Shown here in pieces: positions 1 through 64,000 of a DNA stretch of 64,000 nt. The notes under the pieces were generated by a model, which was not told where the DNA came from, ran no database searches, and saw only the letters and a program-made list of their open reading frames with translations. The translations under genes were made by a program, and so were the position numbers. The first letter of the stretch is position 1. Each line of letters starts with the position of its first letter. The stretch comes from Xiphias gladius (Eukaryota; Chordata; Actinopteri; Istiophoriformes; Xiphiidae), in NCBI RefSeq assembly GCF_016859285.1, contig NC_053402.1, forward strand, positions 20,438,556 to 20,502,555, given 5' to 3'.

Positions 1-3000
1 ACATCGACCACCTGCTGTCCAACATCGGCAGGACCGCTCTGCTCGGGGAGGCCTCAGGTGAGGACGCTGTTCACTGCTCTCGGCCAGTCACTGCTGGCTC
101 CTACCGAGCTCACCAATAGCATTTCGGGTGGCTACTGTATGATTTGCAACCCAAAATGCATGCTGCTTTCTGTTTACTGGAAGTAGGAAATTCCCCACTA
201 GTGCGTCATAAATACAATCAGTGTGTTCCAGGGAACTGAGGGGAAAACATCCAGTTGTCAGGTCATATTTTTCTTCAAATAAAATAATAATTCTTCAGTT
301 GTTATTGATACACTTGCTCTTATTTAATCTATTTCTTAAAATAGAGTCTCATGAAAAAGACACTTGATTTATGTAAGTAAATTAATCCACTTCCAAAGAC
401 AGAATTTTTTTTTTTTACTTGTTCCCAAGGCTATGAGGCTAGAGAACACCAGTCATTTATAATGGAGCTTGTTAAAAAACGCGTTGAAAGAAATCCTCCC
501 AAGTGCTGACAGTGTTGGGATGAAGTCCGACAAGCGCGTTCCTCGCTTGACTGAAATTCCTCGTTTGGAAATTCGTTCCCGTTTGAAGCCAGAATTCCCT
601 ACTTTCCAACAGAGCTAGAACGCAGCATAAAAAAATGAAGTCTTAGATCCGTTAGCACTCGGAGTGTTTTCTGTGTTTGATAGCGTGCCTATACTTCGCT
701 CCTTTCTGCTGACCTCTTTTTTTTCTTCTCCACGTTGCTCATCTTTCACTTTCTCTGTACGTTTCTGCATTTCCTTTTCTTAGCTGAGCCTGTGGAGCAG
801 CCACTGCGGTAGGATGGGAACTCCCCTGGCAATATGTGTGTGTGTGTGTGTCCGTGTCTGTGTGTGTGTCCGTGTGTGTGTGTGTGTATCACATTGTGAA
901 AGTGAAATAAAGGGTGTGTGTTTGTATGAGAGAGAGAGTGTTAGTGGTGGTGATGGTTTGTGTTTCCATGGTCTCCGTTACCCTCCTGAAAGTCGGTGTC
1001 TCCCTCTCAGTGACAGACCGAGATCTCCGTTAGAACATGTCTCTTCAGTGTCTCCTCAGTCTGACTAATGAATTAACGGATGACTGAATGCTCTCTGCCT
1101 GTTAAAGCTGCTGTAGCTGACACTCGAGCGTAAACCGCGGTATGTCACTGGGAGCCAGCTCCCTCACTGGAGGCCTGTTCCCGCTGTCAAGCGCTCTCCA
1201 CTCATCGTATGAGCATTTGCAGTTGGTCTAGTCCAAACACCAGGATCCTAACCCCACTTCTAGCTCTAAAGGCACTCTAGGTGGCGCCATTTCCAACCTT
1301 AAATTTCAAAGTCCCAATGACATCAGCAGTAAATTTATTTAAATCTTTTTTGTTTGTGTGTGTGTGAAGCTCAAACCTTCACCTTTCCTCCTTGGTCTTT
1401 CTATCACTGTTAAACTAAAGAAAAAAACAAAAAAAACAAGCTTTAGTCTCCAAAAGTGCAGCTAAAGTGAGGCCCAAGCTAACATTAAAACTAGCTCACT
1501 GGTCCTTTTACATAGTCCAAAAAGCCAAATCACAAGTGTGGGCTTTACAGTTTGTACTGAATATGGCAGTCTCTGTCCTCAGACCCTCGATTTGAATAAG
1601 GAAGACGTCTTCCTCCAATGCAAAACCCCTCAGAAGTATGGCAAAGCAAGAGAAGAGCAGGCAACCCAGAAATGAAAGATTTCAACCATACTTCCGCCGC
1701 TTCAGTTTCTCATGGATCCCACAGTCTCAAGATAGGTCACGGAGTTCGATAACTGTTATAGCAAAAACTGGTGGCCAGTGGTTTTACAGAACTGCATCTA
1801 ACAACTATTTTTACTTAACGGGTGATCTGTAGATTATTCATTCAATCAACTGTCTGGTCTAGAAATGTCTGAAAACAGGGGGGAAAAAAATGCCCATCCA
1901 AGTTCACGGAGCTCAAGGGGTCGTCTGTTCCGACTTATTCAATTAGGAATTATATAAAACAGAGAAAAGCAGCAAATCCTCACATCGGAGCAGCTTGAAT
2001 CAGACACCGTTTTGTATTTATGCTTGTTAAACGACTTAAACAATTATTAAAAGCTCTTGATAGACTTTTGCTGATCAACTAATCAAATAATTAATTTATT
2101 GTTTCAGAACTTAGTAGTTACAGGTGTGTTAACAGCTTACTGGCCGATATTTAGTCAAACAAAAAAGCCTTCCCTAGTTGGTCCTCTACTGTACCAAAAT
2201 CTAATTTTACTCTGAAAGGCTGCTCTTCCTCCACGAGTGGAAGTATAACGTCGCTATCACGAGTGAAGCACCTGTGCTAAGCTGCATTTTGGGAAAACTA
2301 ACTGGGTTTGTGATGGATTTTAATGGCGGCGTATCTATGATACGAAGAGGAAAGATGAGAACCGCCATCTGTAGGATCGACAGAGACTGAGCGGGCTTGA
2401 TATTTACCACTGATGTCGTTGGTACACGAGAAACAACTCCACCTAGAGCCCCTTAGGAGACAACCACCCCTCCCATGCCCCTGGGTTTCTCAAACGATTT
2501 TGATGTAGACGGAATGGAGCTTTTCATCCTGCATCGCTGTGTACCTACATTTGTGTTTGCGAGGGACTGTGATTCTTTTCACATTCTTTACTGTCGATTG
2601 TTTCTGCCTTCACACCACTCAACGCTTCCTCTTTCACTGATTGATGTCACCAGTGTTTTCGGTGATATCATCAGTGTGTGCCGTGGTTTCCTAATGCAGT
2701 TTCCCCTCCAAAAGCCGAACCCTGCTTCCCCAATCATTTGATTCTCCTCCACATTCTCCCGGTGTGTAAATCTGTGTCTTAGTGCTGGGGACCGTCAGGG
2801 GCAGAGGGCACAGAGGAAGACGAGTTCCTGAAAATTTCGTTGGGGAATTTGTCTTGTCATTTTTTTTTTTTTTTTTTTTTCTTCGTCTGATCAGGAAGAG
2901 GACACAAAACAGCTGCTGCGCCACTGGCTACGAACAGAAACCTTCCAGTGCACTGACTCTAGCCACAACTGAATCAGTAATGTCACAGCAGGTGTTTTTC

Positions 3001-3115
3001 CCCTTTACAGCTGGTGGAAAACACCTGCTGTGGCATTCAGGATTAAAGTGTGTCTACAGAGGATACAGAGCAGTGCAGCAGCAGTTTTTCTGTGATTTTA
3101 TTGTGAAATTTGTCC

Positions 3116-3151
<36 letters not shown>

Positions 3152-4863
3152 GATCATACCAACTGCCTCTGTGTCCTTCACCATGACTGTTCTGGCCTTT
3201 TGTTCACTTCAGTGTATCTGACCCACTTATGGTTTTTACTTTCTTTTCCGCCAGACTCAACCAACAGTGACTCAGCTAAATCAAAGGTAACATCTGTTTA
3301 CATGGTACATGGTTACTCTGGTTACTCTCCCACATACATAGATACTGTCATAAGATAACACAGAAAACATACAAAGTGTAACATATGACGGTGTCACAGT
3401 AACATCTCTTCCTTTTTCAGGGGTCGTGGGGGTCAAAGAAGGACCTCACAGCCAAGGACTTCCTGACCCTGTCCATCATGTCAGCTGTAACGGGGCGCAA
3501 ACGCAGAAAGCGCCATAACGCCCGCCGCGTGGGCAGCAGCACCGACGACGACTCAGAGCACGAGCCAACCAAAGCCGCACTTATAGGGGCAGAGGAGGAA
3601 GACGAGACAGAGTCGCCCGTAGGAGACACTGCTCCTCGAGCGGAGGGAGAGGAGGATGACGACGAAGAGGAAGAAGAAGAAGAAGAGGAAGATGAGGAAG
3701 TTGTAGAAAGCGGAGTGAAAGAGGAGGTAGAAGAGGAGGTGGCGGCGGTTATTCCCAGTCAGCCGTGTTGTAAAGAGAAGGAGGATGCCGGAGGAAGGCA
3801 GGCAGCGATGTTGCTGCAGGAGGAGGAGGCACGGGCGGAGGCGAAGGGGCCACCGTGGCGGGCGCCAGAGGATGCGCGCTCTATCGTTTCCGGTTACTCC
3901 ACCCTCTCCACGTTAGGGCGCAGCCTGGGGTCAGAGGGGAGGGGGGACGATGCCGATGACGAGCATAGCGAGCTGGTGAGCGAGACAGACAACGAGAGCG
4001 GCTTTGCCTCACGCTCCCTCACCCAGGAGAGACCCGATAAACACCCAACTCCACCTGTGAACTCACAACCGCCAGCAGCCCCGCGCAGCTTCCTCTACAC
4101 ACACTACAAAGCCCCTGCCCTCTCACCCACAAACCTGCTCGCCCCGCCCACACCCCTCACACACACACCAGACTCAGCGGAGAGGAGTGAAGGAGGAGCG
4201 CGCTCCACCACGCCCTCGTCCTCCTCCTTCTCCTCCTCCTCAACCACTCACAGACTGCACTCGCGGCCTTCCTTCAACTCCCACAAACTGATCCAGTGTG
4301 ACACTCTGGCCAGGAAGAAGCTGAGGTCGGAGAAGACCAAGGCTCGCTCCCTGGACCTGTTGGAGCTGTCTGAGACCACAGCTCAGGGCGACGGGGCTGG
4401 CTCTGGGTCGGACGGCACGCCCGGAGTGAGGAGGGAGACCTCCAGAACCAACCCCTCCTCGGGCAGCAGCCAGGAGAGCCTGCGCCTGTCCCGGCCCGAG
4501 CCCGCTCTGCCGCCCTGCGAGGCTGCCTCCTTCACTCCGACCGGCCCGGGTGGCAGGTCTCTGGCCGAGCAGGTTCGCGCTCGCCTGATGGGCTCGGCTG
4601 ACGACCTGCGCAGCGTGGGGCTGCGAAAACCACTGTCGCCTGAGACGCGAAGGAAGAGACGGGCCTGGCGCAGGCACACCGTGGTGGCCTCCCCGACTGA
4701 GACGTCCGACAAGAGACCCCTGCTGACGGTCAATGATTTCCCCCTGTCTCCTATCAATCAAAACCAGGTCAAAACACCAGGGCTGCCTCGGGATGCAGAC
4801 GGACTCGAGCAAGGACCAGCGACACGTCAAGTGTCCACCTCTAGATTCCACCAGTACCTGTGA
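1..4863 (+). CDS. arhgap23: Rho GTPase-activating protein 23, C-terminal part (3 exons, 5' end outside window)
   Basis: Coding exons are 1-57, 3255-3286 (a 32-nt micro-exon) and 3421-4863, ending in TGA. The joined frame reads NIDHLLSNIGRTALLGEAS, then DSTNSDSAKSK, then GSWGSKKDLTAKDF. This is the region after the RhoGAP domain in ARHGAP23, which stimulates GTP hydrolysis by Rho-family GTPases at membranes and junctions. Visible landmarks shared with mammalian ARHGAP23 are STDDDSEHE, RSIVSGYSTLSTL, the CDTLARKKL block, SPETRRKRRAWRRHTVV and a C-terminal SRFHQYL that parallels SRLHQCL. The catalytic RhoGAP, PH and PDZ domains lie upstream of the window. The last exon carries a long Glu/Asp run encoded at about 3637-3735 and Ser-rich and Pro-rich low-complexity stretches, as expected of a disordered tail. 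ARHGAP21 is the alternative paralogue, but the tail motifs fit ARHGAP23 better. Which fish copy (a or b) cannot be told. Confidence 0.92.
835..888. repeat. Imperfect (GT)n microsatellite
   Basis: Alternating TG interrupted by two TCCGTG units, in the arhgap23 intron. Confidence 0.9.
2068..2107 (+). repeat. Possible R1 repeat end fragment
   Basis: CTGATCAACTAATCAAATAA and TTAATTTATTGTTTCAG resemble the last 40 bp of R1. The match is short. Confidence 0.35.
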
Positions 4864-5945
4864 GCCCTGCCAGCTGAACCCAACCTCCACTTCAAGGAAA
4901 AGAGGCTGAAGCTGCTGACTCTGAGGGGGGGTACGGCCGAGCTGCTGACTCCCTGCAGGTCAGTAGACCGGCAGCAGTGTAACCAGGGTTGTGGTTAGTT
5001 GCCAGGTGCAACACAGCGTACCATTGAGCAGCCCCCCACCCCCCCCTTTTCTTTTTGATAAGCTCCAATTGCATGGCAAGGGGCATTCCAGTGTTGCCAA
5101 AGCTTTTGTTTTTTGTTTTTTTTTTTCTCTCTTTTTCCTATATGTGTGCTTTTATAGAAATAATACAGGAACAGGACAGAGACACAAACCGACCTCATCA
5201 CAATCAATGTAAACGCCAAGAATTCTCATTTGAGTAAAATCCGAGCATCCTTCCCACCCTCTCCTCCTCCCATCCTGGCCCACAGACGACAGAAATCGAA
5301 GGGGTTAAATCCCCTCCGCGCGACCGGTGAGGGATGCTGAAATGCAACATATCTCTGGTTCTTGAGAGAGTGGTGCTGCGTAACAAAGTGGAATTCATAA
5401 AATGTCTCCAAATCTACCACGGTGAGCCAGAAGAGACGGACTCTTGCAATTATAAAAAACAAATTAATGGTCAGGTTAAAACCATTTCGAGAGGGATCTC
5501 AACTCATTTTTCATATCAGTCTTTCTAATCTGTTACTCCTCAGACCAGACACTGTAATACTACTCCCATTTATACTCCAAAAAATAGATACATTAGGTTA
5601 CAAACACAAAATACAGTTGTCTCTCTGTACTTGTTAATAATGTTCATGTGTTTTTGCGCAACAATATTTGTGATAATGTCTGAGCGTGCAGGTGTTTGTG
5701 TTGAACAATTTTGTAACATTTGTACAAAGCCTTGTTAAGTTAACCTTGTAAATATAAATATTATGTTATCATATTTGTTTTTACTTTTTTAGTTCTTTTT
5801 TTATGGTTTACAAAATGTGCGTACAAGTGCACAGTCATTTCTTTCAAGATGTTACTTGAAATGTTTCCCTTAATATATTCTTTTTTGTTTTATATTCTCT
5901 CTCAATATATATATTATATATATTTTGTATTAAAGTTAAAAAAAA
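4864..5945 (+). other. arhgap23 3' UTR, probable proximal end
   Basis: AT-rich sequence follows the stop codon, with TGTAAATATAAATA-type words common in vertebrate 3' UTRs. A canonical variant poly(A) signal ATTAAA lies at 5929-5934, just before an A-rich run at 5938-5947. A second full AATAAA signal lies at 7518-7523 followed by an A run, so a longer 3' UTR reaching about 7.54 kb is possible. Transcript ends are inferred only from these signals. Confidence 0.5.
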
Positions 5946-8777
5946 AAGTACTTTTATTGTGATTTCACCTCTTGGGTGTACCTGTTCAAAGGAAACGAGA
6001 TAAACATGACTAACCCTGTTCCTTATTTCCTCGTAGATGGCCTTTCTCTCTGATTCTCAGCACTGTGCAGGAAACCTTTCTCCCATGAGATACAGGCTTA
6101 TAAATAAGTTTATCTGGTGACTATACACTCGGCAATGTTGCATCAACAAGTAGCAAGATTAAAAAAAACATAATCTGGTTATTATTATTACATTATATTG
6201 GACAGTTTGCAGGCAGCTCAGCGCCACACTGTGATGGCTGACGTCGTCATTTGTTTTGTTATTCATGTCTGGGTTTATTGAGCATTGCCTTCACAGTGTT
6301 GCTTATGTTCACTGAGCTCAAGACAAAGCGTATCCCTTCTTGTAATGAAAGACCGAGGAGAAGCCTGACGGTGTTTAACAGACTGTTAAAATATGGCGAC
6401 ATTTTCACTTCGAGCGGTTAGGTGTTTTCACAGCCCCTGCGAGGGTTCATCTGTCTGCACGCTTATAACCTTGAGGTCACATGACAAGGAGTGTTCCCAT
6501 AAGGTCAGGCGCTAATGAATCCTCCCTGACAGGGGAAATGGTACATTATAGGAAATTAATACAGAATTCCCGCTAAAAGTCTATTGTTTTTATCTCCCGT
6601 TTTGACCGTGGAGCCAACTCGCCATCAGAAAATAACACAAAACAGGAGGTGGCCACTTCCAAAGTTCATGAGAGACTCACTTGTTTTCATCTGACCAAAA
6701 AAAACAAACAAAAAAACCCAGTGAAAAATAATTATGATAATAATAATAAAGATAGGTCATGGTCTTGTCTTACCTCAAGATTTTTTCTACAAGTGCCTGA
6801 TTTCTGGAATGTGTTTTTTGTTCTGCAGTGCCACGCTCGGTTCTTATCTTTCCGTTTCCTTTTGTTGTTTCTGGGTCTCCTCCCTCCTCTCCTGTGGTTG
6901 ATGGTATAACTTAAGGCACTGACCCAAAGATGTGTACATTAAATACAAGCGGTCAAACTGAGAGGCTGTAAAATAGAATAAAAATAAAATAAAATAAATA
7001 GAAAGCACACTTCAAGCCAAGGACGCATCTATGCACTCTCTTTGCCTTTAACATAGGCGTTAACAGCTACTACTGATGCTGCTAAGAGGGAAGAGGCATA
7101 GTATTCTCTCAGCTGCTTTTTTCCCCCCCTCCTCCACAAACTGAGGCCGTCTCTCTCTCTTTGCCTAGTGATCCGCAGTGTGTGAATATGGTACACCTCT
7201 CAAGCCCTACCCTAAAACTGGTTTAGGTCATGCGAGACAACATCCCATTTCCTAAAAATGAACTAACAGCCCATGACTTCATCAGAATGAAAACTCAACA
7301 GTTGGTGTGTGTCGTCTGAAATGTGATTTACCTGATGTCTCATTGTTGTATTTTAAAATCTTTTGTACATACTATCTTAATATGTAACATACTGTATTGT
7401 GTACATTTGGAATTGCTTTTGAGTATAACTAATATGAAAATGACTGGACTTAAAGGTTGTCCGCCTGAAACCATTTCCCTCATGGCTGTGTGCTTTAAAG
7501 CAAGGTTATATGATGTAAATAAACAGAACTATGTTTAAAAAAAAATAATTCTTCACATGCGTGTTTTTGAGATTGTGGGGTTTTTTGCAACACACACACT
7601 TTTGAAGGGAGGATGAGGCTCATGTTTTGCAGTGCAGGCAACTTTAAATAAAAAGGAGCTGAATGATGCCCTCTAGAGGCTGCAGATGAATGCGATCTCT
7701 CCAGGCCCTCTGGCACGGACCCCTACGCACACGAAGGAAACTTCATCTGAACAACTGAGGCTCTACCTTTTAACTACTCGATTAGTTTAATACTAAAGCA
7801 TTCTGTGAAAATTAGCTGTAACGCTGGGAACCTACTGAAACTATGGTCTTTCTGCCTAAATACAGAGCTTTGGTAAACACCATTTGCAGCAGATTCTTCA
7901 GCTTTTGACATGATCAACACTTCTCTTATGAACAAAATTTATTTCAAAAGCAGGGGAATAAACCCATTTTTCATTTCTCCTTGCACAATATCCTTCACAG
8001 ATTTAATTCAGAGTGGGTTAACCTTCACAAAGACCATCTCCATCATATAATCCCCCCCCCCCCCCCTTCCGGCTACAATCTGTATTCCTCCTATCCAGAG
8101 CCCACTGATGTTTTCTCTCTGGCCCATTTCAGGATCCTCACAAGAAAAGCTTTGTGACTATTTGCATGCTGACAGAAGCCACGTACAGTAGCTTCACACT
8201 GCAGCTCTTGAGAACCGCTTCCTGTGTTTTAGAGCAGGCTTTATGAACACATGACAGATGTAAGCAGAATTTCAAAATTTTATTTGAATTTATGTTAACA
8301 CACAACTGTTAAAATGTTCACTCTGGAATTTACTTCTGCAAAACAGTCTTTGCAAGCTGGCCCAATTCGTTGTAAATTTTTTTTTTGGGGGGGATGCAAC
8401 ATACAATGTTTGTTTTTAAATTCAAAAATTAAACAGTTTATGTAGATGGATACCTACGAAGTTGACCAGGGAAACAAAATATTCTCGTGTTGTCAAATAC
8501 ATTCTCTTTATAAAAAGAATCTTATTTTTGAAATATTTACATTTCTTCTTGAAAAAAGAAAAAAAAAACTGAACAGGACACCCTTACAGTCCAGATAGAA
8601 AAGAAACGTCAAGTATTGCATTGCAATTCAAGGACTTCATCGTCCAGATGACAAACTGATTACAGAAAACTGATGACAAATTTTTTTTTTGTTTGTTTGG
8701 TTTTTTTTTTAACTGCAGTAGTCCCGTGTTTTTTTTACCTCTTTCAAAGGGGGTTTTCGCTACTTGACTAGTGTCCT
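5946..8777. other. Convergent intergenic region between arhgap23 and hexim1
   Basis: No coding exon was recognised. The stretch probably holds a distal arhgap23 3' UTR (AATAAA at 7518-7523) on the plus strand and the hexim1 3' UTR on the minus strand, where TTTATT at about 8279-8284 is a candidate reversed poly(A) signal. A C homopolymer lies at 8052-8066. The two genes are transcribed towards each other here. Confidence 0.55.
8052..8066. repeat. C homopolymer (15 nt)
   Basis: Uninterrupted run of 15 C between hexim1 and arhgap23. Confidence 0.9.
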
Positions 8778-9899
8778 CTAGTTGGTAGCGACCTGGGCCC
8801 TGTCCTTGTTGGGCTGGTTCTGCAGAAGGAGCTCTGTATTTTGGGCCCTCAGTCTCTCCAGTTCCCTCTCCAGCTCTCTGAGCCGGACCAGGGAGCTCTC
8901 CACGGTCAGACCCCCGGGCTCCACGGCGCTCCTCAGCCGGTTGTTCTCCTCCTCCAGCCGGGACATGCACTTCTCCAGCTCCAGGTACTCCTGCACCAGC
9001 TCCTGCTTGGTCATATTCTGCAGGCTCTCGACGTGGTACATCTCGTAGGTCTCGGAAAAGTCTCTCTGGAGAAACTCCCCACCTGCGTTCCCGGGCCTCC
9101 CGATACCGTCGCTGCCTCCGCCGCTGCCATCATCATCGTCCTCCTCGTCGTTATCGAAGAGTTCCTCCTCGCTGCCCGTGTCCTCCATGCGGCCACCGAC
9201 CCCCGAGGGCCGCCTGACCCCTGTCTCGGTGTTGAGGTCGGGCTCCTCCCGGTCATGCTCGTCCATCAGGAACTGTGTGGTGTTATAGGGGGCAACTGGG
9301 AGCCCTTTGGCGAACATCTCCTCTCTCAACCGGGAAGCCCTGGCCGTCTCTTTCTCCTCCAGGGCTTTCTTTTCCTCCCAGGAAAGTTTGTAATAAGGCT
9401 TCCAGTTGCGCTTCTTCTTGGAGTTCCTGCGCCTGTGTCTCTTCTTGCCCAGACGCGCGTCTAAGCCAGTGTCGGAGTCGACGGTCAAACTCTCCTCTTG
9501 CACCTGGCTCAAAGTCTCCTGCAGCGGTCTGTCTTCGCCGTTTTTCCCCTGCGAGCTGAGGCTACCGTCGCCCGCTGCATGAACGCCGTGCTTCTGGTAC
9601 GGCTGAGCGGCAATCGGGCACTTTGGGAGCTCGTTTCCGGCTGCTAAGGCAGGGAACACCTCCCTCTGACCGCCTTTCATTTGCCATAACTTGTCTGTGT
9701 TGATATCCCCACAGTTCTCCGCCCGCTGCTGCCGCTGCTGCTGCTGCTGCTGCTTCTGGTCTCTCTGTCGCCCCCTGTCGCCGTTCACCGGTCCACCACG
9801 GTTGATGGCTGGGAGATGCTCCAAAGCGTCTCCGCTGCTCCCACCTGATGGGCTGCCTGAAGTTTTCATGTGATGGGTCTGCTCCGCTGGCTCTGTCAT
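8778..9899 (-). CDS. hexim1: HEXIM1, 7SK snRNA-dependent inhibitor of P-TEFb (single exon, 373 aa)
   Basis: HEXIM proteins bind 7SK snRNA and, as dimers, hold P-TEFb (CDK9-cyclin T) inactive in the nucleus, which restrains RNA polymerase II elongation. The whole reading frame is in one exon, as in the mammalian genes. Visible parts in order are a variable N-terminus with a Gln-rich run (about residues 48-58, coded by CAG repeats), the arginine/lysine-rich RNA-binding and nuclear localisation segment KKRHRRRNSKKKRNWKPYYK (152-171), the invariant P-TEFb-contact motif PYNTTQFLM (204-212), an acidic stretch (243-257) that masks the basic region in the free protein, DFSETYEMYHVESLQNM (280-296), and a leucine-heptad coiled coil (about 297-360) used for dimerisation and cyclin T binding. 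The ATG is the complement of 9897-9899 and the stop is TAG. All key motifs are intact. hexim2 is mammal-specific, so hexim1 is the natural call. Confidence 0.97.
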   Translation of the reverse strand: MTEPAEQTHHMKTSGSPSGGSSGDALEHLPAINRGGPVNGDRGRQRDQKQQQQQQRQQRAENCGDINTDKLWQMKGGQREVFPALAAGNELPKCPIAAQPYQKHGVHAAGDGSLSSQGKNGEDRPLQETLSQVQEESLTVDSDTGLDARLGKKRHRRRNSKKKRNWKPYYKLSWEEKKALEEKETARASRLREEMFAKGLPVAPYNTTQFLMDEHDREEPDLNTETGVRRPSGVGGRMEDTGSEEELFDNDEEDDDDGSGGGSDGIGRPGNAGGEFLQRDFSETYEMYHVESLQNMTKQELVQEYLELEKCMSRLEEENNRLRSAVEPGGLTVESSLVRLRELERELERLRAQNTELLLQNQPNKDRAQVATN

Positions 9900-10234
9900 C
9901 CTGATGATCCGTTCTGACCGCTCCGCTTTAGCGCATGTTTAGATGATGTTCATGCTCTCGAAACTGACCTTCGAAGTTCGTTAAAAGACGTTAAACTTAA
10001 TTTGAACGAAAATATACTTATTCCAGAATGAGCCGAAGTCAGTAAAGAAAGTTTGACTTTTGACGTTCAAAAATAAACTTTCATAAAGTAAAACTAAACT
10101 TCCGAACAGTAAACACTTGTTACTCCTCCAAGGGTTTGTCAGAGCAACTGTCGCTAACTACCATTAACTGTTTCGATGCTGTCAGAGTTGTCGTTCACCC
10201 AGAGACCGCGTTACGCCTTCACAACAGTGTCCAG

Positions 10235-10540
10235 TGTGCTACTCAAGAAGAGGGAGCTCGTGTTTATATAGCAGCTCCGCCTCCAGCCGTGCGCATGCTG
10301 CTGGTTGTAACGCCGGGTGGATTGTGGGACATGTTGTTTTAATTTCAGTGGAGCACTGTCGGCGACGTCCACCACAAACTACGAGGTCCACAAGTCTAAC
10401 ATAACTGACAAGCATTTTAACCAATCAAACGTTAGAATCTTGAGCGAGGTAAAGCCCACCCCTCTCTTTGTTGATTGGACAAGAGGGCAACTTTGCTGTT
10501 GCTAAGCCTAAAGTATTTTCTGATTGGACAGTCCAATTGT
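10235..10540 (-). promoter_or_regulatory. Probable hexim1 promoter (TATA box and CCAAT boxes)
   Basis: On the minus strand TATATAAA occurs at 10270-10263, about 365 bp upstream of the hexim1 ATG, preceded by a GC-rich GGAGGCGGAGC element. This predicts a start near 10235 and a 5' UTR of about 335 nt. Further upstream are four CCAAT-type boxes: 10421-10425 and 10533-10537 on the plus strand, 10474-10478 and 10523-10527 as ATTGG. Placement is inference from motifs only. Confidence 0.5.
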
Positions 10541-13500
10541 CAATCAAAGGTACGTATCCGCACCAAGAAAGCAGTCCGGGGCATTTTTACGGGAGCTACT
10601 ATCTACAAATAAAGGGGGCACGACAAAAAGTCACGAAATACAAGTTAATTTAAATACTTTAGAATGAAATTACATTGTAGCTGGAACAAATTAGGAGAAT
10701 TTATAAGTTCAACCGTAGAGTTTATCTTTACTTGTGTACAACACAGCCTAACGCCGAATTAATGCTACATCGAAACCCCTCCTGTATTTTAAGCAAATGA
10801 AGAATACCTCTAAGGGAAACTAGTCCGCTTTGAATGTTCATATAAGAGAATAAATAAATGCGGCTCATTTTCAAAATGCAAATATTTTTCATGTTATGCG
10901 GCATAATAACGCGTGGTTTTCGTGCCAGATGGATCATTAAATGTTTCAATATGAATATTCCGTGTGTTGTGCGGAGTGATACGTCGTAGGGCAGGGGCTC
11001 GGGAGAACTCTGGAATCAGCGTAAACAAACGACAGTTATTGTCAAGCTGCCGCTGCGAGTACAGCTCCGAGCCCCTCGTTGTTAAAGGGTGGGTCAGGCG
11101 CTCTCACACTCGCTCAATAATCCTGTTACAAGTGGACAGAGTGGTGAAGATCAGTCTTTAGTATTTCTTCGCAAACCATGCTCTGATGTGCAGTGTTAGG
11201 TTTTACACTGTTATGTTGTGTTAACAGCTAAGGATAAGCTAGCTAGCAAACGTTAGCCAAACGTTAACGTTGGTTAGCAATGTGGCTTCGCTCCCAAACT
11301 AAACACTGCATCACTCCATAAAGTGTGAAGTCATACGCACTATAATCAAAATAAACGGAACGTCTGAGCACGATAACACCAAGGAGCAAATAGCTTCTAG
11401 CCAGGGCCAGTATAACGAAAAACGCAATACAGCACATAAAGCTAGGCTAGCTAATGCTAACTAGCTTGCGCTACATTGTCAAAAAAAAAAAGTTTGTTTT
11501 TTTTTTATAAAGAGAGCAAGAGAAGTCAGTCAGTTTGAAATAAAATTCGTCTTTTTCCATTATTCGGTACAACTGCAGCGAACACACAAAGTAAATAAAT
11601 AACAATACCACTAGCTACAGAAATTGCTAACGTTAGCCTTATGCTAAGTAGGCCAATGCGTTTACACTGGGTCAGCGTAAATGCTGGAGAGTAACGTTTC
11701 CCTAGAGAGTTTTCCATTATGAAATTACGATTAATTTCAACATTTGTATTGCGACTTTATGTTGGAACACCATAGACCACAGTCTGTAAAAATACATAAA
11801 CATATTTAGAAACAGCCCTTGTTCGTGTGAGTCCGTGACGTGAAACTCTCGATGAACCGTTTCAGTTTCAGGAAGTAGACAGTCCCTGATCTTGCGAGGC
11901 AGCACTGAGGCTTTCCCTCAGTTTACTGCTGCTTACTTAGCTCTAGTTGGGCTTTACACGCCGAACTAACAATCTGCTCAAACGTTGTCCGTACATTTTC
12001 TTAATAACTGTGTCGGCTTGTGTAAAATAAACTGCTGAAATAAATTATTGTTTGAAAAAAAATATGGCAATCCTGCTGTGGAATATAAATAGCTTGTTAT
12101 TGGTTTTGTATTGTTCTGTTCTATTGCACATTCTTGACATACACACGTCGAAGGTCTGTCTTCCACACTCAGTGGCGGTTCACCGTGAAGGAGTTAGTCA
12201 GTACACCGTATTCATCTTTAACTGTGTGTGCTTACTTTCCTCACAGTTTTCAACCGGGACCTGTGCATCAGTTAATGGAAGAAATTTGTTGTTCAGTCTG
12301 TGACCTCTCATGGTGGGTGACTCGTCTCCCTTAACGTTGCCTGTACAGACTGGGAATCCAGTGGCTTCAAACAACACAGGCCCACTGTTTCTACTAATAG
12401 AAGCAGCCAGAGTTTCAGCTGTGGCAAATAAGCAGGCTGAGCTGGGAGTCCTTTGAGGAAGAGGTGATACGTTCCGGTTAATATCAAACCTAATGACCGT
12501 GGAGATTGAGAAATCATACCGAGGTCTCTCATATTCTCTAACCGAGGAGCGCTGCAGCCACAGAACCAAAGCCGCTCCTGCATAGATCACAGCTTGTGCG
12601 GATTAGCAGGCATGACTTAATCTCTCACCCTGTCTAACATGGTTGTTGCTGCAATTGAGAAGAGATGAAAGATAGAAAATTGTTACAGGCCTACGCATTG
12701 GCCTTGAAGTGCAAATTTCAGCATTTGCTGATATCCGTCCAAGCACGGGAGAGGACTGTGCCTTTTAGATTTCCATGAAGACAGCAGGTCCAGATTGGTG
12801 TTTTTTTGTTTTTTCCTGTTTTTGTTTTTGTTTTTTTGCAAGAGTCTGACAGACACAGGCAAACACTGGCCACACCAGCCGCATGAAACGACGGAGTGAA
12901 AGAAACATATCACTGGAAGCACACCCCAACCACCCCGCCAAACCTGTTTATTTGTGTTTGAGCGTGGCCCGTTTGCTCTCAATCCCATGTGTGGTTCGGG
13001 GATGATCACATTTTATTCTCTCCCTGACAGGAGCAGCTCCAGACCACCCAGCTGAGCTCTGTCCCTCCCTGCTCCCCGTTATAACTCCATTACAAAGACT
13101 TAATTAAGTTTCCAGCCGGTGCTCTGGTACTGTGAGCACCTCTCCATCTATTCACCGAGGGAAAAAAAAAAAAAAAAAGGAGAAAAAAAAAAAAGGATTT
13201 GAGTCCAGGTTTTCTCTTTCACACAACACGTCACCATTGAGATCCCTGCAGACAAGCGTGCACATACCTCTGGCTGTGGAGGATGAATTTGAACGTTACA
13301 GAATTGATTGTTGTTGTCGAGATTTCAGCGGTTGCACCGAACGACCGACAGACGGCGCTGCGCCCTAATTCATTGACATAACGAAGCGGCTATTTCTCTT
13401 CTCGCGGCAGTGGCGTTGCTCCCTGCCTGTGCTTCGTGGCCGGCACTTGTCGAGAGGTGATAAATATACTCATTCTCAGCGTCAGATGCCCCCTGGTGCT

Positions 13501-14508
13501 ATGGCAGGGGGGAAAAAGGCAACCCAAGACCTTCCAGCGGTGGACATCAATACACAGACAACCGTACGTACACAGGAGTCATGTTTTCAGTTGTCTCCGT
13601 TTTACGCCTTAAAGGAGTTTTTTTTTTACAGCCTGATGGGAATTGGCCTTTTATTTAAGTTTGATAAAGTTGGGAAAATCCTACCCCCCTGCAAATTAAA
13701 ATGTCTGTATGCGCTTGAACCTGGATGGGCCCACGATCTTGCATGGCACAAGATTATTTCAGGGTAGGAAATAAGAATGAGGAATTCAGACCTGAATGTA
13801 TGACTAGTGATCAGACGTTCACCAGTGCTGAAGCTCCTCTCCCCTGAACGCCTTGAGAAATCACGTTGAAGGCGTCCACGTCTGCCCCAGCACACTGACA
13901 CTCTGCGTGTTTTCATACAGATGAAAAGCAAAGGCACAGAAATCAACAGAGCTCCACTTGGGCAACATCTAAAGCAGGAAAGATAAAAACGCGTGTGTCG
14001 TTTTGCTGTAATATTATTATTATTATTATTATAAACCCATGGCTCTCTGATCAAAGCTTAACAACCGGTCAGAGATCTGTGTGCGCTCAGTAAGCTTCAA
14101 GAAGCTTTGATCGATGTGTCTGCAGATATTAAACTTATGCAGAGGGACCTGACCATCGTCTGTGTCTGTCCGGGGCAGGGGCAGGAGGATTGGGGGGGGG
14201 GGGGGTGGCGTAGAGTGCGCGCCTTGTTTGGAGTCATATTACGCGCAAGCATGGAGAGCAGCGCCTGGGAGGGACTTTATACATGTGGAAAAGGGATAAC
14301 TGTTGCGCTCGGCTGTGTCTCTTCTCTCTGCGCTCGGAGTCTCTTTGGGGGCAGCACAGATCCGCGCCGGCGTGAGGACACCTGCACCCTCAGACCTCGT
14401 AACCGTTTCCCAGGGGGGGTAGGGGGGTAGGGGGTTGACGCGGCACACCCCGAGTATCAAAGTCGTGAGCTGCAGTTGTTTTCGCCGGAGCTTCCGTAAG
14501 TCACAATA
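10541..14508. other. Intergenic region between hexim1 and plcd3, including plcd3 5' UTR/promoter
   Basis: No exon of a known gene was recognised, including acbd4, which lies near this point in human. A stretch rich in GTTAGC and CTAGC words at about 11225-11470 resembles sequence often seen near teleost gene starts. A 14-nt G run lies at 14192-14205. The last 300 bp before the plcd3 ATG are GC-richer and contain a TTTATACA element at 14277-14284 that could serve as a TATA box; this is weak evidence. Confidence 0.5.
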
Positions 14509-17500
14509 ATGTTGGGCAGCGGCAAGTCACCGGCCACCAGTCCCAGGGAGCGGAGGAGGAGAGTGGCCGAGAAGACGGTGGACCCCATCAGGAGGCCCGG
14601 TAAGCAAACCCGCAAACCTCCATGCGCAAGTGGAGCCGTCTTCTCTGTTGCCGCGAAGTTCACAATCTGCACCAGCCCGAGGTAGAAAGACCATAGCATT
14701 GGCATAAAGACACATTGAATATGTGTCTGTGGTGCTCGCTTTAGACTGAGAGTAAGTGTTTTTCTCCTGTGGCGTTTACCCCGGCGCTCACATGACTTTC
14801 CCGATGTGAACTTATCTGAGTTTAGGGATTTTAGGGGATTTTGGTCCAACTTGGTCCATGACACTACCATAGTGTTTTCGAAATTCACATGACATTTTAG
14901 CATGGAGTTAGTGTGATACTTCATGTATTCAGTAGTGACAGAGTCTTTTTTGTGTTATCATTACCTTTGCTATAATAGTTGTTTAAGTACTGTTGTGATA
15001 GTTGCATCCTTTTAAAATACACCATACTTACTCCCCTCGCTGGACACTGACTGAAATACCTATCTGGTGATTATTTGGGTATAACTACAACCAGATAAAA
15101 CAATTGTTGGATTTGTTTGCTCACTAATCTCTGTATTTGCTGTCTGGCCCTGTGCTCGTGACCCAGTTGCCTCATTTAGCCCCAGCTTCAAGAATCAAGT
15201 CATGTCGTGGATTTCGTGAGAAAAACCAACACGAAGCAGATGTGCAGTAGCTTTCGTTTAAAATGACAGAGTTTTGCTGGTAAACGGCAGAAAATGACAG
15301 CTCACACACTGACACACCAAACCAGAGGCGAAATGGACAGTGCGTGTGGGTGTAGTTGAAGTGATCATGTGCTTATGAAGAGCTGAACCGCTCACTGGCT
15401 CGCTGCTGTGATTCAGGCTCCTCACCCTTCTCACCCGAAGCAGCCTACGCCCTCCCGGTCCAACACTGATGAGACGAGCTGCGGCCCCCTCACACACGCC
15501 CTCTAAAGCAATGGCCACACCTCGCCCCAAAATAGACACCTGTCAGAATCTCTGAAGAGTCACTGGATGTCTGCTGATGCTGTGTTTGCCACTTGACCCA
15601 TTTATACCAAACAAATGTAAAATGTGCTTGCATCCAGTAACCGAGTCTAAAATTCAGTTGTTTTTTTCATGTTCTTTTGCAGGTATACAATGTTAAGTAA
15701 ACAGCATGACATAAGAAATTGAAAAAGCTTTCCAATTGCTCCATTTTTAGCTTTGAAAATAGTATACTGAGAACTGGGACTTTTAAATACATGCAACACA
15801 AAGAACTGTATCCATAATTTCACAGTAAAACATAATGAGTCGTATTTCCACCCCAAAATGTCCTCCAAACTCCAACAAATAATCACTTGTTTAAATCAAA
15901 AATAACTTTATTATAGCTGCTCGCCTGTTTCTTTAAATGTGTTTATTTTGGCATTCAGAAATCGAAAATCCTGCCCCCAACATTTAATACGAGAGCTGAA
16001 CTTGTGATCTTTAATGCCTTTTGCAGCAGTGTGGGTGCAGGGATTCAGGCCCCCGGCTTTGACACAGCAGACTGTGTTGAAATTCCGACACTGTGCAGAA
16101 ACTTGTTAAAGCATTACTGATGCTCGAGTCGGGAAACTGTATCTCATTGCCTAAAAAATGTAATACAAAACTGTCAACGCTATATTTGAGCTTCCCGCTA
16201 ATACTGGATAATGAAGCCAGTGAGGTCAACGCCCAGCCCCCGACCCTTTACTGCCAAGTGTCGTCATACATCAGTTAGGTGGCCTTCGACTCACCGTGTC
16301 TCCGCAGCTTTTCAGTCCTTACTTGCATCAAATGAAAAGCACCAGATAGTTCTGCGATACAGACTGGAATATTGTGAGTTCAGAGATTTTAAATGACGTA
16401 GTGTCACAGGACTAGTCTCGCTTGTTTGTTCAAAGATCTCTCGCTCACTGCAGGCATTTTTCCTAGAGATAAAAGTGGCCCGTGAGCCTGAGATTTGTTA
16501 GTTTTTAGATAATCCACGTTTGAATCAGACAAGTTCACATGGATAAATATATTCGGTGCCACAGAGGTCCCCGGGGGGTTGTGGATTTGATTTCAGACAG
16601 ACTCCGTGGCTGTCAGCAGTGCCGTTCACTCCGGAGCTCTGTGACAATGCGACACAGCGGCTGGTTTCTTGTGAGAACAAACAGCTAGATTGTGTATGCA
16701 TAGGATTTAAACAAACAGCATTCGTGGCATGTATTTGTGGGGCTGGACTGGGGCTACTGAATGAGTTCGCAGATTGCACCTGTAGGTTAAATGTGTTTGC
16801 AGGGGGAAACAGTGAACATCAGCTATTTTGCTAAAAATGACGAAAAGATTGCCTGCAGTTTTTATGTCATACAATTGTGTACATCCCACATAGGCTCACA
16901 AGACGCCACAAATTCACATTAAAACCAGATCCAGAATCCCGCACATGTATTTTCAAAAAATTCAGATGACGTCTCCTAATTTCAAGAAAATTGCTTATAA
17001 ACATAATTTTGAACACATGGTTAAATACAATCGATCTTAATATTCTCTGTGCCTCTGTGCTTGGTGTTAACACTGCTTTTTAATGCAGCACTAACCCTCC
17101 CAAATTAAACTATTCAAACGTCTGCTATTGGAGTTTTGTTGCAATTTCTTCATAAGCTCTCTGGGGTCTAATTGAGCCCAAACATATGTAAGTGACATCA
17201 CTACGTAGAATAACATACTGTGCACTTCTTTCTCTGACTGACTTCTTGGTGAATATTTAGATTTTTTTTTTTTTTTTTGAGTAATCTTTATTTAATGTGT
17301 AGACCTCGTTTGTTGCAAAGGGAAGGGTCTCCACTTCAACGTTCCTCTACGTACCTGGTTTTGATAAGGTCAGGAGAAAAGAGAAAAATATTTAAAAGAA
17401 TAACAGATATTTAGACCTTCATGTCTACAACTAAATTCATAAATTGCCCTATTTTCCTGGCTTTTAGTCAGCAAATGTAAACATACAAAAATCAAACAAA

Positions 17501-20500
17501 TATTGCAATTTTTGAACATCTGTACACCAGAATATTTAAATTGTCATCGTCTGAACGGTCCAAAAGAAAACAGGGCTCATTTTCCACCTCTACCAAACCA
17601 CACAGCTCACACAATCTGGTTTCCTGCTGAATATTTTTGACTCTGCCAACCCCAGTAGCCAGAGAAGGAATCCCAGCAACTCAAATCTTTGGCTTCCCAA
17701 TAAGATAAATCAGATGTCATTTATAATCCAGGTTCATACATTTGTTCAATATATATATATATTTATGTCTTTTATTTAGGTGAAATTCTAGAAGTTGAAT
17801 GTTAAATTGTACCATCTTATTAACAGAGGTAAGTATTTCATAATGCGTTGTTGTGACAGCTGTTTAGAATCACAATTACTTTTTCATTGTAGTCATGGAC
17901 TCCTCGCTGTGTAGACATATCTTGCCTATTAATGAGCAAATGAATGATGCATCAATCATTATGAAAGACAAAAGAGAATGAGTAACTGAGAGATGCTCAT
18001 TTCTGACTGGAAAAAAAAGGCTGCATGGCTTTCATGTTCCGCTCTGTGCTGTCCAAAAAAACAATTGGCTGTAATTCCTAATTACAAAATAACACAAATT
18101 TTGCTTCTAATCCCTTTTTTGGGATTTTTTCTCTTCTCAGATCAGCCGATGCTGCACAGAGTCACAACTCCAAAGTGCTTTTTCTTTTTTTATGTTAAGC
18201 TTTCCCCAAATCACCTTTTAACAATCAGACTGGAATGTCGTCGTTTTCGTTACCGACTGGACCCTGTTTTGGGAGAGGCAGACTGGACTGCCCTGCTTGC
18301 CGCCTGAGCCGTCTCCTGGGGACAGCCGTGGGACCGAATTGATAAACGTTAATTTGGCCCATCACCCATATCATATCAACAGCACCCTAACTTGTCTCTC
18401 TTTACGCAAGCGTTACAATCTTGCTAGCTGGCTCTCGTGACAGTTGTTATGCTGAGAGAAATGTGAGCCGTGTCCCAGGTGGAACTGGTATGTGGGCCTG
18501 AGTGAAGAGGACTCATGCAGCTGATATGATTATTTTTTTTATGATCTTCCTCTCAGCTTGGAGGCTCCTCTGCTGCTCGCATGTTTTGATATACCCTTGA
18601 AGAAATATGCCTTATGGGATTCATTTGAGCGTTGTTTTGTTTTCTCACTGCTGGTCTAGAAAATACCCTTTTTTCTTGCTGTTTTCAGCCAGTTGTTCAC
18701 ACATGGCGCTGTTAGTTATTTAACAGTTTTGCACTTCTTTAGCCATGCTGCGGCATAGCTTTGGGAATGGCAATTTAGGTCTGATAGTCAGTCCACCACT
18801 TTGGTCCACACTTAACTATCTCAATATCTATCAGATGTATTTCCATTAAAATTGTACATTGCAAGGAGAATTGTACATGCATTCATGGTCCCCAGAAGAT
18901 GAATCCCGCTTTCCTGTAGTGCCACCATCAGGTCAAACCTTTGACTTATCTTGTGAAATATTTCAACATTGACCCGGTGGACTGGCACAAATGCTGCACA
19001 GACATTCCTAGTTTCCCGATTATGAATTGTACTGACTTTTATGATTTCCTGACTTTTCTTCTAGCACTACCATAATGTTCACATTTCTGCTTTTAGGTAA
19101 AATGTCAAAAAGAAATTTGGTACACAAATACAAAGCCCCGCCTGGGATGAATTGTAATCACGTTGGGAATCCCAACGTGACAATAGCATTTAGTTCAAAA
19201 CAACACAGACCTGCTGCTAGTATGGCTTAGTTTTCATGTAGCACCATCATCAGGCCAAATTTTTAATTTTTCCAATACTTTGGTCTATGACCAAATACCT
19301 TCAAAACTATTGACATTCCTATCAGCCTCAGCTGTACTTTGTTCAGTGCTACTTAGAAAATGTTAGCATGCTAACTTGCTAAGCTCAGTTGATAAGCATG
19401 GTAAGCATGGTAAACGTTTAACTTGCTAAACAGCAGCATGTTAGCATTGTAAATGTAAGCGTGATGGCATGCTGACATGAGCATTTAACTCAAAGTTCTG
19501 TGCCTAAGTAAAGCCCCGCAGAGCTGCTAGCACGGCAGTAGACTCTTGTTCTAATTTCCTTTACTAACATTGCTAATTCTCCTGCTTCTCTGTTTTTCCC
19601 TCTGTGCTGTGCAGAAATGCTTGCATTAGAATACATCAGCATGGTTGCTAGCTAGTCGGCATGCAGGGCTTTGACCGTGTGATGAAGTGCATGTCAACCA
19701 GATTTTCTGCAGGAGATGATGAAAAGAAAACACGGCGCAGCTCTCTAGCCTGAAGAATCGTGCCCATCCCTTCATTTACACACTCATGAAGGGGCTTTCA
19801 CAAGCCTGCAATGTATCAAAATGTGAAAGCAATTCTGTTTAAATGAACTATGAAAGGTAAACTGTGGATATCATCACAGTTGCAGACTTGTGCTCACAAG
19901 CTCTTTCCCAGTTAGATATTAAACAATGCAGGTAGAAGAGCAAGAATGTGGTCGTGGCTGGAGAGGCGATAATAAAAAGTGGAGCAGTGGATTGAGTCAG
20001 AGACAGTTAAGGCTGTTTGGGCAGCTTAGCATGGCCAATGACCTGCAGTTAATCAGATCCATGTGCTCTGCTTATGGGAATGCCTTGCATGTGGTAACAG
20101 CCTGGAAAAACTTGGTTGTTATGGATGGAGGGCTGGTAGGGGGATTTCTTTGTGTTCGACCCTGATGGGGAGGAAGTCTCGGCTGCACCCGGTTTGTTTC
20201 TGGTTGGGGGGAGGGAGCCGAGAGCAGTTTCTGTTATGCTGTAGCTTTTGGGGCCCTCTCAGGGACTCCTTCAGCCGTCTGGCACTGACAGTATGTGGAC
20301 TGTGATTTAAGGGAAAGAGGAGGAAACTATTCCAACTGTGTCTGGAGAAACCTTTAGAGGTGAGCAGAAGAGACTAAGCCCAGAAGAATGATTTGACAAG
20401 AGTGAGAGTTTGCTCAGACCTTTCCTTTGAAAGAGGAAGAGAAAGGGCTCTTTGAGAGGCCCCATTCATCCATGCAAAGGAAGCTGTTACATCCAGTCTT

Positions 20501-23500
20501 CTTTTGGTGTTTCCTATTTCCAGCTCCAGCTTGATCAGCTGATTGACAAGCACCTGTGCTGGCTTGTGGGCTGAGCCTATATAAGAGGGTCCTTTTTGTT
20601 CAGCTTTCTCTCTCTCTTCGCCCTGCTGCAGCAGCACCTTTGCGGTGCACGGTACGTGGTTTTCAATCATTTATTCATCCGTTTCAATCTAAACATTCAT
20701 GCAGTAGACTTGTACCTTGGTGTTGCGTCCATTATGTAATCGTAATGAGCCCCCATTGTTATGTCACGGCAGGTTCGAACACCGAACATAATAATGGACA
20801 ATAGGCCAGGGTAGAAGTTTACTGCGTGAATGTTTATTAAAATAGATGAATAAATGAATGAAAAGCATATACAAAGCACCCACAGAGGTGCTATTATTTG
20901 TGTTATAACTTATGTAATAAATTGTTTGTTTTTTAGTACAACCTTTTACGTGGACTCCCTTCTTGTCACATTCCCTGAGCCAGTCTGTGGCAAATGAGGC
21001 AAAGCTGAATGTCCTTTATCAACACTCAAACTGTAAAGCCGCGGTTGCAATATGCTGCCGTGAGCTTCAAAGCAGTTTTCTTTAACACGGATTCTTAGTT
21101 TTAAATATTTCATTGTCATATTTTTTTTTAGCAGTAAATGTTGTGACACATTTCACACCATTCAGAACCTTCAAACCAGTTCTGAGCCTGAATGCTGAAA
21201 AATTAATTGAAATAACTACATGAGAAAAAACCTTTTTCATTAACATCATAAAAAGCAGCTAGTCCTGAAACAATGAATCAGTTAATACTCAATAGAAGAT
21301 TAATCATTACATATTTTGATAATTAATTAATTAATAATGGATTTTTTTTTAATAGCAAAAATGCAAAATATTCATTGGTCCCAGCTTCTTATTTGTGACG
21401 GTTTTCGGATTTTCTCTGTTTCATATCAATTTAAACTACATATCTTTTGATTTTGGAGCGTTTGTCAGACAGAACAAGCAATTTGAAGACTTGGGGATGG
21501 GCATTTCTCACAGTTTTCACACATTTTATTGCCAAACAATGAATAGACTATTCAAGAAAATAATTGGTTTATTAATTCATGATGAAAATGATTTTGCAGT
21601 TGCAGCGCTAAAAAAGTCCATACCACTACAAAAGATATTACTGTAATATTCAGAAAAAGTTGAGGGAGTTTTACATGATTGCATATTCGACTCTGGTTTG
21701 TACAGTCATGTAGGTTTGCCTTCATGACATCTGTAGTCTATACATGCAAAAATGTCCGCTCGGCAGTATTGGATTGTACCATGAACCTTTGGAATTGGAG
21801 TCAGAGAAACAGCTGTGTAAACACTCAACAGTCCAAAAGCAGCAGCAGCTTTAGACTAGAGCTGCTACTAACGATTTTGCTCATTGCGGATTAATCTGCT
21901 GATTATTTTCACCGTTAATCGATTAAGCGTTTGGTCAATAAAACGTCAGAGAAGTAAAAAATCTCTCTCGTGATTTCCCAGACGTCCATGGGACATTTAT
22001 GGGACATTTGGACTGTTGGTTTTCTCCAATCAACAGTCCAAAAACCAAAGATATTCAGATTACAGTGATATAAAAAAAGAAAGAAAAAAAAAGACCCGAT
22101 TCCTCACGATTGAAAAGCTGAACTCAGCAAATGTTTGGCATTTTTGCCTGAAAAAAAAATCAATTATCCCAATCATTGCTGATTAATTTTCTGATGATCA
22201 ACTAATCAGTTTATTTGACTACTTGTATCAGCTTTAACATAGACCTTATGAAGTTTTAATGAAAACCAGTTCATGTAACAATGACTTTGTACTTTCTCTT
22301 GAAAACATTTGGCTTTGTAATGGATCATAAAACCTTTCTCATTATTTTTTATTTTTTTTTACAAGATATAACTCATGCACCAAACAGTACATGGTTACTT
22401 GTTTTCATCTCTGTGCTACAGTGAATCCACATGACATGACTGCTCAGCTTCAACCTGTATTGTGCGTTCGCCATGTCCATACCTCCCTCAGGCCTGTGCC
22501 TTCATCTGTTATTTTCTCTCATGCCATGCCCTGATCCTTTCAGTGCTCACAACAAATAAATGATACGTGCCTCTGTTCCGAGGCCCCTGTTTTTTTTCTA
22601 AGCAACTGTGGTTGTGTCAAAGTCATTCTTGATTGAATTTCCACTGATGGTAATAGCTAGGGAGAACTAGTATGAGGGATACAGCCAGACAAACACTTTG
22701 CAACTTTCCATACTGTAACTGTTATAACAGCCTCCTCTTCTGCTGTCTGCTGGCCTGCTCCTGCCCCTAGAGACAAATAAATCTACAAATTATCATTACT
22801 GAATTACATCTCAGCATGAACTTACAGCATGGTTTTCATTTTTCTGGAGTCTAGACTGGAAGAAAACAGAGAGAAACAATACGTTGTTAAAACACGAAGA
22901 CAATTTCCAAGACGATCCCTGATAGCTTCACACTGCACACTTGTCTATTTGTTATATATGTGAGGTCGGTTCGACAAATACAGTCAACGGGGTTTGTTTT
23001 CAGGGAAACTGAATGAGAGTTAGAATGAGAGAAAAAAAACACACACGCTGCCGGGCTCTTAAAAAAGAAAAAGAAAAAAGAAAAAAAAAAAATCTTGAAG
23101 TTGGTGAGGTCATATTTAAATAAAGCAGATGCCTCACACCCTGGCCGCTGATATTAACAAAAAGACACTGAAACTGAAAAAATTCTTGAAGGAAATTATG
23201 ATGTCTCTGTGGTTCTAAGAGGTGAGTTTGTTGAAACGTCCTTGTACTTTACCGTCTCATATTCTTACAGGGACTGCAATTTTTGTGCGACGCTCTAGGA
23301 TCCTTTCACCGTGCTGGTTTTTTAGCATGACTTTTTTCATAAATCTTGCAATTTTGCACGTGTGTATTCTGAGATATCCACGTCCTGCATTGTCACAAGA
23401 TAGTCAGGAAAGATGGACGGGACTCTTGATGAACCTCATTAGACTCATGTAGAGTAAGCTTGTATGTGGTCACAATAAAACAGTGCCCCACCCGTCAAAC

Positions 23501-23816
23501 TCAGCTCCCTGATGACGCAGTGACACATTGTCAGACTGAATCACACCTTATTTCTGCATTAAAACTTCCCATTTTGCATGTCTGTCCGTGCACATTCACC
23601 AGGGCTCCCGGACAATGACGACATTCGTGTGATGATGCAGGGCTGCAATATGGTGAAAGTTCGCTCTCCGAGGTGGCAGAAGAGCCGAACCCTGCGGCTG
23701 CTGGAGGACGGACTGACCGTATGGTGTGAGTCCACCAAGAGCTCCCGCAAAGCCAAAGCCCGGCAGACATGTAAGTATGACAGAAACTTGGCGGGGAGAG
23801 CGGTAAGCAGAAACTC

Positions 23817-23860
<44 letters not shown>

Positions 23861-26800
23861 CTGGCTTGAGTAGAGTCGGGGGAGGATTTAAGGTGGAAAA
23901 GAGGCAGAGGACCAAAAGGAAAAGGGAGTTGGTTATGAGAAGTAAGGAGGTTTAAGGAGGAAAAGGGAGCACTGAAAGTGAGACCGCTCATGAATTGGAA
24001 TTACTCCTCAATGATGAAAAGAGAGGAAACTTAAGCAGTATTAGATTAGGAGTAAAGGGCTTTGCCTGGAGGGAAACTTATCTGCAGACCAGCAGTCTTT
24101 GCACCAGTCCAGTACAGACTGGGATGCTTATTGTTCAGAGTTGTTGAGTTGTTTTATCTTGACTCTACCTCATGCACTTTCCTCTCCTTTGCCTTATTAA
24201 AGGAGTTGCTTGTTTCCTCTGTGAGTGACTAACCGTGGGCTCTGCAACCTGGCTAACTAACGTCCATGTGTAACTTATGTACCAGTTCCTAAAACAAATA
24301 CCTAGACTCGTGCTGGCTCATTTTCTAATCTGCTAAGAGGACATGTGAAGTATAAAGCAGAGGGTGAGGTTGGCATGAGCTCAGTAAAGACATCCGTTCC
24401 CACAGTGTGCAGAAAATTAACTCTGGTAGTTATCCAGTACGATTGGTCTTATTTTATCACGGTAGTATCATTTTTAATCTTGAGGTTTTTACCCAAAGCT
24501 CTTTAGCTTCTTTGTATGCAGATGTAGTAAAAATCTGGGCAAAGGAGAATTTGAAGGCCTGAAGCAAAAAATCCATCAAATGGTCAGTTCACCCCCATTG
24601 AAAAAAATAAAAAGCATTCCTACTCACCACTGATGGTATGAAGCCATGATAGCCAGATAGTTTTGGGTTTATTTGCCAAGCTTTTAAAATCTCTGCTGCT
24701 TAGACTTTTCCACCATCCTGGTTTCAGTGGAGCTGAATGTGGTTTTGTTTGTGGTACTTAGAGCACAAAATTACATTTGAAAAAGTCAACAGTGATGTGG
24801 CTTCCTAGAAACAAAGCTCAGGTTACTCGGAATAATCCTCAGACCTCACTGTGTGCAGTTTTTAGAATTTGCATGGCTATAGGGTTGAGTGGGAAATTTA
24901 GATTTATTTCTAATTTGGCTGAAATGACCTTTTAAACACCGTCCAACTTTTTTTGGGGGGCGTAGAAGGGAGTGAGGCTCCTCACTGGCAGGTTAAAACA
25001 TCTGTCTTGTGATGCCATGTGTATCGGTGGAAGCACATATGCCTAACCCTGGCCAAAGAGTGGGAGTCAGCAGTGACAAGAATCCCTTTTTCCTCCTGTT
25101 TAATCTTTCCAAACGGGACGAAAAATGGGAAACAGTGCAAAACTGAAAAAAGAAGAGGTTTTTAATGGTTTTTATTAAAGCAGAAAACAAGAAACAGAAA
25201 CAAAAATTAGGCAGAAAACCAAGGTCTGACACATGGGTTTTAAGTGCAGTTTGCTTCACCAGTGGTCAAACTTACAGTTGGCTGAAAGTGCACAGTGAAA
25301 TTGTTTTCCCATTCACATGTGCATCCATAACTTAGATGACTTTTCCTTCGATTTCTAGTGGACAAAAGAAAATGTTGATGTTATTTGACTAAAAATACAT
25401 TATCATGACAATATTTATTTAAAAAAAACCACAAAAAAAATAACCAACAGCGGTCGTTGTTTATCACAGTACCCTCAGACATTACCAAAGAAAAGCAGAA
25501 AAGCGAAACAAGTATGCTCACTGGTGATCAAGCGTCCTGGAGTATTCCTTTTCGGGAGTGATCGCACTGTGCGCCATACAAAATAACACTGGTAAAACAA
25601 GGCTTATAGTGAATAGATATCAACTGCTATTCTCTCATCTTCTCAGTAGCCATTTGACAATGTACGAGCGTTTGGCTACTCACCAAAAGTTCTGTTCAGT
25701 TGGACGTCTGTAGGCAGGGCACTTTCTCAGTGGGTGTAGCCACTAGCCAGCTGACTGAGTTACTATAGTGAGCTGGTTCCTCTCCAAATCTCATTCCTCT
25801 CTCAGAGTCATTTTCTCTGACACTTAGCATTTTGCGGACCGTCCTTTTGAGCTGTGTGATTTTCTCCCTGGTTCATTTCTGCAGGAAACACGTCGGGAGA
25901 CGCTATGAGATTGTTTTCAGTCCTTTTTTGTTTTTTCCTTCGTGGCAGCAAAACATGTTACACAAGCCAGACAAACCTTCAACTTAAACGGGGCTAATGA
26001 AACACCTGTAGGGCTGTCTACCTCTGGAAGACTCACTGTAAACAGACTTGAAAACCCTCGCTAGCCTAGCAAAATTTAAGGCTGTTAGTTACACCTGTAC
26101 TCTCTCCATTCAAAAAGGATATCTGATGTATTGAACAAGTAGTTGTCTCATCCTCAAATATAAAACAACCCCTACTTTTTCATATCTTTTTGCCAGAAAA
26201 AAAAAAAAATCTTATATTTTGGCCAATATTGTATCTTTTCTCTCCAGAACGGTAGAGAACTGTCAGCATAGTTTTTTTTTCCATCCATTCATCAGGCACT
26301 GTGTCTAAGTCTTTCAGTGGCAGGGAAAACCCTGCTTTAACATACAAACTCGAAGTTATTGACAAGGTGAAACACAAGATTAGTTTTCCCGGATTAAAAT
26401 GAAAAGCTGTTTAAATGCTGTTTTGTGAAAGTAATTGGTGATTTAATATTTTCCATTCAAGCATCTGGTATGAGACAAATAATTAAACTGTAAATGCAAG
26501 GTTATTCTCAGCAAGGAAGTAGCGTAGACAGGAGACTTTGATTTACATTTTACTTAATTTCAGGACTAACCCATTATGTTTAATTATTAATTTTCAACTG
26601 CACCCATTGTTTTGAACCATCAGTCATGTACCAGCTGTAATATGGATGCTGTTACCGAGCACGCATGGTGAACCTACTGATGTCTTATCAATTCGAGGAT
26701 GTCACTGTGTAGGACACATATTGTGTTAGTGCTCGCTATTAACAGCATCTTAGATTCACACCGCTGGCTTAAATTACAGCGCGACGAATGCCTCGAAGAG

Positions 26801-28055
26801 TAATTAAAACAGGAAGATGGAGACTTTATGTCTGATGGTGGGTCGGTGGATGTTAACAAAAAAAAAAAATGCTTAAATGCTGAGAAGATGGTGGCGTAAG
26901 AGGAACAAATAAGCTCTTTTGACCTCAACAGAGGCATTGCACTGCCTCATACTTTCTTTGTTGACACAGCAAAGGTATTTACACAAAAGAGATTATACTC
27001 TGTGAGAAAGTTGTAGGGCATTTATTTAATCTTATATTTACATTGCCTTTCAGTTTTTGGAGCTAAATCTCCTCTTGTGATGAAGAATTACTGCACGGGG
27101 GCTAGAGGTGGGAAATGTTTCAGCTGACATGCATGAAATCAATATCTCTCACCCTTTTACCCCCCTTTTATTTTCTTCCTTGTTGCCCAACCTTTAGCTC
27201 TCCCACCTCTGCTCTGTTGGTGCTCAGCGTCCTGATGTTGGAATGCAGCTTAAAGCTAACCCCCGCTAGCCTTAACGGAGTGGGTGGGTGGGCAAGTTTG
27301 TGGGTCAGTGGGTGGTGAAGGCCATCTTGATTGTGCTGCAGCCGCACCAGAAATAGACACAGAGTGGTCGAGTTGCAGTGTGTAGCACTTCCTACAGTGA
27401 TGACAACAAGCTGTGCGACAGCGGGACGACCACTTCAGCAGACAGACACTGACAATGCCACATGGGCAGGCTGCTGAGTATATCTTGCGTGTGTTTCCCG
27501 GATGGAGTCTTGGCTTGGTTCCTCTTTTCCAAGCACCAGGCGCTTCTCCAGGTCCGGTGTGATCTGACACCTACGGTTCTGTGCCGTGTCTTACGCTCTG
27601 AAGCACTGAGCATTTCTTATAAAACTAATCTCTCTATACACGTGAACACACATACATGTCACTTTTTGCCATGTCTCTGGGATAAAAGCAAAGCAGGAAT
27701 GTGGAGTAATTTTGAAGAGGTGGACAGTGGAGGCTTTTACGACCTCCAGCTAGAGAATGAGGCTATTGTCAGCACAGACGCTGTTTATTGCCCGACTGAG
27801 TGATCACCACACTGCAGGCATCCCAGTGCAGAAGCAGAAGAGCTCCTGTGCTGAATAAAGTTGTTGTGTTAGGATCAGTTAGGAGCCAGTGTCTGTTTGT
27901 GTTTGGCTGTCTTTTCTGGGCAGCAAGTGCTGCCTGAGTCACCAGAGCGCTGCAAATATGAGATAAACAGGTCATATAAAGTTGTAAATCTCACCCTTTT
28001 AGGCCTGTGAATCCTCAGACAAAATCAGACCCAGATAAAAAAAACCCTATTAGAG

Positions 28056-28097
<42 letters not shown>

Positions 28098-31000
28098 CAG
28101 AGTGGTGTCCAGTTCTCCCAACGAATGATTTTGCTTTAGCAGATCCAAAAAGGCTTAAAACTGTCCAGTTACTGACAGGAAAGTCAAACATAGGAGTTAA
28201 AACCATGAAGCTTCAATATAATGAATTTGTAAGTAGAAATATGTTTTTGGTCATTTTAGCTTCATGACTGTAGAGATGTACATGTGAGTCTGTTCGTCCA
28301 CCGGTTTGGTCCAGACTAAAATCTGAACCACTACTGGATGGATTAATATTAAATTTGGTAGAGAAATTCATGGTCCCAAGAGGATGAATTCTACAAACTT
28401 TGGTGATCCTAGCACCGTCATCAGAAGAAAATTTCAATTTTGATTTGGTTCAGGGCTGCAACTAACAATTATTTCCTTAGTGCTTAATCCGCAAATTATG
28501 TTTTAATCAATCAATTAATCATTTAGTCTATGAAACGTCAAAAAGTAGTGAAAAATGTCCATCACAACTTCCCAGAGCCCATTGCTTCTTTTTTCTGACC
28601 AAAAGCCCAAAACCAAAAAAAATAATTACATTAAAATCATATATGATAAAACAGGGCAGAATCCCCATATTTGAGAATCCGGAACCAGCAAATATTTGGT
28701 ATTTTTGCTTGAAAAATGAGTGAAACAAGTACCCATTTATCAAAATAGTTGCCAATTAATTTCCCTCCATCAACTAATCTATTAATTGACTAATAGTGGC
28801 AGTTGTACTTTGCTTTATGGCTAGATACCTGCAAAACTAATGCTATTTTCATCAGTGTCAGCTGTACTTTGTGTTTAGTGCCAATTAGCAAATGTTAGCA
28901 TGCTAATACACGTAAAATGTTTATATTTATATTTTATATTTTACAACCAAAAGGTCAGAATGAGTAGAAGAGATACGGAGCCAACGTCACAGAGGCACAA
29001 ATCTGGCAGAAATGTAAGGTTTTGTTTTTTTTTTCGCCTTGCCTATTGTTTTTACCATAAACGAGGGAATATCAAGCCTGCAGTTGTACCTTTTGTGTGC
29101 AAAACACTTTGGAGCCATAGACGCAAGACTGAACCAGTTCTGTGTCAACAGCTGCTGCAGTTTTCCCAAAATACTTTTTCACAGATAGAACCAGAAGACC
29201 TGGAGCTTTCAAAGGATGTAAAATTTGTTGTGGTTGTGTGAAGACTGAGTCGGGTACAAACTAAAGTACACCTAAAGTAGCACAGCCAATGCAGCCCAAA
29301 GCTGGGAAAGTGTATTTTATTAACATCTAAATGTTAGCTTTGCCATTATGAGTGTGCTGAAGTTAGCATTTAGCTAATACAGCCTCACATAGCCACTAGC
29401 GTGGCTTCAGACTCTTTAGTCTTGTTTGTTTTTAAACATCCTACAACTCAGCGCTCCAAATTATCCTGTGCAGCCAAACCCCTTGAGATCATAACTTACA
29501 TAAAACCCATTAGAGGGGCCTGGTCTTAGAGTGTCAACAGAGAGGGCAAAAACTAAAGGTCCGGCTTTCATTTGCCTGCCCATTTGTGTGCTGTAAGTCA
29601 TAAGGCTGCAGGTTAAAATTATCCTGTTGAGAATCCTGAATAGTGGATAGTTCAACTGTAAAGGGTGTAACATTTTACAATCGCATGACTATGTCATTCT
29701 GCTTGGTGGGATTTATGATTCCCTTATAAAACCCCTGACACTTGACCTTTAGCTGCTTTGCTCTACGTGTTGGTGTCCAGCCAAAGCTGTGTTTACTCAA
29801 CAACACAAAAACAGTTTTAGCCTAGACCCTCCTTCCCTTTCTTCTCCTTTCTTCTCCCAGTCGCTGTGACAGAGGTGGAGTGTGTGCGTGAAGGCTGCCA
29901 GTCCGAGGCGCTGAGGCGGCTTTCCGGGTCGTTGCCGGAGAACCGGTGCTTCACGGTGGTCTTCAGGGGAGCCAGGAAGAGCCTGGACCTGCTGTGCTCC
30001 AGCGAGGATGAAGCCCAGCACTGGGTGCGAGGGCTCCGCACTTTAAAGGATCGAGTGGCCAACATGACTCAGAAGGAAAAACTGGACCAATATCCTGCCC
30101 AATTTTCAATAGACTAGAATAAATATAGTGTATAAATATAGTTTAGCTGAGGCAGCATTGAGGTGTTGATTGACTCTGCTGTCTCATGTGCCATCCCACA
30201 TCCACAGCATAGCTGAGGTGAAAAGTAATGACCAGATAAAAAAACCTCTGTCTAAATATAGTAGGACTATCACTGTTAATTACAATCCCTCACAGCCAGA
30301 GGATAATATGAGTGTAGGTATCAGGCAGTGTGTAACATTAAGACTACCACGGCTCCTCTCTCTTCCGCTCCCTCATTCTCTGCTGACACATTTTTAGCTT
30401 TGTGAATACATAAATCATCAGGGACGTTATCGTGTTAATGCAGTCTTGTTATATTGTTGATTATGTTTCGCACTGTTGACTGTCAGTAGCCTGGGTGGGG
30501 ATTGTCTTACACAGTGTCAAGTGTGAAAGTATGGGCTTTCTTGTGTTGCACAACTGCATGTGCAGGTGACAATGAACTAAACGTAGTCTCTCGTTGCTGT
30601 TGAGTCTTTCATGCAGTTACATTACATTATATTCATTTGGCAGACACTTTTGTCCAAAGGGACTTACATTAATTGCATTGTACCTGCATAGAAACAAGAG
30701 CTAGGTGTCATCAAAACTGTAAATACACCCACTCTTGAACAAACAACTGAGAGCCTGTTGAGTGGTATTTATAACTAAACAAGTTTCAAGAGATTTGAGG
30801 CAACATATTTCAACTCGTGGCTTTTTGGTTGAACAGATCACAGTGTTAAACGATACTGGCATCAACAGAAAGTGAATGATGCTTTTCACTGTGTGTGGCT
30901 AAACATCTGCCTTTTGATTTGTTTTCAGTTAGTGCAATAGCTGAAACTGTCAGTGGGTGAAATATTTGAACTTTTGGAAGTTTGGAGAGCATCATCATTT

Positions 31001-34000
31001 AAAACAGCACTCCACTGATTTAGCATTGCACAACTATAACAGGGTCGACTCACGATGGTCATTAAAAAGGATCCGAGGCAGCCGAAAAACAGGGATATTG
31101 CCTCCTTTATTCCACGCATTCTTCTTCCCTGTTAAAACCTGGTGTCTACATTACCCACTATTGGGCTATTTCTTTCACATGTGCCACATGCAATAGTACT
31201 GCCCCATAATTGTAAACAGACTTTGATGTGTAAAATCAGTGGAATTTCCCTTTAAAAATCACATTTCTTTGTGCCTGTGTGCATACATTTGGGTCAGTAA
31301 ATGTTTATCAGTACATCAATTAATCACAAGGTGCAGTTTCAATTATTTTACTGGCACACATTAGAACAGTAAGTGGGCAGGTAAGCTAAGAAAAAAAACC
31401 CCCAAACATTAGGTTGCATGGGATAATAACAAGGAAAATGATACAATATGACAGAGCAAAGAGTGTCTGATGTCTCTCCTGGACCACAACACACACATAA
31501 GGATGCATAATCCAACTAAGTATACGATTTGAGTGTCTTGTATTGAGTGTATAGTCTTTAGTTTTTGTCTGGTTTCATTCCTTAACTCTCCACACTTGGA
31601 TCCGAGGCTACCTAAGGCGAGCCGATCAGAACCAGGACGGCAAGATGAGCTACGATGAGGTCAAGCGGCTGCTGCAGATGATCAACATTGACTTGAGTGA
31701 GCAGTATGCCCGCTCTTTATTCAAGGTCAGGGCCGTGTGAGTTTTAAATCACTGCACAACGTCAATCCAATATATAATCCATATCAGGTGAGCTCTGAAA
31801 GTACAGTGTGTAAAAAAAGACAGAGAGCAGAAGCACAGAGATGCAGAGTTGGTGATAGTTCTGCTAGTTAGGGTTGGATGACATGGACTCCGGAGGCCAG
31901 AGTCTGTGTTCAATTACCAAGCCGGCGACCCCCCTCCACATCTTTATCCCCTCCCTCTTATCTTCCCCACAACAAATCAAGAGCCAGTTATTTCTTTATT
32001 GTAGGGGATTACTGCCTGCTGTGTCCTTCAGCTCTCCATTACCGCTGAATTGTCGGTTTTTATGCTCCTTCCAAATGCAATTTTCAATTCTGACCCTCCT
32101 CAGAGAACCCTATTTTTAATGTAAGTGCGCGCAGATGGTTTAATTTATTACTGAGATACTTTCCCCACGGGGAATTTGAAGCACTCCCAGAATAAAATCA
32201 CACTGTGCTTGATGTGTGTTCGATTGTTTGTCTTTTTTAACCCGTCCCTCTCCCCCGTGTCCCAGAGGTGTGACCGATCAGGTGATGGCCGCCTGGATCA
32301 TATAGAGATTGAGGAGTTCTGCAGGGAGCTGCTGCGACGGCCCGAGCTGGATGCCGTGTTCAGACACTATTCGAGTAACGGTTGTGTGCTCTCCACGGCT
32401 GAGCTGCGCGACTTCCTGGGGGACCAAGGCGAGGACGCTTCACTGAATCATGCTCAGAGCCTCATACTCACCTATGAGCTCAATGACTGGGGTAGGTCAT
32501 GAAAGCAGTCATTACAGGATTCGAAGGGAACAAACCACAACATCTTCATACTGATCCACAAAATAGTTATTTAGCCTATCCCCGTGAAAGCGTTTGCTAT
32601 TTTAAACACTAAGGCAAAATCCTCTGTTGCACAAAAAGTGATGCACTTCATGTCTCCAGCAGTGAGTGTGGTCTGTTAAGATGACAATGTTATGATCACT
32701 GAAAGAAAAAAGGCCAAAAAGGTCTTATTCATTAGTTCAACCCGCAGTAAATAATAGCAAAACAATTAAAGGATATGAAATTAATACAATGAATCCACCC
32801 TAAGCTGGACATACCAGACCAAGTAAGGGTGTAGCAAGGCCCTGAGTGCACTGATCTGAGCAATGGTGCCTTTTGTTGTTGTAAGTTCATCTGTTAAATG
32901 TTAAATTGGAAGAATATGTTATTTGTTCACACAAATTTGGCATCGTCTCACTTTAAGGAAGACGGTATTTCAGCTAAATGAGCGAGATGCTTGGAAGACT
33001 GAGATTTGGTGGGTGGTTGAGTAAGAGAGGTTCTGGGAATTAGCGACCTCCACCAGGGAGGTTATGTTTTCCCCCCGCGTCTGTTTGTATGTTTGTCAGC
33101 AGGGTTATGCAAAAAGTACTGAACCAATTTGCACCAAACTTGGTGCAGGGACGGGGCTTGGGCCAGGGAAGGACCAATTAAATTTTAATATGAATTTGAA
33201 TTTTTTTACCTCTGAAGTTTGGTGTATGTGCATTGGCCTTGGTGGAGGTCTGCGCTCTACTGATTGCATTTTCTAGTTTGAATATAAAACAAGAAATAAC
33301 CTGAATTTTTTTCTTCAGCTCAAAACAACAATACGCGTATAAAAGTACATATTTGAAGAACACAACTCTGACAAATTGTAAAATAAACCTGGTGTGTGCA
33401 GTGATTTCGACACTGTTACACTGCCAGGTGTAGGGCAGTGCAGAAACACCACAACAAATACAGCCTGGAATTAATTACGTCAAAATGAATGATAAACAAA
33501 GTCTTTTTTTCCTAGACTGTTAAGAATAAGTGCCTGTTAGGAAAGGAAGCCGTGATTTAGTATAAACCATCTCATGTCTTAGCTTGTCTTCCATCTACCC
33601 TAGTCCTATTTTATGCTGTCTAAACCCTTTAATTAAACTCTTACCAATTTTGCTGGGAAAACCTGGCAAAAGATAAGAGACCTGATGGAAACACTTTGCC
33701 ATTTATTGCAGCTCAGAAGAACCAGTTCATGACCCAGAATGGTTTCACCATGTACATGCTGTCACTGGAGAACGATTTGTTTAACCCCGACCATGCCAGA
33801 GTCTATCAAGACATGAGCCACCCCCTGGTTCACTACTTCATCTCCTCATCGCACAACACCTACCTTACCAAGGACCAAGTCACCAGCGCCAGCAGCACAG
33901 AGCCGTACATCAGGTATTTTCACACTGACCCATCAAAACACCATCAAACGGCTATTCGTGTTTTCCCGATCTATCCAGAAACCTGCACACAGTGATGGTC

Positions 34001-37000
34001 CTGTGGTCTAATATTAAGTACGTGTCTGTCACCGTCAGGGCTCTGAATCAGGGCTGTCGCTGCGTCGAGCTGGACTGCTGGGATGGGGACAAAGGTGAGC
34101 CCGTCATCTACCACGGCCACACTCTCACCTCCAAAGTGCCCTTTAAGGAGGTCATCGAAACCATCGCCCAGTATGCCTTCAAGGTAAGAGATATTTGATT
34201 TGTTATCTTTTTCTGGTGTAAATCCTCAACCCTGTCAGTACGTGTGCCGTGAGAAGTCAGTCAGTTAACACATCCAGATTCCTGACTTCTTGCTTTCACA
34301 GCCTATTGCACTTCTTGTGGTTACATTCTTGGCTCCGAGACAGCCCTGTGCTATTTTGGTTTTGACATACTATAGTATTACACTGTTATGTCCTGCTTTG
34401 CTATTGTGTTATCTAATTGCATATTAATGGCTGTGCATAAGCGTTTGCCTGTGTTCCTTTCTGCAGGCGTCGCCGTATCCTCTAATTCTCTCGTTGGAGA
34501 ACCATTGTTCTGTGGAGCAGCAGGCTGTGATGGCCAAACACCTCCGCGCCATCCTCGGCAGCAAACTGCTCATGAAGCCACTCAGTGACAACCGGCTGAA
34601 AGATCTGCCTTCTCCCGAGGTACAAAACACACACACACCGACACACACACACACACACACACACACAGACCTCAGGCTGTCTGGTTTTCTAATGGAGTAA
34701 TTTGTTCCAATGACCTTCGCTGCAGGAGCTGAAGGGGCGTATTCTGGTAAAAGGGAAGAAGCAGATTCCTCACCTTGGCCAGCTGGGCAAGACAAGCAGC
34801 TGTGCCAGCTTCTCCTCAAGCTCTGAAGACGAGCTAGCGGGTAGCAATAAGAACACACTCAAGAAGGATCCCGCAAAGGTCAGTTCAGGAAGACTCCTTC
34901 TGAAGCCTGGGGAACTGTTAACATGAATGTGTGGTAGATAATCGACCGGTTTTCTTTTGTGTTTGCATTTGCCCTTCCCAGATCTGTTCTAAACTGAGCC
35001 CCGAGTTATCAGAGTTGGTGGTGTACTGCAGGAGCGTCCCCTTCCGTGGGTTTGAAAAGACATCTGAAAAACCGCCAGATGAAATGTCGTCCTTCTCTGA
35101 AAGTGAAGCACTCAGGCTCATCAAAGACTCGGGTACAATGGTGGAAATAATTGCATCTTGACATTACAGAGAGAAAGTTGGAAAGATTTTATGACATTGC
35201 TTTGCTGCAGCTGATTCTACAGAAAAATATAATCACCCTCTAGTGTATCATGGCATGTAGTTTTTCTCTCTTTTCATTTGCAGGAAAGCTTTTTGTAAGA
35301 CACAACAGCAGGCAGCTGAGCCGGATCTACCCCTCCGGCCAGCGCCTCCAATCATCCAACTATGATCCTCAGGAAATGTGGAACGGTGGATGCCAGATGG
35401 GTTAGTGCTCCAGTCTAGAAGCTAGGATGCTTTTCTGATGGCAGCAAATTAAGTCAATTCATTAGGCAGTCACTCAGTGAGAGCCAAAGAAATGTTATAT
35501 GGTCAAATTGCCACCACGTCAAAACAAATTTCATGTCACTGGCTGATTCTTTGACTGTCATTCACTGTTCACCCGTGCTGAAATGTTTTCCGTTAGCATG
35601 TTTGGGATCAGGCTTGCTCCGTCCCTGACGGCCCTCTCCTCTCTGTGCTGTGTGCAGTGGCTCTGAACTTCCAGACACCAGGGGAGCAGATGGACCTGAA
35701 CCAGGGTCGCTTCCTTCCCAACGGTCGCTGTGGCTACATCCTCAAACCCGGCTTCCTGTGCAGCCCCACGTCCAGCTTTAACCCAGAGAACACGGGAGGA
35801 GGCCCCGGTCACGTCCCCACCCAACTGACTATACGAGTGAGCGGTAACCTATTGAGCAACAGTGTTACAGAGCATTTTAATGGACTCAGATCTATTTTTA
35901 ATGGCACTTATAATTTGATACTACATGTAGGAGAGTGTTGTTTCTCTGACACAGAACACAGTTTTAAGCTTTTTGACACACTGCAATGCAATTTCGATGT
36001 GCTTTGTTTTCCTGGATCCAAATCTTCATATACTGCATATATTTGTCTGATACTCTCATCTTGTTTAACCAAAGTCTAATTTCAGTATTTCTGTCAACTT
36101 TGTAAATACAACATCTCTCCATCCTAGAAGAAGAATCCCTCCTCTGCTGCTTGGGTTTTTGTGTCCTTGGGATTTTTCTCATCAAGGGTCTAAAGACATA
36201 GGATTTCGTGAAATGTACAGATTGTAAAGCTCTTTGCAGACTTGGGCTATGCAAATAAAATTGAAATGACTTCAATATAATCCGGATACATGTCCAATCG
36301 GGATTTGGTGCGCAAACTGACAGATCACGTTTCGCTTGTCAGATAATATCTGCACAGCAGCTGCCAAAAATCAACACCGACAAGGCGAGCTCCATTGTGG
36401 ATCCACAAGTGTGGGTGGAAATCCATGGGGTGGCTATCGATAATGCACGAGATAAAACACACCGCATCGACAACAATGGTAATTTTGAGTTTTCATTACA
36501 GTAAAAACCTTATATTATTAGTTGTGTGGATGTTTTAAGCAGAGATGTAATACCTTTATTCTTCGTGCATACTTGCCTATAATTAATTATTTCTGTTAAT
36601 GCTGTAATGATTTTATTTGCCTGTCTTCTGTAAGCATGTGAAGGCATGAGGCAACATCCCTAAGCTTCTTTATACCTGAATCTGCGCAGCGCAGATCTTT
36701 GACATATTTTTGTAGGAGCTTTTCCTGCCCAACGCCATGACCAGTTTGTTTGAAAGGTACAATACTGGGTGATCTATTTACAGCTCTTGTGCGCCCTCTA
36801 CAGGTTTTAACCCACGGTGGGACTGCACTCTGAGCTTCCAGCTGCAGGTACCTGATCTGGCCCTGGTGCGGTTTGTAGTGGAGGACCACGACCACACTGC
36901 CAAAAACGACTTTGTCGGGCAGTTCACTTTACCTTTCTCCAGCCTTCGCACAGGTGCTCATAAAAATCTGGCGTGTGTTTTATAAAACAGACATCGCTGC

Positions 37001-37186
37001 TGCTTGCTTTGTGTAATGTGTGTACTGTATTCTCTTTTGTCAGGTTATCGACATATTCACTTACTAAAGGCAGATGGTTCCAGTCTGTCTCCCGCCACGC
37101 TCTTTATTCATGTCAAAGTGAGCCGCAAAGGAGTCCCGATCAAAATTGTGTCCGAGCGTATGGCCATCGCCAAAGGGATGGCATGA
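14509..37186 (+). CDS. plcd3: Phosphoinositide phospholipase C delta-3 (15 coding exons, 790 aa)
   Basis: The enzyme hydrolyses PIP2 to IP3 and diacylglycerol in a calcium-dependent way at membranes. Coding exons: 14509-14599, 23603-23770, 29861-30089, 31596-31725, 32266-32491, 33712-33913, 34039-34183, 34467-34619, 34726-34878, 34982-35132, 35284-35400, 35658-35836, 36343-36478, 36804-36953, 37044-37186. All joins keep frame and give 790 aa, against 789 in human PLCD3. Domains: PH (about 32-160), EF-hands with [13 protein letters not shown] and [15 protein letters not shown] loops, X domain with catalytic H329 (SSSHNTYL), E359/D361 (VELDCWD), H374 (YHGH) and E408 (SLENHC), an acidic/serine linker, Y domain (SELVVYC to FNP) and C2 domain (about 645-775). 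An in-frame TAA at 14497-14499 supports the start. The C-terminus runs about 17 residues past the usual end. PLCD1 is very similar; the neighbours hexim1 and nmt1 favour plcd3. Introns 1 and 2 are 9.0 and 6.1 kb. Confidence 0.94.
18785..19560 (+). repeat. Teleost interspersed repeat with TTAGCATGCTAAC core (family R2, copy a)
   Basis: A long stretch with the wording typical of a common teleost repeat: GTGCCACCATCAGGTCAAA, ATCAGCCTCAGCTGTACTTTG, AAATGTTAGCATGCTAAC and GCTGCTAGCACGGCAG. A second, broken copy lies at about 28284-29428. Ends are approximate and I cannot give its formal class. It contains a perfect 21-bp palindrome at 19159-19179. Confidence 0.75.
20661..20863. mobile_element. Foldback/MITE-like element with about 75-bp inverted arms
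   Basis: The left arm 20661-20735 is matched by the reverse complement of 20791-20863 with roughly 85% identity by eye (shared CATTTATTCATC, AAACATTCA, GCAGTA, ACTT, TACC, GTCCATTAT). A loop of about 55 bp separates the arms. It has no coding capacity and sits in plcd3 intron 1. A non-autonomous DNA transposon is the simplest reading; target-site duplications were not resolved. Confidence 0.75.
21263..21610 (-). repeat. Interspersed repeat family R1, copy in minus orientation
   Basis: Begins CTGAAACAATGAATC and ends ATGATGAAAATGATTTTGCAGTTGCAGC, with TCCCAGCTTCTTATTTGTGA and CAGACAGAACAAGCAATTTG between. This is the reverse of the teleost repeat that normally starts GGGCTGCAACTAAC. It lies about 250 bp from an oppositely oriented copy at 21858-22235. 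Confidence 0.75.
21858..22235 (+). repeat. Interspersed repeat family R1, copy in plus orientation
   Basis: Starts AGCTGCTACTAACGATT and carries ATTAATCTGCTGATTATTTTC, TTTGGTCAATAAAACGTCAG, CAACAGTCCAAAAACCAAAG and AGCAAATGTTTGGCATTTTTG, and ends near ATCAACTAATCAG...TATCAGCTTT. Terminal words are near-complementary, as in a non-autonomous DNA transposon. Confidence 0.78.
23818..23858. repeat. (GT)n microsatellite, about 20 units
   Basis: Pure GT dinucleotide run 48 bp after the donor of plcd3 exon 2. Confidence 0.95.
28060..28094. repeat. (TA)n microsatellite
   Basis: Uninterrupted TA alternation, 35 nt, in plcd3 intron 2. Confidence 0.95.
28284..29428 (+). repeat. Broken copy of repeat family R2, interrupted twice
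   Basis: Three blocks in the same order as the copy at 18785-19560: 28284-28452 (TGGTCCCAAGAGGATGAATT, CACCGTCATCAG), 28803-28912 (ACCTGCAAAACTAATG, CAGCTGTACTTTG, AATGTTAGCATGCTAA) and about 29318-29428 (AGTTAGCATTTAGC, CAGCCTCACATAG). The first gap is filled by an R1 repeat; the second gap of about 400 bp is unidentified sequence. Confidence 0.7.
28453..28802 (+). mobile_element. Repeat family R1 inserted inside an R2 repeat
   Basis: Runs from GGGCTGCAACTAACAATTATTT to CAACTAATCTATTAATTGACTAATAGTGGCAG, with the family words GTGAAAAATGTCCATCACAA, AACCAGCAAATATTTGGTAT and AAAATAGTTGCCAATTAATTT. It interrupts R2 sequence that is continuous elsewhere in this window, which makes it the younger insertion. 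Confidence 0.75.
30090..31595 (+). other. plcd3 intron 3: AT-AC minor-spliceosome (U12-type) intron
   Basis: The upstream exon ends LD-CA and the downstream exon begins T-TGG, so only an AT-AC boundary restores the conserved LDHW. The 5' splice site is ATATCCTGC (U12 consensus ATATCCTTT; first seven bases match). The branch element TTCCTTAAC at 31578-31586 matches the U12 consensus exactly and lies about 10 nt from the AC acceptor at 31594-31595. No usable GT exists before the in-frame TAG at 30115-30117. Confidence 0.93.
30614..30677 (+). repeat. Common teleost repeat fragment (CATTTGGCAGACAC type)
   Basis: CATTACATTATATTCATTTG then GCAGACACTTTTGTCC and AAAGGGACTTACATTAATTG match a short repeat found throughout teleost genomes. 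It lies inside the plcd3 U12 intron. Confidence 0.7.
33044..33272 (+). repeat. Interspersed repeat with CTCCACCAGGGAGGTTATGT start (R3)
   Basis: Family words are GAGGTTATGTTTTC, CAGGGTTATGCAAAAAGTAC, AAACTTGGTGCAGGGACGGG, TGGGCCAGGGAAGGACCAAT and a terminal CTTGGTGGAGGTCTGCGCTC followed by TACTGATTGC. This element is widespread in fish and other marine animals. It lies in plcd3 intron 5. Confidence 0.7.
34627..34667. repeat. (CA)n microsatellite
   Basis: Nearly pure CA run beginning 8 bp after the donor of plcd3 exon 8. Confidence 0.9.
36105..36282 (+). repeat. 3'-truncated teleost retroelement tail (R4)
   Basis: CATCCTAGAAGAAGAATCCC, TCCTCTGCTGCTTGGGTTTT and ACAGATTGTAAAGCTCTTTG followed by GGGCTATGCAAATAAAATTG match the shared 3' end of a very common teleost repeat that terminates in AAATAAAATTGAATTGAA. 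It lies in plcd3 intron 12. Confidence 0.7.
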
Positions 37187-38654
37187 CGCGCAGATGGAGA
37201 GCTGCATTCTCCGACAACAAAGGGCTTTGGAGAAAGAGCTCTGAATGTGAGGAGAGAGAGAGATTGATGCCGTTGCCGCTGCCGCCGCTGCTGCCGCCAC
37301 CAGCCGGTCTCCCGGTCCAGGCCTCAAGTGGTCCAATTTACACTGAGCCACTTCCCAATGCAGGAAGAAAGATGTTGTTTATCAGAGATGAAGAAGCATG
37401 CCGGCTCTCAGCAAATGAATTGCCTAGAGCTGGATAATGAATCCATGATACACTGTGGCAGTATCTGGTCTTGTTAGCGCTGAGTGCTCTGGAAACAGGG
37501 CACTGAGGATTGTGGTTTATGAAACACACTGACAGGGGACTCTTTACGAAACTGACATAGTTAAATATTGTTGTAGGTGGTTATCCCATATATGTTGGAC
37601 AGAGTAAAAGATGTATTTCCTCTTTAATCATCTGGAGTACATTTTTGATTTGAGAAATATTTCAACAATTTTATACCTAATATGTATTTGGCTTTAACTT
37701 ATAAAATGAAGGGTAGTTTAGCAAAGATAGCCCTAATAGCTGTGATTAAAAAATGATGAACATTGTTTTACAAATTGGTGTTTCAGCTCTAACTGTGACG
37801 TAATACAGATTTAATACTGTGTCAGCGATTGCCACAGGTTGTATTGTGAATGAGGGTTGAACAAATGTTCAAATAGTTAGTCTTACTTGATACTCCAGAT
37901 GCTCTTACGTTGGCACTTTTAATTTCTCTCAGGAGAAAGACTTTATTTTCTGAGACAAATGACGATATTTTTCCAGAACTTAGGAATGAACTTGAAATAT
38001 AAACAGTGTTAACTTGCGGATTTACTTATGTTTACTTACGCTCTTAAAAATTTCAGTTGTTGTATTTGCTTCAGCAATATTTCACACATGTTAATATAAG
38101 GTGTTCATTTGAAATGTGTTTGACTTTTGAAGACATCTGCATGTTGGCTCCTTGCCTCTTTTCTGTTGACCCCCCCCAGCATAATTATTTTTTTGTTGCC
38201 AATTCTTGTCCTCACTTTCTGATCTAGTAAACTGTGGTTAAACGCTAATTGCAACGAATCTAATACAACCAACAATTACTGCAGGCTACAGTGAATCATT
38301 TAATACCCTTATAAGGAGGTTCCCTGATAATAAAATGGTTCGGTAATGAAAGGTGCTGCACATGGATATACAGTAATAACAGTATATATGATCCGGATGG
38401 GTTTCAGTAGTAATTCTAGCGTGTAACCAATGGTGAGTGACGTATGATTTTTGCAGTGTTAAAGCTCATGGCCTATGTCACGTGAAAGGCAGTTGAAATT
38501 TCGTGTAAAAAGACATACTGTTTTCATAAAAGCATTAATTACACATCACTGTGTCGGACCTTTTGTTGTTGTTTTTGCACATGCTATGAACCGAGAGAGA
38601 GAGACTGTGTGTGTGCATGAGGCTGTGAGTGTGTGCCTACATGTCTGCGTAGTT

Positions 38655-38850
38655 GTCTGTGGTTGTGTGGACAAATTCCGGTCCTCGCAACTTCAAAGGG
38701 CGGTTTTTCGGGTTAACATTTGTTGGGGTTTCAGGGTTCAGGTCAGAATTAGGTTTAGGTTTTGGGTTGGGTTAGGGTAAGGGGCTAGGGGATGCATTAT
38801 GGCAACGATTATGCATATAGATAGACCAACATGTTTGTGTGGGTGTGTTA
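38655..38850 (+). repeat. Teleost repeat with GGGTTAGGG-like core (R5)
   Basis: Contains GGTCCTCGCAACTTCAAAGG, a degenerate GGTTTAGGTTTTGGGTTGGG tract, and GGGGCTAGGGGATGCATTAT. These occur together in a repeat often linked to GT microsatellites in fish, not in telomeres. Confidence 0.6.
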
Positions 38851-41186
38851 AAGAGAGATCAATGCAAAGGCACACATTCAGGTGTAGTTTGCATTTAGCG
38901 GTTCTTTAAGCTCTGAACAGCTGAACTTGTTAAGATGCAGGACACCCTGAGGACCAGTGAACTGCACGTAGAGCAAGGACACAATAATGCAGGTAGATAT
39001 TTGTAATAAGGCAGGGGTGTAAAGGTTGTAAAAAAAAAAAAAAAGACTTTAACAATGATTAACAAATATTTCCCAATGCTTTAAAGATCAGGCGAAGGCC
39101 ATTGATTAGAAAGTATTTGGGGTTTCCAGGGTGTTAAAATCCAATTGGCTGGTGTTTATCCTTTGTATTTATTGATAATAAAGTTATAAATGTTGGTAAT
39201 CCATTAATAAATGTTGCTGTTTGTCAGTTCTGTAGGTGTAAATGTTAAGAGTCATTATTGAAGGGTTTTAATCATAATGTCTGTAGAAGTCAGTTTTAAA
39301 GGACAAATCTGGCAACACTTTATACTGTATTTTGTTATTGTCAACAAACCCAGTGAAAAAGACCAAAAACAACAATGCATAAGTCTGTTTCGGAATAATT
39401 TTCGAGCCCTGCTATTGCTCAAAGCCCCAAGCCCTTTTGTTCCTAACTGTGTCACAAATATATGCTTTAATTAAAAAAAAAAGATAAAAAATAAAAATCC
39501 TGAAACAGCAGGGGAATGTAGTTTTAGTAAACCTTATATAAACAGGAGTACAAGTGTATTTGTTGGGGATTATTGTCAGCTGCCATTAAAACACGTTGGC
39601 TGCTCTGGGTGAGTATTTACAGCGGCAGGACAGCGTATGTGGGACTGACTCAAAATAAACTGCAGTGTCCATGTTCATTGTAAGTAAGGAACATGTCGCC
39701 CAGTGCAACACTGTGGCTCATTGATGTGTTTAAAATTGTTTCCTGGACAACAAGAAAACTTTTTAAAACAGAGGAATAAGATCATATCTAGGGGTCCACA
39801 TTGATAGAGAACATAGCCAGCCCTGCATTTGCTTCTGAGTCCCTGAAATTGTGTTAATTCTTTTTATAGAGCTACCACAGAGTCCAACGGTTAAGTTTAT
39901 GGCTCAGGTCTTCAGTCCGGTTAAGACGGCAGGGAGGATTGCAACCCCTCACCCCCCAAGACATTTTTTGAGAAGGCCATCTGGATCCTATCTGATCCCT
40001 CTCGTGTGCTGAACTGTCAGTTCTAAATTCAGGACGGAGGTACGGGGTCCCCCTGTGTAAGCTCATATACATGCTCTATAAACATTCATTTGTCCCTCCA
40101 TCAGTTGAACTTACCGGTGGGAGGAGAGACAGAAGGGTAGGGAGGCACTCAGATAACTGCAGCTTTTCACTGATTTTGTGGTTGTTTGTAGGCATGTAAA
40201 GAGAGATGTGTTTGTCGGCTTGTAATTTATTTACTTAGGTGTGTATGCTTTGGGATGCATGCCTAGACAGTGAATGGTTCGATGATCAATTTGCTCGGTT
40301 GTTCTACCTCAGGCTAGTGTTTGCTCGTGGGCTCTTATTTAATGTGTTTAAATGATGTTTGCTTTTTTTTTTTTTTTAATGCAGCGGTTCCCTTAATCCC
40401 AGACAATTCTCTCCTATGGGAGACAATAAAAGTAACCTTGACCTTGATATTAGGCTTAGAAGGATCAATTCACTGTTGGTTTTGATTCTGGCTTCCAGTG
40501 GCTCTCAATGTAGGTGTACATTGAGTACTGTGTATATGTATTAAACATATGTATCTATGGTGTACGATAACAATATTAAGGAAGATAGACAAACTATTAT
40601 GTACAAGCAAGTAGGTGAAAAAAAAGAAAGAAAAAAACATTTACTCCTTAAGAAGTTTTTAATACACAGATTTGGTCAAGCTGTCCATCCAGTCAATATT
40701 TAAAGACCTGGCAACCTAGTTTTTCTTATTCATGCTTAATAACTAATCTATAAAGCTAGGACCATTAGTAAGCCATTACTTTGAACTTAACCCTTTAAAA
40801 AAAATGCTGCCTTATTCATCGGTCTTCATGTACATTACGCCAGCGTCAATACGGGACGTTAGTTTAGTCCAAGCGTATCCACCCGTCATGTCCTTCCTAT
40901 CAAACACATCGGTTTTAATTTGCCTTTAGGCCAAATGCAGATCACATGGCTCTAATCGTGTTTGTGTGCAGTTGTCAGACAAAAAGAGACCACATCCGAT
41001 TATAACGTTAGACTTTTTATTACCGGGACGTGGAGTTTAAGACCGAAGCTTGAAACCCTGATCGTCCCCGCGGCATCCGGAGCATGCGTTTATTGTAAAT
41101 ACCTGGGGAGAGTCAAGAGAGAGACGGCGGTGAGCTAATAACAACGAGGCGGGTTTAAAGGCGTCGACAACACGCGGTGGTCCCTC

Positions 41187-41194
41187 ACTTCCGG
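41187..41194 (-). promoter_or_regulatory. ETS-type site (ACTTCCGG) at the nmt1 start
   Basis: The sequence ACTTCCGG lies just before the nmt1 ATG. Its complement CCGGAAGT is the classic ETS/GABP site of housekeeping promoters, which fits a broadly expressed gene. Function is inferred. Confidence 0.4.
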
Positions 41195-41201
41195 GATGAA
41201 G

Positions 41202-48625
<7,424 letters not shown>

Positions 48626-49096
48626 CATCCCTTTTACGCCATAAACTAGTATCACCAACAGGCCAGGAGACCGCACCATCGCGCTGACCACCTGATAGAT
48701 GGACTGATGACTTCCTGCTTCAGGAAAGGAAAATCCACCGCCCATTTTTACTTTTTGACCTTTTGAACTTTGACCTGCACTACCGCTGCCAGGCGGGGAG
48801 AGTCTTCAGCTCTTCCTCCTCCCTCGATCACATGGACCTTAAGCCATTGTAGTTACCATCGCAAACAACTGTACTACATCTGAAAGCTGTCTTGATTGTA
48901 CCAAACACACATACACACAAGAACAGTTTGCACAGGTTACTTTATACCAAACACCCACTGCTGTTATACCTACAAACCGTACAATACTTGTAAATAATAT
49001 CAAACATAACTCCGGAATATGCCCTAACACACACAGACAAGAACCGACGGTTTTATTTTATTCCTAAATGTTGGAAGTTCTTTTTTTTGCAATTAA

Positions 49097-49102
49097 AATA
49101 AA
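49097..49102 (+). terminator. nmt1 poly(A) signal AATAAA
   Basis: AATAAA follows an overlapping ATTAAA at 49092-49097, about 475 nt after the nmt1 stop, and A-rich tracts follow. This sets a likely nmt1 transcript end near 49.12 kb. Confidence 0.6.
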
Positions 49103-50165
49103 TGTCATCCTTAAGTTTTAGAGATAAAAAAAAAAAAAGATTTAAAAAATATTTTAAAGAGGAAAAAGGCTACAAAAAAAAAAGATGAGGTAATAAATAC
49201 CAGAAGTGGACACCAGATAAGGGCTTTTGTTAAGATTTCTCTTGTAATGCTTGATCCTGTGTCTTTTTTTTTTTTTTTTTAATTTTTCTCATCAAACCCT
49301 CTGCTCTATCAGTCATTATGGAGATGTTTCAGCGCTGCTTCAAGAAGATGTATATGCCAGAGTTGGCATTCGTCTTCTGGAGGTCTTCTCATCTGTATTA
49401 ACTTTCATGAACCTCCTCCCCAGCTTAGTGCACTAACAGAAGAAGCAGAAAAAGAAACTCAGACTGAGGATAATGGACCAGCTCAGTTGGAGAAAAAAAA
49501 AAAAAAACAGAATCATTTTGAACGAGAACTGCCACAGGGAAGGTTGAAGGCATTTGGACGGGGTTTAATCAACACATTTATCAGCAGGAATCAGATTTGT
49601 AATGGCACCTCTCGATTTAACCATGTCCCTCTTTCAACATCCACCCTTACTAACTCAGATTTTGAGGTATATTCCTGAGAAGTCTGCAAGAGCATAGGTC
49701 AAAATCAGAAATCCAAAGCGCTTCAAGGCACTTTTGAATTTCTTTTGAAGCTCGTTGTGCAGATTGTGCTTGGGGGGAATCTCACAGGTCTTAAAAAAAG
49801 TGTGAAAAATAATTTAAAATACAGAAAATACAACAACTACATCCATAAGAAAAACTGAAAGATCTGGCAACAACGTTTACATGCACATAGAAAGCAGTGT
49901 GCTAGGCTCTTTGATGTATAAAGGCATAATCATAGTTCATAATCATTTAATGAATTAACATCTCTAATATACTATTTATTAGGCTGTATTTAGAAAGTGA
50001 CAACAAACATGAAATTTATCAGCAGACACGAAATATGAGCCTCACAGGTAACATTTCACCTCATACTGGAGCCCTGTGCTGATCACGCAGCTCAAGTCGG
50101 TTGAAGTCTGTGAGGTTTCAGGGTGGATGTTGGGAGCTGGGCCCGTGGACTAGTGGTGGTGATGG

Positions 50166-50196
<31 letters not shown>

Positions 50197-51640
50197 AATG
50201 GCGGCGACTGGGGAAATGCCCTTGGTTCAAGTGTTTTTTGTAAGTTGTTGGTTCTGTTAGCAAACAGATGTAAAAATGAAAAAATAAATAACGGGTCTCA
50301 TGGTGTTGCAGGAAACGAATGTGAAAATGCAGGTGATTTTTTTTTTTTTTTTTGGAGCAAAAAAATAAAATCTATAAGTTGCTGTGAGGTTTTTGCGTCT
50401 GTTTGCCGAAGGAAGAGAATCGAGTCACATGAAATACACCTTTAAATCAAGGCGGCAACTTAAGAGCCACACCAGCTTTTTCTGGAGCTTCCAACCGGAT
50501 CTCATGGTCTTCCTTGGGAGATGGAGATTCTGTTAAAGAAAGCTGCGGAAAAAGCTAGTAAGTGGACCTTGAGTATGGTCCCCCAGGTCAAGTTCATGCT
50601 AAACTACGGCACGTGAGCTGTGATACCTTGTTATTTTGGTCCAACTGACACAAGTAAGCTTTGAGGATGGATTTATCCATGAAGTTTAGGGGTTTAACTT
50701 GGAATTTTTGTTGTTCGTATTGTCCGTCTTCCAGGGAAGTAGACTTTCACAGAGTGCTTCCTGGTATTATTAATAAGAAAGAGATGTTGATTTACTTTAA
50801 CTGTCATTTTGGAGACTGTAATTTGTGGTGCTGTTGAACCGTACTGGGTTATACTGACAGGTGTTCCTAATATTTTGTCAACCTTAATTCACATAAATGG
50901 GATGAACAGAATATTTGGAGCACCTCTTTCAAACAGATTGAACAAAAACTGAACATTATAATCCTCACGAAGGGAGGATTTATCGCAGGGCTGTTGTAGT
51001 ATACTGCATTAGTTTTGTCTAGGCGTACCTAATAAACTGGTGAGTGAGCGTAGAATACTTTAATCACCGTGCGTCATAGAATCAGTGTTTTTACTGAAGA
51101 ACTTGACTTAAGACTTGTAGGCATCACATGGGTTCATTTCACCACTGGAGTAATGTGCAGTTGAGAAAATCAGCGAGGAATATATTTGAAACAATTTAAC
51201 GTTAGTTTAAGTCATTTGTGCGGCCATCTTTGTGACGCGCCGTTGTCCTAATGGGTGACGTCGGTTGCGTGAAATGTTTCTCTTATGTTTCTCGAGAACC
51301 GCCCGTCCAGAAACGTTCTTGGTCAACACTGCACTTCCTTGGGTCCTCAGCGAAAGACATGGAAAGTTTGAAGTCGATCGGACGCGCGGTTGTCGAGAAA
51401 ATCGAAGGACAGACAGACAGACGGAGATTTCTCCATTTATTACTTAGATAAGGAATTGGATTATTCTTAAGAACTCGGATAATAATACAAGTAATAATTA
51501 TAAGTATTAATAATAAAAGTTTTGTTGCTGCCGATGTTGTTACGTTTATTTGCGTTTTTCACAGTCTGACTTTTTCCTCTTCGGAGCCTGTTTTTTTTTT
51601 TTTTTTTCTAACGCTTTTCTGTTTATATTTTTTTAAACGA
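49103..51640. other. Intergenic region between nmt1 and retsat
   Basis: No gene was recognised. It contains A and T runs, a second AATAAA near 49192 and a GAT/GGT-rich simple repeat at 50153-50200. Confidence 0.6.
50153..50200. repeat. (GRT)n-type simple repeat
   Basis: GTGGTGGTGATGGTGATGATG grading into GATTATGATTATGATGATAA. Confidence 0.8.
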
Positions 51641-51647
51641 GGCGTTG

Positions 51648-51684
51648 ATTGGTCTGACGCGTATTAAACGAAGGCTCCCATTGG
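51648..51684 (-). promoter_or_regulatory. Paired reverse CCAAT boxes upstream of retsat
   Basis: Two ATTGGTC boxes start at 51648 and 51680, exactly 32 bp apart, about 120-150 bp before the retsat ATG. Such spacing is typical of paired NF-Y sites. Use as the retsat promoter is inference. Confidence 0.45.
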
Positions 51685-51801
51685 TCAGTGTCCTCGACTG
51701 TCAGTCCTGTGGGCGGTATTTTAACGCGGAAGTGAGCAGGCGGCGAACGTTGTGGTCGGATTCGAGGCACAGAACCGCGTCCGCTCGATCTTTACGCCAC
51801 A

Positions 51802-54800
51802 ATGTGGATCAGTGTAGCGATCATTTGCGTCGCTTTGGCCGTGTTCGTATTCAAATATGTCCTCAGGAGCCCCGGGCCCAATCCCTTCGAGAGGGACACC
51901 CGCGAACCGCTGAAAGAGATGGTCCACGACAAGAAAGAGAAGAAAAAAGTGCTGAAGCAAGGTGAGTTAAATGACCTGGGTGGCTATACAGGGTGTTCTA
52001 CCTTAACTTTTTCAGCAGCGAAAACCACCCTGGAATTCATCCAGGTGCTGATACGTTGAGTTGTCCGAGCCTGAAGTGGACTTCTCCGTAGTTAGACCAA
52101 GACGTGTGCGCGTTATTACCTAGTAATGGGGAGCAGTCAACGCCGCCACGGGCGAGCGTCCGCGAGGAATGCGGCTGCGGGCGAACTGACACTTCGCACA
52201 CTGCGGTCGTGCGCGGCAGTTTCTCGCGTCGTGTCTGCTGGAGACGGAAGACGACGCTGACTACAAGTGGAGACTGACATGTTCCCGTCACTGAAATCCG
52301 GCTGAGGGGGAGAAATTCGCTCCGTTTGATTTATGTTTTACTTTTTTTTTTTTTTGTCTCAAGCAAACCGGGGTAAAAATGATGCTTCTACTCCTCAGAG
52401 GTTTTACTTTTTTAAAATAAACTGCAAAATTAACCCGCTCGCCGAACATTTTTATAATCGAGCAAAACTCAAGCAAAAACAGGAAAATATAATACTGTTT
52501 CTTTTTTTCTCTCTTCTGTGCTTTTATAACATTGTAAATCAAATATATTTGAGTTTTGGACTGTTGGTCACATGAAACAAGTAATGTCCAAGATGTCATA
52601 CTGGACTCTGAAAGATTGTTATTCCCTATTTTCTTAATCGATTTGATTAAAAAAAAGAATTGACAGATTAAGTAATAATGAAAATAATAAGTTGTTGCAT
52701 GCAGGTCTTCATCTGAACACATCTTTAAAAATTCATTTCATCAAATCTACGGGGTTGAGTAACTCTCTACAAGGTAATACTGCAAAGTAACAGTTGTCCT
52801 ACAGTAAAATGTCTTAAATTTATTAATGTAAAATTGTCACGTTTGAATTAAGAGAGTAACTTGGTGATATCAGTTAGTTATTGATTAATTTCAACCAGTT
52901 AATGTAAAAAAAAAAAAAAATTAAAAAATGGCAAAGCCAATCATAAATTCCTTCCTTCCACACTTATGCATTCAAATATCTGTCTGACCAGCAGTCCAGA
53001 ATCACAAAGGTATTCCCTTTACAAAGACATTAAACAAAGTAAGGCAAGTGAATTCTCGCATTTGTGAAGCTGAAACCAAACACATTTTCAATTATGCTTT
53101 TTATGTCCATTGACTACACGGTAAACATTCTTCCTCCTCCTAGATTTGTTGTTTTTTGTGCCCTTTCTGCCAAAAGCCCTGCGGTTGTTTGAGTTTTTTT
53201 GTCGCCTTTGCTTTAGGTTTCGTGGCCAGTAAAGTCCCCGACAACCTGGATGCCATCATCATCGGCAGCGGGATCGGTGGGCTTGGACTCGCGGTGCTGC
53301 TGGCCAAAGTCGGGAAAAGAGTCCTGGTTCTGGAGCAGCACGATCGGGCCGGGGGTTGCTGTCACACATTCACTGAGAAGGGCTTTGAGTTCGATGTCGG
53401 TGAGAAAGATGGCTCTTGTCTGTTCTCAGTATTTGTCTTTTTATATTTCATTAATACGTCACATATAAAATAAAGAAAATACTGGCGCTGACAGTCTCTG
53501 AAATACAGAACTTTACATTTAAGGAGTTAACTACTTAATTCCAAATAAGTAAAAGCAGTGAAAACACGTCTCGGTTAAAAGTGAGAGTTGAAAGTCTTGG
53601 TCTACAATAACATAAAACCCTTTTCCACCTTCCTTCCTCAGGGATCCACTACATCGGTGACCTGTTGGAACACAAGCCGTTCCGCTGCATGCTGGACCAG
53701 ATGACCAACGGACAGCTGCAGTGGGAGCCTCTGGAGAATCCGTTTGACCACGTAGTTCTGGGACCTCGGGAGAACCGCCGCCGGTACCCCATCTACAGCG
53801 GCAGGACCCGCTTCCCCGAGGAGCTGAAGAAATGTTTCCCTGGGGAGGAGAAGGCCATCGACGAGTACGTGAAGCTGGCCAAGGTGGGGGTCTTCTTGCT
53901 TTGCAGACTGTGATAAAGTACCTATTAAGTGTTGTGGCTAAATATTGCAGCTTAAACACGAAAACTTTTAAAGGCTTTCAAAAAGCCCATATTGTAAGAC
54001 AGTAGTTACTGGAAAACCTATTTCAACTAAGAAGTCCTTCAGTGATGATCTGGCCACTTATTTTCTTATGCGACCTTTACTATACTTATTTTAATGTGCA
54101 AATGCCTTTTCTCCCACTGAGCTGTGAGTTTTTAAAAACTCAACTTTAGCACATAAGGGTTTCATTATCCATATCTCAGTTGACTTTGTCTCTGATATTC
54201 CTCAATGGCTCAAGGGTTGGTGAGTCAAAGGTCAGTTTAATTGGAGCGGTCTCGTATTAGTTGCCATACAGTATTGCATAATTTCACCCAGTTGCATCAG
54301 CGTTTTGCTCGAGCACGTAGATGACGGGATGTCAAATTTTTCATCTGTGTGGAGCCTGTTTTAATCGTCGATATTTTATTTAATTTCTGTGTAATTGCTA
54401 GAAACAGAAACAAAGAAAAATTTTAAAAATGCAGAAATTTCTTTAAAAAATAAGATAAAAGGTAAGTTAAAATTTTAATAATCACTTTTCCTATACACTT
54501 TGTTTCATAGGACTAAGCCATTTCTGGTAAGTCTTTTTTCAGAATGTTTTTGTCTGCAGTTTCGGACCACAGATACTTTTTCCTTCTTTTACATACTTCC
54601 CTTTATCTGCTTGTCCATTCTCCTGTGAAGAGGTGCATCCCCCCTCAGGCAATGTCCAGGTTTATGTTTCCTTGCTGTATTCAAAAGAACATTTTAATGA
54701 GTATGAATACTGTATGTATTCAGTGTAAATTTACAAATGTGACGACGACGGTTTAAACTTCCACGAAACATAGTCAAAAGTGCGCCCGATACCATATTTA

Positions 54801-57800
54801 ACCAGTTTGTGGGATCAAAACAAACAAAACAGCATTGTTTACTGTGGCTCATTACAGAAACAAAACCGCTTTGATTACGCTCATGTGTGGCAAGTGTCTT
54901 TGTCAGTCTTTTATAGGCCTCAACTGTGTGGTATGTGTTTTTTTTGTCTCCAGAAAGCCGGGCGGGGCATTTGGCTCCTCGCGCTGCTGAAGCTCTGCCC
55001 CGTCCCCTTGGCTAAGTTCCTGGTCTACAGCGGCCTGCCCAAACGTCTGTCCTTCTTCTTCAAGATGGCCTCCCGCAGCCTGACGGAGGTGGTCAATGAA
55101 CTGACGGAGAACAAAGACCTCCGGGCGGTGTTCGCCTACATCTTTGGCACCTACGGTAGGCCAGGCGGCAGGTCTGTTGGGGTCATCCGGGCGTCTCTCT
55201 TGACTCTGCCGCTCACAGGTTTCGTTTCCTTCTCCGATCTGCAGGCAACATGCCGAAAGATGCCAGTTTTTCGATGCACAGCTTGCTGGTCACTCACTAC
55301 CTAAACGGCGCCTGGTACCCGAAAGGTGGAGCCAGTCAAATCGCCTACCACATGATCCCCATCATTGAGGAGGCCGGTGGTGCTGTTCTAGTTCGAGCCC
55401 CAGTTAACCGGATCTTGTTCAATGATGCCAAGGAAGCCTATGGTGGGTGTGATCCCTGTGTTTTTCTTCCTTCCTCTTTACACACAATCACAGCACACAG
55501 CTCCCACAGAGAGGAGATTCACTTTTTTTTTTTTTGTTTGTTTGTTTGTTTGTTTTTTTATGGTTTCAGGTGTGAGCGTCATGAAAGGTCAAGAGGAAAT
55601 CCACATCCGTGCCCCTATGGTCATCTCCAATGCTGGAATCTTCAACACCTACCAGCAGCTGCTGCCCAAAGAGCTCCAGACCATGCCAGGTTAGGAAGGA
55701 ATTACTGCTGCATCAAATAATTATTTCAGTCCTTTTTTTTTCTTCTTTTTTTTTTTTTTTTTTCCAATTAATCCCTAAATGCTTCGTTTATAAAATAGTC
55801 AGTAATCAAAATAGTGAAAAATGCCCATCAGATTTTTCCCAAAAGCCCAGGGTCACAACTTTTAATTGCTTGTTTTGTCCCACCAATGGTCCAAAACCCG
55901 AACACTTTCATGTTACAGTCATAGAAAACAGAGAAAAAACAAAGTTGGAACAAGAGAATGTTTGGCAGTTTTTTTCCTTGACCGCTCAGTTAATTGATTT
56001 TTTTTTTTTTTTTTTTAAATAAAAAATAGAATAACTTGTCAATTAACTAGTAAGTGGACCTTTGGGCTTAGATTCTCTTTACCATATCAGTCATTGATTG
56101 ACTGATTGTTTCAGCATTAGGAGGAATCACTAATGGCGTTTAAAGGGGGAAAACACATGTTCAGACTTATAAGATTATTTTTATTTATTTATTTTTTTTT
56201 AAGCGGCTTTTGTGGGTGAGCTGTCTATAAAGTTGTCCTACGTGTTGTGGCACTGCTTTGCCCTGCAGCCATCCAGCAGCAGCTCAGTATGATGAAGAAC
56301 GGTGAAGGTGGACTGAGTGTTTTCCTGGGCCTAACCGGAACCAAGGAGGAGCTGGGCCTGAAAGCAGACAACTACTGGATCTTTGTTGAGAACAACTTTG
56401 ATGAACTGTATGTTGTGTTGAATCCTGGCATCTGTTGCCCGTTACAATTCCCTAATGAGTTATGTCCAAATATAGGCTCGCTATTTAATTTGTCCACTTA
56501 GCCTCAAGATCATTTTAATACAATAGAACGGTGTCTAAAAGAAGCACGAGGATCCACAGGGATTGTGGAGATTTTAGCCAAAGCAGAAACACACTGAATG
56601 TTCAAAACATTCATGTGGACTGACCAGTTAAATCCAGGTGGAAGATGTGAGTTCCTATTGCAAAAGTCAGTGCTTCCATGCTTTTAAGAATTGTGCGGTC
56701 ACTGTTAGTAGTTTTTGGTTTGGTATTTTAAGTGAAGATATTTGAAATATTTGCTGTGGTTCGGCTTTTTTTTGTGCATGTGCGAATTTACCGAATCGTT
56801 CACAGGGTGGAGAACTATCTGAAGGGAAAGAGGGAAGAGTCTGCTAAAAATGTACCTCTGCTGTTCGTTGCCTCTCCCTCGGCTAAAGATCCAACCTGGG
56901 AGGAAAGATCACCAGGTACAGAAACATGAGATGCAGTATGTCAGTATGCAAAGCTTAACTCATGCAGGAGTTTCTCTGTACAAGCCAGAATAATGGTTAT
57001 CTGTGTGTGGAGTGTACAGAGACCGTTGTCTGTATTGTCCTGTTGTTGTTTGTTTTTTGCTTCTTAAATTTAACTCCAACCCTCTGATTTTTTTTTTTTT
57101 TTTTTTTTTTTTTTCTTCCCCCTCTTCACACTAGGCAAGTCCACCTTGAGCCTTGTCAGCTTTGCCAACTACGAGTGGTTCGAGGAGTGGAAGGACGACA
57201 AGGTGACCAACCGAGGGGCGGACTACAAAGAGCTGAAACAGGCCTTCATCGACTCTATCGTGGAGGTGGTCATGGACGTCTTCCCCAAGATAACCAGAGA
57301 CAAGGTAAAGATTCTGAGTCCGTCTGCTGCCTAACATGGCAAAATGAATCCACGTGCTGTGGTCAGTAACTCTAGTCATAGTTAACTAATCTACAATGGA
57401 GAAGAAATTGGGTCTCCATTGTCAAAACGAGGCCTGCTTCTACTCCTTAGCTTGTTCGTGCTATTTTTGCCAATGCATAACTATGCACTGTACATGTATG
57501 CATCTTCTCAGTGTCTACGTGCTTTGGATATTGTAGTAAATCATGGCGCGCTCAGTTTTACCGACCTCCTCTGTGTAAATCCATTCATCAGAAATGCATG
57601 AACAGCTACGCCCTTCATTTTCCCCCCAGACTCATTTTCTTTCACAAGTTCCCAAAGTCTACGCAGAACTCAGTAAAATATATTAGACAGTATGTGCTGT
57701 AATCTTCTGCCAATTGAGTTCACTCTGACTTTAAATCATTGCTGCAGAAACTGGCTGACAATGTTTTGGATATTTTAGAAGGTAGTGTGTTAATTTAAGT

Positions 57801-58596
57801 AATTGTTTGATTAGTATTAGATTAGTCTCAGTTATTGTAAGAGGTTAGAAAGTCTTTTGTTTTTTTTGTTGTTTTTTTTTAAGGTGCATCTTGTTTCCAG
57901 GATGCAACCTATTTTTTATACAATTGTAAGCATTCTTATTCATGATTTTATTATCAGATTTTTTTTTTTTTTCATTTTGATTTTGCGGCTTATTTTGTGT
58001 TGTTTTACATCCTTTGTAACTCATTATTGAGACTAAGATACAAAACACAGATTTTTATGGCTTCCTGATTAAATGAAAAAAAATATTAGAAAAAAATTAT
58101 TTAAAAAAAATTAATAAATAATTAAAAAAAAAAGATAAAATGATATAAATGTGTCTATTTTTGTGTTTGTGTAGATTGAGTACATTGATGCAGGAACCCC
58201 CATCACAAACACACACTACATTGGAGCCCCCAAAGGTGAAATCTACGGAGCGGACCATGGCGTCGCCCGGTTCAGCCCTGAACTCAACGCTACAGTGAGA
58301 CCTCAGACTCCACTGAAGAACCTCTATCTGACAGGTCAGTCCGTCCACAGTATGCAGCATGATTTCATCCAGAGGTCGCCTGTATTTGCCGACAGGGACT
58401 ACGCAGCACGAACTAACTTTGGTACACTTGGTGTGTTTGTGTTACAGGCCAGGATGTGTTTGTGTGCGGCTTTGCCGGCGCTCTCGCTGGAGCTCTCAGC
58501 TGCGGCTCGGTCATCCTCAACCGCAACCTCCACCTGGATGCCATCGCCCTGGCAAAGAAAACAAAATTTGTTAACGCCAAATTGAAGGGGGAGTAA
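51802..58596 (+). CDS. retsat: All-trans-retinol 13,14-reductase (retinol saturase; 11 coding exons, 610 aa)
   Basis: The enzyme saturates the 13-14 double bond of all-trans-retinol to give 13,14-dihydroretinol at the endoplasmic reticulum; fish homologues can differ in bond preference. Coding exons: 51802-51961, 53217-53399, 53642-53883, 54954-55155, 55245-55442, 55570-55689, 56269-56407, 56806-56915, 57135-57304, 58175-58334, 58448-58596. The product is 610 aa, as in human. The N-terminus (about residues 1-21, [17 protein letters not shown]) is a hydrophobic signal/anchor. A Rossmann dinucleotide site follows: GSGIGG at 70-75 with the acidic strand end LVLEQH (E93), then AGGCCHTF. Conserved later blocks are [41 protein letters not shown] and [17 protein letters not shown], the last being the C-terminal FAD-contact region. 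All joins keep frame and no damage is seen. Confidence 0.95.
52490..52705 (-). repeat. Partial interspersed repeat R1, minus orientation
   Basis: Carries TTTGGACTGTTGGTCACATG, AAACAAGTAATGTCC, TTAATCGATTTGATTAAAAA and AATAATGAAAATAATAAGTTG, the reversed 5' half of R1. It lies in retsat intron 1. Confidence 0.6.
55722..56090 (+). repeat. Degraded interspersed repeat R1, plus orientation
   Basis: Recognisable words are AAAATAGTGAAAAATGCCCA, CCCAAAAGCCCAGGGTCAC, TTGCTTGTTTTGTCCCACCA and GGTCCAAAACCCGAACAC, with T runs added at both ends. It occupies most of retsat intron 6. Confidence 0.65.
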
Positions 58597-58744
58597 CTCT
58601 CTGCCAATATTCAGCCGAGGGACTGTTATATACTGTAATTAACCATTAAGCTGGTCTCGCAACAAACTCGCACAAACAAAAAATCCTTGTGTAAGGAGGG
58701 AAGACTCTCAGGTTCCATCTAACAAGATGAATCGTTAATGCCAA

Positions 58745-58750
58745 AATAAA
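58745..58750 (+). terminator. retsat poly(A) signal AATAAA
   Basis: First AATAAA after the stop, about 150 nt downstream. A second at 59155-59160 could give a longer 3' UTR. Confidence 0.5.
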
Positions 58751-60187
58751 GTGGAAAGCTTAATTTTCCACGCCGACTCATACCAAAACTAAACTTAGCT
58801 TCTGCTTTGACTTGTACACACCCAGAGTAATTCACGTTTGACTACTTCAGTTTTGTTAAACTGTGAATAACAGAACACTTCAGATGTTATATGTCTGAGT
58901 AATGAAGCTGCTGAGCTCTGTCAACTTGCACTTATCAAATCAACATAACATGACCTCATGCAAATACTTTTGTAAATCATTCAACTGTGTTGAAATTCAT
59001 ACACAAGTTGCCGTGTTGCTTATTTTTTTTTGTGTGTTTGGGTTGTTTTTTTTTTTTTTTCTCAAAACTACCAACTCTGTGCCTAATTATGCCATCTGTT
59101 TGGTTTGCAGTTTTTACAAGGGATTTCTCCCTATTGATACTAAAGGGTACAAACAATAAATTTGATTCGTTCTCAGGTGTACTATGTATATTTATCATGA
59201 TTTTTTCACAACTGTTAAAAATAATCTTTCTCCTCTTACTTTGTTGGTTGATGATTCACCCTTCACGTTGTTGTTGTTGTTGTTGTTGTTGTAAGGGTAA
59301 CACCCACCAATATAAGCAGCAATAACCAAATATATTTGTTTACACTTACAAATTGTTTGACTTTAAAAGATCATATATGAACCTAAAATTACTTTGGTAG
59401 TAATTACTAAAATGTAAACTCAATATTTGTAAGCTAATTTGGAGTTTTACTACTTATTGGTATCACTTATTTATTGTTTTTTGTTTTTTTTTTTTTGTTC
59501 AGAGTGAAATCCTGCATGCTGTTTTCTCAGTTAAATGCCCGGAAAACCACCCGCTTTCCCTGCCATAACATTTTTGTGTTTGTTTATATATTTTGTTATT
59601 GCGCACTGGACACTCTGCAAATTACACGTCTTACCTGCACCTGAACGCAGCATGCGGCGGGGAGGACGCGCAAGAGGAGCGGGCTCACCGAAAAATGTAA
59701 AAGGGGGGGAAAAAAAAAAAAAAAAGAGAGAGCTTTCTGATTAGTTGGCGAGTAAAAAGGGGTGTGATTTGTTTTTTGTTTTTTTTTCTTTCCTCATAAT
59801 TTTCTCCTACCGGACGGCAGTTGTGCAGCGACGCCCCCCCCCTCCCGGCGGCGGCGGCATGGAGGGCAAAGTGCGCAAACAGATACTGAACCGGCGAGGC
59901 CGAAACGCAACACGTTAACTGCGTCAAAACAATGTTACGACGAGTGGTTTTTGGCGGCTGTGCCCCCGTGACGGGTGACGATTAGCCGGCTAGCCAACCC
60001 GCGAACCTCAGCTCACTTAAAAGCCCGGTTGGCTAGCTTACTTACCCTGATTTTTTTTTTTAACTCGACGGCAGGTAAAAACGACATATTTAGCCGTCGT
60101 CGTCCTAAAGTGGAGGGTTTTTTTTTTTTTTGTTTAGTTTTTTTTCAGGAAGGCTCGGGGGTTAATTTACCCTCGCTCCGGGAGACG
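58751..60187. other. retsat-cdk21 intergenic region and cdk21 5' UTR
   Basis: A (GTT)n repeat lies at 59267-59292. From about 59640 the sequence becomes GC-richer with CpG-containing words, consistent with the promoter and 5' UTR of the kinase gene. No other gene was recognised. Confidence 0.55.
59267..59292. repeat. (GTT)n microsatellite
   Basis: Pure GTT trinucleotide run of about 8.5 units. Confidence 0.9.

Positions 60188-64000
<3,813 letters not shown>

Follow-up and report, generated by a model that had tools for sequence, protein, structure and literature searches.

A predicted AT-AC U12-type intron separating the PH exon from the first EF-hand exon in a teleost PLC-delta gene, at a position shared with eight paralogs of the same genome

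Minor introns are a familiar feature of phospholipase C (PLC) genes, being reported in 60% of them in the available portion of PMC6865273. The closest described case is human PLC delta, in which the intron between exons 3 and 4 (intron 3) is a U12 intron with GT/AG ends whose spliced to unspliced ratios were measured in human cells, according to the available text of PMC2603472. The exon 4 reverse primer printed in that text encodes CLRKAD, residues from the beginning of the first EF-hand exon, and human intron 3 is therefore taken to occupy the same position as the intron described here. The two are alike in being U12-type and apparently in their position; they differ in that the human intron is GT-AG, whereas the intron described here is AT-AC. 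As given in the consulted portions of the respective papers, AT-AC introns make up about 24% of minor introns in mouse and 22% in human (PMC6717393), depletion of CENATAC affected 92% of A-type versus 24% of G-type minor introns (PMC8280824), and zebrafish zrsr2 mutants retain 218 of 662 U12 introns (PMC9501576). The term "plcd" does not occur in the main texts of PMC8280824, PMC9501576 and PMC6717393, nor does "phospholipase" in the main text of PMC2831892. Among the matches listed in literature searches by name, none links PLCD or PLCH names to terms for minor introns, and absence from supplementary tables, U12DB, IAOD or MIDB is not claimed.

The window, by which we mean the whole 64,000-nucleotide stretch of Xiphias gladius DNA that was analysed, lies at C3:20438556-20502555 of a 690.8-Mb genome and contains a PLC-delta gene on the + strand, with PH (weak), EF-hand and Y-domain exons recognized by Pfam and X-domain exons by a PI-PLC-X search. 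The gene is flanked by coding stretches for HEXIM (8778-9938, - strand), N-myristoyltransferase (NMT; 46870-47515, + strand) and a protein kinase (59972-60418, + strand). In the trees described below, the six delta-like genes of the genome fall into three pairs, and the window gene pairs with a copy on C463 with support of 100/100. A first-pass annotation of this DNA had called the gene plcd3. This label fits both the pairing and the presence of HEXIM and NMT, which we take to be part of the human PLCD3 neighbourhood as well; the name plcd3 is used here as a putative label.

U12-type introns have a 5' splice site with the consensus [AG]TATCCT(T) and a branch element with the consensus TTCCTTRAY. 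In plcd3, the exon encoding the C-terminal part of the PH domain (29861..30089, + strand) ends ...KEKLD CA|, with AAACTGGACCA as its last letters at 30089. It scored 22.1 bits against Pfam PH_12, under the cut-off of 27, and matched the solved PLC delta-1 PH domain 1mai. The exon encoding the first EF-hand (31596..31725, + strand) begins with TTGGATCCGAGG at 31596, read as |T TGG ATC CGA..., scored 50.1 bits against Pfam EF-hand_10, above the cut-off, and has an ordinary GT donor at its 3' end. Between these exons lies an intron of 1506 nt in phase 2 (30090..31595, + strand), which opens with ATATCCTGCC and closes with TTCCTTAACTCTCCACAC. Its 5' splice site, ATATCCTGCC (30090..30099, + strand), contains ATATCCT followed by G at +8, where the consensus has T. 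In the branch element TTCCTTAAC (31578..31586, + strand) the A lies at 31585 and its distance to the acceptor is 10 nt; the terminal AC occupies 31594..31595 (+ strand). The intron thus combines a donor of the form [AG]TATCCT with a U12-type branch element near the 3' splice site, and its first two bases are AT and its last two AC. The donor, branch element, 10-nt distance and AC end named in the first-pass annotation are each present, and direct reading of the letters bears out both its U12-type assignment and its AT-AC ends. The same intron also contains an inverted repeat with arms of 24 nt (30998-31021 and 31233-31256; 75% complementary, spacing 211 nt), possibly a small mobile element.

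The predicted AT-AC splice 30089/31596 would join ...CTGGACCA to TTGGATCC; the divided codon is completed as CA|T TGG and the product reads KEKLDHWIRG. The 21-residue product of the join aligned without gaps to solved PLC delta-1 structures (E 4e-10), the structure aligned across the join being, we presume, that of the rat enzyme. The alternative, an ordinary GT-AG or GC-AG splice between these exons with the AT-AC motifs there by chance, was addressed by a scan for GT-AG and GC-AG pairs that keep the frame and contain no stop. Donors were taken from 29940-31499, exon starts as far as 31689, and the pairs were scored with a rough matrix. Such joins are plentiful (83 pairs in the scanned region), but the junction was kept by none of the 83. 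The top-scoring pair, a GC donor at 30002 with an exon start at 31607 (sum 0.0), would cut off the last part of the PH domain as well as WIRG, with which the EF-hand exon begins. Only three pairs lie no more than 36 nt from each of the two edges, and their shared exon start is 31630; these sum to -9.4, -10.7 and -15.7, and conserved residues are lost in each. For scale, the same rough matrix gave 3.8 for the donor of the next plcd3 intron and 10.5 for the acceptor of the PH exon. As the junction is also fixed by the paralogs and by solved delta-1, an ordinary splice is very improbable, and the earlier proposal that the conserved LDHW is restored only by the AT-AC splice held for every join scanned. 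If the plcd3 intron is read through, a stop follows after 9 codons (3 to 28 codons across the nine genes compared below); with so early a stop in a retained intron, the catalytic part of the enzyme would be lost.

Motif frequencies were compared with 60 first-order Markov simulations of the window. The heptamer [AG]TATCCT occurs three times on the + strand and four times on the - strand (5.45 expected per strand), and TTCCTTAAC once on the + strand and not at all on the - strand (0.33 expected per strand), the sole exact copy on the + strand being the one inside the plcd3 intron. The 8-mer RTATCCTT was found three times across both strands against 3.56 expected; the plcd3 donor, with G at +8, is none of these. 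Each motif alone is therefore at chance frequency in the window. An isolated donor-like site, ATATCCTTCACA, at position 7988 (+ strand) is probably a chance occurrence, since RTATCCTT is at chance frequency. What lies above chance is the presence of both motifs at two edges set beforehand by protein homology, together with related signals at those edges in the paralogs. From base composition, the probability at the homology-fixed edge is about 1.6e-4 for the donor, and about 7.5e-5 for the branch element with 13 allowed places.

A search of the genome with the EF-hand exon, which scores best candidates only, returned nine loci including the window. Upstream DNA was taken for the other eight and a PH exon was found in all of them, giving six delta-like and three eta-like genes; the labels delta-4, eta and PLCL used for paralogs are our assumption. 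Identity of the eight paralogs to the window gene is 33-75% over the PH stretch and 28-72% over the EF-hand exon. The first-pass annotation had pointed to the same position in related PLC genes as a comparison, and in this genome a U12-type donor [AG]TATCCT is found there at all nine loci, at the same codon and in phase 2, with CA|N ahead of a conserved TGG. The first base of the donor is A in five genes and G in four. As a control, [AG]TATCC was looked for at the donor of the next intron and found in none of the nine genes.

Five of the nine introns are AT-AC: those of the window gene (1506 nt; best match to TTCCTTAAC 9/9), its closest paralog on C463 (170 nt; 8/9) and the three eta-like genes on C18 (1513 nt; 9/9), C21 (238 nt; 8/9) and C7 (579 nt; 7/9). 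The remaining four are GT-AG and belong to the two delta-1-like genes, on C14 (234 nt; 7/9, the eighth base being C, not A) and C5 (197 nt; a weak 6/9, in a gene whose exon matches solved delta-1), and to the two delta-4-like genes, on C16 (321 nt; 7/9, 35 nt from the acceptor) and C467 (248 nt; 8/9). In seven of the nine genes a match of at least 7/9 has its eighth base at a distance of 10-17 nt to the acceptor, and the branch elements of the other two, C5 and C16, are weak. In the C16 gene (L020/L012) a strong U12 donor, GTATCCTTT, is accompanied by an AG acceptor without a clear U12 branch element nearby, the match 35 nt away being taken as too distant. This intron may be drifting toward U2 type. 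Beyond the nine loci, the junction was compared in two PLCL-like genes, L001 and L003, where the open frame runs across it and the intron is therefore absent; PLCL-like L002 and L004, a PLC gene on C8 and the PLC beta, gamma and epsilon genes lie outside this comparison. The C8 gene is an additional delta/zeta-like PLC (C8:20510000-20533999; L026, L027, L040) that carries X-domain exons as well as an EF-like one; a PH exon and a first EF exon were looked for in 20 kb upstream and neither was found.

On this evidence, plcd3 almost certainly contains a genuine AT-AC U12-type intron between its PH and first EF-hand exons, descended from one U12-type intron that predates the divergence of PLC-delta and PLC-eta. 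Its motifs, position and reading frame, and its sharing among paralogs, can be read directly in the genome. That it is spliced by the U12-type route, and what becomes of retained plcd3 transcripts, are predictions from the DNA. An alternative is that the plcd3 intron is excised by the major (U2) spliceosome, as certain AT-AC introns of sodium channel genes are (PMC2831892). The sodium channel introns, as described in the available portion of that paper, all have G at +5, whereas plcd3 has C there in its ATATCCT; moreover, the plcd3 branch element is perfect and U12-type donors are common to the paralogs, which makes U2 excision a highly unlikely account. Independent gain of U12 introns at one codon in several PLC genes is scarcely credible, as no point in its favour was found and codon and phase are identical in nine of nine genes, delta- and eta-like alike.

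The genome was also searched for U12, U11 and U6atac snRNA genes using Rfam cut-offs. One gene of each exceeded the cut-off (125, 104 and 131 bits, respectively), and one further partial U6atac match fell below it. The U12 gene, at C3:7782086-7782239, carries GAGTAAGGAA, which pairs with the plcd3 branch region at -9.1 kcal/mol with one A bulged. Duplex energies with U11 and U6atac were alike for U12-type donors and an ordinary donor, that of the next intron scoring equally well, and in this same non-discriminating calculation the best U11 register of the plcd3 donor was not the canonical one. In the proposed U12-type mechanism, U11 and U6atac would recognise ATATCCT, U12 would pair with TTCCTTAAC leaving an A bulged, the bulged branch A would attack the donor, and the exons would be joined as CA|T TGG; a retained intron would give a PH-only fragment or a substrate for decay. 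The plcd3 intron is thus expected to depend on the minor spliceosome, in agreement with the U12 intron of human PLC delta (PMC2603472) and with U12 intron retention in zrsr2 mutants (PMC9501576), both as described in the available portions of those papers.

For the direction of the subtype change, trees were built, in one analysis from 11 genes with as many as 636 residues, several genes being partly covered. The best trees weakly group the delta-1-like with the delta-4-like genes (bootstrap 53 and 68 in the 11-gene analysis and 42 in another), and this grouping implies one change from AT-AC to GT-AG if AT-AC is ancestral. A pairing of delta-1 with delta-3 was not rejected (AU 0.51 and 0.31); for delta-3 with delta-4 the AU test gave rejection (0.030 and 0.018), whereas the KH and SH tests did not. 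Given the split among paralogs, these genes would be expected to depend to unequal degrees on CENATAC, a factor selective for AT-AC introns. A further reading, in which the delta-3 and eta genes kept a slower, CENATAC-dependent AT-AC form, the delta-1 and delta-4 genes went over to GT-AG, perhaps in one event, and the split matters for regulation, is speculative and on balance doubtful. Against this reading, the portion of PMC9501576 available to us reports for zebrafish zrsr2 mutants that the U12 introns which are retained do not differ in GT-AG versus AT-AC make-up from those which are not, and that they are shorter; the 1506-nt plcd3 intron exceeds the mean length of the introns retained there.

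The AT-AC introns reported to respond to CENATAC resemble the plcd3 intron in their AT-AC ends and U12-type donor and branch element (PMC8280824, from the portion consulted). U12 introns are reported to switch between AT-AC and GT-AG subtypes, and 36 U12DB clusters hold both, in the text available of PMC2831892; like these clusters, the PLC genes present one position with AT-AC and GT-AG members, and they differ in that the contrast is among paralogs of one genome. The first-pass annotation had stressed the rarity of such an intron. An AT-AC minor intron is indeed seen, but its rarity was overstated in context, as PLC genes are rich in minor introns and the position is common to nine paralogs. 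The plcd3 intron is ordinary in kind, one copy of an old U12 intron that the delta- and eta-like PLC genes found in this genome have in common, and the point added to the known U12 intron of human PLC delta is the AT-AC/GT-AG split among paralogs.

For the fish gene, the likely gene model of plcd3 is settled at a junction for which the scan gave no workable GT-AG join. For the family, a single genome in which one old U12 intron occurs in nine genes, in five as AT-AC and in four as GT-AG, is a natural test set for subtype against splicing efficiency and CENATAC dependence. Should the regulatory reading be true, altered CENATAC activity would change the relative levels of the PLC isozymes inside a single cell.
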